Below, piece after piece: positions 1 through 45,362 of a stretch of 45,362 bases of DNA. The translations under genes and the position numbers were made by a program. Location of the stretch: positions 1-45,362 of the forward strand of contig NZ_ASSJ01000052.1 of the NCBI RefSeq assembly GCF_000473895.1. The letters run 5' to 3'. The DNA comes from Rubidibacter lacunae KORDI 51-2 (lineage in GTDB: Bacteria; Cyanobacteriota; Cyanobacteriia; Cyanobacteriales; Rubidibacteraceae). Below the pieces are notes generated by a model that was not told where the DNA came from, searched no databases, and was given only the letters and a program-made list of their open reading frames with translations. The number at the start of each line of letters is the position of its first letter. Within the stretch, counting starts at the first letter, position 1.

Positions 1-6
1 TCCAGG

Positions 7-1350
7 CTAGAGGAGATGCTGCTCGATGAAGTTCGTGTAAACGTCGCCAGCGAGAAATGCCGGGGTTTCGAGGATTTTTTGGTGGAACCCGATTGTTGTC
101 GTCACACCAGTGATCGCACATTCGCGCAGGGCTCGCTGCATACGCCGGATTGCGACGTCTCGCGTCGGGCCCCACACGATTAGCTTGCCGATTAGCGAGT
201 CGTAGTAAGGCGGGATCTCGTAGTCGGTGTAAACGTGAGAGTCTACGCGCACGCCAGGACCGCCAGGTGGCAAGTAAGCACTAATGCGGCCGGGCTGCGG
301 GCGGAAGTCACGATCGGGGTCTTCGGCATTGATCCGGCATTCGATTGCGTGGCCGCGCACCTGCACGTCTGCCTGGGTAAAAGACAATTCCTCGCCTTGA
401 GCGATACGGACTTGTTCGGCGATAAGGTCCAAACCGGTGACCATTTCTGTCACGGGATGCTCCACTTGGATGCGGGTATTCATTTCCATGAAATAGAAAT
501 TCCCCTCGCTGTCGAGGAGGAACTCCACCGTCCCCGCCCCCGTGTAGCCGATCGCTTGAGCCGCACGGACGGCTGCAGCTCCCATCTGCGCCCGTAAATC
601 CTCAGAGAGGACCGGACTCGGCGCTTCTTCGAGCAGTTTTTGGTGGCGTCGCTGGATCGAGCAGTCGCGCTCGCCCAGGTGAACGACATTGCCATGGCAG
701 TCAGCCAGGATCTGAAACTCGATGTGACGGGGGCGATCGACAAATTTTTCCAGATAGACGCCACCATTTCCAAAGGCCGCTTCCGACTCACCCCGTGCGG
801 CCCGGTAAAGGCGCACGAGGTCGCCTTCGTCGCGGACCAAGCGCATGCCGCGACCGCCACCACCAGCCGTAGCTTTAAGCATTACTGGATAGCCGATCGC
901 ACGAGCGGCTTTGTGGGCGTGGGCTTCGGTATCGAGCAATCCGTCGCTACCGGGCACTACCGGAACGCCCGCACGGATCATGGTCTCGCGGGCGGTGGAC
1001 TTATCGCCCATCGAGCGAATTGCCGTTGGCGTCGGTCCGATAAACGCAATCTGGTGGTCGGCACAGATTTCAGCAAAGCGTGCATTTTCAGCCAGAAACC
1101 CGTAGCCGGGGTGGATAGCGCTAGCGTTGCGCGTCAGGGCAGCTGCGATGAGGTTGGGGATATTGAGATAGCTTTTGCTGCTCGGCGGCGGTCCGATGCA
1201 GACACTCTCGTCAGCCAACTGGACGTGGAGCGCGTTGCGATCGACCGTAGAGTGGACGGCAACAGTCGCGATTCCAAGCTCTTCGCAGGTGTGGAGAACC
1301 CGTAGGGCAATCTCACCGCGATTGGCAATCAAAATTTTCGAGAATTTCAT
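7..1350 (-). CDS. accC: Acetyl-CoA carboxylase, biotin carboxylase subunit
   Basis: Carboxylates the biotin on the carrier protein (AccB) using ATP and bicarbonate, the first half-reaction of malonyl-CoA synthesis, in the cytoplasm. At 447 residues it is full length for the family. The N-terminal pre-ATP-grasp domain begins with [11 protein letters not shown]. The ATP-grasp region shows Lys117, Lys159, the glycine-rich loop GGGGRGM (163-169), HQK (Lys238), Glu276, and the [10 protein letters not shown] block (289-298) that carries the metal and biotin-site residues. The start is the only good methionine immediately before the conserved N-terminus. The gene stands alone here and is transcribed leftward, divergent from the membrane protein at 1892. 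No accB or accA is adjacent. Assignment is very secure. Confidence 0.97.
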
Positions 1351-1891
1351 TCTTTACGCGCCTCGGCCCTGACATTTGCGGGCATAACCGTTTGCGACCC
1401 CGCGCGACCCCAATCGCCCCACGTCGATTTATCATCTCAGATTCTCCGGGACCTTTGTACTCCCGGAGCCAGGTAGGTTGCTAGGGCGACGGTGGAGGAA
1501 CCGCGATCGCTTCATCCATATTCCCCGCGTGACAGTTATCCGCCCGATAGATGCAGTCGTAAGACGCGACTCAGCAGTGTGCCTGGACGGGGAGAGCTCG
1601 TGATGCGCCACTACCGACGCTTCCGCCACGAGTTTCATCGAGCAAAGATGCAACCTATGATGACCTGATTATGCAGAAAGAGCCAATTCGATCTGCCACT
1701 CGCAAAGCAGCACGGAATGTTGTCCGGAAGATTTCAGGAGTTGTTGCCACGCGTAAAAACTGCGGAAACGAGGTTCGAGGCAAGTTGCCTGACAGCTCCG
1801 ACTCAGCGACCTCTACAACCTCAGTGCTTGAGGCTAAAACCTGCAAAAACTGCTATCGTCGAAACTCAATTCAATCTGCACGATCGCGCTT
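1351..1891. other. Divergent intergenic region with an 8-bp perfect inverted repeat
   Basis: This gap of about 540 bases separates accC (leftward) from the membrane protein gene (rightward) and should hold both promoters. The only clear structure is a perfect inverted repeat at 1444-1468: arms CTCCGGGA and TCCCGGAG around a 9-nt loop. It lies about 95 nt upstream of accC and has no T-run, so it is more likely an operator or 5'-UTR stem than a terminator. Several short open frames here have low-complexity, arginine-rich translations and no recognisable similarity, so none is called as a gene. Confidence 0.4.
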
Positions 1892-3664
1892 ATGATGTTA
1901 GGCCCATTTTCCAAAATCTGGCATGCCCGATTGAGCCCTCTGAACGGCAGCAGCAGTTGCAGACAGCAGTTATTTTGGTTGAGCTTAAGTTTGTTGTTTG
2001 CACTGGCAGTCAGTTTGCAGGCTTTGCAAGAAGCCTTTAGCAGCGAATATGTTGTACAAGACGATGCCCGGCAGCACGTGTTTTGGATGCTGCGTTACGT
2101 CGACCCCAGCTTGTTTCCCAACGACCCCATTGCCGATTACTTCCAATCCGTCGCACCAGCAGGATATCGAGCAGTATACCGCCTAGCCGCGATCGCCCAC
2201 ATTTCGCCTTTTACCTTCAATAAGATTCTGCCGGTTTTACTGGGCTTATTAGGAGCCTTCCTAAGCTTTCTAGTAGGGCTTGAGATCTTGCCAGTTCCAT
2301 TGGCTGGATTTTGCGCCAGCATTTTGTTGACGCAGAGCTTGGGGCTGACCGACGCGGTATTTTCTGGGACGCCAAAAGCCTTTATTTATATCTTGTTCTT
2401 GGGGTTTATCTATTCAGTTCTTCGCAAGTCCTTAGTGCTATGTTCATCTGCGATCGCCCTTCAAGCACTGTTTTATCCGCAGCTTGTACTAATATCCATC
2501 GTTACGTTGATTTTACGCTTATTTAAATGGGAACGCGGGCGGATGTATATCATTCGCGACTTCAAAGAGCGGTGGCTTATCTACACCGGGCTGGGAACAG
2601 CATTCTTGGCAATGCTGCCATTTGTCTTGACCACCAGCAAGTACGGTCCGACGATGACTGCTGCTCAAGCTAGGCAGTTTCCGGAGTTCTTTCCCGGGGG
2701 AAGAGTTCGTTTCTTCTACGACGATGACCCGGCAAAGTTTTGGTTGAAGGGACGAAGTGGAATCCATATTGCTGGCGCGCTCACGCCGGTCACCAATGCA
2801 CTAGGTTTCCTAGTACCGATCTTCAGTCGTTTGCCAAACTGGTTCCCTTTAGTCCGACATATAAACCCGCGCGTTATCCTTTTACCGCAGATTCTGGCGG
2901 CATCACTGCTGATGTTCTTTGCCGCTCACGTCCTATTGTTTCGCTTACATTTGCCCAGTCGGTACACAGGTCACAGTTTACGAGTGGTTCTTTGTTTGTC
3001 AGCCGGAGTCGCGATCGCGATCTTAGTCGATTCCGTTCTCAGAGGCAGCCGGCACCTATCACCCCCTTGGCGATCGATCTCAACCATAATCTCAGTTGGG
3101 TTAATTGCAACACCCTTGGTTTGCTATCCCTTCTGGGTTGACACCTTCCCGATCGCAGCTTATAAAGTTGGAACTGCTCCACACCTGTACGAGTTTCTGC
3201 AGCAGCAACCGAAGGACATTCGTGTTGCTTCATTGGTAGCAGAAGCCAATAACCTTCCTAGCTTCGCCCAACGCTCTATCGCCGTCGGCAGCGAATATGC
3301 AATTCCCTATCACTTAGGTTATTACCAGCCTTTCCGCAAAACGGCAGCGGATTTGATTCGCGCTCAATACAGTTCGGATTGGCAAACTATCAGTGATTTT
3401 TTAGATACGTATGATATATCATTTTGGTTGCTAGAAGATCGGTCATTCTCCCGCGACTATCTGTCGAACAATAGCTGGATTTTGCAACATCAACCAGCTG
3501 CTGATGAAGCCCTTGCTCGGTTAGAAAGGGGTGAAACTCCGGTTCTGCTGACAGCTCTCGAGCAGTGTGCTGTATTCCAAGACCAAACACGGACAAAGAC
3601 TCTGCTCGACGGCGATTGCTTGCGAATTGTAGCTGAGTCGAGGCGATCGCCGAGCGAGATATAA
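1892..3664 (+). CDS. Polytopic membrane protein, GT-C-like (function unknown)
   Basis: A 590-residue protein with about ten hydrophobic segments: one near residues 26-45, a group from about 105 to 215, others at about 235-250, 295-310 and 330-350, and a pair around 365-415. The last 170 or so residues are soluble. After the first helix a DD-containing loop (VVQDDARQHVFWM) is followed by LFPNDPIADYF. An acidic motif after TM1 plus many helices and a soluble C-terminal domain recalls GT-C glycosyltransferase-like proteins (inference from architecture, not a specific family match). Two consecutive ATGs are possible starts with no strong ribosome binding site. It is monocistronic, with a hairpin 50 bp downstream at 3716-3737. 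Codon use and HIP1 sites resemble the surrounding chromosome. Confidence 0.75.
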   Translation: MMLGPFSKIWHARLSPLNGSSSCRQQLFWLSLSLLFALAVSLQALQEAFSSEYVVQDDARQHVFWMLRYVDPSLFPNDPIADYFQSVAPAGYRAVYRLAAIAHISPFTFNKILPVLLGLLGAFLSFLVGLEILPVPLAGFCASILLTQSLGLTDAVFSGTPKAFIYILFLGFIYSVLRKSLVLCSSAIALQALFYPQLVLISIVTLILRLFKWERGRMYIIRDFKERWLIYTGLGTAFLAMLPFVLTTSKYGPTMTAAQARQFPEFFPGGRVRFFYDDDPAKFWLKGRSGIHIAGALTPVTNALGFLVPIFSRLPNWFPLVRHINPRVILLPQILAASLLMFFAAHVLLFRLHLPSRYTGHSLRVVLCLSAGVAIAILVDSVLRGSRHLSPPWRSISTIISVGLIATPLVCYPFWVDTFPIAAYKVGTAPHLYEFLQQQPKDIRVASLVAEANNLPSFAQRSIAVGSEYAIPYHLGYYQPFRKTAADLIRAQYSSDWQTISDFLDTYDISFWLLEDRSFSRDYLSNNSWILQHQPAADEALARLERGETPVLLTALEQCAVFQDQTRTKTLLDGDCLRIVAESRRSPSEI

Positions 3665-3715
3665 TTCGACAGCGATTGTAAGGCTGAGGGCTATTCAGAA
3701 ATTAGCATCTGCATC

Positions 3716-3737
3716 TTCACCGATCTCGATCGGTGAA
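3716..3737. terminator. Hairpin downstream of the membrane-protein gene, possible terminator
   Basis: A perfect 9-bp stem (TTCACCGAT/ATCGGTGAA) with a CTCG tetraloop lies 50 bp after the stop codon of the upstream gene. There is no U-tract on either side, so if it terminates transcription it is not a textbook intrinsic terminator; it may instead protect a 3' end. Confidence 0.4.
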
Positions 3738-4398
3738 ATGAGGTGAACTAGTATACATACAGTCTTTTATTTGTTTAGATTAAAGTCTACCCCTCCTATT
3801 TGTGCTCCACTATTTCGTTATGCGATAAGAGCATGACTTAGTCAAAGAGGAGTTCAACTATATACGCAAGTTTGATATTTCGCTGCTCGTTTTGATTTTC
3901 TCTAGATAGATACTATTTAGCTCATTTATTTATCTGAAAAACTTTGCTTTTTCTCTATTAAAGAGAAACTTCTGGCTTGCTTGAGACGTAATTCAGTGGA
4001 GAAAAGCAAGCAGACAATTGGTTGTGTAGGAATCTCAGAAATAGAGACAAGACGGTTTTATTTGACTGGGAAAATTTTGGAGACGAAGCGGGCATGTTGC
4101 TGTACGTTATAAAAGATAAGAATATTGAGATTCATTGGTTTTAGCCTTCGTAAATATGTCTTAAATCTTTAACTAAAAATTATAGCAGCAAACCAAGATT
4201 CACACGAAGCTGCTTTCCGTATCTAAGCTCTCGTTTCGGGGAAACTTTGTTATCTCTGGCTGGGATCTGGCTGATTTAGCCTATCATAAAACGTGACATA
4301 CATGCACTATAGGGTACATGTGACGTTCTTGGGGGAAAACTCAGCAGCTGCTTAACGCTGGAATAAGTCTAGGAACCCCACACTAGGTAGTTTCTGAT

Positions 4399-4423
4399 GC
4401 CCTGCGAAGGCTCATCGCAGGGC
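4399..4423. other. Strong stem-loop in the AT-rich island
   Basis: Perfect 9-bp arms GCCCTGCGA and TCGCAGGGC enclose a 7-nt loop. This is the most GC-rich structure in an otherwise AT-rich region. A short T-rich stretch (ATTTTCTT) follows about 9 nt later, too far for a standard terminator. It may belong to an unannotated RNA. Confidence 0.4.
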
Positions 4424-5018
4424 GGTGCTGAATTTTCTTATGAAAAGTTTCACGAACTCGTATAACACGTCATCTTTCAATCGTCAAATAGAACCAATAG
4501 TGTCAACCGCTTTAGATGACAATTGGGAGAACAATGGAGTCGAATGCATCTATCTTCCCTTCTAAAGACGGATATTGAAGACCTCTAGATAATTGCTCGA
4601 ATAAAGTGTAAGCCATATGCAAAAAAATGCAAAGATCAGATGTATTCGATCTAGATAGAATTGCTTCTCTGACAACAAAGTTCTTGCTTTTATATGTTTG
4701 AAGAATGCTCTAGCAGATTTGCAATGTCTATCTAACCTTCAGAATTGAAAAAAATCAAGATTTCATATTTTCCCGACCTCAAATATCTTTTATACTCGAA
4801 CTTTTTGCTAGAGCTAAAACCTCAAGATAATTTGAAGTAATTCCGAGATCCTATAGTTTCCAACTTCTTTAGATGTAAGCACTCTCGACCGATTTCCCAA
4901 CGGAAGTATTAGATCGAGGCTATAAATAGATGGATAATTTCGCGGAGCGACTATTCGAGTTAGCATCAGTAGAGGGATTCAATTCGAGTCAGCTGCGATC
5001 GGGCTTGGAGGAATACAC

Positions 5019-5192
5019 GTGAACGGTTCGGTGTTGAGTGGAATGTTTGTCGGGGTCCTTGCCCTGACGTTATTAGTCTACGTACTACGTGGCTTAGGAA
5101 TCTTTACATTTTTGCCCGGTGGCACGATCCTGGTGCTGTTCGTACTATCCTGTGCACTAGGAGTAGCAATACTATTGGGTCGCCGAGGCTGA
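5019..5192 (+). CDS. Small membrane protein, 57 residues, function unknown
   Basis: A GTG-initiated frame of 58 codons preceded at 7-nt spacing by a good Shine-Dalgarno (TTGGAGGA, 5005-5012). The translation starts MNGSVLSGMFVGVLALTLLV and is nearly all membrane: one hydrophobic segment at about residues 8-29, a turn containing FLPGG at 31-35, and a second segment at about 36-54, ending in the positive tail GRRG. That gives a two-helix hairpin with a basic C-terminus expected in the cytoplasm. The coherent hydrophobic pattern plus ribosome binding site argue for a real gene. I do not recognise it as any named small photosynthetic subunit. It is isolated, with more than 400 bp of non-coding DNA on each side. 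Confidence 0.7.
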   Translation: MNGSVLSGMFVGVLALTLLVYVLRGLGIFTFLPGGTILVLFVLSCALGVAILLGRRG

Positions 5193-5719
5193 ACGCCTGC
5201 CGAGCCAGTGCCGAGCGGTCATTGCTCTAGCTCTCTCAAGGTAGAACCTGGCTTGATTGTGACGACTACCGGACACCTGCCGAACTCGAGTTGATTGCTC
5301 TGTCAATCGATAGCTACCAAAGCTCAGTTCTTGCAATGAGCGCTGAATTGTGCGTTTTTCTCAGGTCCTTCAAGGTCTTCTTTTTGGATTCACGCATCTG
5401 TCTGGAGTCACACATCTTCGAGTTGATTGGCAATTTCGGTGTTGCGACGGACATCGGCGATTGAATCAGTAGGTATGATCGAAATCTAACGATTCTTAGT
5501 ACCCAAGTCGGCAGGAGTAACTAGTCACAGCGTTATGGGTTATCGCCATATAAGTTGACAGTCAGTACTACCCAGTCTCAATTCAGTGCTAACTCAGCAC
5601 TAACCTAGTGCGGACGCTCGACGTGGATGCCTCGCATGGTTGGACATGGCCGGCATAGCACTAAGCTGATGTGCTTATGGGCAGGGCTCCTGCAGGCAAA
5701 GTTCGGGAACAGGTGTTCA
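5193..5719. other. Upstream region of gpsA with overlapping hairpins
   Basis: No gene is seen in this stretch. A 12-base direct repeat (TCGAGTTGATTG) occurs near 5285 and 5418. At 5585-5611 two short hairpins overlap and exclude each other: arms AGTGCT/AGCACT (5585-5590, 5596-5601) and GCACTA/TAGTGC (5597-5602, 5606-5611), about 110 nt before the gpsA start. They could form a small switch in the gpsA leader, but this is only structural suggestion. Confidence 0.35.
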
Positions 5720-6742
5720 ATGATCGAAAGGATTTCAACGCAAGTCTCGCCCGATGATACCCTTCGAGCAGCAGCAGATATCGCTCCCTGTGATAGTGCC
5801 ATTAAGACCCTCGCCGTTATTGGTGTGGGGGCATGGGGTTCGGCCTTGGCAGCGATCGCCGAGCGAAGCGAACACAAAATTCGCATGTGGTCTCGTCGTA
5901 GCCCAGAAAATTTAGCTGATGTCATTGCCGGTGCGGATATTGTGCTTTCGGCCGTCTCGATGAAGGGCGTACCGTCAGTTGCCGAGCAGGTAAGGCAGAT
6001 CGGTCTAACTGAAGGCACCATTATCGTCACCGCAACCAAGGGTCTCGATCCCAAAACCCTGCGCACGCCGTCCAAAATTTGGCAGGATGCCTTTCCCGAT
6101 CATCCAGTTGTCGTGCTCTCGGGTCCGAATTTGTCTAAGGAGATCGTGCAAAAACTGCCGGCAGCAACTGTGGTTGCTAGTACCGATATTCCTGCGGCTG
6201 AAAGCGTGCAAGAATTTTTCTCCACCGATACCTTCCGCGTCTACGTCAACACCGATCCCATCGGCACCGAACTGGGAGGCACGCTCAAGAACGTCATGGC
6301 GATCGCGTCGGGAGTCTGTGACGGCATGAAGCTCGGTACCAATGCCAAGGCTGCCTTGCTAACCCGCGCGCTGCCCGAAATGATACGGGTCGGTACCACC
6401 CTCGGTGCATCGGCGGAGACTTTCTTCGGACTGTCCGGTCTAGGCGACCTGCTGGCTACCTGTGACAGCCCGCTGTCGCGGAACTACCAAGTTGGCTTCG
6501 GTTTAGCCCGAGGCAAAACCCTCGTGGAGATTCTCGATCAGTTGGAAGGAACTGCTGAAGGCGTCAACACTGCGCGCGTGCTCGTACGTTTGGCTAACCA
6601 ACACGAGATTCCCATACCGATTTCCCGTCAGGTTTCTCGCCTGCTCAAGGGGGTTACTACCCCACAGGAAGCCGTTCAGGCATTAATGGAGCGCGACCTC
6701 AAGCCCGAATTCTGCGATTTGTTCGAAGACGACGACAGTTAA
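5720..6742 (+). CDS. gpsA: Glycerol-3-phosphate dehydrogenase [NAD(P)+]
   Basis: Reduces dihydroxyacetone phosphate to sn-glycerol-3-phosphate, the backbone for membrane lipids. The nucleotide-binding loop is GVGAWG (35-40 from the chosen start). Further blocks include VLSGPNLSKEI, the catalytic-lysine segment GGTLKNVMAIASG, and FGLSGLGDLLATC followed by SRN, all diagnostic of GpsA. The chosen ATG gives 340 residues with roughly 27 more than usual before the Rossmann loop. The frame is open further upstream (to 5627), but that part has no family character. The ribosome binding site is weak (AGGTG), so the start is uncertain. It is monocistronic; downstream lies a MITE-like element. Confidence 0.95.
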   Translation: MIERISTQVSPDDTLRAAADIAPCDSAIKTLAVIGVGAWGSALAAIAERSEHKIRMWSRRSPENLADVIAGADIVLSAVSMKGVPSVAEQVRQIGLTEGTIIVTATKGLDPKTLRTPSKIWQDAFPDHPVVVLSGPNLSKEIVQKLPAATVVASTDIPAAESVQEFFSTDTFRVYVNTDPIGTELGGTLKNVMAIASGVCDGMKLGTNAKAALLTRALPEMIRVGTTLGASAETFFGLSGLGDLLATCDSPLSRNYQVGFGLARGKTLVEILDQLEGTAEGVNTARVLVRLANQHEIPIPISRQVSRLLKGVTTPQEAVQALMERDLKPEFCDLFEDDDS

Positions 6743-7142
6743 AGCAAATCGCAATTGGGCGGTTGCACCCGATGCAAAGCCTGCGGCTTCCGACTGACGC
6801 ACCGCTTGCTGCATGCAAAGCCGTCGGCGATCGCTGGTTACAATTCCCTACTACAAGGACGTGTCAAAAATTCTGCATCCGAGTAAACTCAACCCCTAGT
6901 CTGCCGCAAGAGTTATACCAAATTCGGGTAATCACTCACCAAATTTAAACTCCTCCACGCTGATACTGTGAGGCTTTCAGCGATCTGCCAAGGATGATAC
7001 TCCCCGGATTGGGTATTACATGAAATTCCCGACCATCCTGGTAAAAGTCTTTTCAAGTCCTTGCCCAGCTCGTTTAGGTTGTCCTGACCGTAGCATCCCA
7101 GCTGCCATTCGCCATTACTTCCTCCCCGGTCTCCAAAACTCT
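6743..7142. other. gpsA-transporter intergenic region containing a MITE-like insert
   Basis: About 400 bp without a gene. Its right half is the 102-bp inverted-repeat element annotated separately at 6915-7016. The remainder shows no structure that I can name. The frame of the downstream transporter is open back to 7020, beginning immediately after the element, but those residues look non-coding. Confidence 0.5.
6915..7016. mobile_element. MITE-like element, 102 bp, ATACC termini
   Basis: Left end ATACCAAATTCGGG (6915-6928) and the reverse complement of the right end, ATACCCAATCCGGG, agree at 12 of 14 positions. The interior carries no coding frame. The outer bases (TTATACC...GGTATTAC) are shared with the similar-sized element at 34849-34947, suggesting non-autonomous relatives of one transposon family. 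The family is not identified and no clean target-site duplication is visible. Confidence 0.5.
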
Positions 7143-8513
7143 ATGCCGCAAGCAAAAACGAGAGATGCCCAACTGCAAGGAAATGATCTAGCTGCCGCAT
7201 CTGAGCCAACTGTGCGGAAGCAGCCTTTCGGGTTCTGGCAGCTCTGGAATATGAGCTTCGGCTTCCTCGGCATCCAGTTCGGTTGGACACTACAAATGGC
7301 AAACACTAGCGCTATCTATGAGTACCTTGGCGCAACCCCCGAGGAGATCCCTTTGCTTTGGTTGGCGGCGCCGCTGAGCGGTTTGATCGTTCAGCCCACC
7401 ATCGGCTACATGAGCGATCGCACGTGGGGTCCGCTGGGACGCAGGCGTCCGTTTTTCCTCATTGGAGCGATCTTCAGCTCGATTGCGCTGGTGCTGATGC
7501 CAAACTCGTCAACGTTGTGGATGGCAGCCGGACTGCTATGGATTCTCGACACGTCGGTCAATGTAAGTATGGTGCCATTTCGTGCCTTTGTCTCCGACCT
7601 AGTTCCGGAATCTCAATACACGCGCGGCTTTGCCATGCAAAGCTTCTTCATTGGAGCCGGTGCGGTTATAGCATCTCTTTGTCCGTGGATGCTCAACCAC
7701 ATTTTTAGACTTCAGAACGCGACGGGTGTTGACAGTCAGGTACCGCTGACGGTGAAGTGGTCGTACTACATCGGAGCAGCAGTTTTTCTCGGAACCGTGC
7801 TGTGGACCGTGCTGCTGGCCGAGGAGCACCCGCCCAAAAATATGAAGGACTTCCGCCGCCGGCAGGAGCAGAGTGGTGGCATCCTCGGCAGCTTCAAAGG
7901 GATTCTAAGCGCAATTGCAACTATGCCGGCGATTATGCGCCAACTAGCATGGGTGCAGTTTTTTAGCTGGTTGGGTATCTTCTGCGTATTCATTTATTTC
8001 CCACCTGCTGTCAGTCACCAGATCTTCGGTGCGGCGAGCGAGAGCACGGTACTTTACACCGAGGGCATCGAGTGGGCGGGATTGTGCATCGGTTTGTATA
8101 ACGCCGTCTGTTTTGTCTATTCGCTAGCACTCGGGCGGTTATCGGCCCTAACCGGTCGCATATTCATGCATGCGGCATCGCTACTTTTGGGCGGTATCGG
8201 TCTAATCCTGTTATTTTTCGCCAGCGATCGCATATCGATGCTATTGCCAATGGCATGCTTCGGTCTGACTTGGGCGAGCGTATTGACACTCCCGTATTCA
8301 ATGCTTTCAGAAGTCCTCCCCGTACGCGAAACTGGCATCTATATGGGGTTATTTAATACTTTCATTGTCATTCCACAGATTGTGGTAGTGCTGGGAATGG
8401 GCTGGGTGATGGACAACTTACTCGATAACGATCCGTTACTAGCGATCGCGTTTGGTGGTATCTCCTTGCTCGTTGCGTCCGCTTTAACTCAAGGAATTCG
8501 CGAAACGGCTTAG
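7143..8513 (+). CDS. MFS transporter, SLC45/GPH-like (probable sugar transporter)
   Basis: A 456-residue, roughly 12-helix major facilitator. After a hydrophilic N-terminus (about 35 residues) come WQLWNMSFGFLGIQFGW and the loop 2-3 signature YMSDRTWGPLGRRRPF, which matches the GRRRP motif A of the SLC45/sucrose-proton symporter group. A central hydrophilic loop (RRRQEQSG region) separates the two six-helix halves. The substrate is probably a di- or monosaccharide moved with protons (family knowledge); specificity cannot be read from sequence. The start ATG at 7143 was chosen because residues encoded further upstream (to 7020) look non-coding. It is monocistronic, with a MITE-like insert just upstream that could influence its promoter. 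Confidence 0.88.
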   Translation: MPQAKTRDAQLQGNDLAAASEPTVRKQPFGFWQLWNMSFGFLGIQFGWTLQMANTSAIYEYLGATPEEIPLLWLAAPLSGLIVQPTIGYMSDRTWGPLGRRRPFFLIGAIFSSIALVLMPNSSTLWMAAGLLWILDTSVNVSMVPFRAFVSDLVPESQYTRGFAMQSFFIGAGAVIASLCPWMLNHIFRLQNATGVDSQVPLTVKWSYYIGAAVFLGTVLWTVLLAEEHPPKNMKDFRRRQEQSGGILGSFKGILSAIATMPAIMRQLAWVQFFSWLGIFCVFIYFPPAVSHQIFGAASESTVLYTEGIEWAGLCIGLYNAVCFVYSLALGRLSALTGRIFMHAASLLLGGIGLILLFFASDRISMLLPMACFGLTWASVLTLPYSMLSEVLPVRETGIYMGLFNTFIVIPQIVVVLGMGWVMDNLLDNDPLLAIAFGGISLLVASALTQGIRETA

Positions 8514-8786
8514 ACAAACGGCGCAGATGCAGATTTTGCCCCAGCATCGGGAAAACTTACTGCTACTGAAAGGTGACCGATGCGTCATGCGCGCGATTCA
8601 GGCGGTAAGCGAGCGTTCTTCTGCGAGCAACGTCGGGCCGACTTTGCTCTCAAAGATTCCGAGCTGACTGCATTGAGCTTCTCTCGACCCGTACCGTTAA
8701 TGAACTGGCGCTAGGGCAGCAATTACAGTATTGGATGGAGGCAAGAAATTACCAGAAGAGCTGCTGTGTTGGGGGAACGTCGCACC
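8514..8786. other. Convergent intergenic region, nothing recognised
   Basis: About 270 bp between the 3' ends of the transporter and cruA. No gene, strong hairpin or repeat was found. Confidence 0.4.
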
Positions 8787-10850
8787 CTAGCCCCCTTCCC
8801 GAGCAGGCGATCGCAACAGCGCAGGTGCAGGTGGCAGCAGCGGTTCGACATCTTCTACGATCCCTAATCCAGCCGTCAGATTGTACGAGATCGCTAGCAA
8901 GCGTAGCCACACAGCAGGATTGCGCGTTTCCAGCTGCGGACGCATTCGGCGCACCCAATCTGGAAACCAGCCTCGCAACAACCAGCCTACGGCCGCATCG
9001 CGCGTGAACGCCAGGTAGCTGCCAATCCAGCGGAGGAAATCTTTTGCCCCTGCTTGCTCCCAAATCCAGCCGATCAATGCAGGATTTAACCAAGCAGCTT
9101 TCAAAGCCAAACGGTTGAAGGTCAACCAGTCAACGCGATCCTTGATGAAGCGATCGGCAACCTCAGTTGGTTCCTGCGCCAGCAAACCGAAAAATGTGTT
9201 GAGCATAGCGTTAATGCGCTGAGGCGGCAGCGTTTGTCCGGTCGGCACCATCATGCCTTTCGAAAATAACCACGTAACTGACACGTTGCTCTGATAAGCG
9301 CGGATGCACTGCAAGTCCCTTGCGCGCAGCGTGTCGCCTTTTAACGCCACATCTAGCAACACCGACAACCGGGGCAAGTTTCGGACTAGCGAACCAAACC
9401 CGGTGAACACTAGCGGCGACTGCAGCGATGCTGCATCCCCCAGCGCTAGAAGGCGATCGAATGCCACCACGCGATCGCGACTGCCCAGGCTAAAATGACC
9501 GGGAATGTAGCCAAATGTCGGCTTTTTCCACGTCAGTGATGCAGGATTGCAGCGGCGATACTCGGGCAAAATTGCGAAGAAATCTTCGTACATCTCCAAC
9601 AACGAGCCAGGATTATCGGGATGTACTTGGTGGTAATGGAATAAGTAGAACGTCAAGTCATCCCCCGCCCCCGGGAACAGTTCCCAAATGAGCTGCCGAC
9701 CGCGCGAGATATCGCCATGGGAGTTGAGTACGTCGCCATAGCGGGAGTCCCACACCCCTGGTGGGAAGTTGCTGACTACTGCGCCTACTGTCGGGCAAAC
9801 GCTATCAAATGCCCGCGCGCCATTTAGCTGCCAGGCAATCGGCGAAGCACTACCCATTGCATCGATCGCGAGGCGGCCGCTTGCAACACGAGCTTCCCCA
9901 CTCGGTAAATGTCGAGCCTTGACAGTCACTTGCGCGGTCCCTACATCCGCCCGCAGAAACTCAGTTTGGTCCCAAATCTCACCACCTGCCCGGCGCAGAT
10001 TGTCGCCGCACAGGTGCAATAAGCGCTCTGAATCGAGTGCGACGTTTAACACTGTGGGCGTATGCAAAATTTCCGCCTGCAGCGCTGGCGGTACGTTGGC
10101 ATCGAAGAACTTGCTAAATCCGTCGACATACTCGCGCGCGATCGTGCTTTCGCACTCCGCTGCTGTCAGCACGCCCAGATCGACCAGCATTCGCAGTTCT
10201 GCTCGCGAGATATTCCATTCCCGATTCATGCGACCGAACGGCAGTCGCTCAACGAGCAACACGCGATAGCCCAAGCGGGCCATGGCTACTGCATGGATGG
10301 CCCCTAATGCCCCTCCGATATAAATTAGATCGAAAATTGGCGCGGCTTCTGCGTCCGAGTCCGAATCGACCTCGCTGCGGAACACCACCGGTATGGCGGG
10401 CTGGGGTTGGCGCGCGCGCGCGCGCCAACGCTGTTCCCACCAGTATGCTCGCCGCAAGTCGGCCTCGCCGCTCGGCATCGTGCCGAAGTACTTCACCGTT
10501 AGCGGAAAGTACGGTGCGAGTTCTTCAAAAATCGACCGCTCGGACGCGATCGCAGGCAGCTCCGGGTAATGTAGCGGAAACTGCTGTCGCAGAGCGCGTG
10601 CAAGCTGCCGTCGGATCCGGCGGGCGGCACCAGCAGGTACGCGATCGTCCGCAAACAGCTTGAGGTAAGTCGTGCGCTGTAACGACCACACGAACGCACT
10701 CAATTCGCCCCCGCCTTCGGCAAATCTTACCCGCGCGCCCTCGACACTAGGGAGTTTATGACCGCATGGTGGCCTCCACTCCAACTGCAGCCAGTCGCGG
10801 ACGCGTGCTGTTTCCGGAACGGGAACCTCAATGTAAAGCAGCTCTCTCAT
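8787..10850 (-). CDS. cruA: Lycopene cyclase, CruA type
   Basis: Cyclises the ends of lycopene toward gamma- and beta-carotene at the membrane. The 687-residue protein has an N-terminal extension of about 170 residues, then a flavin/NAD-binding Rossmann segment at 173-202 (DLIYIGGALGAIHAVAMARL and the closing LVER), then conserved FGRMNREWNIS. Later come AIDAMGSASPIAWQL, the aromatic block FYLFHYHQVHPDNPGS, and the second FAD-contact region LALGDAASLQSPLVFTGFGS. The long N- and C-terminal extensions favour CruA over the shorter paralogue CruP. Transcribed leftward, divergent from the 77-residue gene at 11022. With cruF-cruG 5 kb away it supplies the monocyclic substrate for myxol-type carotenoids. 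Confidence 0.9.
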   Translation of the reverse strand: MRELLYIEVPVPETARVRDWLQLEWRPPCGHKLPSVEGARVRFAEGGGELSAFVWSLQRTTYLKLFADDRVPAGAARRIRRQLARALRQQFPLHYPELPAIASERSIFEELAPYFPLTVKYFGTMPSGEADLRRAYWWEQRWRARARQPQPAIPVVFRSEVDSDSDAEAAPIFDLIYIGGALGAIHAVAMARLGYRVLLVERLPFGRMNREWNISRAELRMLVDLGVLTAAECESTIAREYVDGFSKFFDANVPPALQAEILHTPTVLNVALDSERLLHLCGDNLRRAGGEIWDQTEFLRADVGTAQVTVKARHLPSGEARVASGRLAIDAMGSASPIAWQLNGARAFDSVCPTVGAVVSNFPPGVWDSRYGDVLNSHGDISRGRQLIWELFPGAGDDLTFYLFHYHQVHPDNPGSLLEMYEDFFAILPEYRRCNPASLTWKKPTFGYIPGHFSLGSRDRVVAFDRLLALGDAASLQSPLVFTGFGSLVRNLPRLSVLLDVALKGDTLRARDLQCIRAYQSNVSVTWLFSKGMMVPTGQTLPPQRINAMLNTFFGLLAQEPTEVADRFIKDRVDWLTFNRLALKAAWLNPALIGWIWEQAGAKDFLRWIGSYLAFTRDAAVGWLLRGWFPDWVRRMRPQLETRNPAVWLRLLAISYNLTAGLGIVEDVEPLLPPAPALLRSPAREGG

Positions 10851-11021
10851 TTTTCACCCAACGCCAACACCCGGCGCGAACCCAGCTTTTGCCTATGAAT
10901 ATCTAAAGCCTGCCCTCGCAAAATACGCTAAGCTTCTTTGTATCAAAGCTTAAATTCATATACAAAAGTTTACTTTTTTGCAGGCTCTTTAGATTGGCTC
11001 GGTTTTGCCCTCTCGCCCGCC

Positions 11022-11255
11022 ATGCATTATCCCATTCCGGACAGCTCCGAAGAAATTGTTGCGCTCACCCAACAGCAACCAGATGAAGAAATCGTTGCGG
11101 CAGCCATTGCAGGGGTAGTGCGGTTAACCCGAGCTCAAGGACGCTCTCTTGACGATCTAACTGCCGAGGTATTGGCCGACGATCCGCTTCTCGACAGCGC
11201 GCAGCGTCGCTGGCTCAGTGATATCGTTACGCAGGCCTGGCGAGTAGTAGTTTGA
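11022..11255 (+). CDS. Conserved-looking small hypothetical protein (77 residues)
   Basis: A compact acidic, all-helical-looking protein beginning MHYPIPDSSEEIVALTQQQP, with the pattern EEIVAAAIAGVVRLTRAQG then SLDDLTAEVLADDPLLD and ending AWRVVV. The regular hydrophobic spacing and absence of low-complexity sequence support a real gene. The frame is open back to 10938, but the first part looks like untranslated leader, so the internal ATG is preferred. No membrane segment, cysteine cluster or known motif. It lies between cruA (divergent) and lexA. Function unknown. Confidence 0.6.
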   Translation: MHYPIPDSSEEIVALTQQQPDEEIVAAAIAGVVRLTRAQGRSLDDLTAEVLADDPLLDSAQRRWLSDIVTQAWRVVV

Positions 11256-11396
11256 ATCCGGGGTAAGTTGGCAACTGCCCCGTGCGGCGTCATCGTTTTG
11301 CCGACTTTACATTTACTCGCTCTGTCCCTACCCAAGGCTTCACAAAATTTCGCTTGTTGCTCTTTCCGTCGATGTGAATTGGTGGCAAGATGGTAT

Positions 11397-11412
11397 TAGT
11401 ACCCGTGTTCTA
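11397..11412 (+). promoter_or_regulatory. LexA box upstream of lexA
   Basis: TAGTACCCGTGTTCTA fits the cyanobacterial LexA consensus RGTACNNNDGTWCB described for Anabaena at every position. It ends 48 nt before the lexA ATG, as expected for autoregulation. This is the only close match noticed in the window by eye. Confidence 0.8.
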
Positions 11413-11460
11413 AAAACGGTCGCCGTACCGCGTTGCACCCCCACACCCAGGACAGAGCAT

Positions 11461-12084
11461 ATGGAGCCCCTAACGAAAGCCCAGCAAGAACTATATGACT
11501 GGCTGGTGGACTATATCCAAAGCCAGGGTTATGCGCCGTCTATTCGCCAGATGATGCGGGCGATGAACCTTAAATCTCCCGCACCGATCCAAAGCCGATT
11601 GGAGCGCTTGCGCTCGAAAGGTTACATTAACTGGCAAGAGGGCAAGGCTCGTACCATTCGGATTCTTCAGCCCCCGGAGAGTGGAGATGGCGTTCCGATC
11701 ATGGGAGCGATCGCGGCAGGTGGGGTAGTCGAGCAGTTTACAGACTGTGTCGAGCACTTGGACCTGGCTGGAGCATTCCAGCAAACCAACTGTTTTGCCC
11801 TGCGAGTGGTCGGCGATAGCATGATCGATGACTGCATTGCGGAAGGTGATTATGCAATCATGAAACGCGGTCGCGAGCCTCAAGCCGGAGATATCGTTGC
11901 AGCGAGGGTGGCAGGGATCGGGACGACGCTCAAGCGCCTGTATTTTAGTGGCGATAAAGCAATTCTCAAAGCCTCGAATCCCAACTACGATCCAATCGAG
12001 GTGCCGGTCGATAATCTCGAGGTCCAGGGCGTGCTTGCCGGTGTTTGGCGCGACTACAACGGCAACAGTCAACGCCAGTGGTAA
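11461..12084 (+). CDS. lexA: LexA repressor
   Basis: Transcriptional repressor of the DNA-damage (or broader stress) regulon. The 207-residue protein has an N-terminal winged helix-turn-helix (residues 1-70, with GYAPSIRQMMRAMNLKSPAP as the recognition region) and a C-terminal S24 peptidase domain. The self-cleavage bond Ala86-Gly87 (AIAAGGVV), catalytic Ser120 (VVGDSMIDD) and Lys158 (GIGTTLKRL) are all present. This protein therefore looks cleavable, unlike the Synechocystis LexA, which is reported to lack these catalytic features. The start was chosen at the conserved MEPLTKAQQELYDWL; the frame runs on upstream across the LexA box. A perfect LexA box 48 nt upstream suggests autorepression. 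The dihydrouridine synthase gene follows after about 130 bp. Confidence 0.95.
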   Translation: MEPLTKAQQELYDWLVDYIQSQGYAPSIRQMMRAMNLKSPAPIQSRLERLRSKGYINWQEGKARTIRILQPPESGDGVPIMGAIAAGGVVEQFTDCVEHLDLAGAFQQTNCFALRVVGDSMIDDCIAEGDYAIMKRGREPQAGDIVAARVAGIGTTLKRLYFSGDKAILKASNPNYDPIEVPVDNLEVQGVLAGVWRDYNGNSQRQW

Positions 12085-12214
12085 CTCAGAATTGAACGGT
12101 GGCAGCAGTTACCTCTGCGTGCCTCACTCGTTTGACCGGTTATTTAATTCGACGATCTCCACAAAGTCCGTGCTCGCAACCGCAACCACAACTTCCCCAA
12201 ATACTGCCGTTGGA

Positions 12215-13219
12215 ATGTTTTCAAGAGCATTGCGTGCACGTTTGTACGAACCCATGCAAATCGGCTCGGTGACAGTGCGATCGCGTGTCTTGCAGGCGCC
12301 GCTTTCGGGGGTTACCGACCGCACGTTTCGGCGCTTGGTGCGGCGCTTTGCGCCCGAGTCGATGACTTATACAGAAATGGTCAATGCGCGGGAGTTATGT
12401 CATCTAAGGCAGCTCGACAAAATTCTGGACGTGGATCCTGACGAGCAGTTGCTGAGCGTACAACTGTTCGATAGTCGTCCGGATTTCATCGGTGCGGCAG
12501 CACGTATGGCAGTCGAGCACGGTGCTCTGACCGTCGATATCAATATGGGTTGCCCGGTCAACAAGATTACGCGTAAGGGTGGCGGGTCATCGCTTTTGCG
12601 CCAGCCCGACCTAGCGGCACGGTTAGTAGACGCAGCGGTTGCCGCTGTCAACGTGCCGGTAACGGTAAAGACACGCCTGGGTTGGAGCGACGATGAGATC
12701 GAAATCGTGGAATTTGCACGCCGCTTAGAAACTGCCGGTGCACAGATGCTAACCGTACACGCCCGCACGAGATCGCAGGGCTACACTGGAGCAGCCCGAT
12801 GGGAATGGCTCGCACGCGTAAAAGCATCGATCTCGATTCCACTAATTGCCAACGGCGATATTGTTTCAGTGGCGACAGCAGCTCGATGTTTGGAGCAAAC
12901 CGGCGCTGATGGCGTTATGTGTTCGCGCGGGACGCTCGGAAACCCTTTTCTAGTTGGCGATATCGATCGTTGGTTGCGCTTCGGCGAACGCGAACCGATA
13001 CGCTCTCCACAAGAATATCTAGTACTGGCGAAGGAGCACTTGATTGGCCTGCAGTCAGCGAAAGGCGATCGCGGGGTTCGGCAAGCACGCAAGCACATGG
13101 CTTGGTATGCGCGCAACTTTTGTGAAGCAGCAAAGCTGCGCGAGTTGTTGGCGCAATTGGAAAGCGTTGAGGATGGCCTGCGCTTGCTCGATGCATCAAT
13201 CGAGCACCTGGACCAATAG
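12215..13219 (+). CDS. dusB: tRNA-dihydrouridine synthase (DusB-like)
   Basis: FMN- and NADPH-dependent enzyme that reduces specific uridines in tRNA D-loops. Family blocks: VLQAPLSGVTDRTFRRL (FMN site), YTEMVNAREL, VQLFDSRPD, DINMGCPVNKITRKGGGSSL (with the catalytic Cys of the CPxxK motif), VTVKTRLGW, VHARTRSQGYTG, IPLIANGDI, and GVMCSRGTLGNPFL. About 334 residues from the chosen ATG, normal for the family. A second in-frame ATG lies 13 codons later, and no clear Shine-Dalgarno separates them; the first is preferred because ALRARLYEP precedes the core as in relatives. The open frame extends back into lexA but is not coding there. Downstream lies the 84-bp tandem duplication. Confidence 0.92.
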   Translation: MFSRALRARLYEPMQIGSVTVRSRVLQAPLSGVTDRTFRRLVRRFAPESMTYTEMVNARELCHLRQLDKILDVDPDEQLLSVQLFDSRPDFIGAAARMAVEHGALTVDINMGCPVNKITRKGGGSSLLRQPDLAARLVDAAVAAVNVPVTVKTRLGWSDDEIEIVEFARRLETAGAQMLTVHARTRSQGYTGAARWEWLARVKASISIPLIANGDIVSVATAARCLEQTGADGVMCSRGTLGNPFLVGDIDRWLRFGEREPIRSPQEYLVLAKEHLIGLQSAKGDRGVRQARKHMAWYARNFCEAAKLRELLAQLESVEDGLRLLDASIEHLDQ

Positions 13220-13253
13220 ATTCGACCATATCGTTTCGAGTTCGCAGCGGGTC

Positions 13254-13421
13254 GGCGATTGCAGCTCAAATCAGACCAGGTGCTTTTCGGTCGAGATGCA
13301 ATGAGGATGGTGAGTACGACAAAAAGAGCTTTATAATGGCGATTGCAGCTCACATCAAACTAACTGCTTTTCGGTCGAGATGCATTGAGGATAGTGAGTA
13401 CGGCAAGAAGATCCGTATATT
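13254..13421. repeat. Imperfect 84-bp tandem duplication
   Basis: Two adjacent copies, 13254-13337 and 13338-13421, both beginning GGCGATTGCAGCTCA and sharing CTTTTCGGTCGAGATGCA then TGAGGAT-GTGAGTACG with scattered substitutions. It lies between the stop codon of the dihydrouridine synthase and the tail of the htrA pseudogene. No protein-coding frame runs through both copies. The divergence shows it is not a recent assembly duplicate. Confidence 0.75.
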
Positions 13422-13427
13422 AATGAT

Positions 13428-14426
13428 TCACGCATCCCCCCTGGTAACGAACACGCTCGCATGGATAGCTAGGAGTTTGGATGTGGGGTCTGGCTGCACA
13501 ACCAGGGTTTTGCAGCAACCAATACACAACACATCAACTTCTAAGTCAACACCAATTTCGCTGAGATCGACTCGCTCCTGAACCTCTAAGGGGGGGCAAC
13601 TGGCGTACGCCGACGCTCTGGATCGCGTCACCAGGTTGGAATCCCGCTCAGTCGGCTGCCGACCCATCATCTACCTGAACGACCGCGACACCGCTTTCAA
13701 CACCCAAATCAAGTTCAAATCCGCTGCTCAGTTCTAGCTCCATGGTTAATCCAGGCGTCAACGTCACCATCCGGACACCGATGTAAGGATGTGCGGCACT
13801 CCCATGTGCGACGAGCTGGTCGGCGATGCGCGCCGCAATCTCAATTGGAATTGCAAACCCCAGCCCCTCTGCATTCATGCGAATTGCTGTATTAATGCCG
13901 TTCGCTTCGCCCGATGCATTCAACAGGGAACCGCCTGAGTTGCCTGGAATAATAGCAGCATCGGTCTGGATAAAGCGCACGCGCTTTTGGGGAACGCCAA
14001 CCTCGGAACTGGGACGCCCAACGGCACTCACAATTCCAACCTTGACGGTGTTGTTCAGTCCCAAGGGATTGCCAATCGCAATTGCCCATTCTCCGGGGAG
14101 CAACCCACCTGAATGGATAAAGCGCGCGCTTGGTAAATCCGTTGCTTCAATGACGTCCTGCTCACCTCGCGCCCAGCTACATCAATGCGAACAAAGGCTG
14201 GCCCAACCTCTTGGACTGCAGCTGCAATGAAGTTGAACTCGCGGTTGTCGATCGGTGCCGGCAATATGGGAGCCAACGGCGGCAATCTTGAAGCCACGAA
14301 GGGTGGTGTAGCCGTTCTTGTCGAAGGAATGGGGTCGCGCCAGTGATGACCGACTAGTAATCTGAGACCGCTACCGATAGCAAGTTGAGCTAAGAACCTT
14401 CCCCAGCGTGCGAGCGCGTGTGCCAT
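13428..14426 (-). pseudogene. HtrA/HhoA-type serine protease, decayed
   Basis: Recognisable pieces of a periplasmic trypsin-like protease with PDZ domain, in broken frames. The 5' part (from about 14426) has a membrane anchor and the entry motif VQEVGPAFVRIDVAG. The sequence then jumps, with a frame change near 14130-14160, directly to EATDLPSARF and LLPGEWAIAIGNPLGL. About 90 residues normally between these are missing, including the catalytic His (TNAHVV) and Asp. The Ser block survives as IPGNSGGSLLNA. The PDZ domain is cut by an in-frame TGA at 13648-13650 (after DDGSAAD). A second shift at a run of seven C on the coding strand (13590-13596) puts the PDZ tail (VQERVDLSEIGVDLEV) in another frame. 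The homopolymer shift alone might be a sequencing error; the loss of the catalytic region cannot be. Confidence 0.88.
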
Positions 14427-14555
14427 GTGCTCTAAACACCCGCTGGATGGTGCCTCGGCTGAATGCAGCCGCCACCCCAATGTAGACGATCTTCACGGAA
14501 GCAGCGGTAGAGCGCGCCGACCCTGGTAGGATGATTTCGGTTTAACGCTCGATCC

Positions 14556-15356
14556 ATGGCAATTGCGACGATTTACACGGATGGTGCCTGCTCGGGCAAT
14601 CCCGGGCCTGGGGGTTGGGCAACGGCAATTTACTTTGCCGATGGCTCGGTCCACGAACTAGGGGGAGCAACCGCGCAAACGACGAATAACCGGATGGAGT
14701 TGCAAGCTGCAGCTGCTGCCCTTGAATTCTTGAGGACTTTCGGGCAAACTACGCCAGTCGCGCTATACACCGATAGCGAATACGTCCTTAAGGGCATTAC
14801 CCAGTGGGTGAAGGGTTGGAAGCGCCGAGACTGGAAAACCGCACAGGGAAAACCCGTCCTCAATCGGGATCTCTGGGAGGCACTCGACCGTCTCAATCAG
14901 CCGTTTGTGCAATGGCATCATGTGCGCGGGCACAGCGGCAATATCGGGAACGACCGCTGCGATGAGATCGCGCGGGCATTTGCCAGCGGCAGTACTCCCA
15001 ACCTCAAGCATTCGAATGCCGCCGCCCCTAAAACGATAATATTGCCCACCTCTAGCTTGAGCCCAGCAACCGAGATGGTATCCAACTCAGCCCCGATCGC
15101 CGACGACGACTCTCAACTTCCTCGCGAGGTCCGCCTCTCGCAGCTTCACCACCTGATCGAAACCCTCCGCATTGCCGACGAAATTGCTCGAGAGGGATAT
15201 TTGATCAGCAGTTCGGAACTTGCCGACTTGATGGATGTTAATGCTAGTGCTGTCACCAGCCGGGGGGATCATTGGGCTTGGCGCAATTGGGTCGTTTCTC
15301 GCGTGCGCCGTGAAGGAAATCAAATTCTCTGGCAACTCGAACGCACCGATTGCTAG
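14556..15356 (+). CDS. rnhA: Ribonuclease HI with C-terminal extension
   Basis: Degrades the RNA strand of RNA-DNA hybrids. The N-terminal 145 residues are a complete RNase HI: Asp9 (YTDGACSGNPGPGG), Glu48 (NNRMELQAA), Asp73 (YTDSEYV), His126 (VRGHSGN) and Asp136 (NDRCDEIA). After a Ser/Ala/Pro-rich linker (about 145-190) comes a further domain of about 75 residues with helical segments HHLIETLRIADEIA and ISSSELADLMDVNASAVTSR, then a WAWRNWVVSRVRREGN strand region, resembling a winged-helix DNA-binding fold (inference). The extension makes the protein 266 residues, against about 150-160 for simple RNase HI. It converges on cruG with only about 22 bp between stops. Confidence 0.94.
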   Translation: MAIATIYTDGACSGNPGPGGWATAIYFADGSVHELGGATAQTTNNRMELQAAAAALEFLRTFGQTTPVALYTDSEYVLKGITQWVKGWKRRDWKTAQGKPVLNRDLWEALDRLNQPFVQWHHVRGHSGNIGNDRCDEIARAFASGSTPNLKHSNAAAPKTIILPTSSLSPATEMVSNSAPIADDDSQLPREVRLSQLHHLIETLRIADEIAREGYLISSSELADLMDVNASAVTSRGDHWAWRNWVVSRVRREGNQILWQLERTDC

Positions 15357-15378
15357 CCGTTAAGCCAGCCATCTGCAC

Positions 15379-16569
15379 TCAACCATAGGCCCTTCCCCGC
15401 CATTTCTTGGGTCGGCGTAGGGCTGAAAGCAAGATCCGTATTACGGCTGGCAAGTCTGCCAGCGGCGACAGCCAAAATGCTAACGATCGCCAGGGACCAC
15501 TCCCCGTGTAGGAGGGCGCGATCGCCAACAGCAAGGCAAAGCGCATTGCGAGCAATCCAAGATTAATCCCGAGTGCGGCCGTTACGCTCGGGACACGCGC
15601 CGTCACCCATAGCAGCGACAGTATTATCGATGCCAGCAGCGGCAGAGCTTGTACGCAGGAAAGCAACCACAGGTCACCCCACACTTGACCTGGTTGAGCT
15701 GCATCCTTGAGGTCGAGCGAGCGCCCCCACTCGCGCCAGGTTTCGACAGCTCCTAGGTACATTCGCACTCCAAAGACGCGCGCGCCATCGAGGAAACCGA
15801 CCCGGTAGCCGCGAGCCGCAATATTGCGGGCTAGCGTGACATCATCACAAAACGAGGCGGCAGCAGAACTATAACCGTCCAATTCTTCAAGAATGCGTCG
15901 ACGACAGAGAAAACATTGGCCGTTGGCCATGACGCGCTCGGGAATGAGTGCGTCGGCCCCTGCTGGCTGGCTGCGAAAGATAAGCGTGACGAGCAATGCT
16001 GGCTGCAACCACCACTCACCGGGATATTCCAACACGAACTGGGGCGCTAGCGATATCAAGTCGAAGCCCTGAGTCTCAGCTACGTCAAGCAAGCTGGCCA
16101 CCAATCCCGGTCGCGGCTGCGTGTCAGCGTCGATGCCAAGAAACCACTGGCTTTTCGGCGAACTCGCGTGAAAGCCCCAATGCAGCGCCCACGGACGCCC
16201 CACCCATCCTGGCGGCAGCGGATCGTCCTCTATAACCCGGAAACGCGGATCGCGATGCTGCATCGCCCTGACCAAGTCCGGCGTTCCATCGGTCGAACGG
16301 CTGTCGACAACCACAATTTCGCGCACTTCACATCCCTGTCGACTCAACCCCTCCAGGCAGGGTCCGATCCGCTCGGCTTCGTTTAAAGTCGGAACGACAA
16401 CGCTCGTGGCTCCCAGCTGTTCGGGCGTTGCTGTTTTGGGCATTAAGGGTGGCAGGCGACCCGGGCCGCGGAGCAGCCGCGATAACAGAACCAAGGTTGC
16501 TGGAATCTGCAGCATCAACAGCCCGGTTGCAATCGAACCGGCTATCTCCGGACTGATATCCTGGGTCAC
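15379..16569 (-). CDS. cruG: Carotenoid 2'-O-glycosyltransferase (CruG type)
   Basis: GT2-family membrane glycosyltransferase that attaches the sugar to the 2'-hydroxyl of myxol-type carotenoids. Features: an N-terminal membrane helix (about 10-34), the GT-A start TSVVVPTLNEAERIGPCLEG (55-74), VVVDSRSTDGT, the metal-binding DAD at 147-149 (FLGIDADTQ), a QCFLCRRR strand, and FCDDVTLARNIAARGYRVGF (acceptor/base region). Two to three C-terminal helices complete its 396 residues. The start GTG overlaps the cruF stop (GTGA), indicating translational coupling. That coupling with a clear cruF supports CruG over a generic GT2. Leftward operon cruF-cruG, converging on rnhA. Confidence 0.87.
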   Translation of the reverse strand: MTQDISPEIAGSIATGLLMLQIPATLVLLSRLLRGPGRLPPLMPKTATPEQLGATSVVVPTLNEAERIGPCLEGLSRQGCEVREIVVVDSRSTDGTPDLVRAMQHRDPRFRVIEDDPLPPGWVGRPWALHWGFHASSPKSQWFLGIDADTQPRPGLVASLLDVAETQGFDLISLAPQFVLEYPGEWWLQPALLVTLIFRSQPAGADALIPERVMANGQCFLCRRRILEELDGYSSAAASFCDDVTLARNIAARGYRVGFLDGARVFGVRMYLGAVETWREWGRSLDLKDAAQPGQVWGDLWLLSCVQALPLLASIILSLLWVTARVPSVTAALGINLGLLAMRFALLLAIAPSYTGSGPWRSLAFWLSPLADLPAVIRILLSALRRPKKWRGRAYG

Positions 16570-17519
16570 TTGTGCAGCACTCCCATCGAGGCGACAGACA
16601 GCATGGATGTTCCGGAATCATTGGGGAGATCCGAACCGGGCGACGATGCCAGCAAGTACAGCGCGATCGCCGGGATCAATGCCAAAACAGTTGATAGCAA
16701 CACCGGCTGCCACAATCCCGCCGCTAAACTCAGTGCAATCCCGAACAGCAGATTGCCAAGGTAAATTGCTAATGGCAGTCCCAGCTGATCGTAGGGAAAC
16801 CGCACGGGCTTCTTCAGCCACAACAGCGATGAGACGAGCATAAACAAAGCTCCCGTCCCAGCCCAGCCCAGGAAGTTCTGATAGGGCATGCCGAAAAACG
16901 CTCCGGGCCGATCCCATACCCAGAATGGAACTGCCGTCTGGCTCATAGCCGGGTCGAGCACTAAATCCCACGCTGTCAGTAACAGCGATCCGATCGCGAT
17001 CGCACCAGCAACTTGACGCCAGCCGCAAACCCCGCGTGCGGATAGAGCTGCGCGCGCCAGCAAGTACGCCGCGAAGCCTACGTAAAACCAGGATAAGGGG
17101 ATTGTGAACGGGACTAGTCCGGCGATCTTGTAACCCAAGCCACTGAGATAGCGATAGTCCCCAAACGGGAATCCTGTACTCGTTCCCAGCAGTTCGCTGC
17201 CGAGTGAGAGCGCGACTGCAGGTACTAAAAAACCAGCACAGTGCCAGAGTCCGAGCGTGCGGCATGCATAAAGGAATACTGCTGCGGCGCCCATCAGCAT
17301 GTAAACGACTCCGCCCCCAGCCATGGACCATGACAATGCAGACTGACCCACAGGCGGCAGGCTCGTGATGAAAGCCTGGTTCGGCAGCACCAAGATCAAC
17401 CCTGCCAATCCGAACAGCATCGCTAGCAAGTGACCGCCCAACATAACCCGCTCGGTACTTCGCAATACGCTCATCAAAATCAAATCCTCCTCATAGGCGC
17501 GATCGCTCTCGCGGGGCAC
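16566..17519 (-). CDS. cruF: Carotenoid 1',2'-hydratase / gamma-carotene 1'-hydroxylase (CruF type)
   Basis: Adds water to the psi-end 1',2' double bond of gamma-carotene-type carotenoids on the way to myxol glycosides. The 317-residue protein has about eight membrane helices. Family blocks: LSLGSELLGTSTGFPFGDYRYLSGLGYKIAG region (histidine-free here, rich in Gly/Tyr), VPFTIPLSWF, LLLTAWDLVLDPAM, and WVWDRPGAFFGMPYQNFLGW, with conserved acidic residues at helix ends typical of CruF/CrtC-like DUF422 proteins. The ATG at 17519 gives a short acidic N-terminus; a methionine at 17474 is an alternative start nearer the first helix. It overlaps cruG by 4 bases. Promoter presumably in the 17520-17937 gap. 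Confidence 0.9.
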   Translation of the reverse strand: MPRESDRAYEEDLILMSVLRSTERVMLGGHLLAMLFGLAGLILVLPNQAFITSLPPVGQSALSWSMAGGGVVYMLMGAAAVFLYACRTLGLWHCAGFLVPAVALSLGSELLGTSTGFPFGDYRYLSGLGYKIAGLVPFTIPLSWFYVGFAAYLLARAALSARGVCGWRQVAGAIAIGSLLLTAWDLVLDPAMSQTAVPFWVWDRPGAFFGMPYQNFLGWAGTGALFMLVSSLLWLKKPVRFPYDQLGLPLAIYLGNLLFGIALSLAAGLWQPVLLSTVLALIPAIALYLLASSPGSDLPNDSGTSMLSVASMGVLHK

Positions 17520-17937
17520 CTGACTCCGCTCGTTCGCCTGTCTGCTTAATTCCCAATCTTGGAGCGTCGGACCGCAGGCGATGCAGTCGATTTGCGAAAC
17601 GCAATGGACGCTAGCAACAGTTTACAAAAAATAGTTTACAAAAATTCACGGTGATGGCAACTGGCAGATGCTTAAGTCGAAAACTTGCAAATCCCCTAAG
17701 AAACCCGCTCATCTCGGGAGTTGCCGAGGGCACTCAAACGCCCAATGGAGCCCAACCGTCCTATCCTGCGATGGTCGTAGCGCAGTTTAGCAAGCAGGAA
17801 TCGATTCCGAAAGTTCGGGCACGAACTCATTTAGAACTGTACTGAAGGTAACCGTTTGAACCGGTCGAACAGCAGAAAACCGTTAAGATCGGGGTGTTTG
17901 CGCTCAGTCGCCCCGTACTCTATCGAGGGCACTTAAT
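17520..17937. promoter_or_regulatory. Divergent promoter region with a duplicated AGTTTACAAAAA motif
   Basis: About 418 bp between cruF (leftward) and the GNAT gene (rightward). A 12-base sequence AGTTTACAAAAA occurs twice, at 17619-17630 and 17633-17644, with a 14-bp period, about 100 bp upstream of cruF. The spacing is suggestive of a regulator binding side by side, but no regulator is known. Short open frames here look non-coding. Confidence 0.35.
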
Positions 17938-19158
17938 ATGACTCCGGCTGCAACCGATCCCGCCGATGTGCTTGTGCGTCCCGTTCGGTTTCGCGACTTA
18001 GATTTCCTCCATGCGATCGCGCAAGCGAAGGATACGGCAGGTGGCAACGACCCCGACCGCCAGCTCGAACAAATGCGGCGTTGGTTCGGACCGCTGAAAG
18101 TGTTGCGTTGGTTCCCCAATCCAGCCCAACACGCTCTCTGTATCAGCGTTGCCGAGCAAGACGATCGCGCAGTTGGCGCAATCCACGTTGCTCCATTTAA
18201 CAAACAGAGCAGTACCTGGCGCGTCGAGCGGGTTTGTGTTTCTCCCGATGCCAATCTCGGCGATGTCGGTTCGGTGCTGCTGCGCCACTGTCTAGAAACA
18301 ATTTGGGAAGCGCGCACGTGGGTTTTGGAAGTCGATGTCAGCGATCAGCAGGAATTGGGGCTTTACCGCCGCAATGGATTTCAACCCCTGGCCCAGCTGA
18401 CCTACTGGGCAATTGCCTCTGAACCACTGGCGCAGATCGCGCAGAACCAACCGCGCCTGCCGAATTTGCTTCCGGCCGGTAATGCCGATGCTCAGTTGCT
18501 TTACCAGCTCGATACGGTGTCGATGCCGCCCCTGCTCCGCCAGGTCTTCGATCGCCACATCGATGATTTCCGCACGAATATCCTGCAAGCGATTAGCCGA
18601 CGTGTCCGCCAATGGTTCGGAAACGTCGAGTTCGTGCGCGGTTACGTTTTCGAGCCCCAACGTAAAGCCGCGATCGGGTATTTCCAGTTGGCTCTTTGCC
18701 GCGACGGCAGTCACGCTCATGCAGCTGACTTAACCGTTCATCCCGCATACACGTGGCTGTATCCTGAGCTAATCGCCCAGATGGCACAGGTCGCCCAGAC
18801 TGCACCACCGCAATCGCTGCAGTTGGTTTCCGCTGACTACCAGCCCGAGCGCGAAGCTTACTTCGAACAGCTGGCAGCCGAGCGCATTGCTCACGCGCTC
18901 CTCATGTCGAGGTCGGTCTGGCACAAACTCCGCGAGGCAAAGCCAGCCCCAGCGCTCGATCGCCTCCAGCTTTCGGGCATGTTGCAGGGATTGCAACCGC
19001 GTCGTACGCCGATTCCAAGCCGCTTGCCTTGGTTGCGAACCGCCTTTGCCCAACGCCTATTGGGCGGGAGCAGCCGCATGCAAGGCTCTTGTCAGGACGG
19101 TAACGATCGCGTCGAACCTGCAACCAATCACCCATGCAATCGCCCCCCCTCTTCATGA
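17938..19158 (+). CDS. GNAT-family N-acetyltransferase
   Basis: A 406-residue protein with an N-terminal GNAT fold: LVRPVRFRDLDFLHAIAQ (beta1/alpha1), AVGAIHVAPF, VERVCVSPDANLGDVGSVLL (acetyl-CoA pyrophosphate-binding region in place of the usual Q/RxxGxG/A loop), and LYRRNGFQPLAQLTYW (C-terminal GNAT signature). A second half of about 170 residues (from VRQWFGNVEFVRGY) repeats beta-rich features and may be a second, degenerate GNAT domain. The last 35 residues are polar and probably disordered. The substrate is unknown. It stands 24 bp upstream of ruvX, so the two are probably co-transcribed. Confidence 0.8.
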   Translation: MTPAATDPADVLVRPVRFRDLDFLHAIAQAKDTAGGNDPDRQLEQMRRWFGPLKVLRWFPNPAQHALCISVAEQDDRAVGAIHVAPFNKQSSTWRVERVCVSPDANLGDVGSVLLRHCLETIWEARTWVLEVDVSDQQELGLYRRNGFQPLAQLTYWAIASEPLAQIAQNQPRLPNLLPAGNADAQLLYQLDTVSMPPLLRQVFDRHIDDFRTNILQAISRRVRQWFGNVEFVRGYVFEPQRKAAIGYFQLALCRDGSHAHAADLTVHPAYTWLYPELIAQMAQVAQTAPPQSLQLVSADYQPEREAYFEQLAAERIAHALLMSRSVWHKLREAKPAPALDRLQLSGMLQGLQPRRTPIPSRLPWLRTAFAQRLLGGSSRMQGSCQDGNDRVEPATNHPCNRPPSS

Positions 19159-19182
19159 AGCACGAAGCCCCTGGGTAATGGG

Positions 19183-19617
19183 ATGGTCGAGCGAGTCTCA
19201 GCGCTAGGATTGGATGTCGGTCAGCGGCGTGTCGGCGTAGCCGGTTGCGATGGTACGGGGCTGATCGCTTCCGAGCTCACGACTATTCGGCGGACTTCCT
19301 TCACCCGCGATGTCGAGCAGTTGCAGCAGCTCATTGACGCTCGCGGCGTCCGACTGCTTGTAGTTGGCATGCCCTACACCCTTGATGGCAACTCAGGAGT
19401 TCAAGCTCGTGCTGTATCTGATTACGCCGAGCGCCTAGGTGCGGCGCTGCAGGTGCCCGTGGAGTTCGTCGACGAGCGCTTGACTTCCGTAGAAGCCGAG
19501 GCGCAGCTACGCAGCAACCGCCGCTTTTCCCCGCGTCGCGACAAAGCTGCGATCGACGCTCGCGCTGCAGCCATCATTCTTCAACAGTGGCTCGACCGAC
19601 GGAGATCTGGAAGTTGA
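19183..19617 (+). CDS. ruvX: RuvX/YqgF-family RNase H-fold nuclease (putative Holliday junction resolvase)
   Basis: A cytoplasmic RNase H-fold protein; family members resolve branched DNA and process the 5' end of pre-16S rRNA. 144 residues, the usual length. Motifs: ALGLDVGQRRVGVAGCD (catalytic Asp), LLVVGMPYTLDGNSGVQA, VEFVDERLTSVEAE (acidic residues) and DARAAAIILQQWLD (C-terminal Asp). The ATG at 19183 fits the family N-terminus. It sits 24 bp after the GNAT gene and 72 bp before rpsO. Confidence 0.94.
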   Translation: MVERVSALGLDVGQRRVGVAGCDGTGLIASELTTIRRTSFTRDVEQLQQLIDARGVRLLVVGMPYTLDGNSGVQARAVSDYAERLGAALQVPVEFVDERLTSVEAEAQLRSNRRFSPRRDKAAIDARAAAIILQQWLDRRRSGS

Positions 19618-19689
19618 GCGATTATTAGTGCTACTATCTTTATTTGTCATGTCATTAATTTTCCGACCTCTGTCGCCGTTACCCTGGCT

Positions 19690-19959
19690 ATGACCCTGAC
19701 CCAAGAGCGCAAACAACAATTAATTTCCGGCTTTCAAGTTCACGAGACCGACACGGGCTCGGCAGATGTTCAGGTCGCGCTGTTGACCGCACGCATTAAG
19801 AGCTTGACCGAGCACCTTAAGGCCAACAAAAAAGACCACGCCTCGCGGCGCGGGCTCTTAAAGATGATCGGCCGGCGGCGTCGCCTCCTTGGCTTCATCT
19901 ACAAAGAAGACCCCGAGCGCTACCAACGCTTGATTGCCAGTCTTGGAATCCGTCGTTAG
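19690..19959 (+). CDS. rpsO: 30S ribosomal protein S15
   Basis: Primary 16S rRNA-binding protein of the small-subunit platform. 89 residues, standard length, with family blocks [41 protein letters not shown] and [20 protein letters not shown]. The start fits the conserved [12 protein letters not shown]. It is followed after 22 bp by the PAM68-like gene. Confidence 0.98.
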
Positions 19960-19981
19960 AGCCGCGACGGCGCGACAAACT

Positions 19982-20494
19982 ATGTCCGACTCTCCTCAAC
20001 GCGATCGCCTGCCGTTCGAGCCCAACCGCAAGCGACCTAAGCCCTCAAAATCCAATACGAGTCCTGCTGCTGCCTCTGCCGTCAGTGCTGGAAGTGGTTC
20101 GACTGCAGCGCGCGATCGCTCGCCAATGATTCGGGGAAGCAGTAAGTCTGAAGCATCCCTCTCGGCGATACCGGAAGCCGTCAGCCAACGAATGCTCCGG
20201 CGCATGGGATTGCTGAGCGGTCTCCCAACCGGGCTGGGCATTGCCAGCTTCTTAGTGTCTTACCTAATTGTTAGCAACCATTGGTTCGAGCTGCCCAGCT
20301 ATGCGGTCCTCCTGGTTAGCATGGGGCTGTTTGGCATCGGCGTGTTAGGTCTGAGCTACGGAATTCTTTCCGCATCCTGGGAGGAACAGCCGGGCAGCCT
20401 CGTCGGCTGGAACGAGTTTAAAACTAACGTCGAGCGGTTGTTCTCCTCCTGGCGAGCAGCGCGACTGGAAGCGCGTGCTGCCAAGGATGAATGA
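19982..20494 (+). CDS. PAM68-family photosystem II assembly protein
   Basis: A thylakoid membrane protein; PAM68 homologues help early photosystem II assembly (family knowledge). 170 residues: a Pro/Ser/Lys-rich, probably disordered N-terminal half starting MSDSPQRDRLPFEPNRKRPK, then IPEAVSQRMLRRMGLLSGLPTGLG leading into two helices (about 75-97 and 105-127) and the conserved WEEQPGSLVGWNEFKTN region. The ATG at 19982 is chosen; the frame runs back into rpsO. It probably shares a transcript with rpsO. Confidence 0.88.
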   Translation: MSDSPQRDRLPFEPNRKRPKPSKSNTSPAAASAVSAGSGSTAARDRSPMIRGSSKSEASLSAIPEAVSQRMLRRMGLLSGLPTGLGIASFLVSYLIVSNHWFELPSYAVLLVSMGLFGIGVLGLSYGILSASWEEQPGSLVGWNEFKTNVERLFSSWRAARLEARAAKDE

Positions 20495-20620
20495 AGAATC
20501 GATAAGAACGCCTACCAGTTTCCGCCACTGCTATTTACGCTCGACTAAGTGAGATCGAGCGATGTGAATCGATTCAGTTGGACGTCTCACAGTCATATCT
20601 GTACCGCAAAGGAGTCTGCC

Positions 20621-21679
20621 ATGATCGTTGTCATGAAAGTCGGCTCGCCCGAAGCCGAGGTCGCTCGAATCTGTCAGGAGTTCGCAGAATGGGGCCTGAC
20701 ACCCGAGAAGATCGTCGGCAAGCACAAAGTGGTGGTCGGCTTGGTCGGCGACACGGCAGCCCTCGATCCGCTGCAGCTGCAAGAGATCAGCCCTTGGATC
20801 GAGCAAGTCTTGCGTGTAGAACAACCTTTCAAACGCGCCAGCCGCGAGTTCCGTCACGGGGAGCCCAGCGACGTTGTAGTTCCGACCCCCAACGGTCCAG
20901 TTGTATTCGGCGAGCACCAACCGATCGTTACGATTGCCGGTCCTTGCTCGGTTGAAAACGAAGAGATGATTGTCGACACGGCGCGACGCGTGCGCGCTGC
21001 CGGGGCGAAGTTCTTGCGCGGCGGTGCTTACAAGCCTCGCACCTCGCCGTACTCATTCCAGGGTCACGGCGAGAGCGCATTAGAACTCCTTGCTGCTGCT
21101 CGTGAGGCAAGCGGATTGGGTATCATTACCGAGGTCATGGATACGGCGGATGTGGCAAAAGTAGCCGAGGTAGCTGACATTCTGCAGGTGGGCGCGCGCA
21201 ACATGCAAAATTTCGCGCTACTGAAAAAAGTGGGCGCGCAGGGCAAACCGGTTTTTCTCAAGCGGGGTATGTCGGCCACGATCGACGAGTGGCTGATGGC
21301 AGCCGAGTACGTCCTTGCAGCCGGTAATGCCAACGTCATTCTTTGCGAGCGCGGTATCCGTACGTTCGACCGCCGTTATGCTCGCAATACGCTTGACCTC
21401 TCGGTATTGCCCGTGTTGCGGACGCTGACCCACTTGCCAATTGCGATCGACCCCAGCCATGGGACGGGTAAGGCCGAGTACGTTCCGGCAATGGCAATGG
21501 CAGCTGTTGCGGCTGGTGCGGACGCCTTGATGATTGAAGTGCATCCGAACCCTGCCAAGGCACTATCGGACGGGCCGCAGTCGCTCACCCCCGAACGTTT
21601 CGATCGTCTCATGCAGGAGCTGGCAGTTGTCGGCAAGGCAGTCGACCGCTGGCCCGAACTGGAATTGGCAATCGCATAA
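20621..21679 (+). CDS. aroF: 3-deoxy-7-phosphoheptulonate synthase (DAHP synthase)
   Basis: Condenses phosphoenolpyruvate and erythrose-4-phosphate, the first step of the shikimate pathway. A short regulatory N-terminal domain of about 90 residues ([19 protein letters not shown]) precedes the (beta/alpha)8 barrel. The barrel shows [62 protein letters not shown] and [11 protein letters not shown], carrying the PEP- and metal-binding residues. 352 residues from the ATG at 20621, which follows a good Shine-Dalgarno (AAAGGAG, 20608-20614). A run of eight T follows the stop at 21715-21722 with only a weak stem before it. Confidence 0.96.
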
Positions 21680-22312
21680 CAGCAGGGCTTGCTTCTGGCG
21701 ATCGCTCGGACTGATTTTTTTTAGCGCGGTGTTTACAGGTTGCAAAGACTTGTAGGTACCGCGCTTGCTTTAGGCAAAAGTTATTTAACACCTCTAGAAG
21801 GAGCTCGCGCGCCCTACCTATTCCATGCGAATGCAGTTGCAAATCGTCCCAATGGATAGGGGACAGCTCGATTGCACGCGATTGCCACCTCGGATAGCCT
21901 GGCGCGTAGGGAGGGTTAGTGGCAGCGATCGCAAGAGCACACGACTTTGCCAGCACTAACCGCAAGAGCTCATTGCCCAGAATTCAGGGCTGAGGTACTA
22001 TTTAGTGCGCTTGCCAAGCGGCCCGTTTATTTTCGTTGCCGTTCTGCCCAGGTACGCAAAGAATGTTAAATTTTTATTAAACAGGGCGTTGATTCTCGCG
22101 TGCTGCAGCCGCAGACCTGTTGGGTGAACGATGACAGCTGCTGGCCTGGCAATACCTGCTTAAGTTCGTCTCGATTCGATCGCTAAGGCAACCCCTGCAG
22201 TTGCGGTAGCTGATATTGACCTCTCCTGCGCGCCAGCCTCGGCAAATTGTTCGGGGCAACCAGCCGAGCGAAGAGGGCAAGCAGTTTAGGTAGGAGGAGT
22301 TAGGAGACTGTC
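21680..22312. other. Gap between DAHP synthase and the kai cluster
   Basis: About 630 bp with no convincing gene. It includes a T8 run at 21715-21722 that may belong to a weak terminator, and near its end two Shine-Dalgarno-like sequences (AGGAGG at 22292-22297 and AGGAGA at 22302-22307) just before the kaiA coding region. Any kai promoter would lie here. Confidence 0.4.
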
Positions 22313-22388
22313 GTGCCTCCACTGCATTGCCTCTTCCGAAGTTCTAGCCCCTCTACTCCAACTCATCGAGCAATCCAACTACATTGGC

Positions 22389-22778
22389 GTGTACCATAAG
22401 CGCAACCAGCAGGAGTTTTATCGCAATCTTTCCAAAGCCGAGCGAGACCATCTCCTCAGCCAGATGCAAGCGGACTATCGGCAGGTCGTGCTCGGTTACT
22501 TCACCGGCGAGCAGCGGGCTAATAGCTGGATCGACCGTTTTGTCAACCGCGCTTTTTTCGCCGACCTCTCTGTTTCGCAAATTATGGAACTGCACATGGA
22601 GTTGATGGACGAGTTTTCCCAACAGCTCAAACTAGAGGGGCGCAGCGATGAGGTGTTACTCGACTATCGCCTGACGCTCATCGACGTCATCGCACATTTG
22701 TGCGAGTTATATCGTCGCTCAGTGCCCCACGAAGGGTCGGCTGCCGCTGATCCGCACGCAGAATGTTATGAGCGTTGA
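22389..22778 (+). CDS. kaiA: Circadian clock protein KaiA, short form (C-terminal domain only)
   Basis: Stimulates KaiC autophosphorylation by binding its C-terminal tail. Only the C-terminal helical-bundle domain is present: YHKRNQQEFYRNL, FVNRAFFADLSVSQIMELHM and ELMDEFSQQLKLEGRSDEVL, then YRLTLIDVIAHLCELYRRSVP, closely matching the last 100 or so residues of Synechococcus KaiA. The N-terminal pseudo-receiver domain (about 135 residues) is absent, as in the short KaiA of Nostoc-type cyanobacteria. The GTG at 22389 gives 129 residues but has no good ribosome binding site. The frame stays open to 22290, and upstream residues LIEQSNYIG look like continued KaiA homology, so the real N-terminus is uncertain. 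First gene of kaiABC. Confidence 0.9.
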   Translation: MYHKRNQQEFYRNLSKAERDHLLSQMQADYRQVVLGYFTGEQRANSWIDRFVNRAFFADLSVSQIMELHMELMDEFSQQLKLEGRSDEVLLDYRLTLIDVIAHLCELYRRSVPHEGSAAADPHAECYER

Positions 22779-22837
22779 CGTGCCTCGGCGATAACACGGT
22801 TTAACGATTCTTTCCATTTACTCCCTCTGGGCACCCT

Positions 22838-23137
22838 ATGACCCCTTCTCGCAAGACTTACGTTCTAAAGCTTTACGTCGCCGGCAATACGCCTGATTCA
22901 ATGCGGGCACTGACGACATTGCAGCAAATCCTCGAAAGCGAGTTTAAGGGGGTTTACGCATTAAAAGTCATCGACGTGCTAAAAAACCCGCAACTTGCTG
23001 AAGAAGATAAGATTCTAGCAACCCCAACACTAGCAAAGGTTCTCCCTCCTCCAGTTCGCAAAATCATCGGTGACTTGTCAGACCGCGAGAAAGTGCTCAT
23101 CGGATTGGATTTGCTGTACGAGGAGATCGGCGAATAA
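22838..23137 (+). CDS. kaiB: Circadian clock protein KaiB
   Basis: Thioredoxin-like, fold-switching clock protein that binds the KaiC CI ring and sequesters KaiA. 99 residues: [20 protein letters not shown], then [20 protein letters not shown] and [21 protein letters not shown], then a C-terminal acidic stretch (LLYEEIGE). All standard KaiB blocks are present, including the cis-proline region and the [10 protein letters not shown] segment. It starts 59 bp after kaiA and is followed by kaiC after 93 bp. Confidence 0.98.
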
Positions 23138-23230
23138 ACAAGGACTTAATGCTCTAAGGTATACCTGCTGCAGCACAAACGTCCGGGCAGGTAGATTCAC
23201 CCTTTGTAATCCTACCGAAACAGACGAGCG

Positions 23231-24802
23231 ATGAACGTTAGCAACGAAAACGGCAAACACCACGACCGTAATGGCAAAGTCGGCGTCCAGAAGATTCGGA
23301 CGATGATTGAAGGCTTTGACGAGATCAGCCATGGCGGTATTCCTGTCGGACGGACGACACTCGTTAGCGGTACTTCGGGGACAGGAAAGACACTTTTAGC
23401 AGTACAGTTTCTATATAACGGCATCAAGAATTTTGACGAGCCGGGAATCTTCGTTACGTTTGAAGAATCACCGATCGATATCATTACTAATGCCTATAGC
23501 TTTGGCTGGGACTTGCAGGATTTGACCGAACGCGGCAGGTTGTTTATTCTCGATGCATCTCCCGACCCAGAAGGTCAGGAAATTATCGGGAGTTTCGATC
23601 TGTCGGCTCTGATCGAGCGTATTCAATACGCTATCCGGAAATACAAAGCTAAGCGCGTCTCGATTGACTCTGTCACGGCAGTATTCCAACAGTACGAAGG
23701 TGCTTCGGTGATCCGGCGCGAGATCTTCCGTCTATCCGCCCGTCTCAAACAAATCGGTGTATCGTCGATCATGACCACGGAGCGAACGGAAGAATACGGA
23801 CCAGTTGCCCGGTTTGGTGTTGAGGAGTTTGTTTCTGACAATGTCGTAATCGTTCGTAATGTGCTTGAAGGCGAGCGTCGGCGTCGGACGGTAGAAATTC
23901 TCAAACTTCGCGGTACGACCCACATGAAAGGTGAGTACCCTTTCACGATCAACAACAACGGGATCAATATCTTTCCGTTGGGAGCAATGCGCCTCACACA
24001 ACGCTCCTCCAACATACGGATTTCATCGGGAATCAAGACCCTCGACGACATGTGTGGTGGTGGATTCTTCCAAGACTCGATCATTTTGGCAACGGGTGCA
24101 ACGGGGACGGGCAAAACTCTCCTGGTTAGTAAATTCCTACAGGAAGGTTGCCATGGCGGCGAGCGCTCGATTCTATTTGCGTATGAAGAGTCGCGCGCTC
24201 AGCTCTCTCGCAATGCTTCATCTTGGGGCATTGACTTTGAGGAGATGGAAAAGCGCGGTTTGCTGAAACTGATTTGCACTTACCCCGAGTCGGCGGGGCT
24301 CGAAGATCACTTGCAGTCGATCAAATCGGAAATCCAGGAATTCAAGCCAACCCGTATTGCGATCGACTCGCTGTCTGCACTCGCGCGGGGAGTTACGAAC
24401 AATGCATTTCGGCAGTTCGTCATCGGCGTTACTGGTTACGCCAAGCAGGAAGAGATTACTGGTTTCTTTACGAACACGACCGATCAGTTCCTCGGATCGC
24501 ATTCGATCACCGATTCGCATATCTCCACGATTACCGACACAATTATTATGCTGCAGTACGTCGAAATCCGCGGCGAGATGGCGCGGGCTATCAACGTATT
24601 CAAAATGCGCGGTTCCTGGCATGATAAAGGTATTCGCGAATACGTTATCAGTCGCCAAGGACCAGATATCAAAGACTCGTTCCGTAACTACGAACGCATT
24701 ATTAGTGGCGCACCGACGCGAGTAACAGCAGACGAGAAGAGCGAGCTCTCGCGGATTGCTAAGGGCGTTCGCGATATCACCGTAGAGGAACGTCCAGAGT
24801 AG
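23231..24802 (+). CDS. kaiC: Circadian clock ATPase/kinase KaiC
   Basis: Core oscillator: a two-domain RecA-like hexamer with ATPase, autokinase and autophosphatase activity. CI domain: Walker A GTSGTGKT (47-54), catalytic Glu78/Glu79 (FEES). CII domain: Walker A GATGTGKT (289-296), Glu319/Glu320 (AYEESRAQL), and the phosphorylation pair Ser432/Thr433 in ITDSHISTITDTI, one residue offset from Ser431/Thr432 of Synechococcus. The C-terminal A-loop/tail region (RVTADEKSELSRIAKGV) that KaiA binds is intact. 523 residues, full length. Nothing suggests loss of function, so the short KaiA has an ordinary partner. Confidence 0.98.
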   Translation: MNVSNENGKHHDRNGKVGVQKIRTMIEGFDEISHGGIPVGRTTLVSGTSGTGKTLLAVQFLYNGIKNFDEPGIFVTFEESPIDIITNAYSFGWDLQDLTERGRLFILDASPDPEGQEIIGSFDLSALIERIQYAIRKYKAKRVSIDSVTAVFQQYEGASVIRREIFRLSARLKQIGVSSIMTTERTEEYGPVARFGVEEFVSDNVVIVRNVLEGERRRRTVEILKLRGTTHMKGEYPFTINNNGINIFPLGAMRLTQRSSNIRISSGIKTLDDMCGGGFFQDSIILATGATGTGKTLLVSKFLQEGCHGGERSILFAYEESRAQLSRNASSWGIDFEEMEKRGLLKLICTYPESAGLEDHLQSIKSEIQEFKPTRIAIDSLSALARGVTNNAFRQFVIGVTGYAKQEEITGFFTNTTDQFLGSHSITDSHISTITDTIIMLQYVEIRGEMARAINVFKMRGSWHDKGIREYVISRQGPDIKDSFRNYERIISGAPTRVTADEKSELSRIAKGVRDITVEERPE

Positions 24803-25550
24803 GGTTTTGCCCGCAATCAGATGAGTGGGTAGTAAACCAAAAAAGTATAGGATCGGTCCTGGAAGAGACACTGGATGCGGTTGCTCCCATGCATTGCCCC
24901 TATTGCGACCCCCCGAACGAGGGTGGAGCGACCGATGCCGAAGGCGCGAAAGACTCGAGATTTCGAACCATCGCCGGACATCAATGAGAGCTTTATGACA
25001 GAGGTCATCCCCTTCGGGAGCTGGCATGTGAGTCACCGGTCGAATCAGACCACCTCACGAACATACTTGAAAGAACCCTCCATTTACGATGTATGTCAGC
25101 GATTATGGTTGGCATCAGATGATGATTTTGGCGGCTTTGAAATACCGTCCTACAATATGTTGAGGATGCAATCTATTTTGTTGCGTTGTTTAAAATTTTT
25201 ATTGGCGAAGCTGATAGACTGCTCTCCAAACCCAGAGAACCTCGATCGATTCGATAAAGATTGCAGTCCGGCACTGCAGCACGGACATTTCGAGCGTCGT
25301 CAAGCCACAACCTGGCAATTTTTCGAGGTGCCCCCCCTAAACATCTGATTCTACGACTCTTTGATAAGACATTCGCGATAGTGTTAAGGCTGATTACAAT
25401 CAGTCCTTCATAGACTTTAGCAACTATGGCAATTGAGGAACTGTTGCGAACAGTTTCTGCTCAAAACGACAGCGCATCGGAACAGCCATTCTGGTAAATG
25501 TTCAGACGCTCACTTCCGTTGCTAGAAACTAAGAAAATAAGAGGTTTCTG
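24803..25550. other. kaiC-cobN intergenic region; only doubtful small frames
   Basis: About 750 bp. A 157-codon frame at 24875-25348 has an irregular translation with no recognisable domain and no good ribosome binding site. A 23-codon frame at 25426-25497 (starting MAIEELLRTVSAQND) lies just upstream of cobN and could be a leader peptide, though evidence is thin. No cobalamin riboswitch core (B12 box) was recognised before cobN. Confidence 0.35.
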
Positions 25551-28500
25551 ATGCACCGTATTGCAGTCGCTCCTGTTGGTTGGGACCCTGAAGCTGATAG
25601 TTTGACTCTCATCGAGCAATCTCCTGCTCGGATTGTTGTGCTCTCAGCAGCAGATACTGACATTCAGATGCTAGCAGCAGCAGTTGCAAGCACGACCGAC
25701 ACCTTCCCCTCTGTAAGGGTCGCAAATTTACTCCAGTTACAGCAACAGCTAGCTATTGATATGTATGTTGAAGACGTGCTTACAAAGGCAAGCGTGATTG
25801 TCTTGCGCTTACTTGGCGGTCAGTCGTATTGGTCCTACGGCTTAGAGGCTGTCAAATCAGTTGCAGGAGAGACAAACGCAGCATTGTTTGTACTACCTGG
25901 CGACGATCGAACCGATCCAGTTCTCCTCGGGCATTCAACCGTACCGGTATCTGCTGCTCATCGCCTGTGGCACTATCTGGCGGAGGGTGGATGTAAAAAT
26001 GGCTTGCGTGCATTGCAGTTCGTTGCAGATCTTGGCTTAGGTACCAATTTTTCACCCGATCCACCACACAGTATTGCGCGCGTCGGCATTTATCCAGGGA
26101 GCGCGCGCTGTCAAGGAACACCGATTGCCAAAGTCGCTATACTTTTTTATCGGGCTCACTACCTAAGTGGAAATACTGAACCAATTGATGCACTGTGTTC
26201 TGCACTCGTTCGCAAGAACCTAGAGCCAGTCCCGATCTTCGTATCAACCCTTAGCGAAGTAGAGGTGCAGAAGGAAGTTAAAGAGCTACTCTTCAGTGGC
26301 TTGAAGAATCCGCAGTCGACTTCCCCTTTTGTAGCGCCAAGCTTAATCCTAAATACAACAAGTTTTGCAATCTCAAAATTGAGTGCAATCAAGAAATCGA
26401 ACTTTTGGCAAGACCTTGATTTGCCAGTATTGCAGGTGATTCTTAGTGGCGGGACTCAAGAGCAGTGGTCTAAAGGCTGGCAAGGGCTATCGCCTCGTGA
26501 CATCGCCATGAACGTAGCATTGCCAGAAGTTGACGGTCGAGTTATTACGCGCGCTGTATCGTTTAAGTCGAAGTTGAATTGGAATTCGGCAATTGAGGCT
26601 AATGTTGTTGTTTACAAGCCACAAACTGACCGAATCAGTTTTGTCTCAGACCTGGCTCGAAACTGGGTCGACCTAAAACTTACACATCCACGCGATCGTC
26701 GGATTGCTATCATCCTTGCCAACTATCCCAATCGCAACGGGCGCCTGGCAAATGGGGTTGGACTAGATACACCAGAAAGTTGTGTAACAGTTTTACGCTC
26801 TCTAGGTCAGGCAGGCTACCAAGTCGGCAACCTTCCGACAACCGGTGATGAGCTTATTTTACGCTTGACCTCTGGAGTAACAAACGATCCAGAGAGTTTC
26901 ACATCGCATTCAGATCCAACACAGAGCTTATCATTGACCGAGTATTTCAAATATTTTGACTGCCTTCCTGTAGCAGCTAGAGAGGCTGTTTGCGAGCGCT
27001 GGGGGAAGCCAAGCAGCTCGTTTCCGATCCCAGGAATACAGCTGGGAAACATATTCGTTGGCATTCAACCATCAAGGGGTTACGATCGCGATCCGAGCTT
27101 AAATTATCATTCGCCCGAACTCGAACCAACCCACGAATACCTTGCTTTCTATCACTGGTTAGAGAATTCCTTTGGCACGCAGGCGATCGTTCACATAGGT
27201 AAACATGGCAATCTTGAGTGGTTGCCTGGGAAAGGGATAGCCCTTTCTGCTGAGTGTTACCCGGAGGTGGCACTGCGAGCGATCCCCAACTTCTATCCTT
27301 TTATTGTTAACGACCCTGGCGAAGGCTCTCAGGCAAAGCGACGGTCTCATGCCGTCATTCTCGATCATCTAACTCCACCAATGACCCGTGCTGAATTGTA
27401 TGGGTCGCTCCAAAAATTAGAGGTTCTCATTGATGAGTACCACGAGGCAAAAAGTCTCGATCCGACGCGATTGAGCTTCATTAATAAGCGAATAGAGGAA
27501 CTCGTTCGAGAAGAGGATCTACATTGCGATTTAGGCATAGACAAATTTAGCGAAGCAGAGGTTTCAGATTTCCTAACTCGTGCTGATGGTTACCTCTGCG
27601 AGCTAAAAGAAGCTCAAATCCGTGATGGACTACATGTTTTCGGGTGTTGTCCAGAGGGACGCCAACTTCGCGATCTCACTATCGCAATTGCCAGATCGCC
27701 GGGTCCAGGTCGATGTGGAATCGCGCGCGCGATCGCGCGCGACATAGGGCTGGAAATCGATCCACTAACAGTTGACTTCGCGAGGTCTCTACTCCCAAGT
27801 GATAGCGAGTTGCTCTCGCGCTTCACCGAGCACCAATGTTGGATTGCCGGAGATGCTGTAGAGGTTATTGAATCGCTTGCAGTTGAGCTCGTCACTGGGA
27901 TGCGATTGCCGCTTGGAGATTTAACTACTGCCGAACTGGCTTGGATACGCAATTGCCTCATCCCCGATCTGCAAAAAACACACCGAGAAGTTGATAACTT
28001 GTTACATGGACTAAATGGCGGATACATTCCAAGCGGTCCTGCGGGAGCACCGACGCGCGGGCGACCGGATGTGTTGCCTACGGGACGGAACTTCTATTCC
28101 GTCGATATCCGTGCCGTGCCGACAGAGACAGCCTGGGATATGGGCAGAAAAGCTGCTGAAGCTGTTGTCGAGCGTTACACTCAAGAGCACGGCGAGTACC
28201 CACGGTCGCTAGCGATTTCCGTGTGGGGAACTTCAACGATGCGAACGGGTGGCGATGACATTGCTGAAGCCCTAGCCTTGCTGGGCGTGCAACCGGTTTG
28301 GGATGGTCCATCACGACGCGTTATAGATTTTGAAATCCTACCGTTGTCGGTTTTGGGACGCCCGCGTGTAGACGTAACTTTAAGGGTTTCTGGCTTCTTT
28401 CGAGACGGGTTTCCCAATCTTATCGATTTGTTCGATCGCGCTGCAAATGCGGTCGCCGACCTGGATGAAGCTACAGATAGTAATCCGTTAAGAGCGCGCG

Positions 28501-29291
28501 TCTGTCAGGAAAAGGACTACTGGTGCCGACAAGGTTTGGATGAAGCGTCAGCTGCTGCGCGATCGCGTTACCGGGTTTTTGGTTCTAAGCCTGGAGCTTA
28601 TGGTGCTGGCTTACAGGGATTAATTGAAGCGCAAAACTGGCAAAGCGATAGCGACTTAGCGCGTGCTTACATTAACTGGAGCAGCTATGCCTATACGGGA
28701 AACGGCATTGGTAAAGCAGCTCCAGAAGCATTCTCGGAGCGACTTCAGCAGTTACAAATCGTTTTGCAGAATCAGGACAACCGCGAACACGACTTGTTTG
28801 ATTCAGACGATTACTATCAGTTTCAGGGTGGGCTGACTGCAGCGGTACGTAAGGCAACGGGTAAAAACCCGCAAACTTATTTTGGCGACCACTCCCGTCC
28901 GGGCAACCCTAGAGTCCGCCATCTGCGCGAGGAAGTTGCCCGCGTCTATCGATCTCGAGTTGTGAATCCGAAATGGATAGCTGGCGTTATGCGTCACGGC
29001 TACAAAGGTGCATTCGAATTAGCAGCAACGGTCGACTATATGTTTGCGTATGATGCCACTGCACGGTGTGTTGAAGACCACATGTACCAAGGAGTCGCCG
29101 ACGCTTATCTTTTCGATCGGAACGTACAAGATTTCGTCCGTCAGAAGAACCCTTGGGCGCTGCGCGACATGGCCGAACGCTTGCTCGAAGCCCACCAACG
29201 AAAGCTTTGGAAAAGTGCAAGTGCGGCAGTTTGCGATCGTCTCCGCGCTCTTGCAAACGAGGCTGAAGGGATCCTCGAGGAAATGGACTGA
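25551..29291 (+). CDS. cobN: Aerobic cobaltochelatase subunit CobN
   Basis: Large subunit that inserts Co2+ into hydrogenobyrinate a,c-diamide during cobalamin synthesis, working with an AAA+ partner; in cyanobacteria this is thought to be shared with ChlI/ChlD (family knowledge). The 1246 residues include the CobN/BchH core: RRIAIILANYPNRNGRLANG, VHIGKHGNLEWLPGKG, NDPGEGSQAKRRSHAVI, LHVFGCCPEGRQ, ARAIARDIGLE, GRNFYSVDIRAVPTETAWDMG, LAISVWGTSTMRTGGDDIAE and YDATARCVEDHMYQG. Length near 1250 and the WLPGKG form fit CobN rather than ChlH (about 1330). The start at ATG 25551 follows an AAGAGG ribosome binding site (25540-25545). No other cob genes are adjacent. Confidence 0.92.
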   Translation: MHRIAVAPVGWDPEADSLTLIEQSPARIVVLSAADTDIQMLAAAVASTTDTFPSVRVANLLQLQQQLAIDMYVEDVLTKASVIVLRLLGGQSYWSYGLEAVKSVAGETNAALFVLPGDDRTDPVLLGHSTVPVSAAHRLWHYLAEGGCKNGLRALQFVADLGLGTNFSPDPPHSIARVGIYPGSARCQGTPIAKVAILFYRAHYLSGNTEPIDALCSALVRKNLEPVPIFVSTLSEVEVQKEVKELLFSGLKNPQSTSPFVAPSLILNTTSFAISKLSAIKKSNFWQDLDLPVLQVILSGGTQEQWSKGWQGLSPRDIAMNVALPEVDGRVITRAVSFKSKLNWNSAIEANVVVYKPQTDRISFVSDLARNWVDLKLTHPRDRRIAIILANYPNRNGRLANGVGLDTPESCVTVLRSLGQAGYQVGNLPTTGDELILRLTSGVTNDPESFTSHSDPTQSLSLTEYFKYFDCLPVAAREAVCERWGKPSSSFPIPGIQLGNIFVGIQPSRGYDRDPSLNYHSPELEPTHEYLAFYHWLENSFGTQAIVHIGKHGNLEWLPGKGIALSAECYPEVALRAIPNFYPFIVNDPGEGSQAKRRSHAVILDHLTPPMTRAELYGSLQKLEVLIDEYHEAKSLDPTRLSFINKRIEELVREEDLHCDLGIDKFSEAEVSDFLTRADGYLCELKEAQIRDGLHVFGCCPEGRQLRDLTIAIARSPGPGRCGIARAIARDIGLEIDPLTVDFARSLLPSDSELLSRFTEHQCWIAGDAVEVIESLAVELVTGMRLPLGDLTTAELAWIRNCLIPDLQKTHREVDNLLHGLNGGYIPSGPAGAPTRGRPDVLPTGRNFYSVDIRAVPTETAWDMGRKAAEAVVERYTQEHGEYPRSLAISVWGTSTMRTGGDDIAEALALLGVQPVWDGPSRRVIDFEILPLSVLGRPRVDVTLRVSGFFRDGFPNLIDLFDRAANAVADLDEATDSNPLRARVCQEKDYWCRQGLDEASAAARSRYRVFGSKPGAYGAGLQGLIEAQNWQSDSDLARAYINWSSYAYTGNGIGKAAPEAFSERLQQLQIVLQNQDNREHDLFDSDDYYQFQGGLTAAVRKATGKNPQTYFGDHSRPGNPRVRHLREEVARVYRSRVVNPKWIAGVMRHGYKGAFELAATVDYMFAYDATARCVEDHMYQGVADAYLFDRNVQDFVRQKNPWALRDMAERLLEAHQRKLWKSASAAVCDRLRALANEAEGILEEMD

Positions 29292-29753
29292 TTCCCCGAG
29301 CAGGTGAGCAGCCGTGACGAGCAAATGCCCGTAGCGATCTACAAGTAATGGTGGGCCGCAGCCAAGTTAGGGCATGACTTCCAGGCTATTTTTTGGCTTA
29401 CATGATGGATTGGGAGCAGATCGGCGCTTTGACCGACGCCGCGCGCGGCAGCTAACAAATTACCCGTAGGCTGGATCGGCGATCGCAACACAACCACCAA
29501 GCGATCGCCGACCTCACAGATCTGACCCGGCCGGCGATCGCGCCGGTCGCAGCCGAAAACATCGCAGTATATTGACCGGCACCCTTATTGGCGGGCAGTC
29601 GGAAGAGCCGATCGAGCGCGATCGCGTGGGTGTGGGATTCCACCAGGCAGTCACCGATGACAACGGAAAGGTCGATCGGGACAATTTCCAGAATGAAAAC
29701 TTGATAAAGCTTTTTTGCAGACTTGAAGTTCCCCAAGCAGTTCTGCAAGTGCT
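29292..29753. other. Convergent gap with HIP1-armed hairpins
   Basis: About 460 bp between the 3' ends of cobN and the ABC permease. A perfect inverted repeat has 11-bp arms TCGGCGATCGC (29476-29486) and GCGATCGCCGA (29501-29511). A second palindrome, CCGGCGATCGCGCCGG, spans 29531-29546. Both are built around HIP1 octamers or their core and could act as 3' stem-loops for either gene. A 71-codon frame at 29572-29787 overlaps the permease end and is not convincing. Confidence 0.4.
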
Positions 29754-30656
29754 CTACTCTTCGCCCCAAGCTCGCAACTGCCAGTAGACGAGGACGAAGG
29801 CGATCGCCAACAATACCGTTGCTGCCGCTGCCGCGTAGCCGAAGTCGAAGCGGGCAAAAGCTTCCTCGTAAACGAAGTAGACCAAGATGTTGGTGGAATT
29901 AAGCGGACCGCCACCGGTCATGATGTAAACCGGTTCGAAGTTGCGGAGCGTAAAGATCGCCGTGGTGATGGTGGCAAACACCAGCGTCGGGCGCAATCCC
30001 GGCAGCGTTACGTGCCAAAACCGACCGACTTCACCGGCTCCATCAAGCGTTGCCGCTTCGTAACGAGACTGAGGAATACTCTGCAAACCCGCCAGAAACA
30101 CGACTAAATTGAAGCCAAGTTGCTTCCAGATTGCCAGCAAAATCAACACCGGCATTGCCCACGCCGTACTGTTCAGCCACGGAATGGGCTCGATATCCAT
30201 CGCCAACAGGACTTCATTGACCGGGCCGCGATTTTGGAATAACCAGCGCCAGCCCAAACCAACCGCTACTAACGACGCGATCGACGGTAGAAAATAAGCC
30301 GTCCGCAACCAATCTCGCAAGGCAATCGCGCGATCGAGCAGGACTGCCAACATCAACGGTACGACCAAACTCGGGACTAAGGTAGCGATGGTAAAGTATG
30401 CCGTATTGCCCAAAACCTGCCAAAAATCCGGGTCGAGTATCAAGCGCGCATAATTCCGCAGCCCGACCCAGCGCGCCCCTTCCACGGTGAAGCTCCCGCT
30501 AGTAAACCCAAGTGCTCCCAGATACGCGATCGGCCAAAATACAAAGACGCCGAGCAGCACTAGGGCCGGCGCCAAAAAAATCCACGCCGCGATCGCCTCG
30601 CGATCCAGCAACGCTGCCGTCCGGTCGCCGAACTGCCTGCTCGCGTTTTTGTTCAT
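29754..30656 (-). CDS. ABC transporter permease, carbohydrate type (MalF/UgpA-like)
   Basis: Membrane subunit of a sugar-type importer. 300 residues with about six helices beginning IAAWIFLAPALVLLGVFVFWP, typical of binding-protein-dependent permeases such as UgpA, LacF or GgtC. The cytoplasmic EAA loop is clear: YEAATLDGAGEVGRFWHVTLP, which contacts the ATPase. The C-terminal ILVYFVYEEAFARFDFGYAA region is also family-typical. The partner permease, binding protein and ATPase are not in the window, so it is an orphan locus; in cyanobacteria such genes are sometimes dispersed. The substrate is unknown. Divergent from purN with about 118 bp between starts. Confidence 0.9.
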   Translation of the reverse strand: MNKNASRQFGDRTAALLDREAIAAWIFLAPALVLLGVFVFWPIAYLGALGFTSGSFTVEGARWVGLRNYARLILDPDFWQVLGNTAYFTIATLVPSLVVPLMLAVLLDRAIALRDWLRTAYFLPSIASLVAVGLGWRWLFQNRGPVNEVLLAMDIEPIPWLNSTAWAMPVLILLAIWKQLGFNLVVFLAGLQSIPQSRYEAATLDGAGEVGRFWHVTLPGLRPTLVFATITTAIFTLRNFEPVYIMTGGGPLNSTNILVYFVYEEAFARFDFGYAAAAATVLLAIAFVLVYWQLRAWGEE

Positions 30657-30774
30657 GCCTAGCCTACCGTCTGCACTCGAGCGGTCGTTCTCCTACCGTC
30701 GCACTCCGAATGGCGCTCTCCCGATTGTAAAGAGCCCATCCGTCCACCGCACTTTCCCTGCAACTATCCAGCCC

Positions 30775-31410
30775 ATGTCGTCAGATTCGCCGATCTCTCC
30801 CACTGTCACCACCCCGCCATTAGATCCACCCGTAAGGTTGGGCATCATGGCCTCGGGCACGGGCTCGAACTTCGTGGCGCTTTGCGATGCCGTAAGCGAT
30901 CGCACCCTGTCTGCCGAGATCGCCGTTTTGATCTATAACAACCCTGGCGCGCTTGTCGCCGAACGCGCTAAAGAGCGCAACGTTCCTGCTGTCCTGCTCG
31001 ACCATCGCCAGTACAAGCCGCGCGAGGAACTCGATCGCGCAATCGTTGCCGAGCTGCAGCGTCGCAACGTCGAATGGGTCGTTATGGCCGGCTGGATGCG
31101 GATCGTCACACCGTTGTTGATCGAGGCGTTTCGCGATCGTGCTCTCAACATCCACCCGAGTTTGCTCCCGAGTTTTAAAGGTGCCCATGCCGTGGAAAAT
31201 GCTCTAGACGCGGGCGTCAAAATTACCGGCTGCACAGTTCATTACGTGCGGGAACAAGTCGACAGCGGTCCGATTGTCATGCAAGCAGCCGTGCCCGTTC
31301 TGCCCGACGACACCCGCGACACCCTCCACGCCCGCATTCAAGCCCAGGAATATCGGATTCTTCCCCAGGCGATCGCCTTAGCAGTTCACCGGTCCCGAAG
31401 CGGCAGCTAG
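30775..31410 (+). CDS. purN: Phosphoribosylglycinamide formyltransferase
   Basis: Transfers the formyl group from 10-formyl-tetrahydrofolate to GAR in purine synthesis. 211 residues: phosphate/GAR-binding GIMASGTGSNFVAL, central VVMAGWMRIVTPLLI, catalytic NIHPSLLPSFKG (Asn and His), and GCTVHYVREQVDSGPIVMQ with the catalytic Asp. The ATG at 30775 is chosen; the frame is open back to 30487, antisense to the permease, but without family character. The Pro/Thr-rich N-terminus (about 20 residues) is a small extension. Confidence 0.95.
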   Translation: MSSDSPISPTVTTPPLDPPVRLGIMASGTGSNFVALCDAVSDRTLSAEIAVLIYNNPGALVAERAKERNVPAVLLDHRQYKPREELDRAIVAELQRRNVEWVVMAGWMRIVTPLLIEAFRDRALNIHPSLLPSFKGAHAVENALDAGVKITGCTVHYVREQVDSGPIVMQAAVPVLPDDTRDTLHARIQAQEYRILPQAIALAVHRSRSGS

Positions 31411-32393
31411 GCGCGCTCTCATCAATCGAAACGCGGCACTAGTGGCCTGCCAGCCGTCCAACATCAACTCCGCTGGCGTTGTACCAGCACTGAATGGTTT
31501 CCTTCAAATCGGAACCTCGCGGTGGCGAAAATAGTGCCACAGCAATCTCACTGATAGCCTCAGCATTTCCTCCGATTTCGAATAGCAAAGGCTCTTGCGC
31601 TACAGCCTCGACAGGTAGTGCCTCAGCCTAGTGTTCTCTCCTGCCACCCGCGTCATGTACGTCTTGCTCTTTAATTGACTTACCGCGTCGAAGAACTTCT
31701 TGCAGACCCCGCAGCCATCATTCACCCACTAAAAGCAACCTCATCCCTATACTCTCGCCCCTAGCAGCTCAAACGACCCGCTGCTGCGATCGCCTACGGT
31801 AAAAGCCACAATTTCAGGTTTCTTGAGGTTTACGACAGTCCAGAGCCATTTTTCTTCTTGGTGCCCACAAACGTCTGCAGATTGTAGAGTTCTTCAATCG
31901 GGTGAAGTGATTGTCGGTTGACAGGTCCGGCTGGGTCGCTGCGCTCTGGCAAACCTAGTTGATGACCGTGTTATGGCAGACCCCTGTCAGCGCTCGATGG
32001 TGCAGTAGCCCTGTCATTCGGGATGACTCAGGTGCGTGTCCCCATCTAGAAAGATATTTCGCACTGGCGAGCAAAGACTCCTATTTGTGCGCTATTAGCA
32101 GGTGCGGGAAACTTAGAGGATGTTTGAAACGCCGAGTAGCGCGAAATTAGGCACTTTCCTCACGACGAGGTAACAGGGCTTTCGGGGGGTTTCTCCGGGT
32201 AGCTCAGGGAAGTCAGATACCAGGCTGGACCCTTTTTAAACAGCCTCTTAGCCTGTTTTCGAGCTCAAGCTGCTTCTGAGTTTTCTCCCAAGAAGGTGAC
32301 ATGCCCCCACCGCCAATTACAATGTCTTTTGATAGGAACTGGTTTAGCACGCGTAAGGGGAATGAAGTGGCAGGTGGGTGGCCCCGCCCCGGT
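31411..32393. other. Gene-free region with IS remnant
   Basis: About 980 bp. The left half holds a degraded IS1-family transposase (annotated separately). The right half (about 31960-32393) has no recognisable gene; a 63-codon frame at 31959-32150 looks accidental. Base composition is unremarkable. Confidence 0.5.
31504..31960 (-). pseudogene. IS1-family transposase remnant
   Basis: Read on the minus strand in shifting frames, the pieces line up in order with IS1-type DDE transposases: ELYNLQTFVGTKKK (family: DELQTFVGKKK, first catalytic Asp replaced by Asn), WLWTVVN with IVAFTVGDRSS, a VNDGC segment (second Asp), KSKTYMTRVAGENTRLRHYL, then after an in-frame TAG (SRL*RK) KSLCYSKSEEMLRLSVRLL and a TGA at 31504. 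At least two frame changes and one internal stop make it non-functional. Terminal inverted repeats were not identified. Confidence 0.82.
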
Positions 32394-34211
32394 TCAAGGA
32401 GAATCGTGTAGATCGCAGTTTATTCGTTCTTCTTCCCCGGGGGTAATGGCGTAGTCTGCGCTTAGGGAACGCAGATTTGCCTCCTCTTTGGAAGTTCGAT
32501 CGACAGGGTCTAAAGTAGGTTGGTTCTTTTGGAGATACAGCTGCCGCTCCAATGCCACCTGGTATGCATTGAGGCGAATCTGATTCTCTAAGTGGCGCGG
32601 AAGATAGGGATCGAGAAGGTCGGGATCTCCAATAACTAATTCCTCCAAAATGAGATTGTGTTCGCTATCGGGGATATCTAGTTCTTTTCTCAGCCGATCG
32701 AGCATTTTGAGGCTGTTGGCAGTATTGACATAGCCTTCTGTAAGAGCCTCACGAACAACCCCTTTGTAGGCTTGGCGTTGTTTCTCCCGGGTAAAATCTG
32801 GCAACACCTTGGCTAATACATACACTTCGTCAGTACTAAGATCTGCTAAGTGTCGCCCCTCCAGGAACCGGGATGTGTTCAGCTTCAGTTTCTCCAATTG
32901 TTTGCTCAGACGACCGGCTAGCTTTTCTCGAGAGTAGAGGGCGGGATTGCGAACCCAACTTTGCCGCGCCCACAGGGTGCTGGCCATAGCAATAACACCA
33001 TCAAACAGAATCTCTGCCCAGAGGGGAGTAAGGCGCAGCAAGGGACGGCCCGCAAACCAGAAAAAGAAATTGAATGCCACAAAGGTCGTCAGCACAAAAA
33101 ACCGATGCTGCACTAAATCGGTGCCGATCTTGGGATTCCGTTGCAATTGGTGGGTCATTGCCCGAGTTGTTAGCCAGCGCCCGAGAAGGATTCCTGTCAA
33201 GGTAAACGCACCCAGTACCAGAGGCACCGCGAAGAGTTTGGGAATACCGACGGGCTGGCCGAATAAATACAGACCGGGTTTCATAAGAGATGCGATCTGG
33301 TTGGGTTCGTTGCTCCACACACCAGAAAAGTAGTAACCCCAGTTACCAGCGTAGAGGTAGTAGTAAACGAAGAAACCCACCATCAACCCTAAATAGCCGT
33401 AGCGAGTCAATGATTCCTGGGAAGAGCTGATGCCGTCCCAATAAGTGCGCTCGGAGTCGATGTCAAAGCAGGGGCTCTGGCAAGCAACACAAGCGCTTTG
33501 TTCTTTGCCCTCGGGGGTCACCGTCCGGCACATCGATTGAGTTATGCGGCTGTTGCTGGTGTGGGCTTTACTGCCGAGAAGTCCCCGTGGCTCGCTGAAC
33601 ACGGTTTGAACCGGTGCCATAGGGCAGAAATATTGACACCAGGATTTTCCGCCATAGAAATATCCCACTGCAATGGATGCAACAATCGTAAAAACCAGCC
33701 AACTACCCAGGACCAAGCGATCTGCATTGAAGAATAAGATGCGACCGCAGAGTCCAATAAACAAGTACGCGAACTGGATAAACTGGTAATTGCGCCCCAG
33801 CCAGGAATTAGACTTAACCCTAGCCAATTCAAACCTAATTGTCCCGGTCTTTTTGCTTCCCCGCCTAAGGTGACGCTGTTTTCCCAGGGCGCGCGGAATC
33901 TGTGACAAAAACGAAAGGGGGCAAATTTGTCGCCAGAGTTCGTGCCCGAAGATTAGCAAAACAAAGATGCCGGAGGGTACGATCGCCCCCCAAAACAACG
34001 TTGCCCCAAGGGGGTAAGGTTCTTGAACTATGCACTTTCCTTGGACTGTGACACAGTCTTCGGTTATCCGCAGTGGGCTCCAGAGATGGTCTGGGCTCGT
34101 GAGGGCAGCTGTCCAGGGATCGTAAAATAGAGAGGTAATTATTAATAGCCAGCCGACGGCCAAAATCCAGCGAATCCAATGCATTTGCCGCTCTGGTATT
34201 TGTGAAAACAT
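32394..34211 (-). CDS. NapH/NosR-like Fe-S membrane protein with C-terminal helical domain
   Basis: A 605-residue putative membrane electron-transfer protein. About nine helices include 12-30, 72-92, 144-162 and 166-186 and a later group between about 270 and 410. Cysteine motifs of the polyferredoxin-like kind: Cys97-Pro (QICPLSFLSQ), Cys192-x3-Cys196-Pro (WCQYFCPMAP), and Cys228 plus Cys241-x2-Cys244-x3-Cys248 (CVACQSPC), enough for one 4Fe-4S cluster. The last 200 or so residues are soluble, starting with a basic helix RLSKQLEKLKLN and followed by LSTDEVYVLAKVLPDFT and SLKMLDRLRKELDIPDSEHN. It is divergent from the haloperoxidase across an 887-bp gap, suggesting possible functional linkage (inference). 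The electron donor and acceptor are unknown. Confidence 0.8.
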   Translation of the reverse strand: MFSQIPERQMHWIRWILAVGWLLIITSLFYDPWTAALTSPDHLWSPLRITEDCVTVQGKCIVQEPYPLGATLFWGAIVPSGIFVLLIFGHELWRQICPLSFLSQIPRALGKQRHLRRGSKKTGTIRFELARVKSNSWLGRNYQFIQFAYLFIGLCGRILFFNADRLVLGSWLVFTIVASIAVGYFYGGKSWCQYFCPMAPVQTVFSEPRGLLGSKAHTSNSRITQSMCRTVTPEGKEQSACVACQSPCFDIDSERTYWDGISSSQESLTRYGYLGLMVGFFVYYYLYAGNWGYYFSGVWSNEPNQIASLMKPGLYLFGQPVGIPKLFAVPLVLGAFTLTGILLGRWLTTRAMTHQLQRNPKIGTDLVQHRFFVLTTFVAFNFFFWFAGRPLLRLTPLWAEILFDGVIAMASTLWARQSWVRNPALYSREKLAGRLSKQLEKLKLNTSRFLEGRHLADLSTDEVYVLAKVLPDFTREKQRQAYKGVVREALTEGYVNTANSLKMLDRLRKELDIPDSEHNLILEELVIGDPDLLDPYLPRHLENQIRLNAYQVALERQLYLQKNQPTLDPVDRTSKEEANLRSLSADYAITPGEEERINCDLHDSP

Positions 34212-35098
34212 GAGATGAGCCTCGTGATGATGAGAGCAACCCCAATTTTATTCGCTCACATAATAAATGGGGGATTGGGATTTCGACACTACAACCGACC
34301 AACAGAACATTCGAAAGCCCTGACGTGAAATTATTGGCGACATACTGGAGATAGTCCTCGACCATTGAGAGGCGTTTAAAAAGGGTTTGGCCAGGTATCA
34401 GAGTACTCTGAGCGCCCCGTAGACAATCCACCGGTAGAACCCAGGTATTAATAAGGGGTTTGCTAGGTGTCCATTAGGCCATCCAGTTCTTTCCATGCCC
34501 CAATGTCTTATCTGTCAAACTCTACGAGGATACACCTACGCAAAATCTGGCAGAGTTGATTTGCTCCTGTAATGAAAAACATGAGTAATCTTTATCACGC
34601 TTGCGATCCTTTTCGATGACTGTCGTGCGCACGCGCGCTGGTATTCTAAAGGAAATTTGCAAAGAAAGGATATTGGTTGGCGCCTACCCTCGTCCTCTAT
34701 CCAGAGGGATAGCTGTTCAATGCCTGTGACTTTATAACGATCTTCCGATCTAGTTTGTGAAAGATCGCTTGCCCGTTTTCTTAGGTGTGATTTCATTCAC
34801 CACTACAACTCATCATTTCATTTTTAGTACCACCAGAAAACAAAGCTTATACCAACTCTAAGAAGCGCTGCGACGGATGGAGAACGGAATCCTTTACTCC
34901 TCGGGATTGTTTACCTCATTTGTCGTATGCGTTTTGCAAATTGGTATTACTTTAAAAGAAGACAACGCCTTCTTCATGGTTGCCGATCTCTCATGACGAT
35001 GTGTATTATGGTGCCCAGAAGAATGACTGCCTGTAAGTTTTTAGGCGAGTCTGCTTCGGCACATTACTTTTGTTAGGGAAACCAAAGGAGAGATTACG
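34212..35098. promoter_or_regulatory. Divergent upstream region of Fe-S protein and haloperoxidase
   Basis: 887 bp, relatively AT-rich, without a credible gene. It holds the MITE-like element at 34849-34947. The haloperoxidase ATG is preceded by a good ribosome binding site (AAAGGAGAG, 35084-35092). A 188-codon frame on the minus strand (33865-34431) and an 86-codon one (34536-34796) are judged accidental. Promoters of both genes should lie here. Confidence 0.5.
34849..34947. mobile_element. MITE-like element, 99 bp, ATACCAA termini
   Basis: Left end ATACCAACTCTAAGAAGCGC and the reverse complement of the right end, ATACCAATTTGCAAAACGCA, share the first seven bases. With one gap they continue to match through AAGCGCTGCGAC/AAACGCATACGAC, giving imperfect terminal repeats of about 27 bp. 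There is no coding capacity. It resembles the element at 6915-7016 in size and outer bases. Confidence 0.5.
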
Positions 35099-37183
35099 AT
35101 GACCGATCGCCGTCAGGATGCTTATGCTGTAAGGGTGGAGGCTGCCGAGCTAGCCCGCAGCCGCATGTATCCGCCCCAAGAGGCAAACGGGGATGAAGAG
35201 CGCTTTGCTGACGCTCAATATTTCATGTCCTTTACAAAAGGTCTTCCCCACAACCCTAAAACGGGACTGCTACAAGACCCCAACGATTTTGTTGAATACC
35301 GTAGAGCTATCGATGATGGCTTCATCGATCCGTTCTCCGACGAAGAGAAGGTCCGTCACGGTGCGAAGTACGAAGTTGTAAGCAGCTCTACCGCATCACT
35401 TTTTGGTGTTGATGAGGGTTTGGTCGCGTTTGTTTTCGACCTAATTGCTGAAGCACAGCTAATCGTAGACGATCCCGACAGCAGTGCTACAGATAAACAG
35501 AACGCACAAGCTGAAATCGACCGGTTAAACCAGAACCTTGAGAATTTCCGGCAATGGGAAGCTCCGACGGCAGGAGTGGTTTTCGATTTACAAGGGCCGG
35601 ACGCGCAAGCAGTGACCATGCCGCCAGCACCACCACTGCTGAATGTTAATGGCACGGAAATCAATCCCGAGCTGGTTTTTGAAATGGCCGAAGTTTATGA
35701 ACTGGCCGTTCTGCGCGACATTCCCTTTAATGATTTTGAAGAGAAGTCTCTGAATAATCCAGAAGTTGTTGATGCGATCGCGCGCCTCAACAGTCTCGAA
35801 TTTATTGATGAAGGCACGTTCAAAGTTGAGGGCAGCCGTCCGCGCAAAGTCAGTACCACGCGCAAAAATCCCAATCCTGGAGGCGAGATTGACAATCCTG
35901 CATTTGGCAAACTGGACTTGCAAACGGTCTTTCGCGGATCGTCTCCCGGTGTTGAGGTGGGACCGTATCTTTCCCAATTTTTGCTAATTGGCAATGCCGA
36001 TCTCAATGGGTTTGGTAGGATTGCCAGCGGCAAGATCGGCTACGGTGCCATCCAAATCGATCAGCGCCTGCCGGTCGCGAAGCCCGGGCTGAACTACATG
36101 CTGACGATGGACGATTACGTGAAGGTTCAGCGTGGAATCCGACCTCCTCAGGAAATATACGTCAATGACGATGGCTTGAATGCCAACCCCGAACCGCTCA
36201 CCCAACCGGCACGACGTTTCATCTCAACGCCGCGCGATTTGGCAACCTACGTTCACTACGATGCCCTTTACGAAGCATATCTCAATGCCTGCTTGATCTT
36301 GCTGGGAATGGAAACTCCCTTCGATCCGGCTTTCGATCACCTTTCCGGCGTTGGCGTGGCCGCCAGTAACCCGATAACCCGTCGCAATGCCAGTGGGTTT
36401 GCCCTTTACGGCGGTCCCCATATTCTAAATTTGGTCACCGAAGTCTCCACACGCGCCCTCAAAGCCGTTCGCTTCCAGAAATTCAGTAACCACATTCGCC
36501 TGCGCCCGGAAGCTTTAGCTGCTCGCCTCGAGGTGGTACGGCTGGCCACCTGTAACCCGATTCTGAAACAGAAACTACCGCAATCGCTATTCGACAACAT
36601 CAGCACCTTCACCCAGAAGCTGGAGGATAATGGCACCCTAGCCGAAGTGTCCGCACTTCCTGGAAGCAACGGCAGCTTCTTTTTACCAATGGCTTTTCCG
36701 GAAGGCTCGCCAATGCACCCCGCCTACGGTGCCGGTCACGCGACGGTGGCAGGTGCCTGTGTCACCATTCTCAAGGCGTTCTTCGACACCAGTGCGGTGT
36801 TGGCGCAAGATGAGGAGGGGAAAGTTGCGTTCAAGCGTTTTAAAGCGGGCGACAAAGCAGCAATCTATCGCGCGCCACAACTAGCTCACCCAAAGGATGC
36901 TCCTAATGGGGATTTGCAGGAAGAGATTAAAGATCCCCAAGAAGATCCGTCTGCAACTTTCCTTACCCTCGAAGGCGAGTTGAACAAGCTAGCGGCGAAT
37001 ATTTCCATCGGTCGCAACATGGCTGGGGTTCACTATTTCAGCGACTACTACGACAGCCTGCGGATGGGAGAGGAAATCGCGATCGGCATCTTGGAAGAGC
37101 AGGTGCTTACTTACTCTACAGATCCCTTCGTTCTCTCCGTGCCCACATTCGACGGTCAAGTCAAGAGAATAGGTCGCCGCTAA
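35099..37183 (+). CDS. Vanadium-dependent haloperoxidase
   Basis: Oxidises bromide or chloride with hydrogen peroxide to hypohalous acid at a vanadate cofactor. The 694-residue protein has an alpha-helical N-terminal half and a C-terminal PAP2-like vanadate-binding domain. Cofactor ligands by analogy with red-algal bromoperoxidase: Lys461 and Arg469 (RFQKFSNHIRLRPE), His540 and acid-base His547 in HPAYGAGHATVAGACV, Arg639 and vanadate-ligating His645 (GRNMAGVHYFSDYY). The position equal to the vanadate-binding Ser483 of the Corallina enzyme appears to be Ala545. There is no signal peptide, so it is probably cytoplasmic. Start ATG has a strong ribosome binding site. Halide specificity cannot be told from sequence. 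Divergent from the Fe-S membrane protein. Confidence 0.92.
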   Translation: MTDRRQDAYAVRVEAAELARSRMYPPQEANGDEERFADAQYFMSFTKGLPHNPKTGLLQDPNDFVEYRRAIDDGFIDPFSDEEKVRHGAKYEVVSSSTASLFGVDEGLVAFVFDLIAEAQLIVDDPDSSATDKQNAQAEIDRLNQNLENFRQWEAPTAGVVFDLQGPDAQAVTMPPAPPLLNVNGTEINPELVFEMAEVYELAVLRDIPFNDFEEKSLNNPEVVDAIARLNSLEFIDEGTFKVEGSRPRKVSTTRKNPNPGGEIDNPAFGKLDLQTVFRGSSPGVEVGPYLSQFLLIGNADLNGFGRIASGKIGYGAIQIDQRLPVAKPGLNYMLTMDDYVKVQRGIRPPQEIYVNDDGLNANPEPLTQPARRFISTPRDLATYVHYDALYEAYLNACLILLGMETPFDPAFDHLSGVGVAASNPITRRNASGFALYGGPHILNLVTEVSTRALKAVRFQKFSNHIRLRPEALAARLEVVRLATCNPILKQKLPQSLFDNISTFTQKLEDNGTLAEVSALPGSNGSFFLPMAFPEGSPMHPAYGAGHATVAGACVTILKAFFDTSAVLAQDEEGKVAFKRFKAGDKAAIYRAPQLAHPKDAPNGDLQEEIKDPQEDPSATFLTLEGELNKLAANISIGRNMAGVHYFSDYYDSLRMGEEIAIGILEEQVLTYSTDPFVLSVPTFDGQVKRIGRR

Positions 37184-37534
37184 CCATGCCCCAACCTCGC
37201 CGACCAGCGCGGGTCCGGCCGCCCCTGCGGATGCGGTTGGCGGCCGCCTCCGGCCGCCGACACCAGCGCAATACCCCCGTGCCTTTCCAACGCCCCGCTC
37301 CACCGCGTAAAATTGCGCGGACTCGACCAATGACGGCACCAGTCGTCATGCAATCACCCCAATCTATCCCGCCTTCAAGGTCACTCAGCCCGCTGGAGAA
37401 GCTAGTGGCAGTTCTCGTTCGCGCGATCCGATCTTCGGCAAAATACTTGGAAATTATTCTGAGAATGTTGTGCAAAGCCTAAAGATCGTCCCCGAGCGAT
37501 CGCCGATATCCCAACCTCAAGCCAGTGAGGAGTG
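37184..37534. other. Gap with a doubtful basic, proline-rich frame
   Basis: About 350 bp. An ATG frame of 98 codons (37186-37482) begins 2 bp after the haloperoxidase stop and encodes a very basic Pro/Arg-rich peptide with a weak helix near its end (LEKLVAVLVRAIR). It has no ribosome binding site of note and resembles GC-rich non-coding sequence (runs such as GGCCGCC), so it is not called as a gene. The uracil/xanthine-type permease promoter should lie here. Confidence 0.35.
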
Positions 37535-38833
37535 ATGAGCGACGAGCAACAGCATCTCCCGGATAGCAAGACTCAGAATGAAGTTCGGAATGTTATCGAT
37601 GCAACCGCATATCAATTTCGCTTCAAGGATATTGCTCTTGGCGCTCAGATGCTGTTTGTTGCCTTTGGAGCCCTGGTGCTGGTGCCGATCCTCGCCGGAC
37701 TGGATCCAAATGTCTCACTGTTCACCGCCGGACTGGGCACGATACTTTTCCAACTCGTGACGGGCGGCAAGGTGCCCGTATTCTTGGCTTCCTCGTTTGC
37801 ATTTATTGCACCGATTCAGCTCGGCACGCAACAGTTTGGCGTTGCCGAAACGCTGTCCGGACTAGCGGCTGCCGGCCTGCTTTATCTTGCGTTAAGCCTG
37901 GCGATCTTCTTGCGCGGTCCCCAATTTCTGACCGAACTCCTGCCACCCATTGTTACCGGGCCGGTCATCATGGTCATTGGGTTGTCCCTATCCCCGATCG
38001 CAGTCGAGATGGCCTCTCAAACCGGCGACAGCTATAGCGAAGGTGCCGCACTCGGGGTTGCGGCTGCGTCGCTTTCTGCCACCATAATGACCGCGCTTTT
38101 GGGACGCGGACGGGTTCGGTTGGTATCTATTCTCATCGGCATTGCTGCCGGCTACCTTGTAGCGATGCCCCTGGGCATGGTCGACTTCTCTGAAATTTCA
38201 ACAGCATCGTGGTTTGCCTGGCCGGATTTCACGCGACCGAAACTGCACTGGCCGTCCATCGCCTTTATCCTGCCCGTCGCGATTGCCCCCGCAATCGAAC
38301 ACTTCGGCGACATCCTCGCGATCGGAGCCGTCGCGAAAAAAGATTACCTTAACGATCCGGGCGTCCATCGCACCCTGCTCGGCGATGGACTGGCCACAAC
38401 GCTCGCGGCCTGTCTCGGCGGACCGCCCAACACAACCTATTCCGAAGTGACGGCAGCGGTTGCCCTAACGCGCAGCTTCAATCCAGCCATCATGACCTGG
38501 GCGGCAATCGCCGCGATCGCGTTGGCTTTCTTCGGCAAACTCGGCGCGATTCTGCGCACCGTTCCCGTACCGGCCATGGGCGGTATTTTGGTCGTGCTCT
38601 TCGGAACGATCGTGGTCATAGGCATCGACAGCTTGGTCAGGGCCGGGGAAGACTTGACGCGACCGCGCAACCTATCGATCGTTGCCGTTATTCTAGTCTT
38701 CGGTGTTGGCGGTTTAACCCTCAAAACCGGAACCTTTGCTCTGGAGGGAATCGGTCTGTGCGGAGTTGCCGGCCTGTTGCTCAACTGGATCCTGCCACAC
38801 CCTACAGACGACGAAAACTCATACGAGGCCTAA
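37535..38833 (+). CDS. NCS2-family uracil/xanthine permease
   Basis: Proton-coupled nucleobase importer in the inner membrane. 432 residues with about 14 transmembrane segments in two inverted 7-helix repeats. Diagnostic blocks: the substrate-contacting AIEHFGDILAIG (the glutamate and histidine of UraA's AxEHxGD region) and GGPPNTTYSEVTAAVALTR (NCS2 signature with conserved Asn-Thr-Thr and Glu), plus VPAMGGILVVLFG. UraA-like rather than a eukaryotic-type ascorbate carrier. The start is either GTG at 37532 or ATG at 37535; both sit very close to the AGGAG, and ATG is preferred. Substrate (uracil versus xanthine) is not resolved. Confidence 0.92.
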   Translation: MSDEQQHLPDSKTQNEVRNVIDATAYQFRFKDIALGAQMLFVAFGALVLVPILAGLDPNVSLFTAGLGTILFQLVTGGKVPVFLASSFAFIAPIQLGTQQFGVAETLSGLAAAGLLYLALSLAIFLRGPQFLTELLPPIVTGPVIMVIGLSLSPIAVEMASQTGDSYSEGAALGVAAASLSATIMTALLGRGRVRLVSILIGIAAGYLVAMPLGMVDFSEISTASWFAWPDFTRPKLHWPSIAFILPVAIAPAIEHFGDILAIGAVAKKDYLNDPGVHRTLLGDGLATTLAACLGGPPNTTYSEVTAAVALTRSFNPAIMTWAAIAAIALAFFGKLGAILRTVPVPAMGGILVVLFGTIVVIGIDSLVRAGEDLTRPRNLSIVAVILVFGVGGLTLKTGTFALEGIGLCGVAGLLLNWILPHPTDDENSYEA

Positions 38834-38986
38834 ACCCGACGACTTCAGCTGCTTTGCCGGAGCAAGCTTTTCCCCGACGCGATCGCCGCTCAACTGCACC
38901 AGGATTGCTTCCAGTCACCGTTTAGCGCTAAAGTCGGCAGTACCCTATTGCACCGTCTCGGCGAGCGATCGCCGCCGCCGCGCCAC

Positions 38987-39763
38987 ATGTTAGACCTGAC
39001 CGGAAAGAAAGCCCTCGTTACCGGCATTGCCAACAATCGCTCTATCGCTTGGGGCATCGCCCAGAAATTGCACGAGGCGGGAGCCGAACTCTGCATCACC
39101 TATCTTCCCGACGATCGCGGTCGCTTTGAGAAGAAAGTCGGCGACCTCGTTGCGCCCCTAAACCCAACGCTGTTCTTGCCCTGCAACGTCCAAGACGACG
39201 AGCAAATCGATGCCACCTTTGCTGCGATTGCCGATCGATGGGGCAGCTTTGATATCTTGATTCACTGCCTGGCATTTGCCAATAAAGACGAGCTGACCGG
39301 CGATTTCAGCGCCACCAGCCGCGACGGCTTCGCCACCGCCCTTGGTATCAGCGCCTACTCCTTGACCCGCCTTGCCCGCGCAGCCAAGCCCCTCATGACC
39401 GGTGGCGGCAGCATCGTGACCCTCACGTACCTCGGGAGCGTGCGCGTCATTCCCAATTACAACGTCATGGGCATTGCTAAGGCTGCCCTCGAAGCCAGCG
39501 TCCGCTACCTCGCCTCCGAACTCGGTCCCCAAGGTATCCGCGTCAACGCCATCTCTGCCGGCCCGATCCGCACCCTGGCATCGTCTGCCGTCGGCGGCAT
39601 TCTGGACATGATCCGCCACGTTGAAGAGACCGCTCCACTGCGGCGGACCGTTACCCAAGATGAAGTTGGCGGGACTGCAGCATTTCTCTGCAGCGACCTT
39701 GCTAGCGGACTGACCGGTCAGGTTCTGTACGTGGATTCTGGATATCAAATCATGGGCATGTAG
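38987..39763 (+). CDS. fabI: Enoyl-[acyl-carrier-protein] reductase (NADH), FabI
   Basis: Last reduction of each fatty-acid elongation cycle; SDR-fold tetramer. 258 residues: LTGKKALVTGIANNRSIAWG (nucleotide-binding, SIAWGIA as in FabI), HCLAFANKDEL, the catalytic pair Tyr158 and Lys165 in PNYNVMGIAKAALE, and AISAGPIRTLASSAV. The ATG at 38987 is chosen over the frame start at 38948, since MLDLTGKKALV is the family N-terminus. It is followed by an intrinsic terminator at 39798-39829. Confidence 0.96.
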   Translation: MLDLTGKKALVTGIANNRSIAWGIAQKLHEAGAELCITYLPDDRGRFEKKVGDLVAPLNPTLFLPCNVQDDEQIDATFAAIADRWGSFDILIHCLAFANKDELTGDFSATSRDGFATALGISAYSLTRLARAAKPLMTGGGSIVTLTYLGSVRVIPNYNVMGIAKAALEASVRYLASELGPQGIRVNAISAGPIRTLASSAVGGILDMIRHVEETAPLRRTVTQDEVGGTAAFLCSDLASGLTGQVLYVDSGYQIMGM

Positions 39764-40240
39764 CGTTTAAGCCCTTCTTAAGTCAACAGCGCACGATTCG
39801 CATGTATTTATTACGCATGCGACTCTTTTCGTACGTAGAGCTTTGGTAAGGAATGTGGCAATACCTTCTGTCGGTTCGCTGCAGAGACAAATGCCGAGAG
39901 CGATGCCTGAGCCCGGTAAGGGCTGCCAGGACCCCCCCCGAGGTGGATTTTCGATCTGCTGTCGCTTCAGGCTCGGACTGTCCTCACTCGATCCTCAACT
40001 GCTGCAAGAAACTTCATGATTCCTCTTTTTACGAACGGTTGGGTTGCAGAACATTATGGGGTTTGACACGTCCTTGTGGTTCGCACAATGCAAGCAACCA
40101 ATTGCAACAAAACTGAAAAATGCGGCGCGACCACGCAATTAGACTGAAATAGACTGCTTGTCAACCGCTCCGCAAGACAATCGATGCATTCGACCGCGGT
40201 GTCAAGCCGTCCAATGCAAAGCGGCAGGAGGATTCCAGCG
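39764..40240. other. Intergenic region between fabI and the aldehyde dehydrogenase
   Basis: About 480 bp. The left end holds the fabI terminator. The rest shows no recognisable gene; 87- and 103-codon frames on either strand look accidental. A Shine-Dalgarno (CAGGAGGAT, 40226-40234) lies just before the aldehyde dehydrogenase ATG. Confidence 0.4.
39798..39829 (+). terminator. Intrinsic terminator of fabI
   Basis: Arms TCGCATG (39798-39804) and CATGCGA (39816-39822) enclose an 11-nt loop and are followed at once by CTCTTTT. It lies 35 bp after the fabI stop codon. Confidence 0.6.
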
Positions 40241-41605
40241 ATGGCGATTGCAACCGTCAATCCAGCAACGGGGCAAATCGTGCGAGCGTTCGAGCCGATG
40301 GCGGCAGATGGCATCGAGACCGCGCTCGCGCGGGCGGATGCAGCCTTTGATAAGTACCGCCACACAACGTTCGATCGACGCGCTGCATGGCTGCGCGCCG
40401 CTGCCGACCTCTTGGAGCGCGACCTAGATCGCTACGCCGCACTGATGACGCTCGAGATGGGCAAGCCTGTCAAGCAGGCGATCGCCGAAGTCCAGAAATG
40501 CGCGTTGGTCTGTCGTTACTACGCCGAGCGCGGAGCCGAGTTTCTAGCCGATGAGGCAATCTCCACCGCCGCAACCCACAGCTTTATAAGCTATCAACCG
40601 ATCGGCGCAGTGCTGGCAGTCATGCCCTGGAACTTTCCGTTTTGGCAGGTGTTTCGTTTTGCCGCGCCGAACCTTATGGCCGGCAATGTCGGGTTGCTCA
40701 AACACGCCTCCAACGTGCCCCAGTGCGCGTTGGCGATTGCCGACATCCTCCGGGAAGCCGGCTTTCCCGAGGGTGCATTTCAAACACTTTTGGTTGGCGC
40801 GAGTCAAGTCGAAGCGATTCTCTCCGACCCGCGGGTTAAAGCGGCGACGTTAACCGGCAGCGAGCCAGCAGGGGCGAGTTTGGCCGCAGCAGCAGGTAAG
40901 CAGATCAAGAAAACCGTGCTCGAGCTCGGCGGCAGCGATCCGTTTGTGGTGTTGGCAAGTGCCAATTTGAAGGCCGCCGCAGCAAAGGGAACGACCGCGC
41001 GGATGCTCAATAGCGGTCAGTCCTGTATCGCTGCCAAGCGCTTTATCGTCGTTGAGCCCGTCGCCGACGAATTCCAGCAGCTGCTCGTGGAGCAGTTCGC
41101 GCGCTTGCAGGTCGGCGACCCAACACTGATGTCAACCGATGTCGGACCGCTGGCGACCGCGAGCATCATGGACGAGTTGGATGCCCAAGTCAGCGCGACG
41201 GTCGCGGCCGGCGCAACTATACTCATTGGCGGCAAGCCCGACGAGCACCCCGGCAACTACTATCCACCAACGATTCTGTGCGATATCCCGCCCGACACGC
41301 CAGCCGCGACCGAGGAATTCTTCGGACCCGTCGCATTGCTGCACCGGGTTCCCGACTTTGACGCCGCCATGAAACTTGCAAACGCGACTCCCTTAGGCTT
41401 GGGAGCCAGCGTGTGGACCGGAGACTACCGCGAACGCGAACGCGCGATCGCCGAGCTCGATGTCGGAGCGGTTTTCGTGAACGAGTTGGTCAAATCCGAC
41501 CCGCGTCTTCCCTTTGGCGGCACCAAACGGTCTGGCTACGGGCGCGAATTGTCCCGCGAGGGCATCCGCGAATTTGTCAACCTCAAGACCATATGGATTG
41601 CTTGA
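40241..41605 (+). CDS. gabD: Succinate-semialdehyde dehydrogenase
   Basis: Oxidises succinic semialdehyde to succinate; in cyanobacteria it works with 2-oxoglutarate decarboxylase in the TCA-cycle bypass or in the GABA shunt. 454 residues, the length of the cyanobacterial enzymes. Cofactor-binding PWNFPFWQVFRFAAP, Glu228 (general base, VLELGGSDPFVV), catalytic Cys262 (NSGQSCIAAKRF), and the C-terminal EFFGPVALL and NELVKSDPRLPFGGTKRSGYG. The ATG at 40241 is chosen because a strong Shine-Dalgarno precedes it; the frame is open 19 codons further upstream. Coenzyme preference is not resolved. It converges on the HEAT-repeat gene. Confidence 0.92.
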   Translation: MAIATVNPATGQIVRAFEPMAADGIETALARADAAFDKYRHTTFDRRAAWLRAAADLLERDLDRYAALMTLEMGKPVKQAIAEVQKCALVCRYYAERGAEFLADEAISTAATHSFISYQPIGAVLAVMPWNFPFWQVFRFAAPNLMAGNVGLLKHASNVPQCALAIADILREAGFPEGAFQTLLVGASQVEAILSDPRVKAATLTGSEPAGASLAAAAGKQIKKTVLELGGSDPFVVLASANLKAAAAKGTTARMLNSGQSCIAAKRFIVVEPVADEFQQLLVEQFARLQVGDPTLMSTDVGPLATASIMDELDAQVSATVAAGATILIGGKPDEHPGNYYPPTILCDIPPDTPAATEEFFGPVALLHRVPDFDAAMKLANATPLGLGASVWTGDYRERERAIAELDVGAVFVNELVKSDPRLPFGGTKRSGYGRELSREGIREFVNLKTIWIA

Positions 41606-41649
41606 GTACCCTAACGGCACTATGAGCCGGTATCTCTTTACCGGACTCT

Positions 41650-43038
41650 TTAAGAGCAACCTTGGACGGCAAACGTATGGCGAGTCTCGGTTTTCACGTC
41701 AGCCAAAGTACTTTCGATTTCGCGTGCCCGCTCGGAAGTTGGGGCGCGGTCTTGCAAGTCCTGCAGGCTCTTGCAGCCAGCCGGCAGCTTTTGCAGACTC
41801 GACAGCGCGTGCAGGCGAACGGATTTCTCATCGCAGACGGCCAGCTCGCAGAGCGGCGCGGTCGCCTGCTCCAAATAGGTGTTACCTAATGCCACAGCTA
41901 ATGCTTTCTGCAGCGACGCCGATGGCAGCGTAGCGGATGCGGATAGCTGCCGGGCAAAGGCCACGAGCACCTCGGCAGCGCGCGCGCTACTCTCGGGAGC
42001 CCGCCATCGTCCGAGTGCGATGACAATCTCTTCTACAACCGTTTTTTCTGTCGGTGATTCCTGCTCCGCGGGACCGACCGGTGCAGCTAGTTCTGCAGCA
42101 AAAATTTCCAGCGCCCGTGCTGTCTGCGCCCAACTCAGCGACTGCACTACCACTATCCGCAACTCGCAGGGCGTTCGCTGCGAGCGCAGCAACCGTGCCA
42201 GCTCGGCAACTGCCGCATCGTTGCCAATGCGTCCCAAGGCGATCGCGGCTTGGTGGCAGACCGTATGGTCGAGGTCGTATAGCAGTGGCTGTAGACGAGC
42301 AACTAAATCCCACTCCTCCGGGTCGGCCACAAAGCTCAGCCCGGAAATTGCTTCGCGTCGGACGCGGGGGTCGAGGTCCTGCAGTGCAGAAATTGCTACC
42401 GGCGGGACGCGCGGGTCGTGGAAGCTGCACAATGCCTCGACGGCCGTCGCACGGATGATCGGCAGCGAGTCGTCGGCCGCACTCAACAGCGGCGAGATCG
42501 TTGCCGGACGACGAATCCACGCCAGTGCCTGAGCAGCCAGTAGCCGCATGCGATCGTCCGGTGCGGCTAGCAACTCGGCCAGGGCAGACACTGCCGAATC
42601 GCCAAATTCGGAGAGCGTGCGCGCTGCCGTAATGGCTAATTCTTCATCCTCAGTCGCGATCGCCAACTCCACTAATGCTAAAACCACGCGCGGGTCGTCA
42701 AAGCCGGCCAAGATCCTTACGGCGTACCATCGCAGCTCCAGTTCCGCATCTTCGTCTTCGACGAATTCCAGTAAGGGCGCGATCGCGGCATCTCCAAACT
42801 TCGCAAACACTTTTGCCACGTCCCACCGTAGTTGAAAGTCTCCTGCTTGCAGAACCTGCAGTGCGAGATCTAGAGCACGCGATCGCTCCGCTATAGTTGG
42901 CACGATGCCCTGACGCCAATCGCCTGCCCGAGCAAAGGGGCTGTCACAATCCCACGGCAGCGCTTGCAGGTACTGTCCGACAGCTACCCAATCCTGCCGT
43001 TCGCCAGCCGCCGCCGCTTTTTTGAGGAGATTTGACAT
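41650..43038 (-). CDS. HEAT-repeat protein
   Basis: A 462-residue protein made almost wholly of helical pairs. At least eight HEAT-like repeats can be traced from about residue 60 to 430, for example LRWYAVRILAGFDDPRVVLALVELA, TAARTLSEFGDSAVSALAELL, IRATAVEALCSFHDPRVPPVA, VRREAISGLSF and VCHQAAIALGRIGNDAAVAELA, each with the D/N and R positions of the class. The resemblance to PBS-lyase-type repeats of cyanobacteria is likely, but there is no phycobilin-lyase-specific motif, so the partner is unknown. The start at 43038 (MSNLLKKAAAAGERQDW) is chosen over frame start 43191 because upstream residues are irregular. Transcribed leftward, converging on the aldehyde dehydrogenase. Confidence 0.88.
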   Translation of the reverse strand: MSNLLKKAAAAGERQDWVAVGQYLQALPWDCDSPFARAGDWRQGIVPTIAERSRALDLALQVLQAGDFQLRWDVAKVFAKFGDAAIAPLLEFVEDEDAELELRWYAVRILAGFDDPRVVLALVELAIATEDEELAITAARTLSEFGDSAVSALAELLAAPDDRMRLLAAQALAWIRRPATISPLLSAADDSLPIIRATAVEALCSFHDPRVPPVAISALQDLDPRVRREAISGLSFVADPEEWDLVARLQPLLYDLDHTVCHQAAIALGRIGNDAAVAELARLLRSQRTPCELRIVVVQSLSWAQTARALEIFAAELAAPVGPAEQESPTEKTVVEEIVIALGRWRAPESSARAAEVLVAFARQLSASATLPSASLQKALAVALGNTYLEQATAPLCELAVCDEKSVRLHALSSLQKLPAGCKSLQDLQDRAPTSERAREIESTLADVKTETRHTFAVQGCS

Positions 43039-43603
43039 CGTCGCTCTTTTGCAATTTTCTGCACCGACTGCTCGCGACATCCGAGTATTAATTCGCATCG
43101 GTTTTCCTACTCTAATCGCTTTCCTCAACCCATCGCGATCCCTGAACCGGTGACCGTCTCCCCCACAATGTTGCACGTGCAATTCCTGCATGCAAATGCC
43201 TCATAGCACTCAGAAAAATGTATTCAAATTGACCAAGATCGGAGAACCGTGCGCCCAGAATGCGGTCGGCGGCCGACCCGATTTGCCTTTTCGGCCGAAA
43301 CGCGAGACATCATCATCACCTGGGAGCTGAAGGCTCTCGGGTGTTTATCCCGACGTCCACTGAGTGATGGTCTTGCCGACAACCAATGTGCCGCTCGCGT
43401 TAGCAAGCGTTGCTGCTGGAGTTTGCAGTCAAAAAGCGAATCGCCTGCAGTGTTGGGCGGACTCCATAACCGACTTTATTGGCATGCAGGTGTTTCTATT
43501 TCCGGCGAATAGTGGTAACCTTGGCAATCTAGTACATTTAAACTGAACTCAACGCGTCTTTTGCCTGAGGCAAGCGCGCTTGGATCGCAATTGGGTTGCA
43601 CTA
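43039..43603. other. Divergent region between HEAT-repeat gene and sbcD
   Basis: About 565 bp containing the promoters of two divergent genes. An 87-codon frame at 43249-43512 is Cys/Arg-rich and unconvincing. No strong hairpin or repeat was seen. Confidence 0.35.
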
Positions 43604-44905
43604 ATGCCTGCTATTCGCATCTTGCACCTTTCCGATACCCATATGGGCAGCGGTCTCGTGCGCGGGCACACCGACCCAGAAACCGGCATCAACACGCGTT
43701 TGCAGGATTTCATCACTACCCTTGGCCGTTGCATCGATCGCGCCCTTGCCGAACCAGTTGACCTAGTGCTGTTCGGGGGCGATGCCTTCCCGGATGCCAC
43801 GCCACCACCCTTCGTGCAAGAAGCATTTGCCGCTCAGTTTTGTCGCCTGGCGATCGCGGGCATTCCCACCGTGCTGCTCGTTGGCAACCACGACCAACAT
43901 TCCCAGGGTAAAGGCGGGGCGAGTCTCTCAATTTATCGCACGCTCGGCGTTCCCGGTTTCATCGTTGGGGATACTCTAACCACCCACCGTATCGCCACTC
44001 GCAATGGCGACATTCAGGTGGTAACCCTCCCATGGCTGACGCGCTCGACCTTGTTGACGCGCACGGAAACCGAAGGGTTAGCGCTTTCTGAGATTCATGC
44101 TCTGCTGATCGAACGCTTGCAGCCCGCGCTCGAAGGTGAAATCCGTCGTCTTGACCCCACCGTGCCGACCGTGCTGCTCGCGCATTTGATGGCCGATCGC
44201 GCCGAGCTGGGAGCCGAGCGCTACCTGGCTGTCGGCAAAGGCTTCACGGTTCCGCTGTCGCTGCTCGCCCGCCCCGAGTTCGAATACGTTGCCCTCGGGC
44301 ACGTTCACCGCCACCAAAACCTTAACCCCGCCGACAATCCACCCGTGGTGTATCCCGGCAGCATCGAGCGCGTAGATTTCAGCGAAGAACGAGAAGACAA
44401 AGGCTTCGTATTGATCGATGTGGAGCGCGGTCGCACGCGTTGGGAATTTTGCACGTTGCCCGTACGCACGTTTCGCACGATCGAAGTCGACACCGCCGAG
44501 AGCTCGGACCCGCAAAGCGATATCCTCAAGGCGATCGCCGCTTGCGACATCGCAGACACGATCGTGCGGTTGATCTACAAATTACGCGCCGATCGGCTTG
44601 ACACGATCGACACCAACGCACTCCAGCAGGCTCTTTCCACTGCCCACAGCTACACTATTCGTCCGGAGCTAGTCAGCCAACTCGCCCGCCCTCGCCTTCC
44701 AGAGCTAGGCGACCGCCGCCGTCTGACGCCCCTCGACGCCTTGCAAGTCTACCTTACCGGTCGCGATGACTTAAGAGATATTGCTGACGAGATGCTCGAC
44801 GCCACTCGCCGCCTGCTGGACGGAGATAGCGATACCGTCTCGGTGGATGCCATTAAATTCGTGCCCGACAGCATGGACGGTCGCACGCAACTGCGCTTGC
44901 TCTGA
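43604..44905 (+). CDS. sbcD: DNA repair exonuclease, SbcD/Mre11-like
   Basis: Metallophosphoesterase that, with SbcC, opens hairpins and processes DNA ends. 433 residues with the five phosphoesterase motifs: LHLSDTHMGSG (Asp11, His13), DLVLFGGDAFPDA, LLVGNHDQHSQG, VLLAHLMADRAE, and VALGHVHRHQN followed by VVYPGSIERVDFSEE. The C-terminal 170 residues carry the cap region (VEVDTAESSDP-like strand and helices). The frame starts with TTG at 43580, but ATG 43604 directly before PAIRILHLSDTH is preferred. No sbcC is adjacent in this window. The GGDAFPD segment replaces the more usual GDLFD. Confidence 0.9.
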   Translation: MPAIRILHLSDTHMGSGLVRGHTDPETGINTRLQDFITTLGRCIDRALAEPVDLVLFGGDAFPDATPPPFVQEAFAAQFCRLAIAGIPTVLLVGNHDQHSQGKGGASLSIYRTLGVPGFIVGDTLTTHRIATRNGDIQVVTLPWLTRSTLLTRTETEGLALSEIHALLIERLQPALEGEIRRLDPTVPTVLLAHLMADRAELGAERYLAVGKGFTVPLSLLARPEFEYVALGHVHRHQNLNPADNPPVVYPGSIERVDFSEEREDKGFVLIDVERGRTRWEFCTLPVRTFRTIEVDTAESSDPQSDILKAIAACDIADTIVRLIYKLRADRLDTIDTNALQQALSTAHSYTIRPELVSQLARPRLPELGDRRRLTPLDALQVYLTGRDDLRDIADEMLDATRRLLDGDSDTVSVDAIKFVPDSMDGRTQLRLL

Positions 44906-44947
44906 GCAAGCCGCACGTGACTCGTCCGCTCGCGGCGCGAATGACTT

Positions 44948-44984
44948 AAAAAAAACCTCGGCGCGATCGCGATCTGCACCGAGG
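44948..44984 (-). terminator. Intrinsic terminator for leftward transcription
   Basis: On the minus strand a 9-bp stem (CCTCGGTGC/GCGCCGAGG, one G-U pair) encloses an 11-nt HIP1-containing loop and is followed by eight T. It lies 42 bp after the sbcD stop and on the downstream side of the tnpA fragment, so it may stop transcription coming from the IS. On the plus strand the same stem is followed only by ATTGTT, so it could also weakly terminate sbcD. Confidence 0.75.
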
Positions 44985-45153
44985 ATTGTTACAGCTAAGA
45001 CTGAGCTATGTGAGGAAGATTCGGTTTATCTATAACATTTAGGTTATAGAAGTCGTCGCGCGATCGCAGCCGAGAAGCTACCGAACTTCCGCGCGGCGAG
45101 ATCGCATGACGCCACCTAAGTACATTTAGCTTTTATACGGGAAGCCCAGCGCT

Positions 45154-45362
45154 CTATCCGCTAGGGTGAGCGTCGGGATGAGAGTCGCGGGTGCTGACGG
45201 GGCTCGATGCCCCAGAAGCACCCATCTCCGGGGTGTCCTGCTGCTCAATATACCGCCTCAACACAGACACGGTTACCCCGCCACAACTGGCGACAAAGTA
45301 CGACTCATTCCAAAGAACCGACTGCCAATAGAACCGATCTACTCGCTCTGCAAACTCGGTCC
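45154..45362 (-). mobile_element. tnpA: IS200/IS605-family transposase TnpA, 3' part (runs off the window)
   Basis: A minus-strand frame open from the right edge to a TAG at 45154-45156. The visible C-terminus contains FAERVDRFYWQSVLW, NESYFVASCGGVTVSVLRRY and IEQQDTPE, characteristic of the Y1 HUH transposases of IS200/IS605 elements. The tyrosine of RRYIEQQ is the expected catalytic nucleophile. The HUH motif lies outside the window. The last 25 residues (Ser/Ala/His-rich, DSHPDAHPSG) are an unusual tail beyond the family core. The element end should fall between this stop and the terminator at 44948-44984. The core of the copy looks intact in frame. Confidence 0.85.

Follow-up and report, generated by a model that had tools for sequence, protein, structure and literature searches.

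The sole kaiA gene of Rubidibacter lacunae lacks the N-terminal pseudo-receiver domain (PsR) and is thus not of the double-domain type. This loss is real, and the point at which the conserved sequence breaks off is sharp. As judged from the sequence, the gene is best explained as a lineage-specific single-domain KaiA, from which the PsR was deleted and in which the C-terminal dimer domain was left, and it probably still works. By the KaiA tree, the loss of the PsR appears to be separate from that of the known single-domain KaiA proteins, for which a size range of 89–202 residues was given in PMC8113500. The R. lacunae gene falls within this definition (C-terminal domain, no PsR), both when counted from the GTG at 22389 (129 codons) and as a whole frame (162 codons).

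The kaiA locus and its conserved C-terminal domain

The window, i.e., the whole analysed stretch of 45,362 nucleotides, is contig C52 of the R. lacunae KORDI 51-2T assembly (4,153,658 bases in 99 contigs; 99.6% complete). The features of the locus are listed in Table 1. The first ATG, GTG or TTG codon in the kaiA frame is the GTG at 22389.

Table 1. Coordinates of features at the kaiA locus of R. lacunae (positions within the window).
Feature	Position	Strand	Basis or remark
Open frame with kaiA	22290–22778	+	162 codons; TAG 22287–22289 just upstream
Purine-rich AGGAGGAGTTAGGAGA with two Shine–Dalgarno-like motifs	22292–22307	+	Read directly from the sequence
LSCLHCIASSEVLAPLLQLIEQSN, perhaps left over in frame from the PsR N-terminus (suggestive)	22308–22379	+	Mixed test results
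Out-of-register frame of 28 codons that overlaps GTG 22389	22313–22399	+	Non-coding codon usage; stop TAA 22397–22399
QLIEQSN replacing the linker KLKERLG; conservation break point	22359–22379	+	2/7 identical; alignment
Conserved KaiA part, Tyr (166 of S. elongatus) to stop	22380–22778	+	Pfam KaiA 7e-57; PDB 4g86 alignment
First GTG of the KaiA frame (Val169 of S. elongatus), possible start	22389–22391	+	Alignment
C-terminal domain proper (S. elongatus 180–283)	~22422–22733	+	Domain limits from PMC6378743
kaiB	22838–23137	+	Pfam KaiB 7.2e-30; 88–90% identity to five family genomes
kaiC, with conserved C-terminal tail	23231–24802	+	Pfam KaiC 2.4e-124; tail alignment

The predicted protein belongs to the KaiA family (PF07688), with a score of 191 bits against the curated cut-off of 22.2 (E 7e-57). 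Its residues 24–148 align without gaps to residues 159–283 of the S. elongatus KaiA chain in PDB 4g86, whereby the dimer domain (180–283) is complete in R. lacunae. All five sites named fully conserved in PMC8113500 (M241, D242, E251, L265, and D267) are kept within the same ungapped alignment, in the motifs MELMDEF, EGRS and DYRLTLIDV. The mean identity of the domain to 59 KaiA proteins from outside the family was 0.638, with 0.625–0.665 obtained by the same measure for four full-length family members and 0.604 and 0.565 for the family pseudogenes of G008 and G001, respectively. Conservation by position was compared with 62 of the 69 full-length KaiA and the S. elongatus protein, the 7 sequences with no recognisable C-terminal end being omitted. 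The R. lacunae protein departs from the consensus at 5 of the 48 positions conserved at 95%, two of which precede Tyr 22380, and the other intact members depart at 4 at most; in the 90% set, it departs at 7 of 57 positions, a number that 2 of 63 others get to. Most substitutions at these conserved sites are mild (I to V, M to L, and one Y to H). The 129 codons are free of stops and frameshifts, so that the conserved domain does not have the marks of a pseudogene, and their codon usage is coding-like (score 44.5). In the AlphaFold model, pLDDT was below 50 at residues 1–31 and 149–162; between them, read by tens of residues, it was mostly 76–94.

The partner genes kaiB, kaiC, and sasA are all intact, SasA having its KaiB, HisKA, and HATPase domains. 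The alignment of KaiC tails was made with that of G001 missing. A second, longer KaiB-like protein, whose KaiB domain is C-terminal, is encoded at locus L123 (65–628).

Loss of the PsR and the break in the linker

A PsR profile built from 16 sequences was searched in nine family genomes, that of R. lacunae (G000) included. It gave E-values of 2.8e-44 to 3.1e-48 in the five genomes keeping the PsR, half a domain in G005 (6.9e-13), and none in G000, G003, and G008; the best match in the R. lacunae genome had an E-value of 0.57, i.e., no PsR was found elsewhere in it. A move of the domain to another genome site was rejected by this search. Its erosion in place upstream of the gene (21680–22289) was likewise rejected, 44 of 100 shuffles scoring as well. 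Together with the intact C-terminal domain, the absence of a PsR from both gene and genome bears out the original prediction of a kaiA reduced to its C-terminal part.

The position of the break was located by comparison with full-length KaiA (n = 69, deduplicated, with 11 short or partial frames excluded). The linker KLKERLG, which precedes GYLGVYYKRN, keeps 6–7 of its 7 positions in 67 of these relatives; the remaining 2 scored 0/7, and there the pattern may have hit the wrong place. In R. lacunae, its place is taken by QLIEQSN, identical at 2/7 positions, so conservation ends at Tyr 22380. The end of the upstream piece had been predicted to correspond to the linker before the C-terminal domain. 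Indeed, YIGVYHKRN matches the sequence of the relatives, but the KLKERLG that should stand before it is gone.

The beginning of the same piece had been likened to the start of full-length KaiA, and this likeness proved marginal. With an N-terminal profile and affine gaps, scores as good as that of the R. lacunae piece were reached by 134 of 1000 shuffles and by 221 of 4531 33-mers from the window. With linear gaps, optional frameshifts, and a low gap cost, none of 120 shuffles and none of 150 random pieces did so in a first run. In a fuller run at four settings, the numbers were 5, 65, 9, and 20 of 1000 shuffles, and the control block mid3 from the end of the PsR did equally well (5, 19, 9, and 19 of 1000). 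A frameshift profile of the whole PsR was equalled by 8 of 400 shuffles, with its best place at the N-terminal block. The best Smith–Waterman match among 70 PsRs was the N-terminus of the family pseudogene in G001; shuffles were as good in 15 of 1000 cases against G001 alone, a figure that rose to 48 of 1000 when the best of five family PsRs was taken and to 295 of 1000 with the best of all 70. Alignment of the 5' ends as DNA gave no signal (143 of 500 shuffles as good within the family, 318 of 500 with all sequences). Overall, the chance rates for a remnant ranged from below 1% to 30%, depending on the method.

Scored in the KaiA frame, the codon usage of 22308–22388 ranks in the 20th percentile among coding pieces; 4.5% of shifted pieces and 24% of those from outside long frames score higher. 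For the whole of 22290–22388, it falls to the 4th percentile of coding pieces. The chances that 22308–22379 holds a visible scrap of the lost PsR N-terminus are, from these comparisons, about even. The in-frame deletion of the middle part, as originally proposed, is plausible rather than proven: the coding-like usage of 22308–22388 and the whole-PsR comparison speak for it, but the other tests stayed at or below the level of chance.

Relatives, phylogeny, and known single-domain KaiA

The family search yielded eight other genomes, none of them of the genus Rubidibacter. Four have a full-length kaiA, three a broken one, and one lacks kaiA, kaiB, and kaiC. The short form of R. lacunae occurs in 0/8 of them; the same short gene with conserved start signals, which would have spoken against a deletion scar, was looked for in these genomes and not found. 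The full-length genes of the Halothece-like G002, G004, G006, and G007 share the gene order and the C-terminal domain with R. lacunae (59–65% identity) but keep the PsR, the linker, and a TTG codon lying 12 nt upstream of the conserved Leu. The broken genes of G001, G005, and G008 are damaged at the same locus. In G001 (L031, minus strand), a full-length kaiA carries two frameshifts, and kaiB is gone with kaiC present. In G005 (L032), kaiA has an internal deletion and a stop, and kaiB is cut to about ten codons, which run into kaiC at about its codon 413. In G008 (L033, 2177–2521; genome 85% complete), kaiA has no PsR, begins at KRDP, and contains an in-frame TAA, with kaiB and kaiC intact. 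These three genes carry frameshifts, stops or deletions within the C-terminal domain, damage that is absent from the gene of R. lacunae. G008 represents a second loss of the PsR, with a break point differing from that of R. lacunae. In G003 (2.2 Mb), neither kaiA, kaiB nor a close kaiC was found, and there was one weak KaiC-like match (E 5e-4).

On a broader scale, KaiA was matched in 57 of 60 genomes (R. lacunae included), most open frames being of about 275–380 codons, and in 283 of 292 genomes drawn from the order. Among the matches listed from the latter draw, read by eye, all except the window's own have open frames that run to 276 codons or more. Scanning viral contigs revealed no relative, and scanning genome contigs yielded 39 loci, none from a second Rubidibacter; records of or close to the window's own genome may have been left out there.

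The KaiA tree had 66 rows after thinning of close copies, included nine single-domain sequences, and was built on few columns. R. lacunae was placed with the Halothece-like family members (support 93/81), apart from the nine single-domain sequences; many forks were open, and within these limits common descent with the single-domain forms of Nostocales and Chroococcidiopsidales was not recovered. The R. lacunae branch is long (0.83), with its sister members at 0.67–0.80 from the same node, and G001 stands elsewhere on a long branch. The single-domain KaiA described for these two orders (PMC8113500) have the same composition, a C-terminal domain without a PsR adjoining kaiB and kaiC. In comparison, R. 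lacunae groups with the full-length KaiA of its own family, and its linker is broken at another point, the short KaiA of L038 and L039 keeping KLKERLGY or KLKARLGY. The name 'Rubidibacter' is absent from the main text of PMC8113500 and PMC5520375; supplementary tables may list the gene without remark.

KaiA homologs of 56 residues were reported, with KaiC present and no KaiB, for the halophile genomes QH_1_48_107 and QS_7_48_42 (PMC8113500). They are shortened frames apparently from the same family. In G001, likewise with KaiC and no KaiB, the stretch from GTG to stop is also of 56 codons; however, it is the middle of the frameshifted full-length pseudogene. We infer that both genomes are of the same lineage as G001. 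The fit in length suggests that the published short homologs are pseudogene fragments.

If the reading of the R. lacunae gene is true, single-domain KaiA had a separate origin in a family that also has full-length, broken, and absent kaiA. Because of this mixture, relatives could be compared for what becomes of a clock once its redox-sensing input domain is lost. High salinity was reported to weaken the rhythm of Halothece (PMC9374696), which offers a testable reason for a relaxed need for the clock.

Start site and activity of the short gene

Twelve nucleotides ahead of the conserved Leu, 53 of the 69 full-length relatives have a TTG codon, 4 a GTG, and 3 an ATG. The TTG starts of these genes mostly have no Shine–Dalgarno-like motif. 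In R. lacunae, no ATG, GTG or TTG occurs in the KaiA frame between 22290 and 22389. Direct reading gives a perfect AGGAGG at 22292–22297 and AGGAGA at 22302–22307, and the candidate starts of KaiA are CTG 22308, with AGGAGG before it, and GTG 22389.

In the preferred reading of a working single-domain KaiA, a deletion reaching to Tyr 22380 would have taken out both the PsR and the linker, with the complete C-terminal dimer domain left in a single open frame. With roughly equal chances either way, this deletion was in frame and left some 20–25 old N-terminal codons (22308–22379), and the original start, which is TTG in most relatives, was lost. Translation would then begin at one of the two candidate codons. 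The short KaiA of Anabaena is reported to form dimers, to stimulate KaiC, and to give rise to oscillations in Synechococcus (PMC8064755, citing other work). By analogy, the R. lacunae protein would still dimerise, bind the KaiC tail, and stimulate KaiC phosphorylation, but it would no longer receive the quinone and redox input with which the N-terminal domain is credited. The 7e-57 match to the C-terminal domain, its identity of 0.638, the conserved KaiC tail, the intact SasA, the confidently modelled domain, and the 93/81 grouping argue for this explanation. The lack of a canonical upstream start, the extra departures at conserved sites, the long branch, and the three family pseudogenes argue against it. 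A wider scenario is put forward more tentatively, as somewhat less than probable: the clock would be dismantled stepwise in the family, with R. lacunae representing the stage that directly follows an in-frame deletion, whereby the first 20–25 kaiA codons were joined to the C-terminal domain at the shared Tyr codon and a single-domain KaiA arose independently of Nostocales.

The main rival to a working gene is early decay, whereby the deletion and the lost start codon silenced kaiA with its C-terminal frame still free of stops. It was raised in the original prediction and is possible but unlikely. The broken kaiA in three of the eight other family genomes, the complete lack of kaiA, kaiB, and kaiC in G003, and the 283 pseudogenes counted in the R. 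lacunae genome (PMC3910548) are all consistent with it, as are the missing ATG, GTG or TTG starts before 22389 and departures at conserved sites more numerous than in other intact members. The C-terminal domain itself, however, shows little sign of decay: its 129 codons are open with normal overall conservation, identity lies within the range of the full-length family members, codon usage is coding-like, and the changes are mostly mild. Moreover, kaiB, kaiC, and sasA are intact.

A sequencing or assembly artefact is improbable. The genome is a 454 draft of 30x assembled with Newbler 2.3 (PMC3910548), so an erroneous base could mask a start in frame with GTG 22313, or misjoined contigs could have cost the assembly the PsR; the best start signal does lie one base out of the KaiA frame. 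Against this, runs of equal bases are no longer than 2 between 22308 and 22343. Errors of 454 sequencing fall in longer runs. Furthermore, the PsR is nowhere else in the 99.6% complete assembly, and the frame from GTG 22313 is non-coding in its codon usage throughout.

The coordinates originally given for AGGAGA, GTG 22313, and the 28-codon frame, with its TAA overlapping GTG 22389, were confirmed. The proposal that translation of this short leader frame is coupled to that of a KaiA with its start at GTG 22389 was not upheld and is the least probable of all: AGGAGA lies five bases upstream of GTG 22313 and the leader stop overlaps the GTG 22389 region, but the arrangement is seen in no relative, short frames commonly overlap by chance, and the leader ranks lowest among coding pieces in codon usage (score −12.1, at or below all those sampled; the fraction of coding pieces that score as low is 0.00, and 78% of the shifted ones score as high). 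GTG 22389 and the 28-codon frame were accordingly rejected as evidence, the former being an ordinary codon at a conserved internal valine that is GTG in 23 of 68 full-length relatives.
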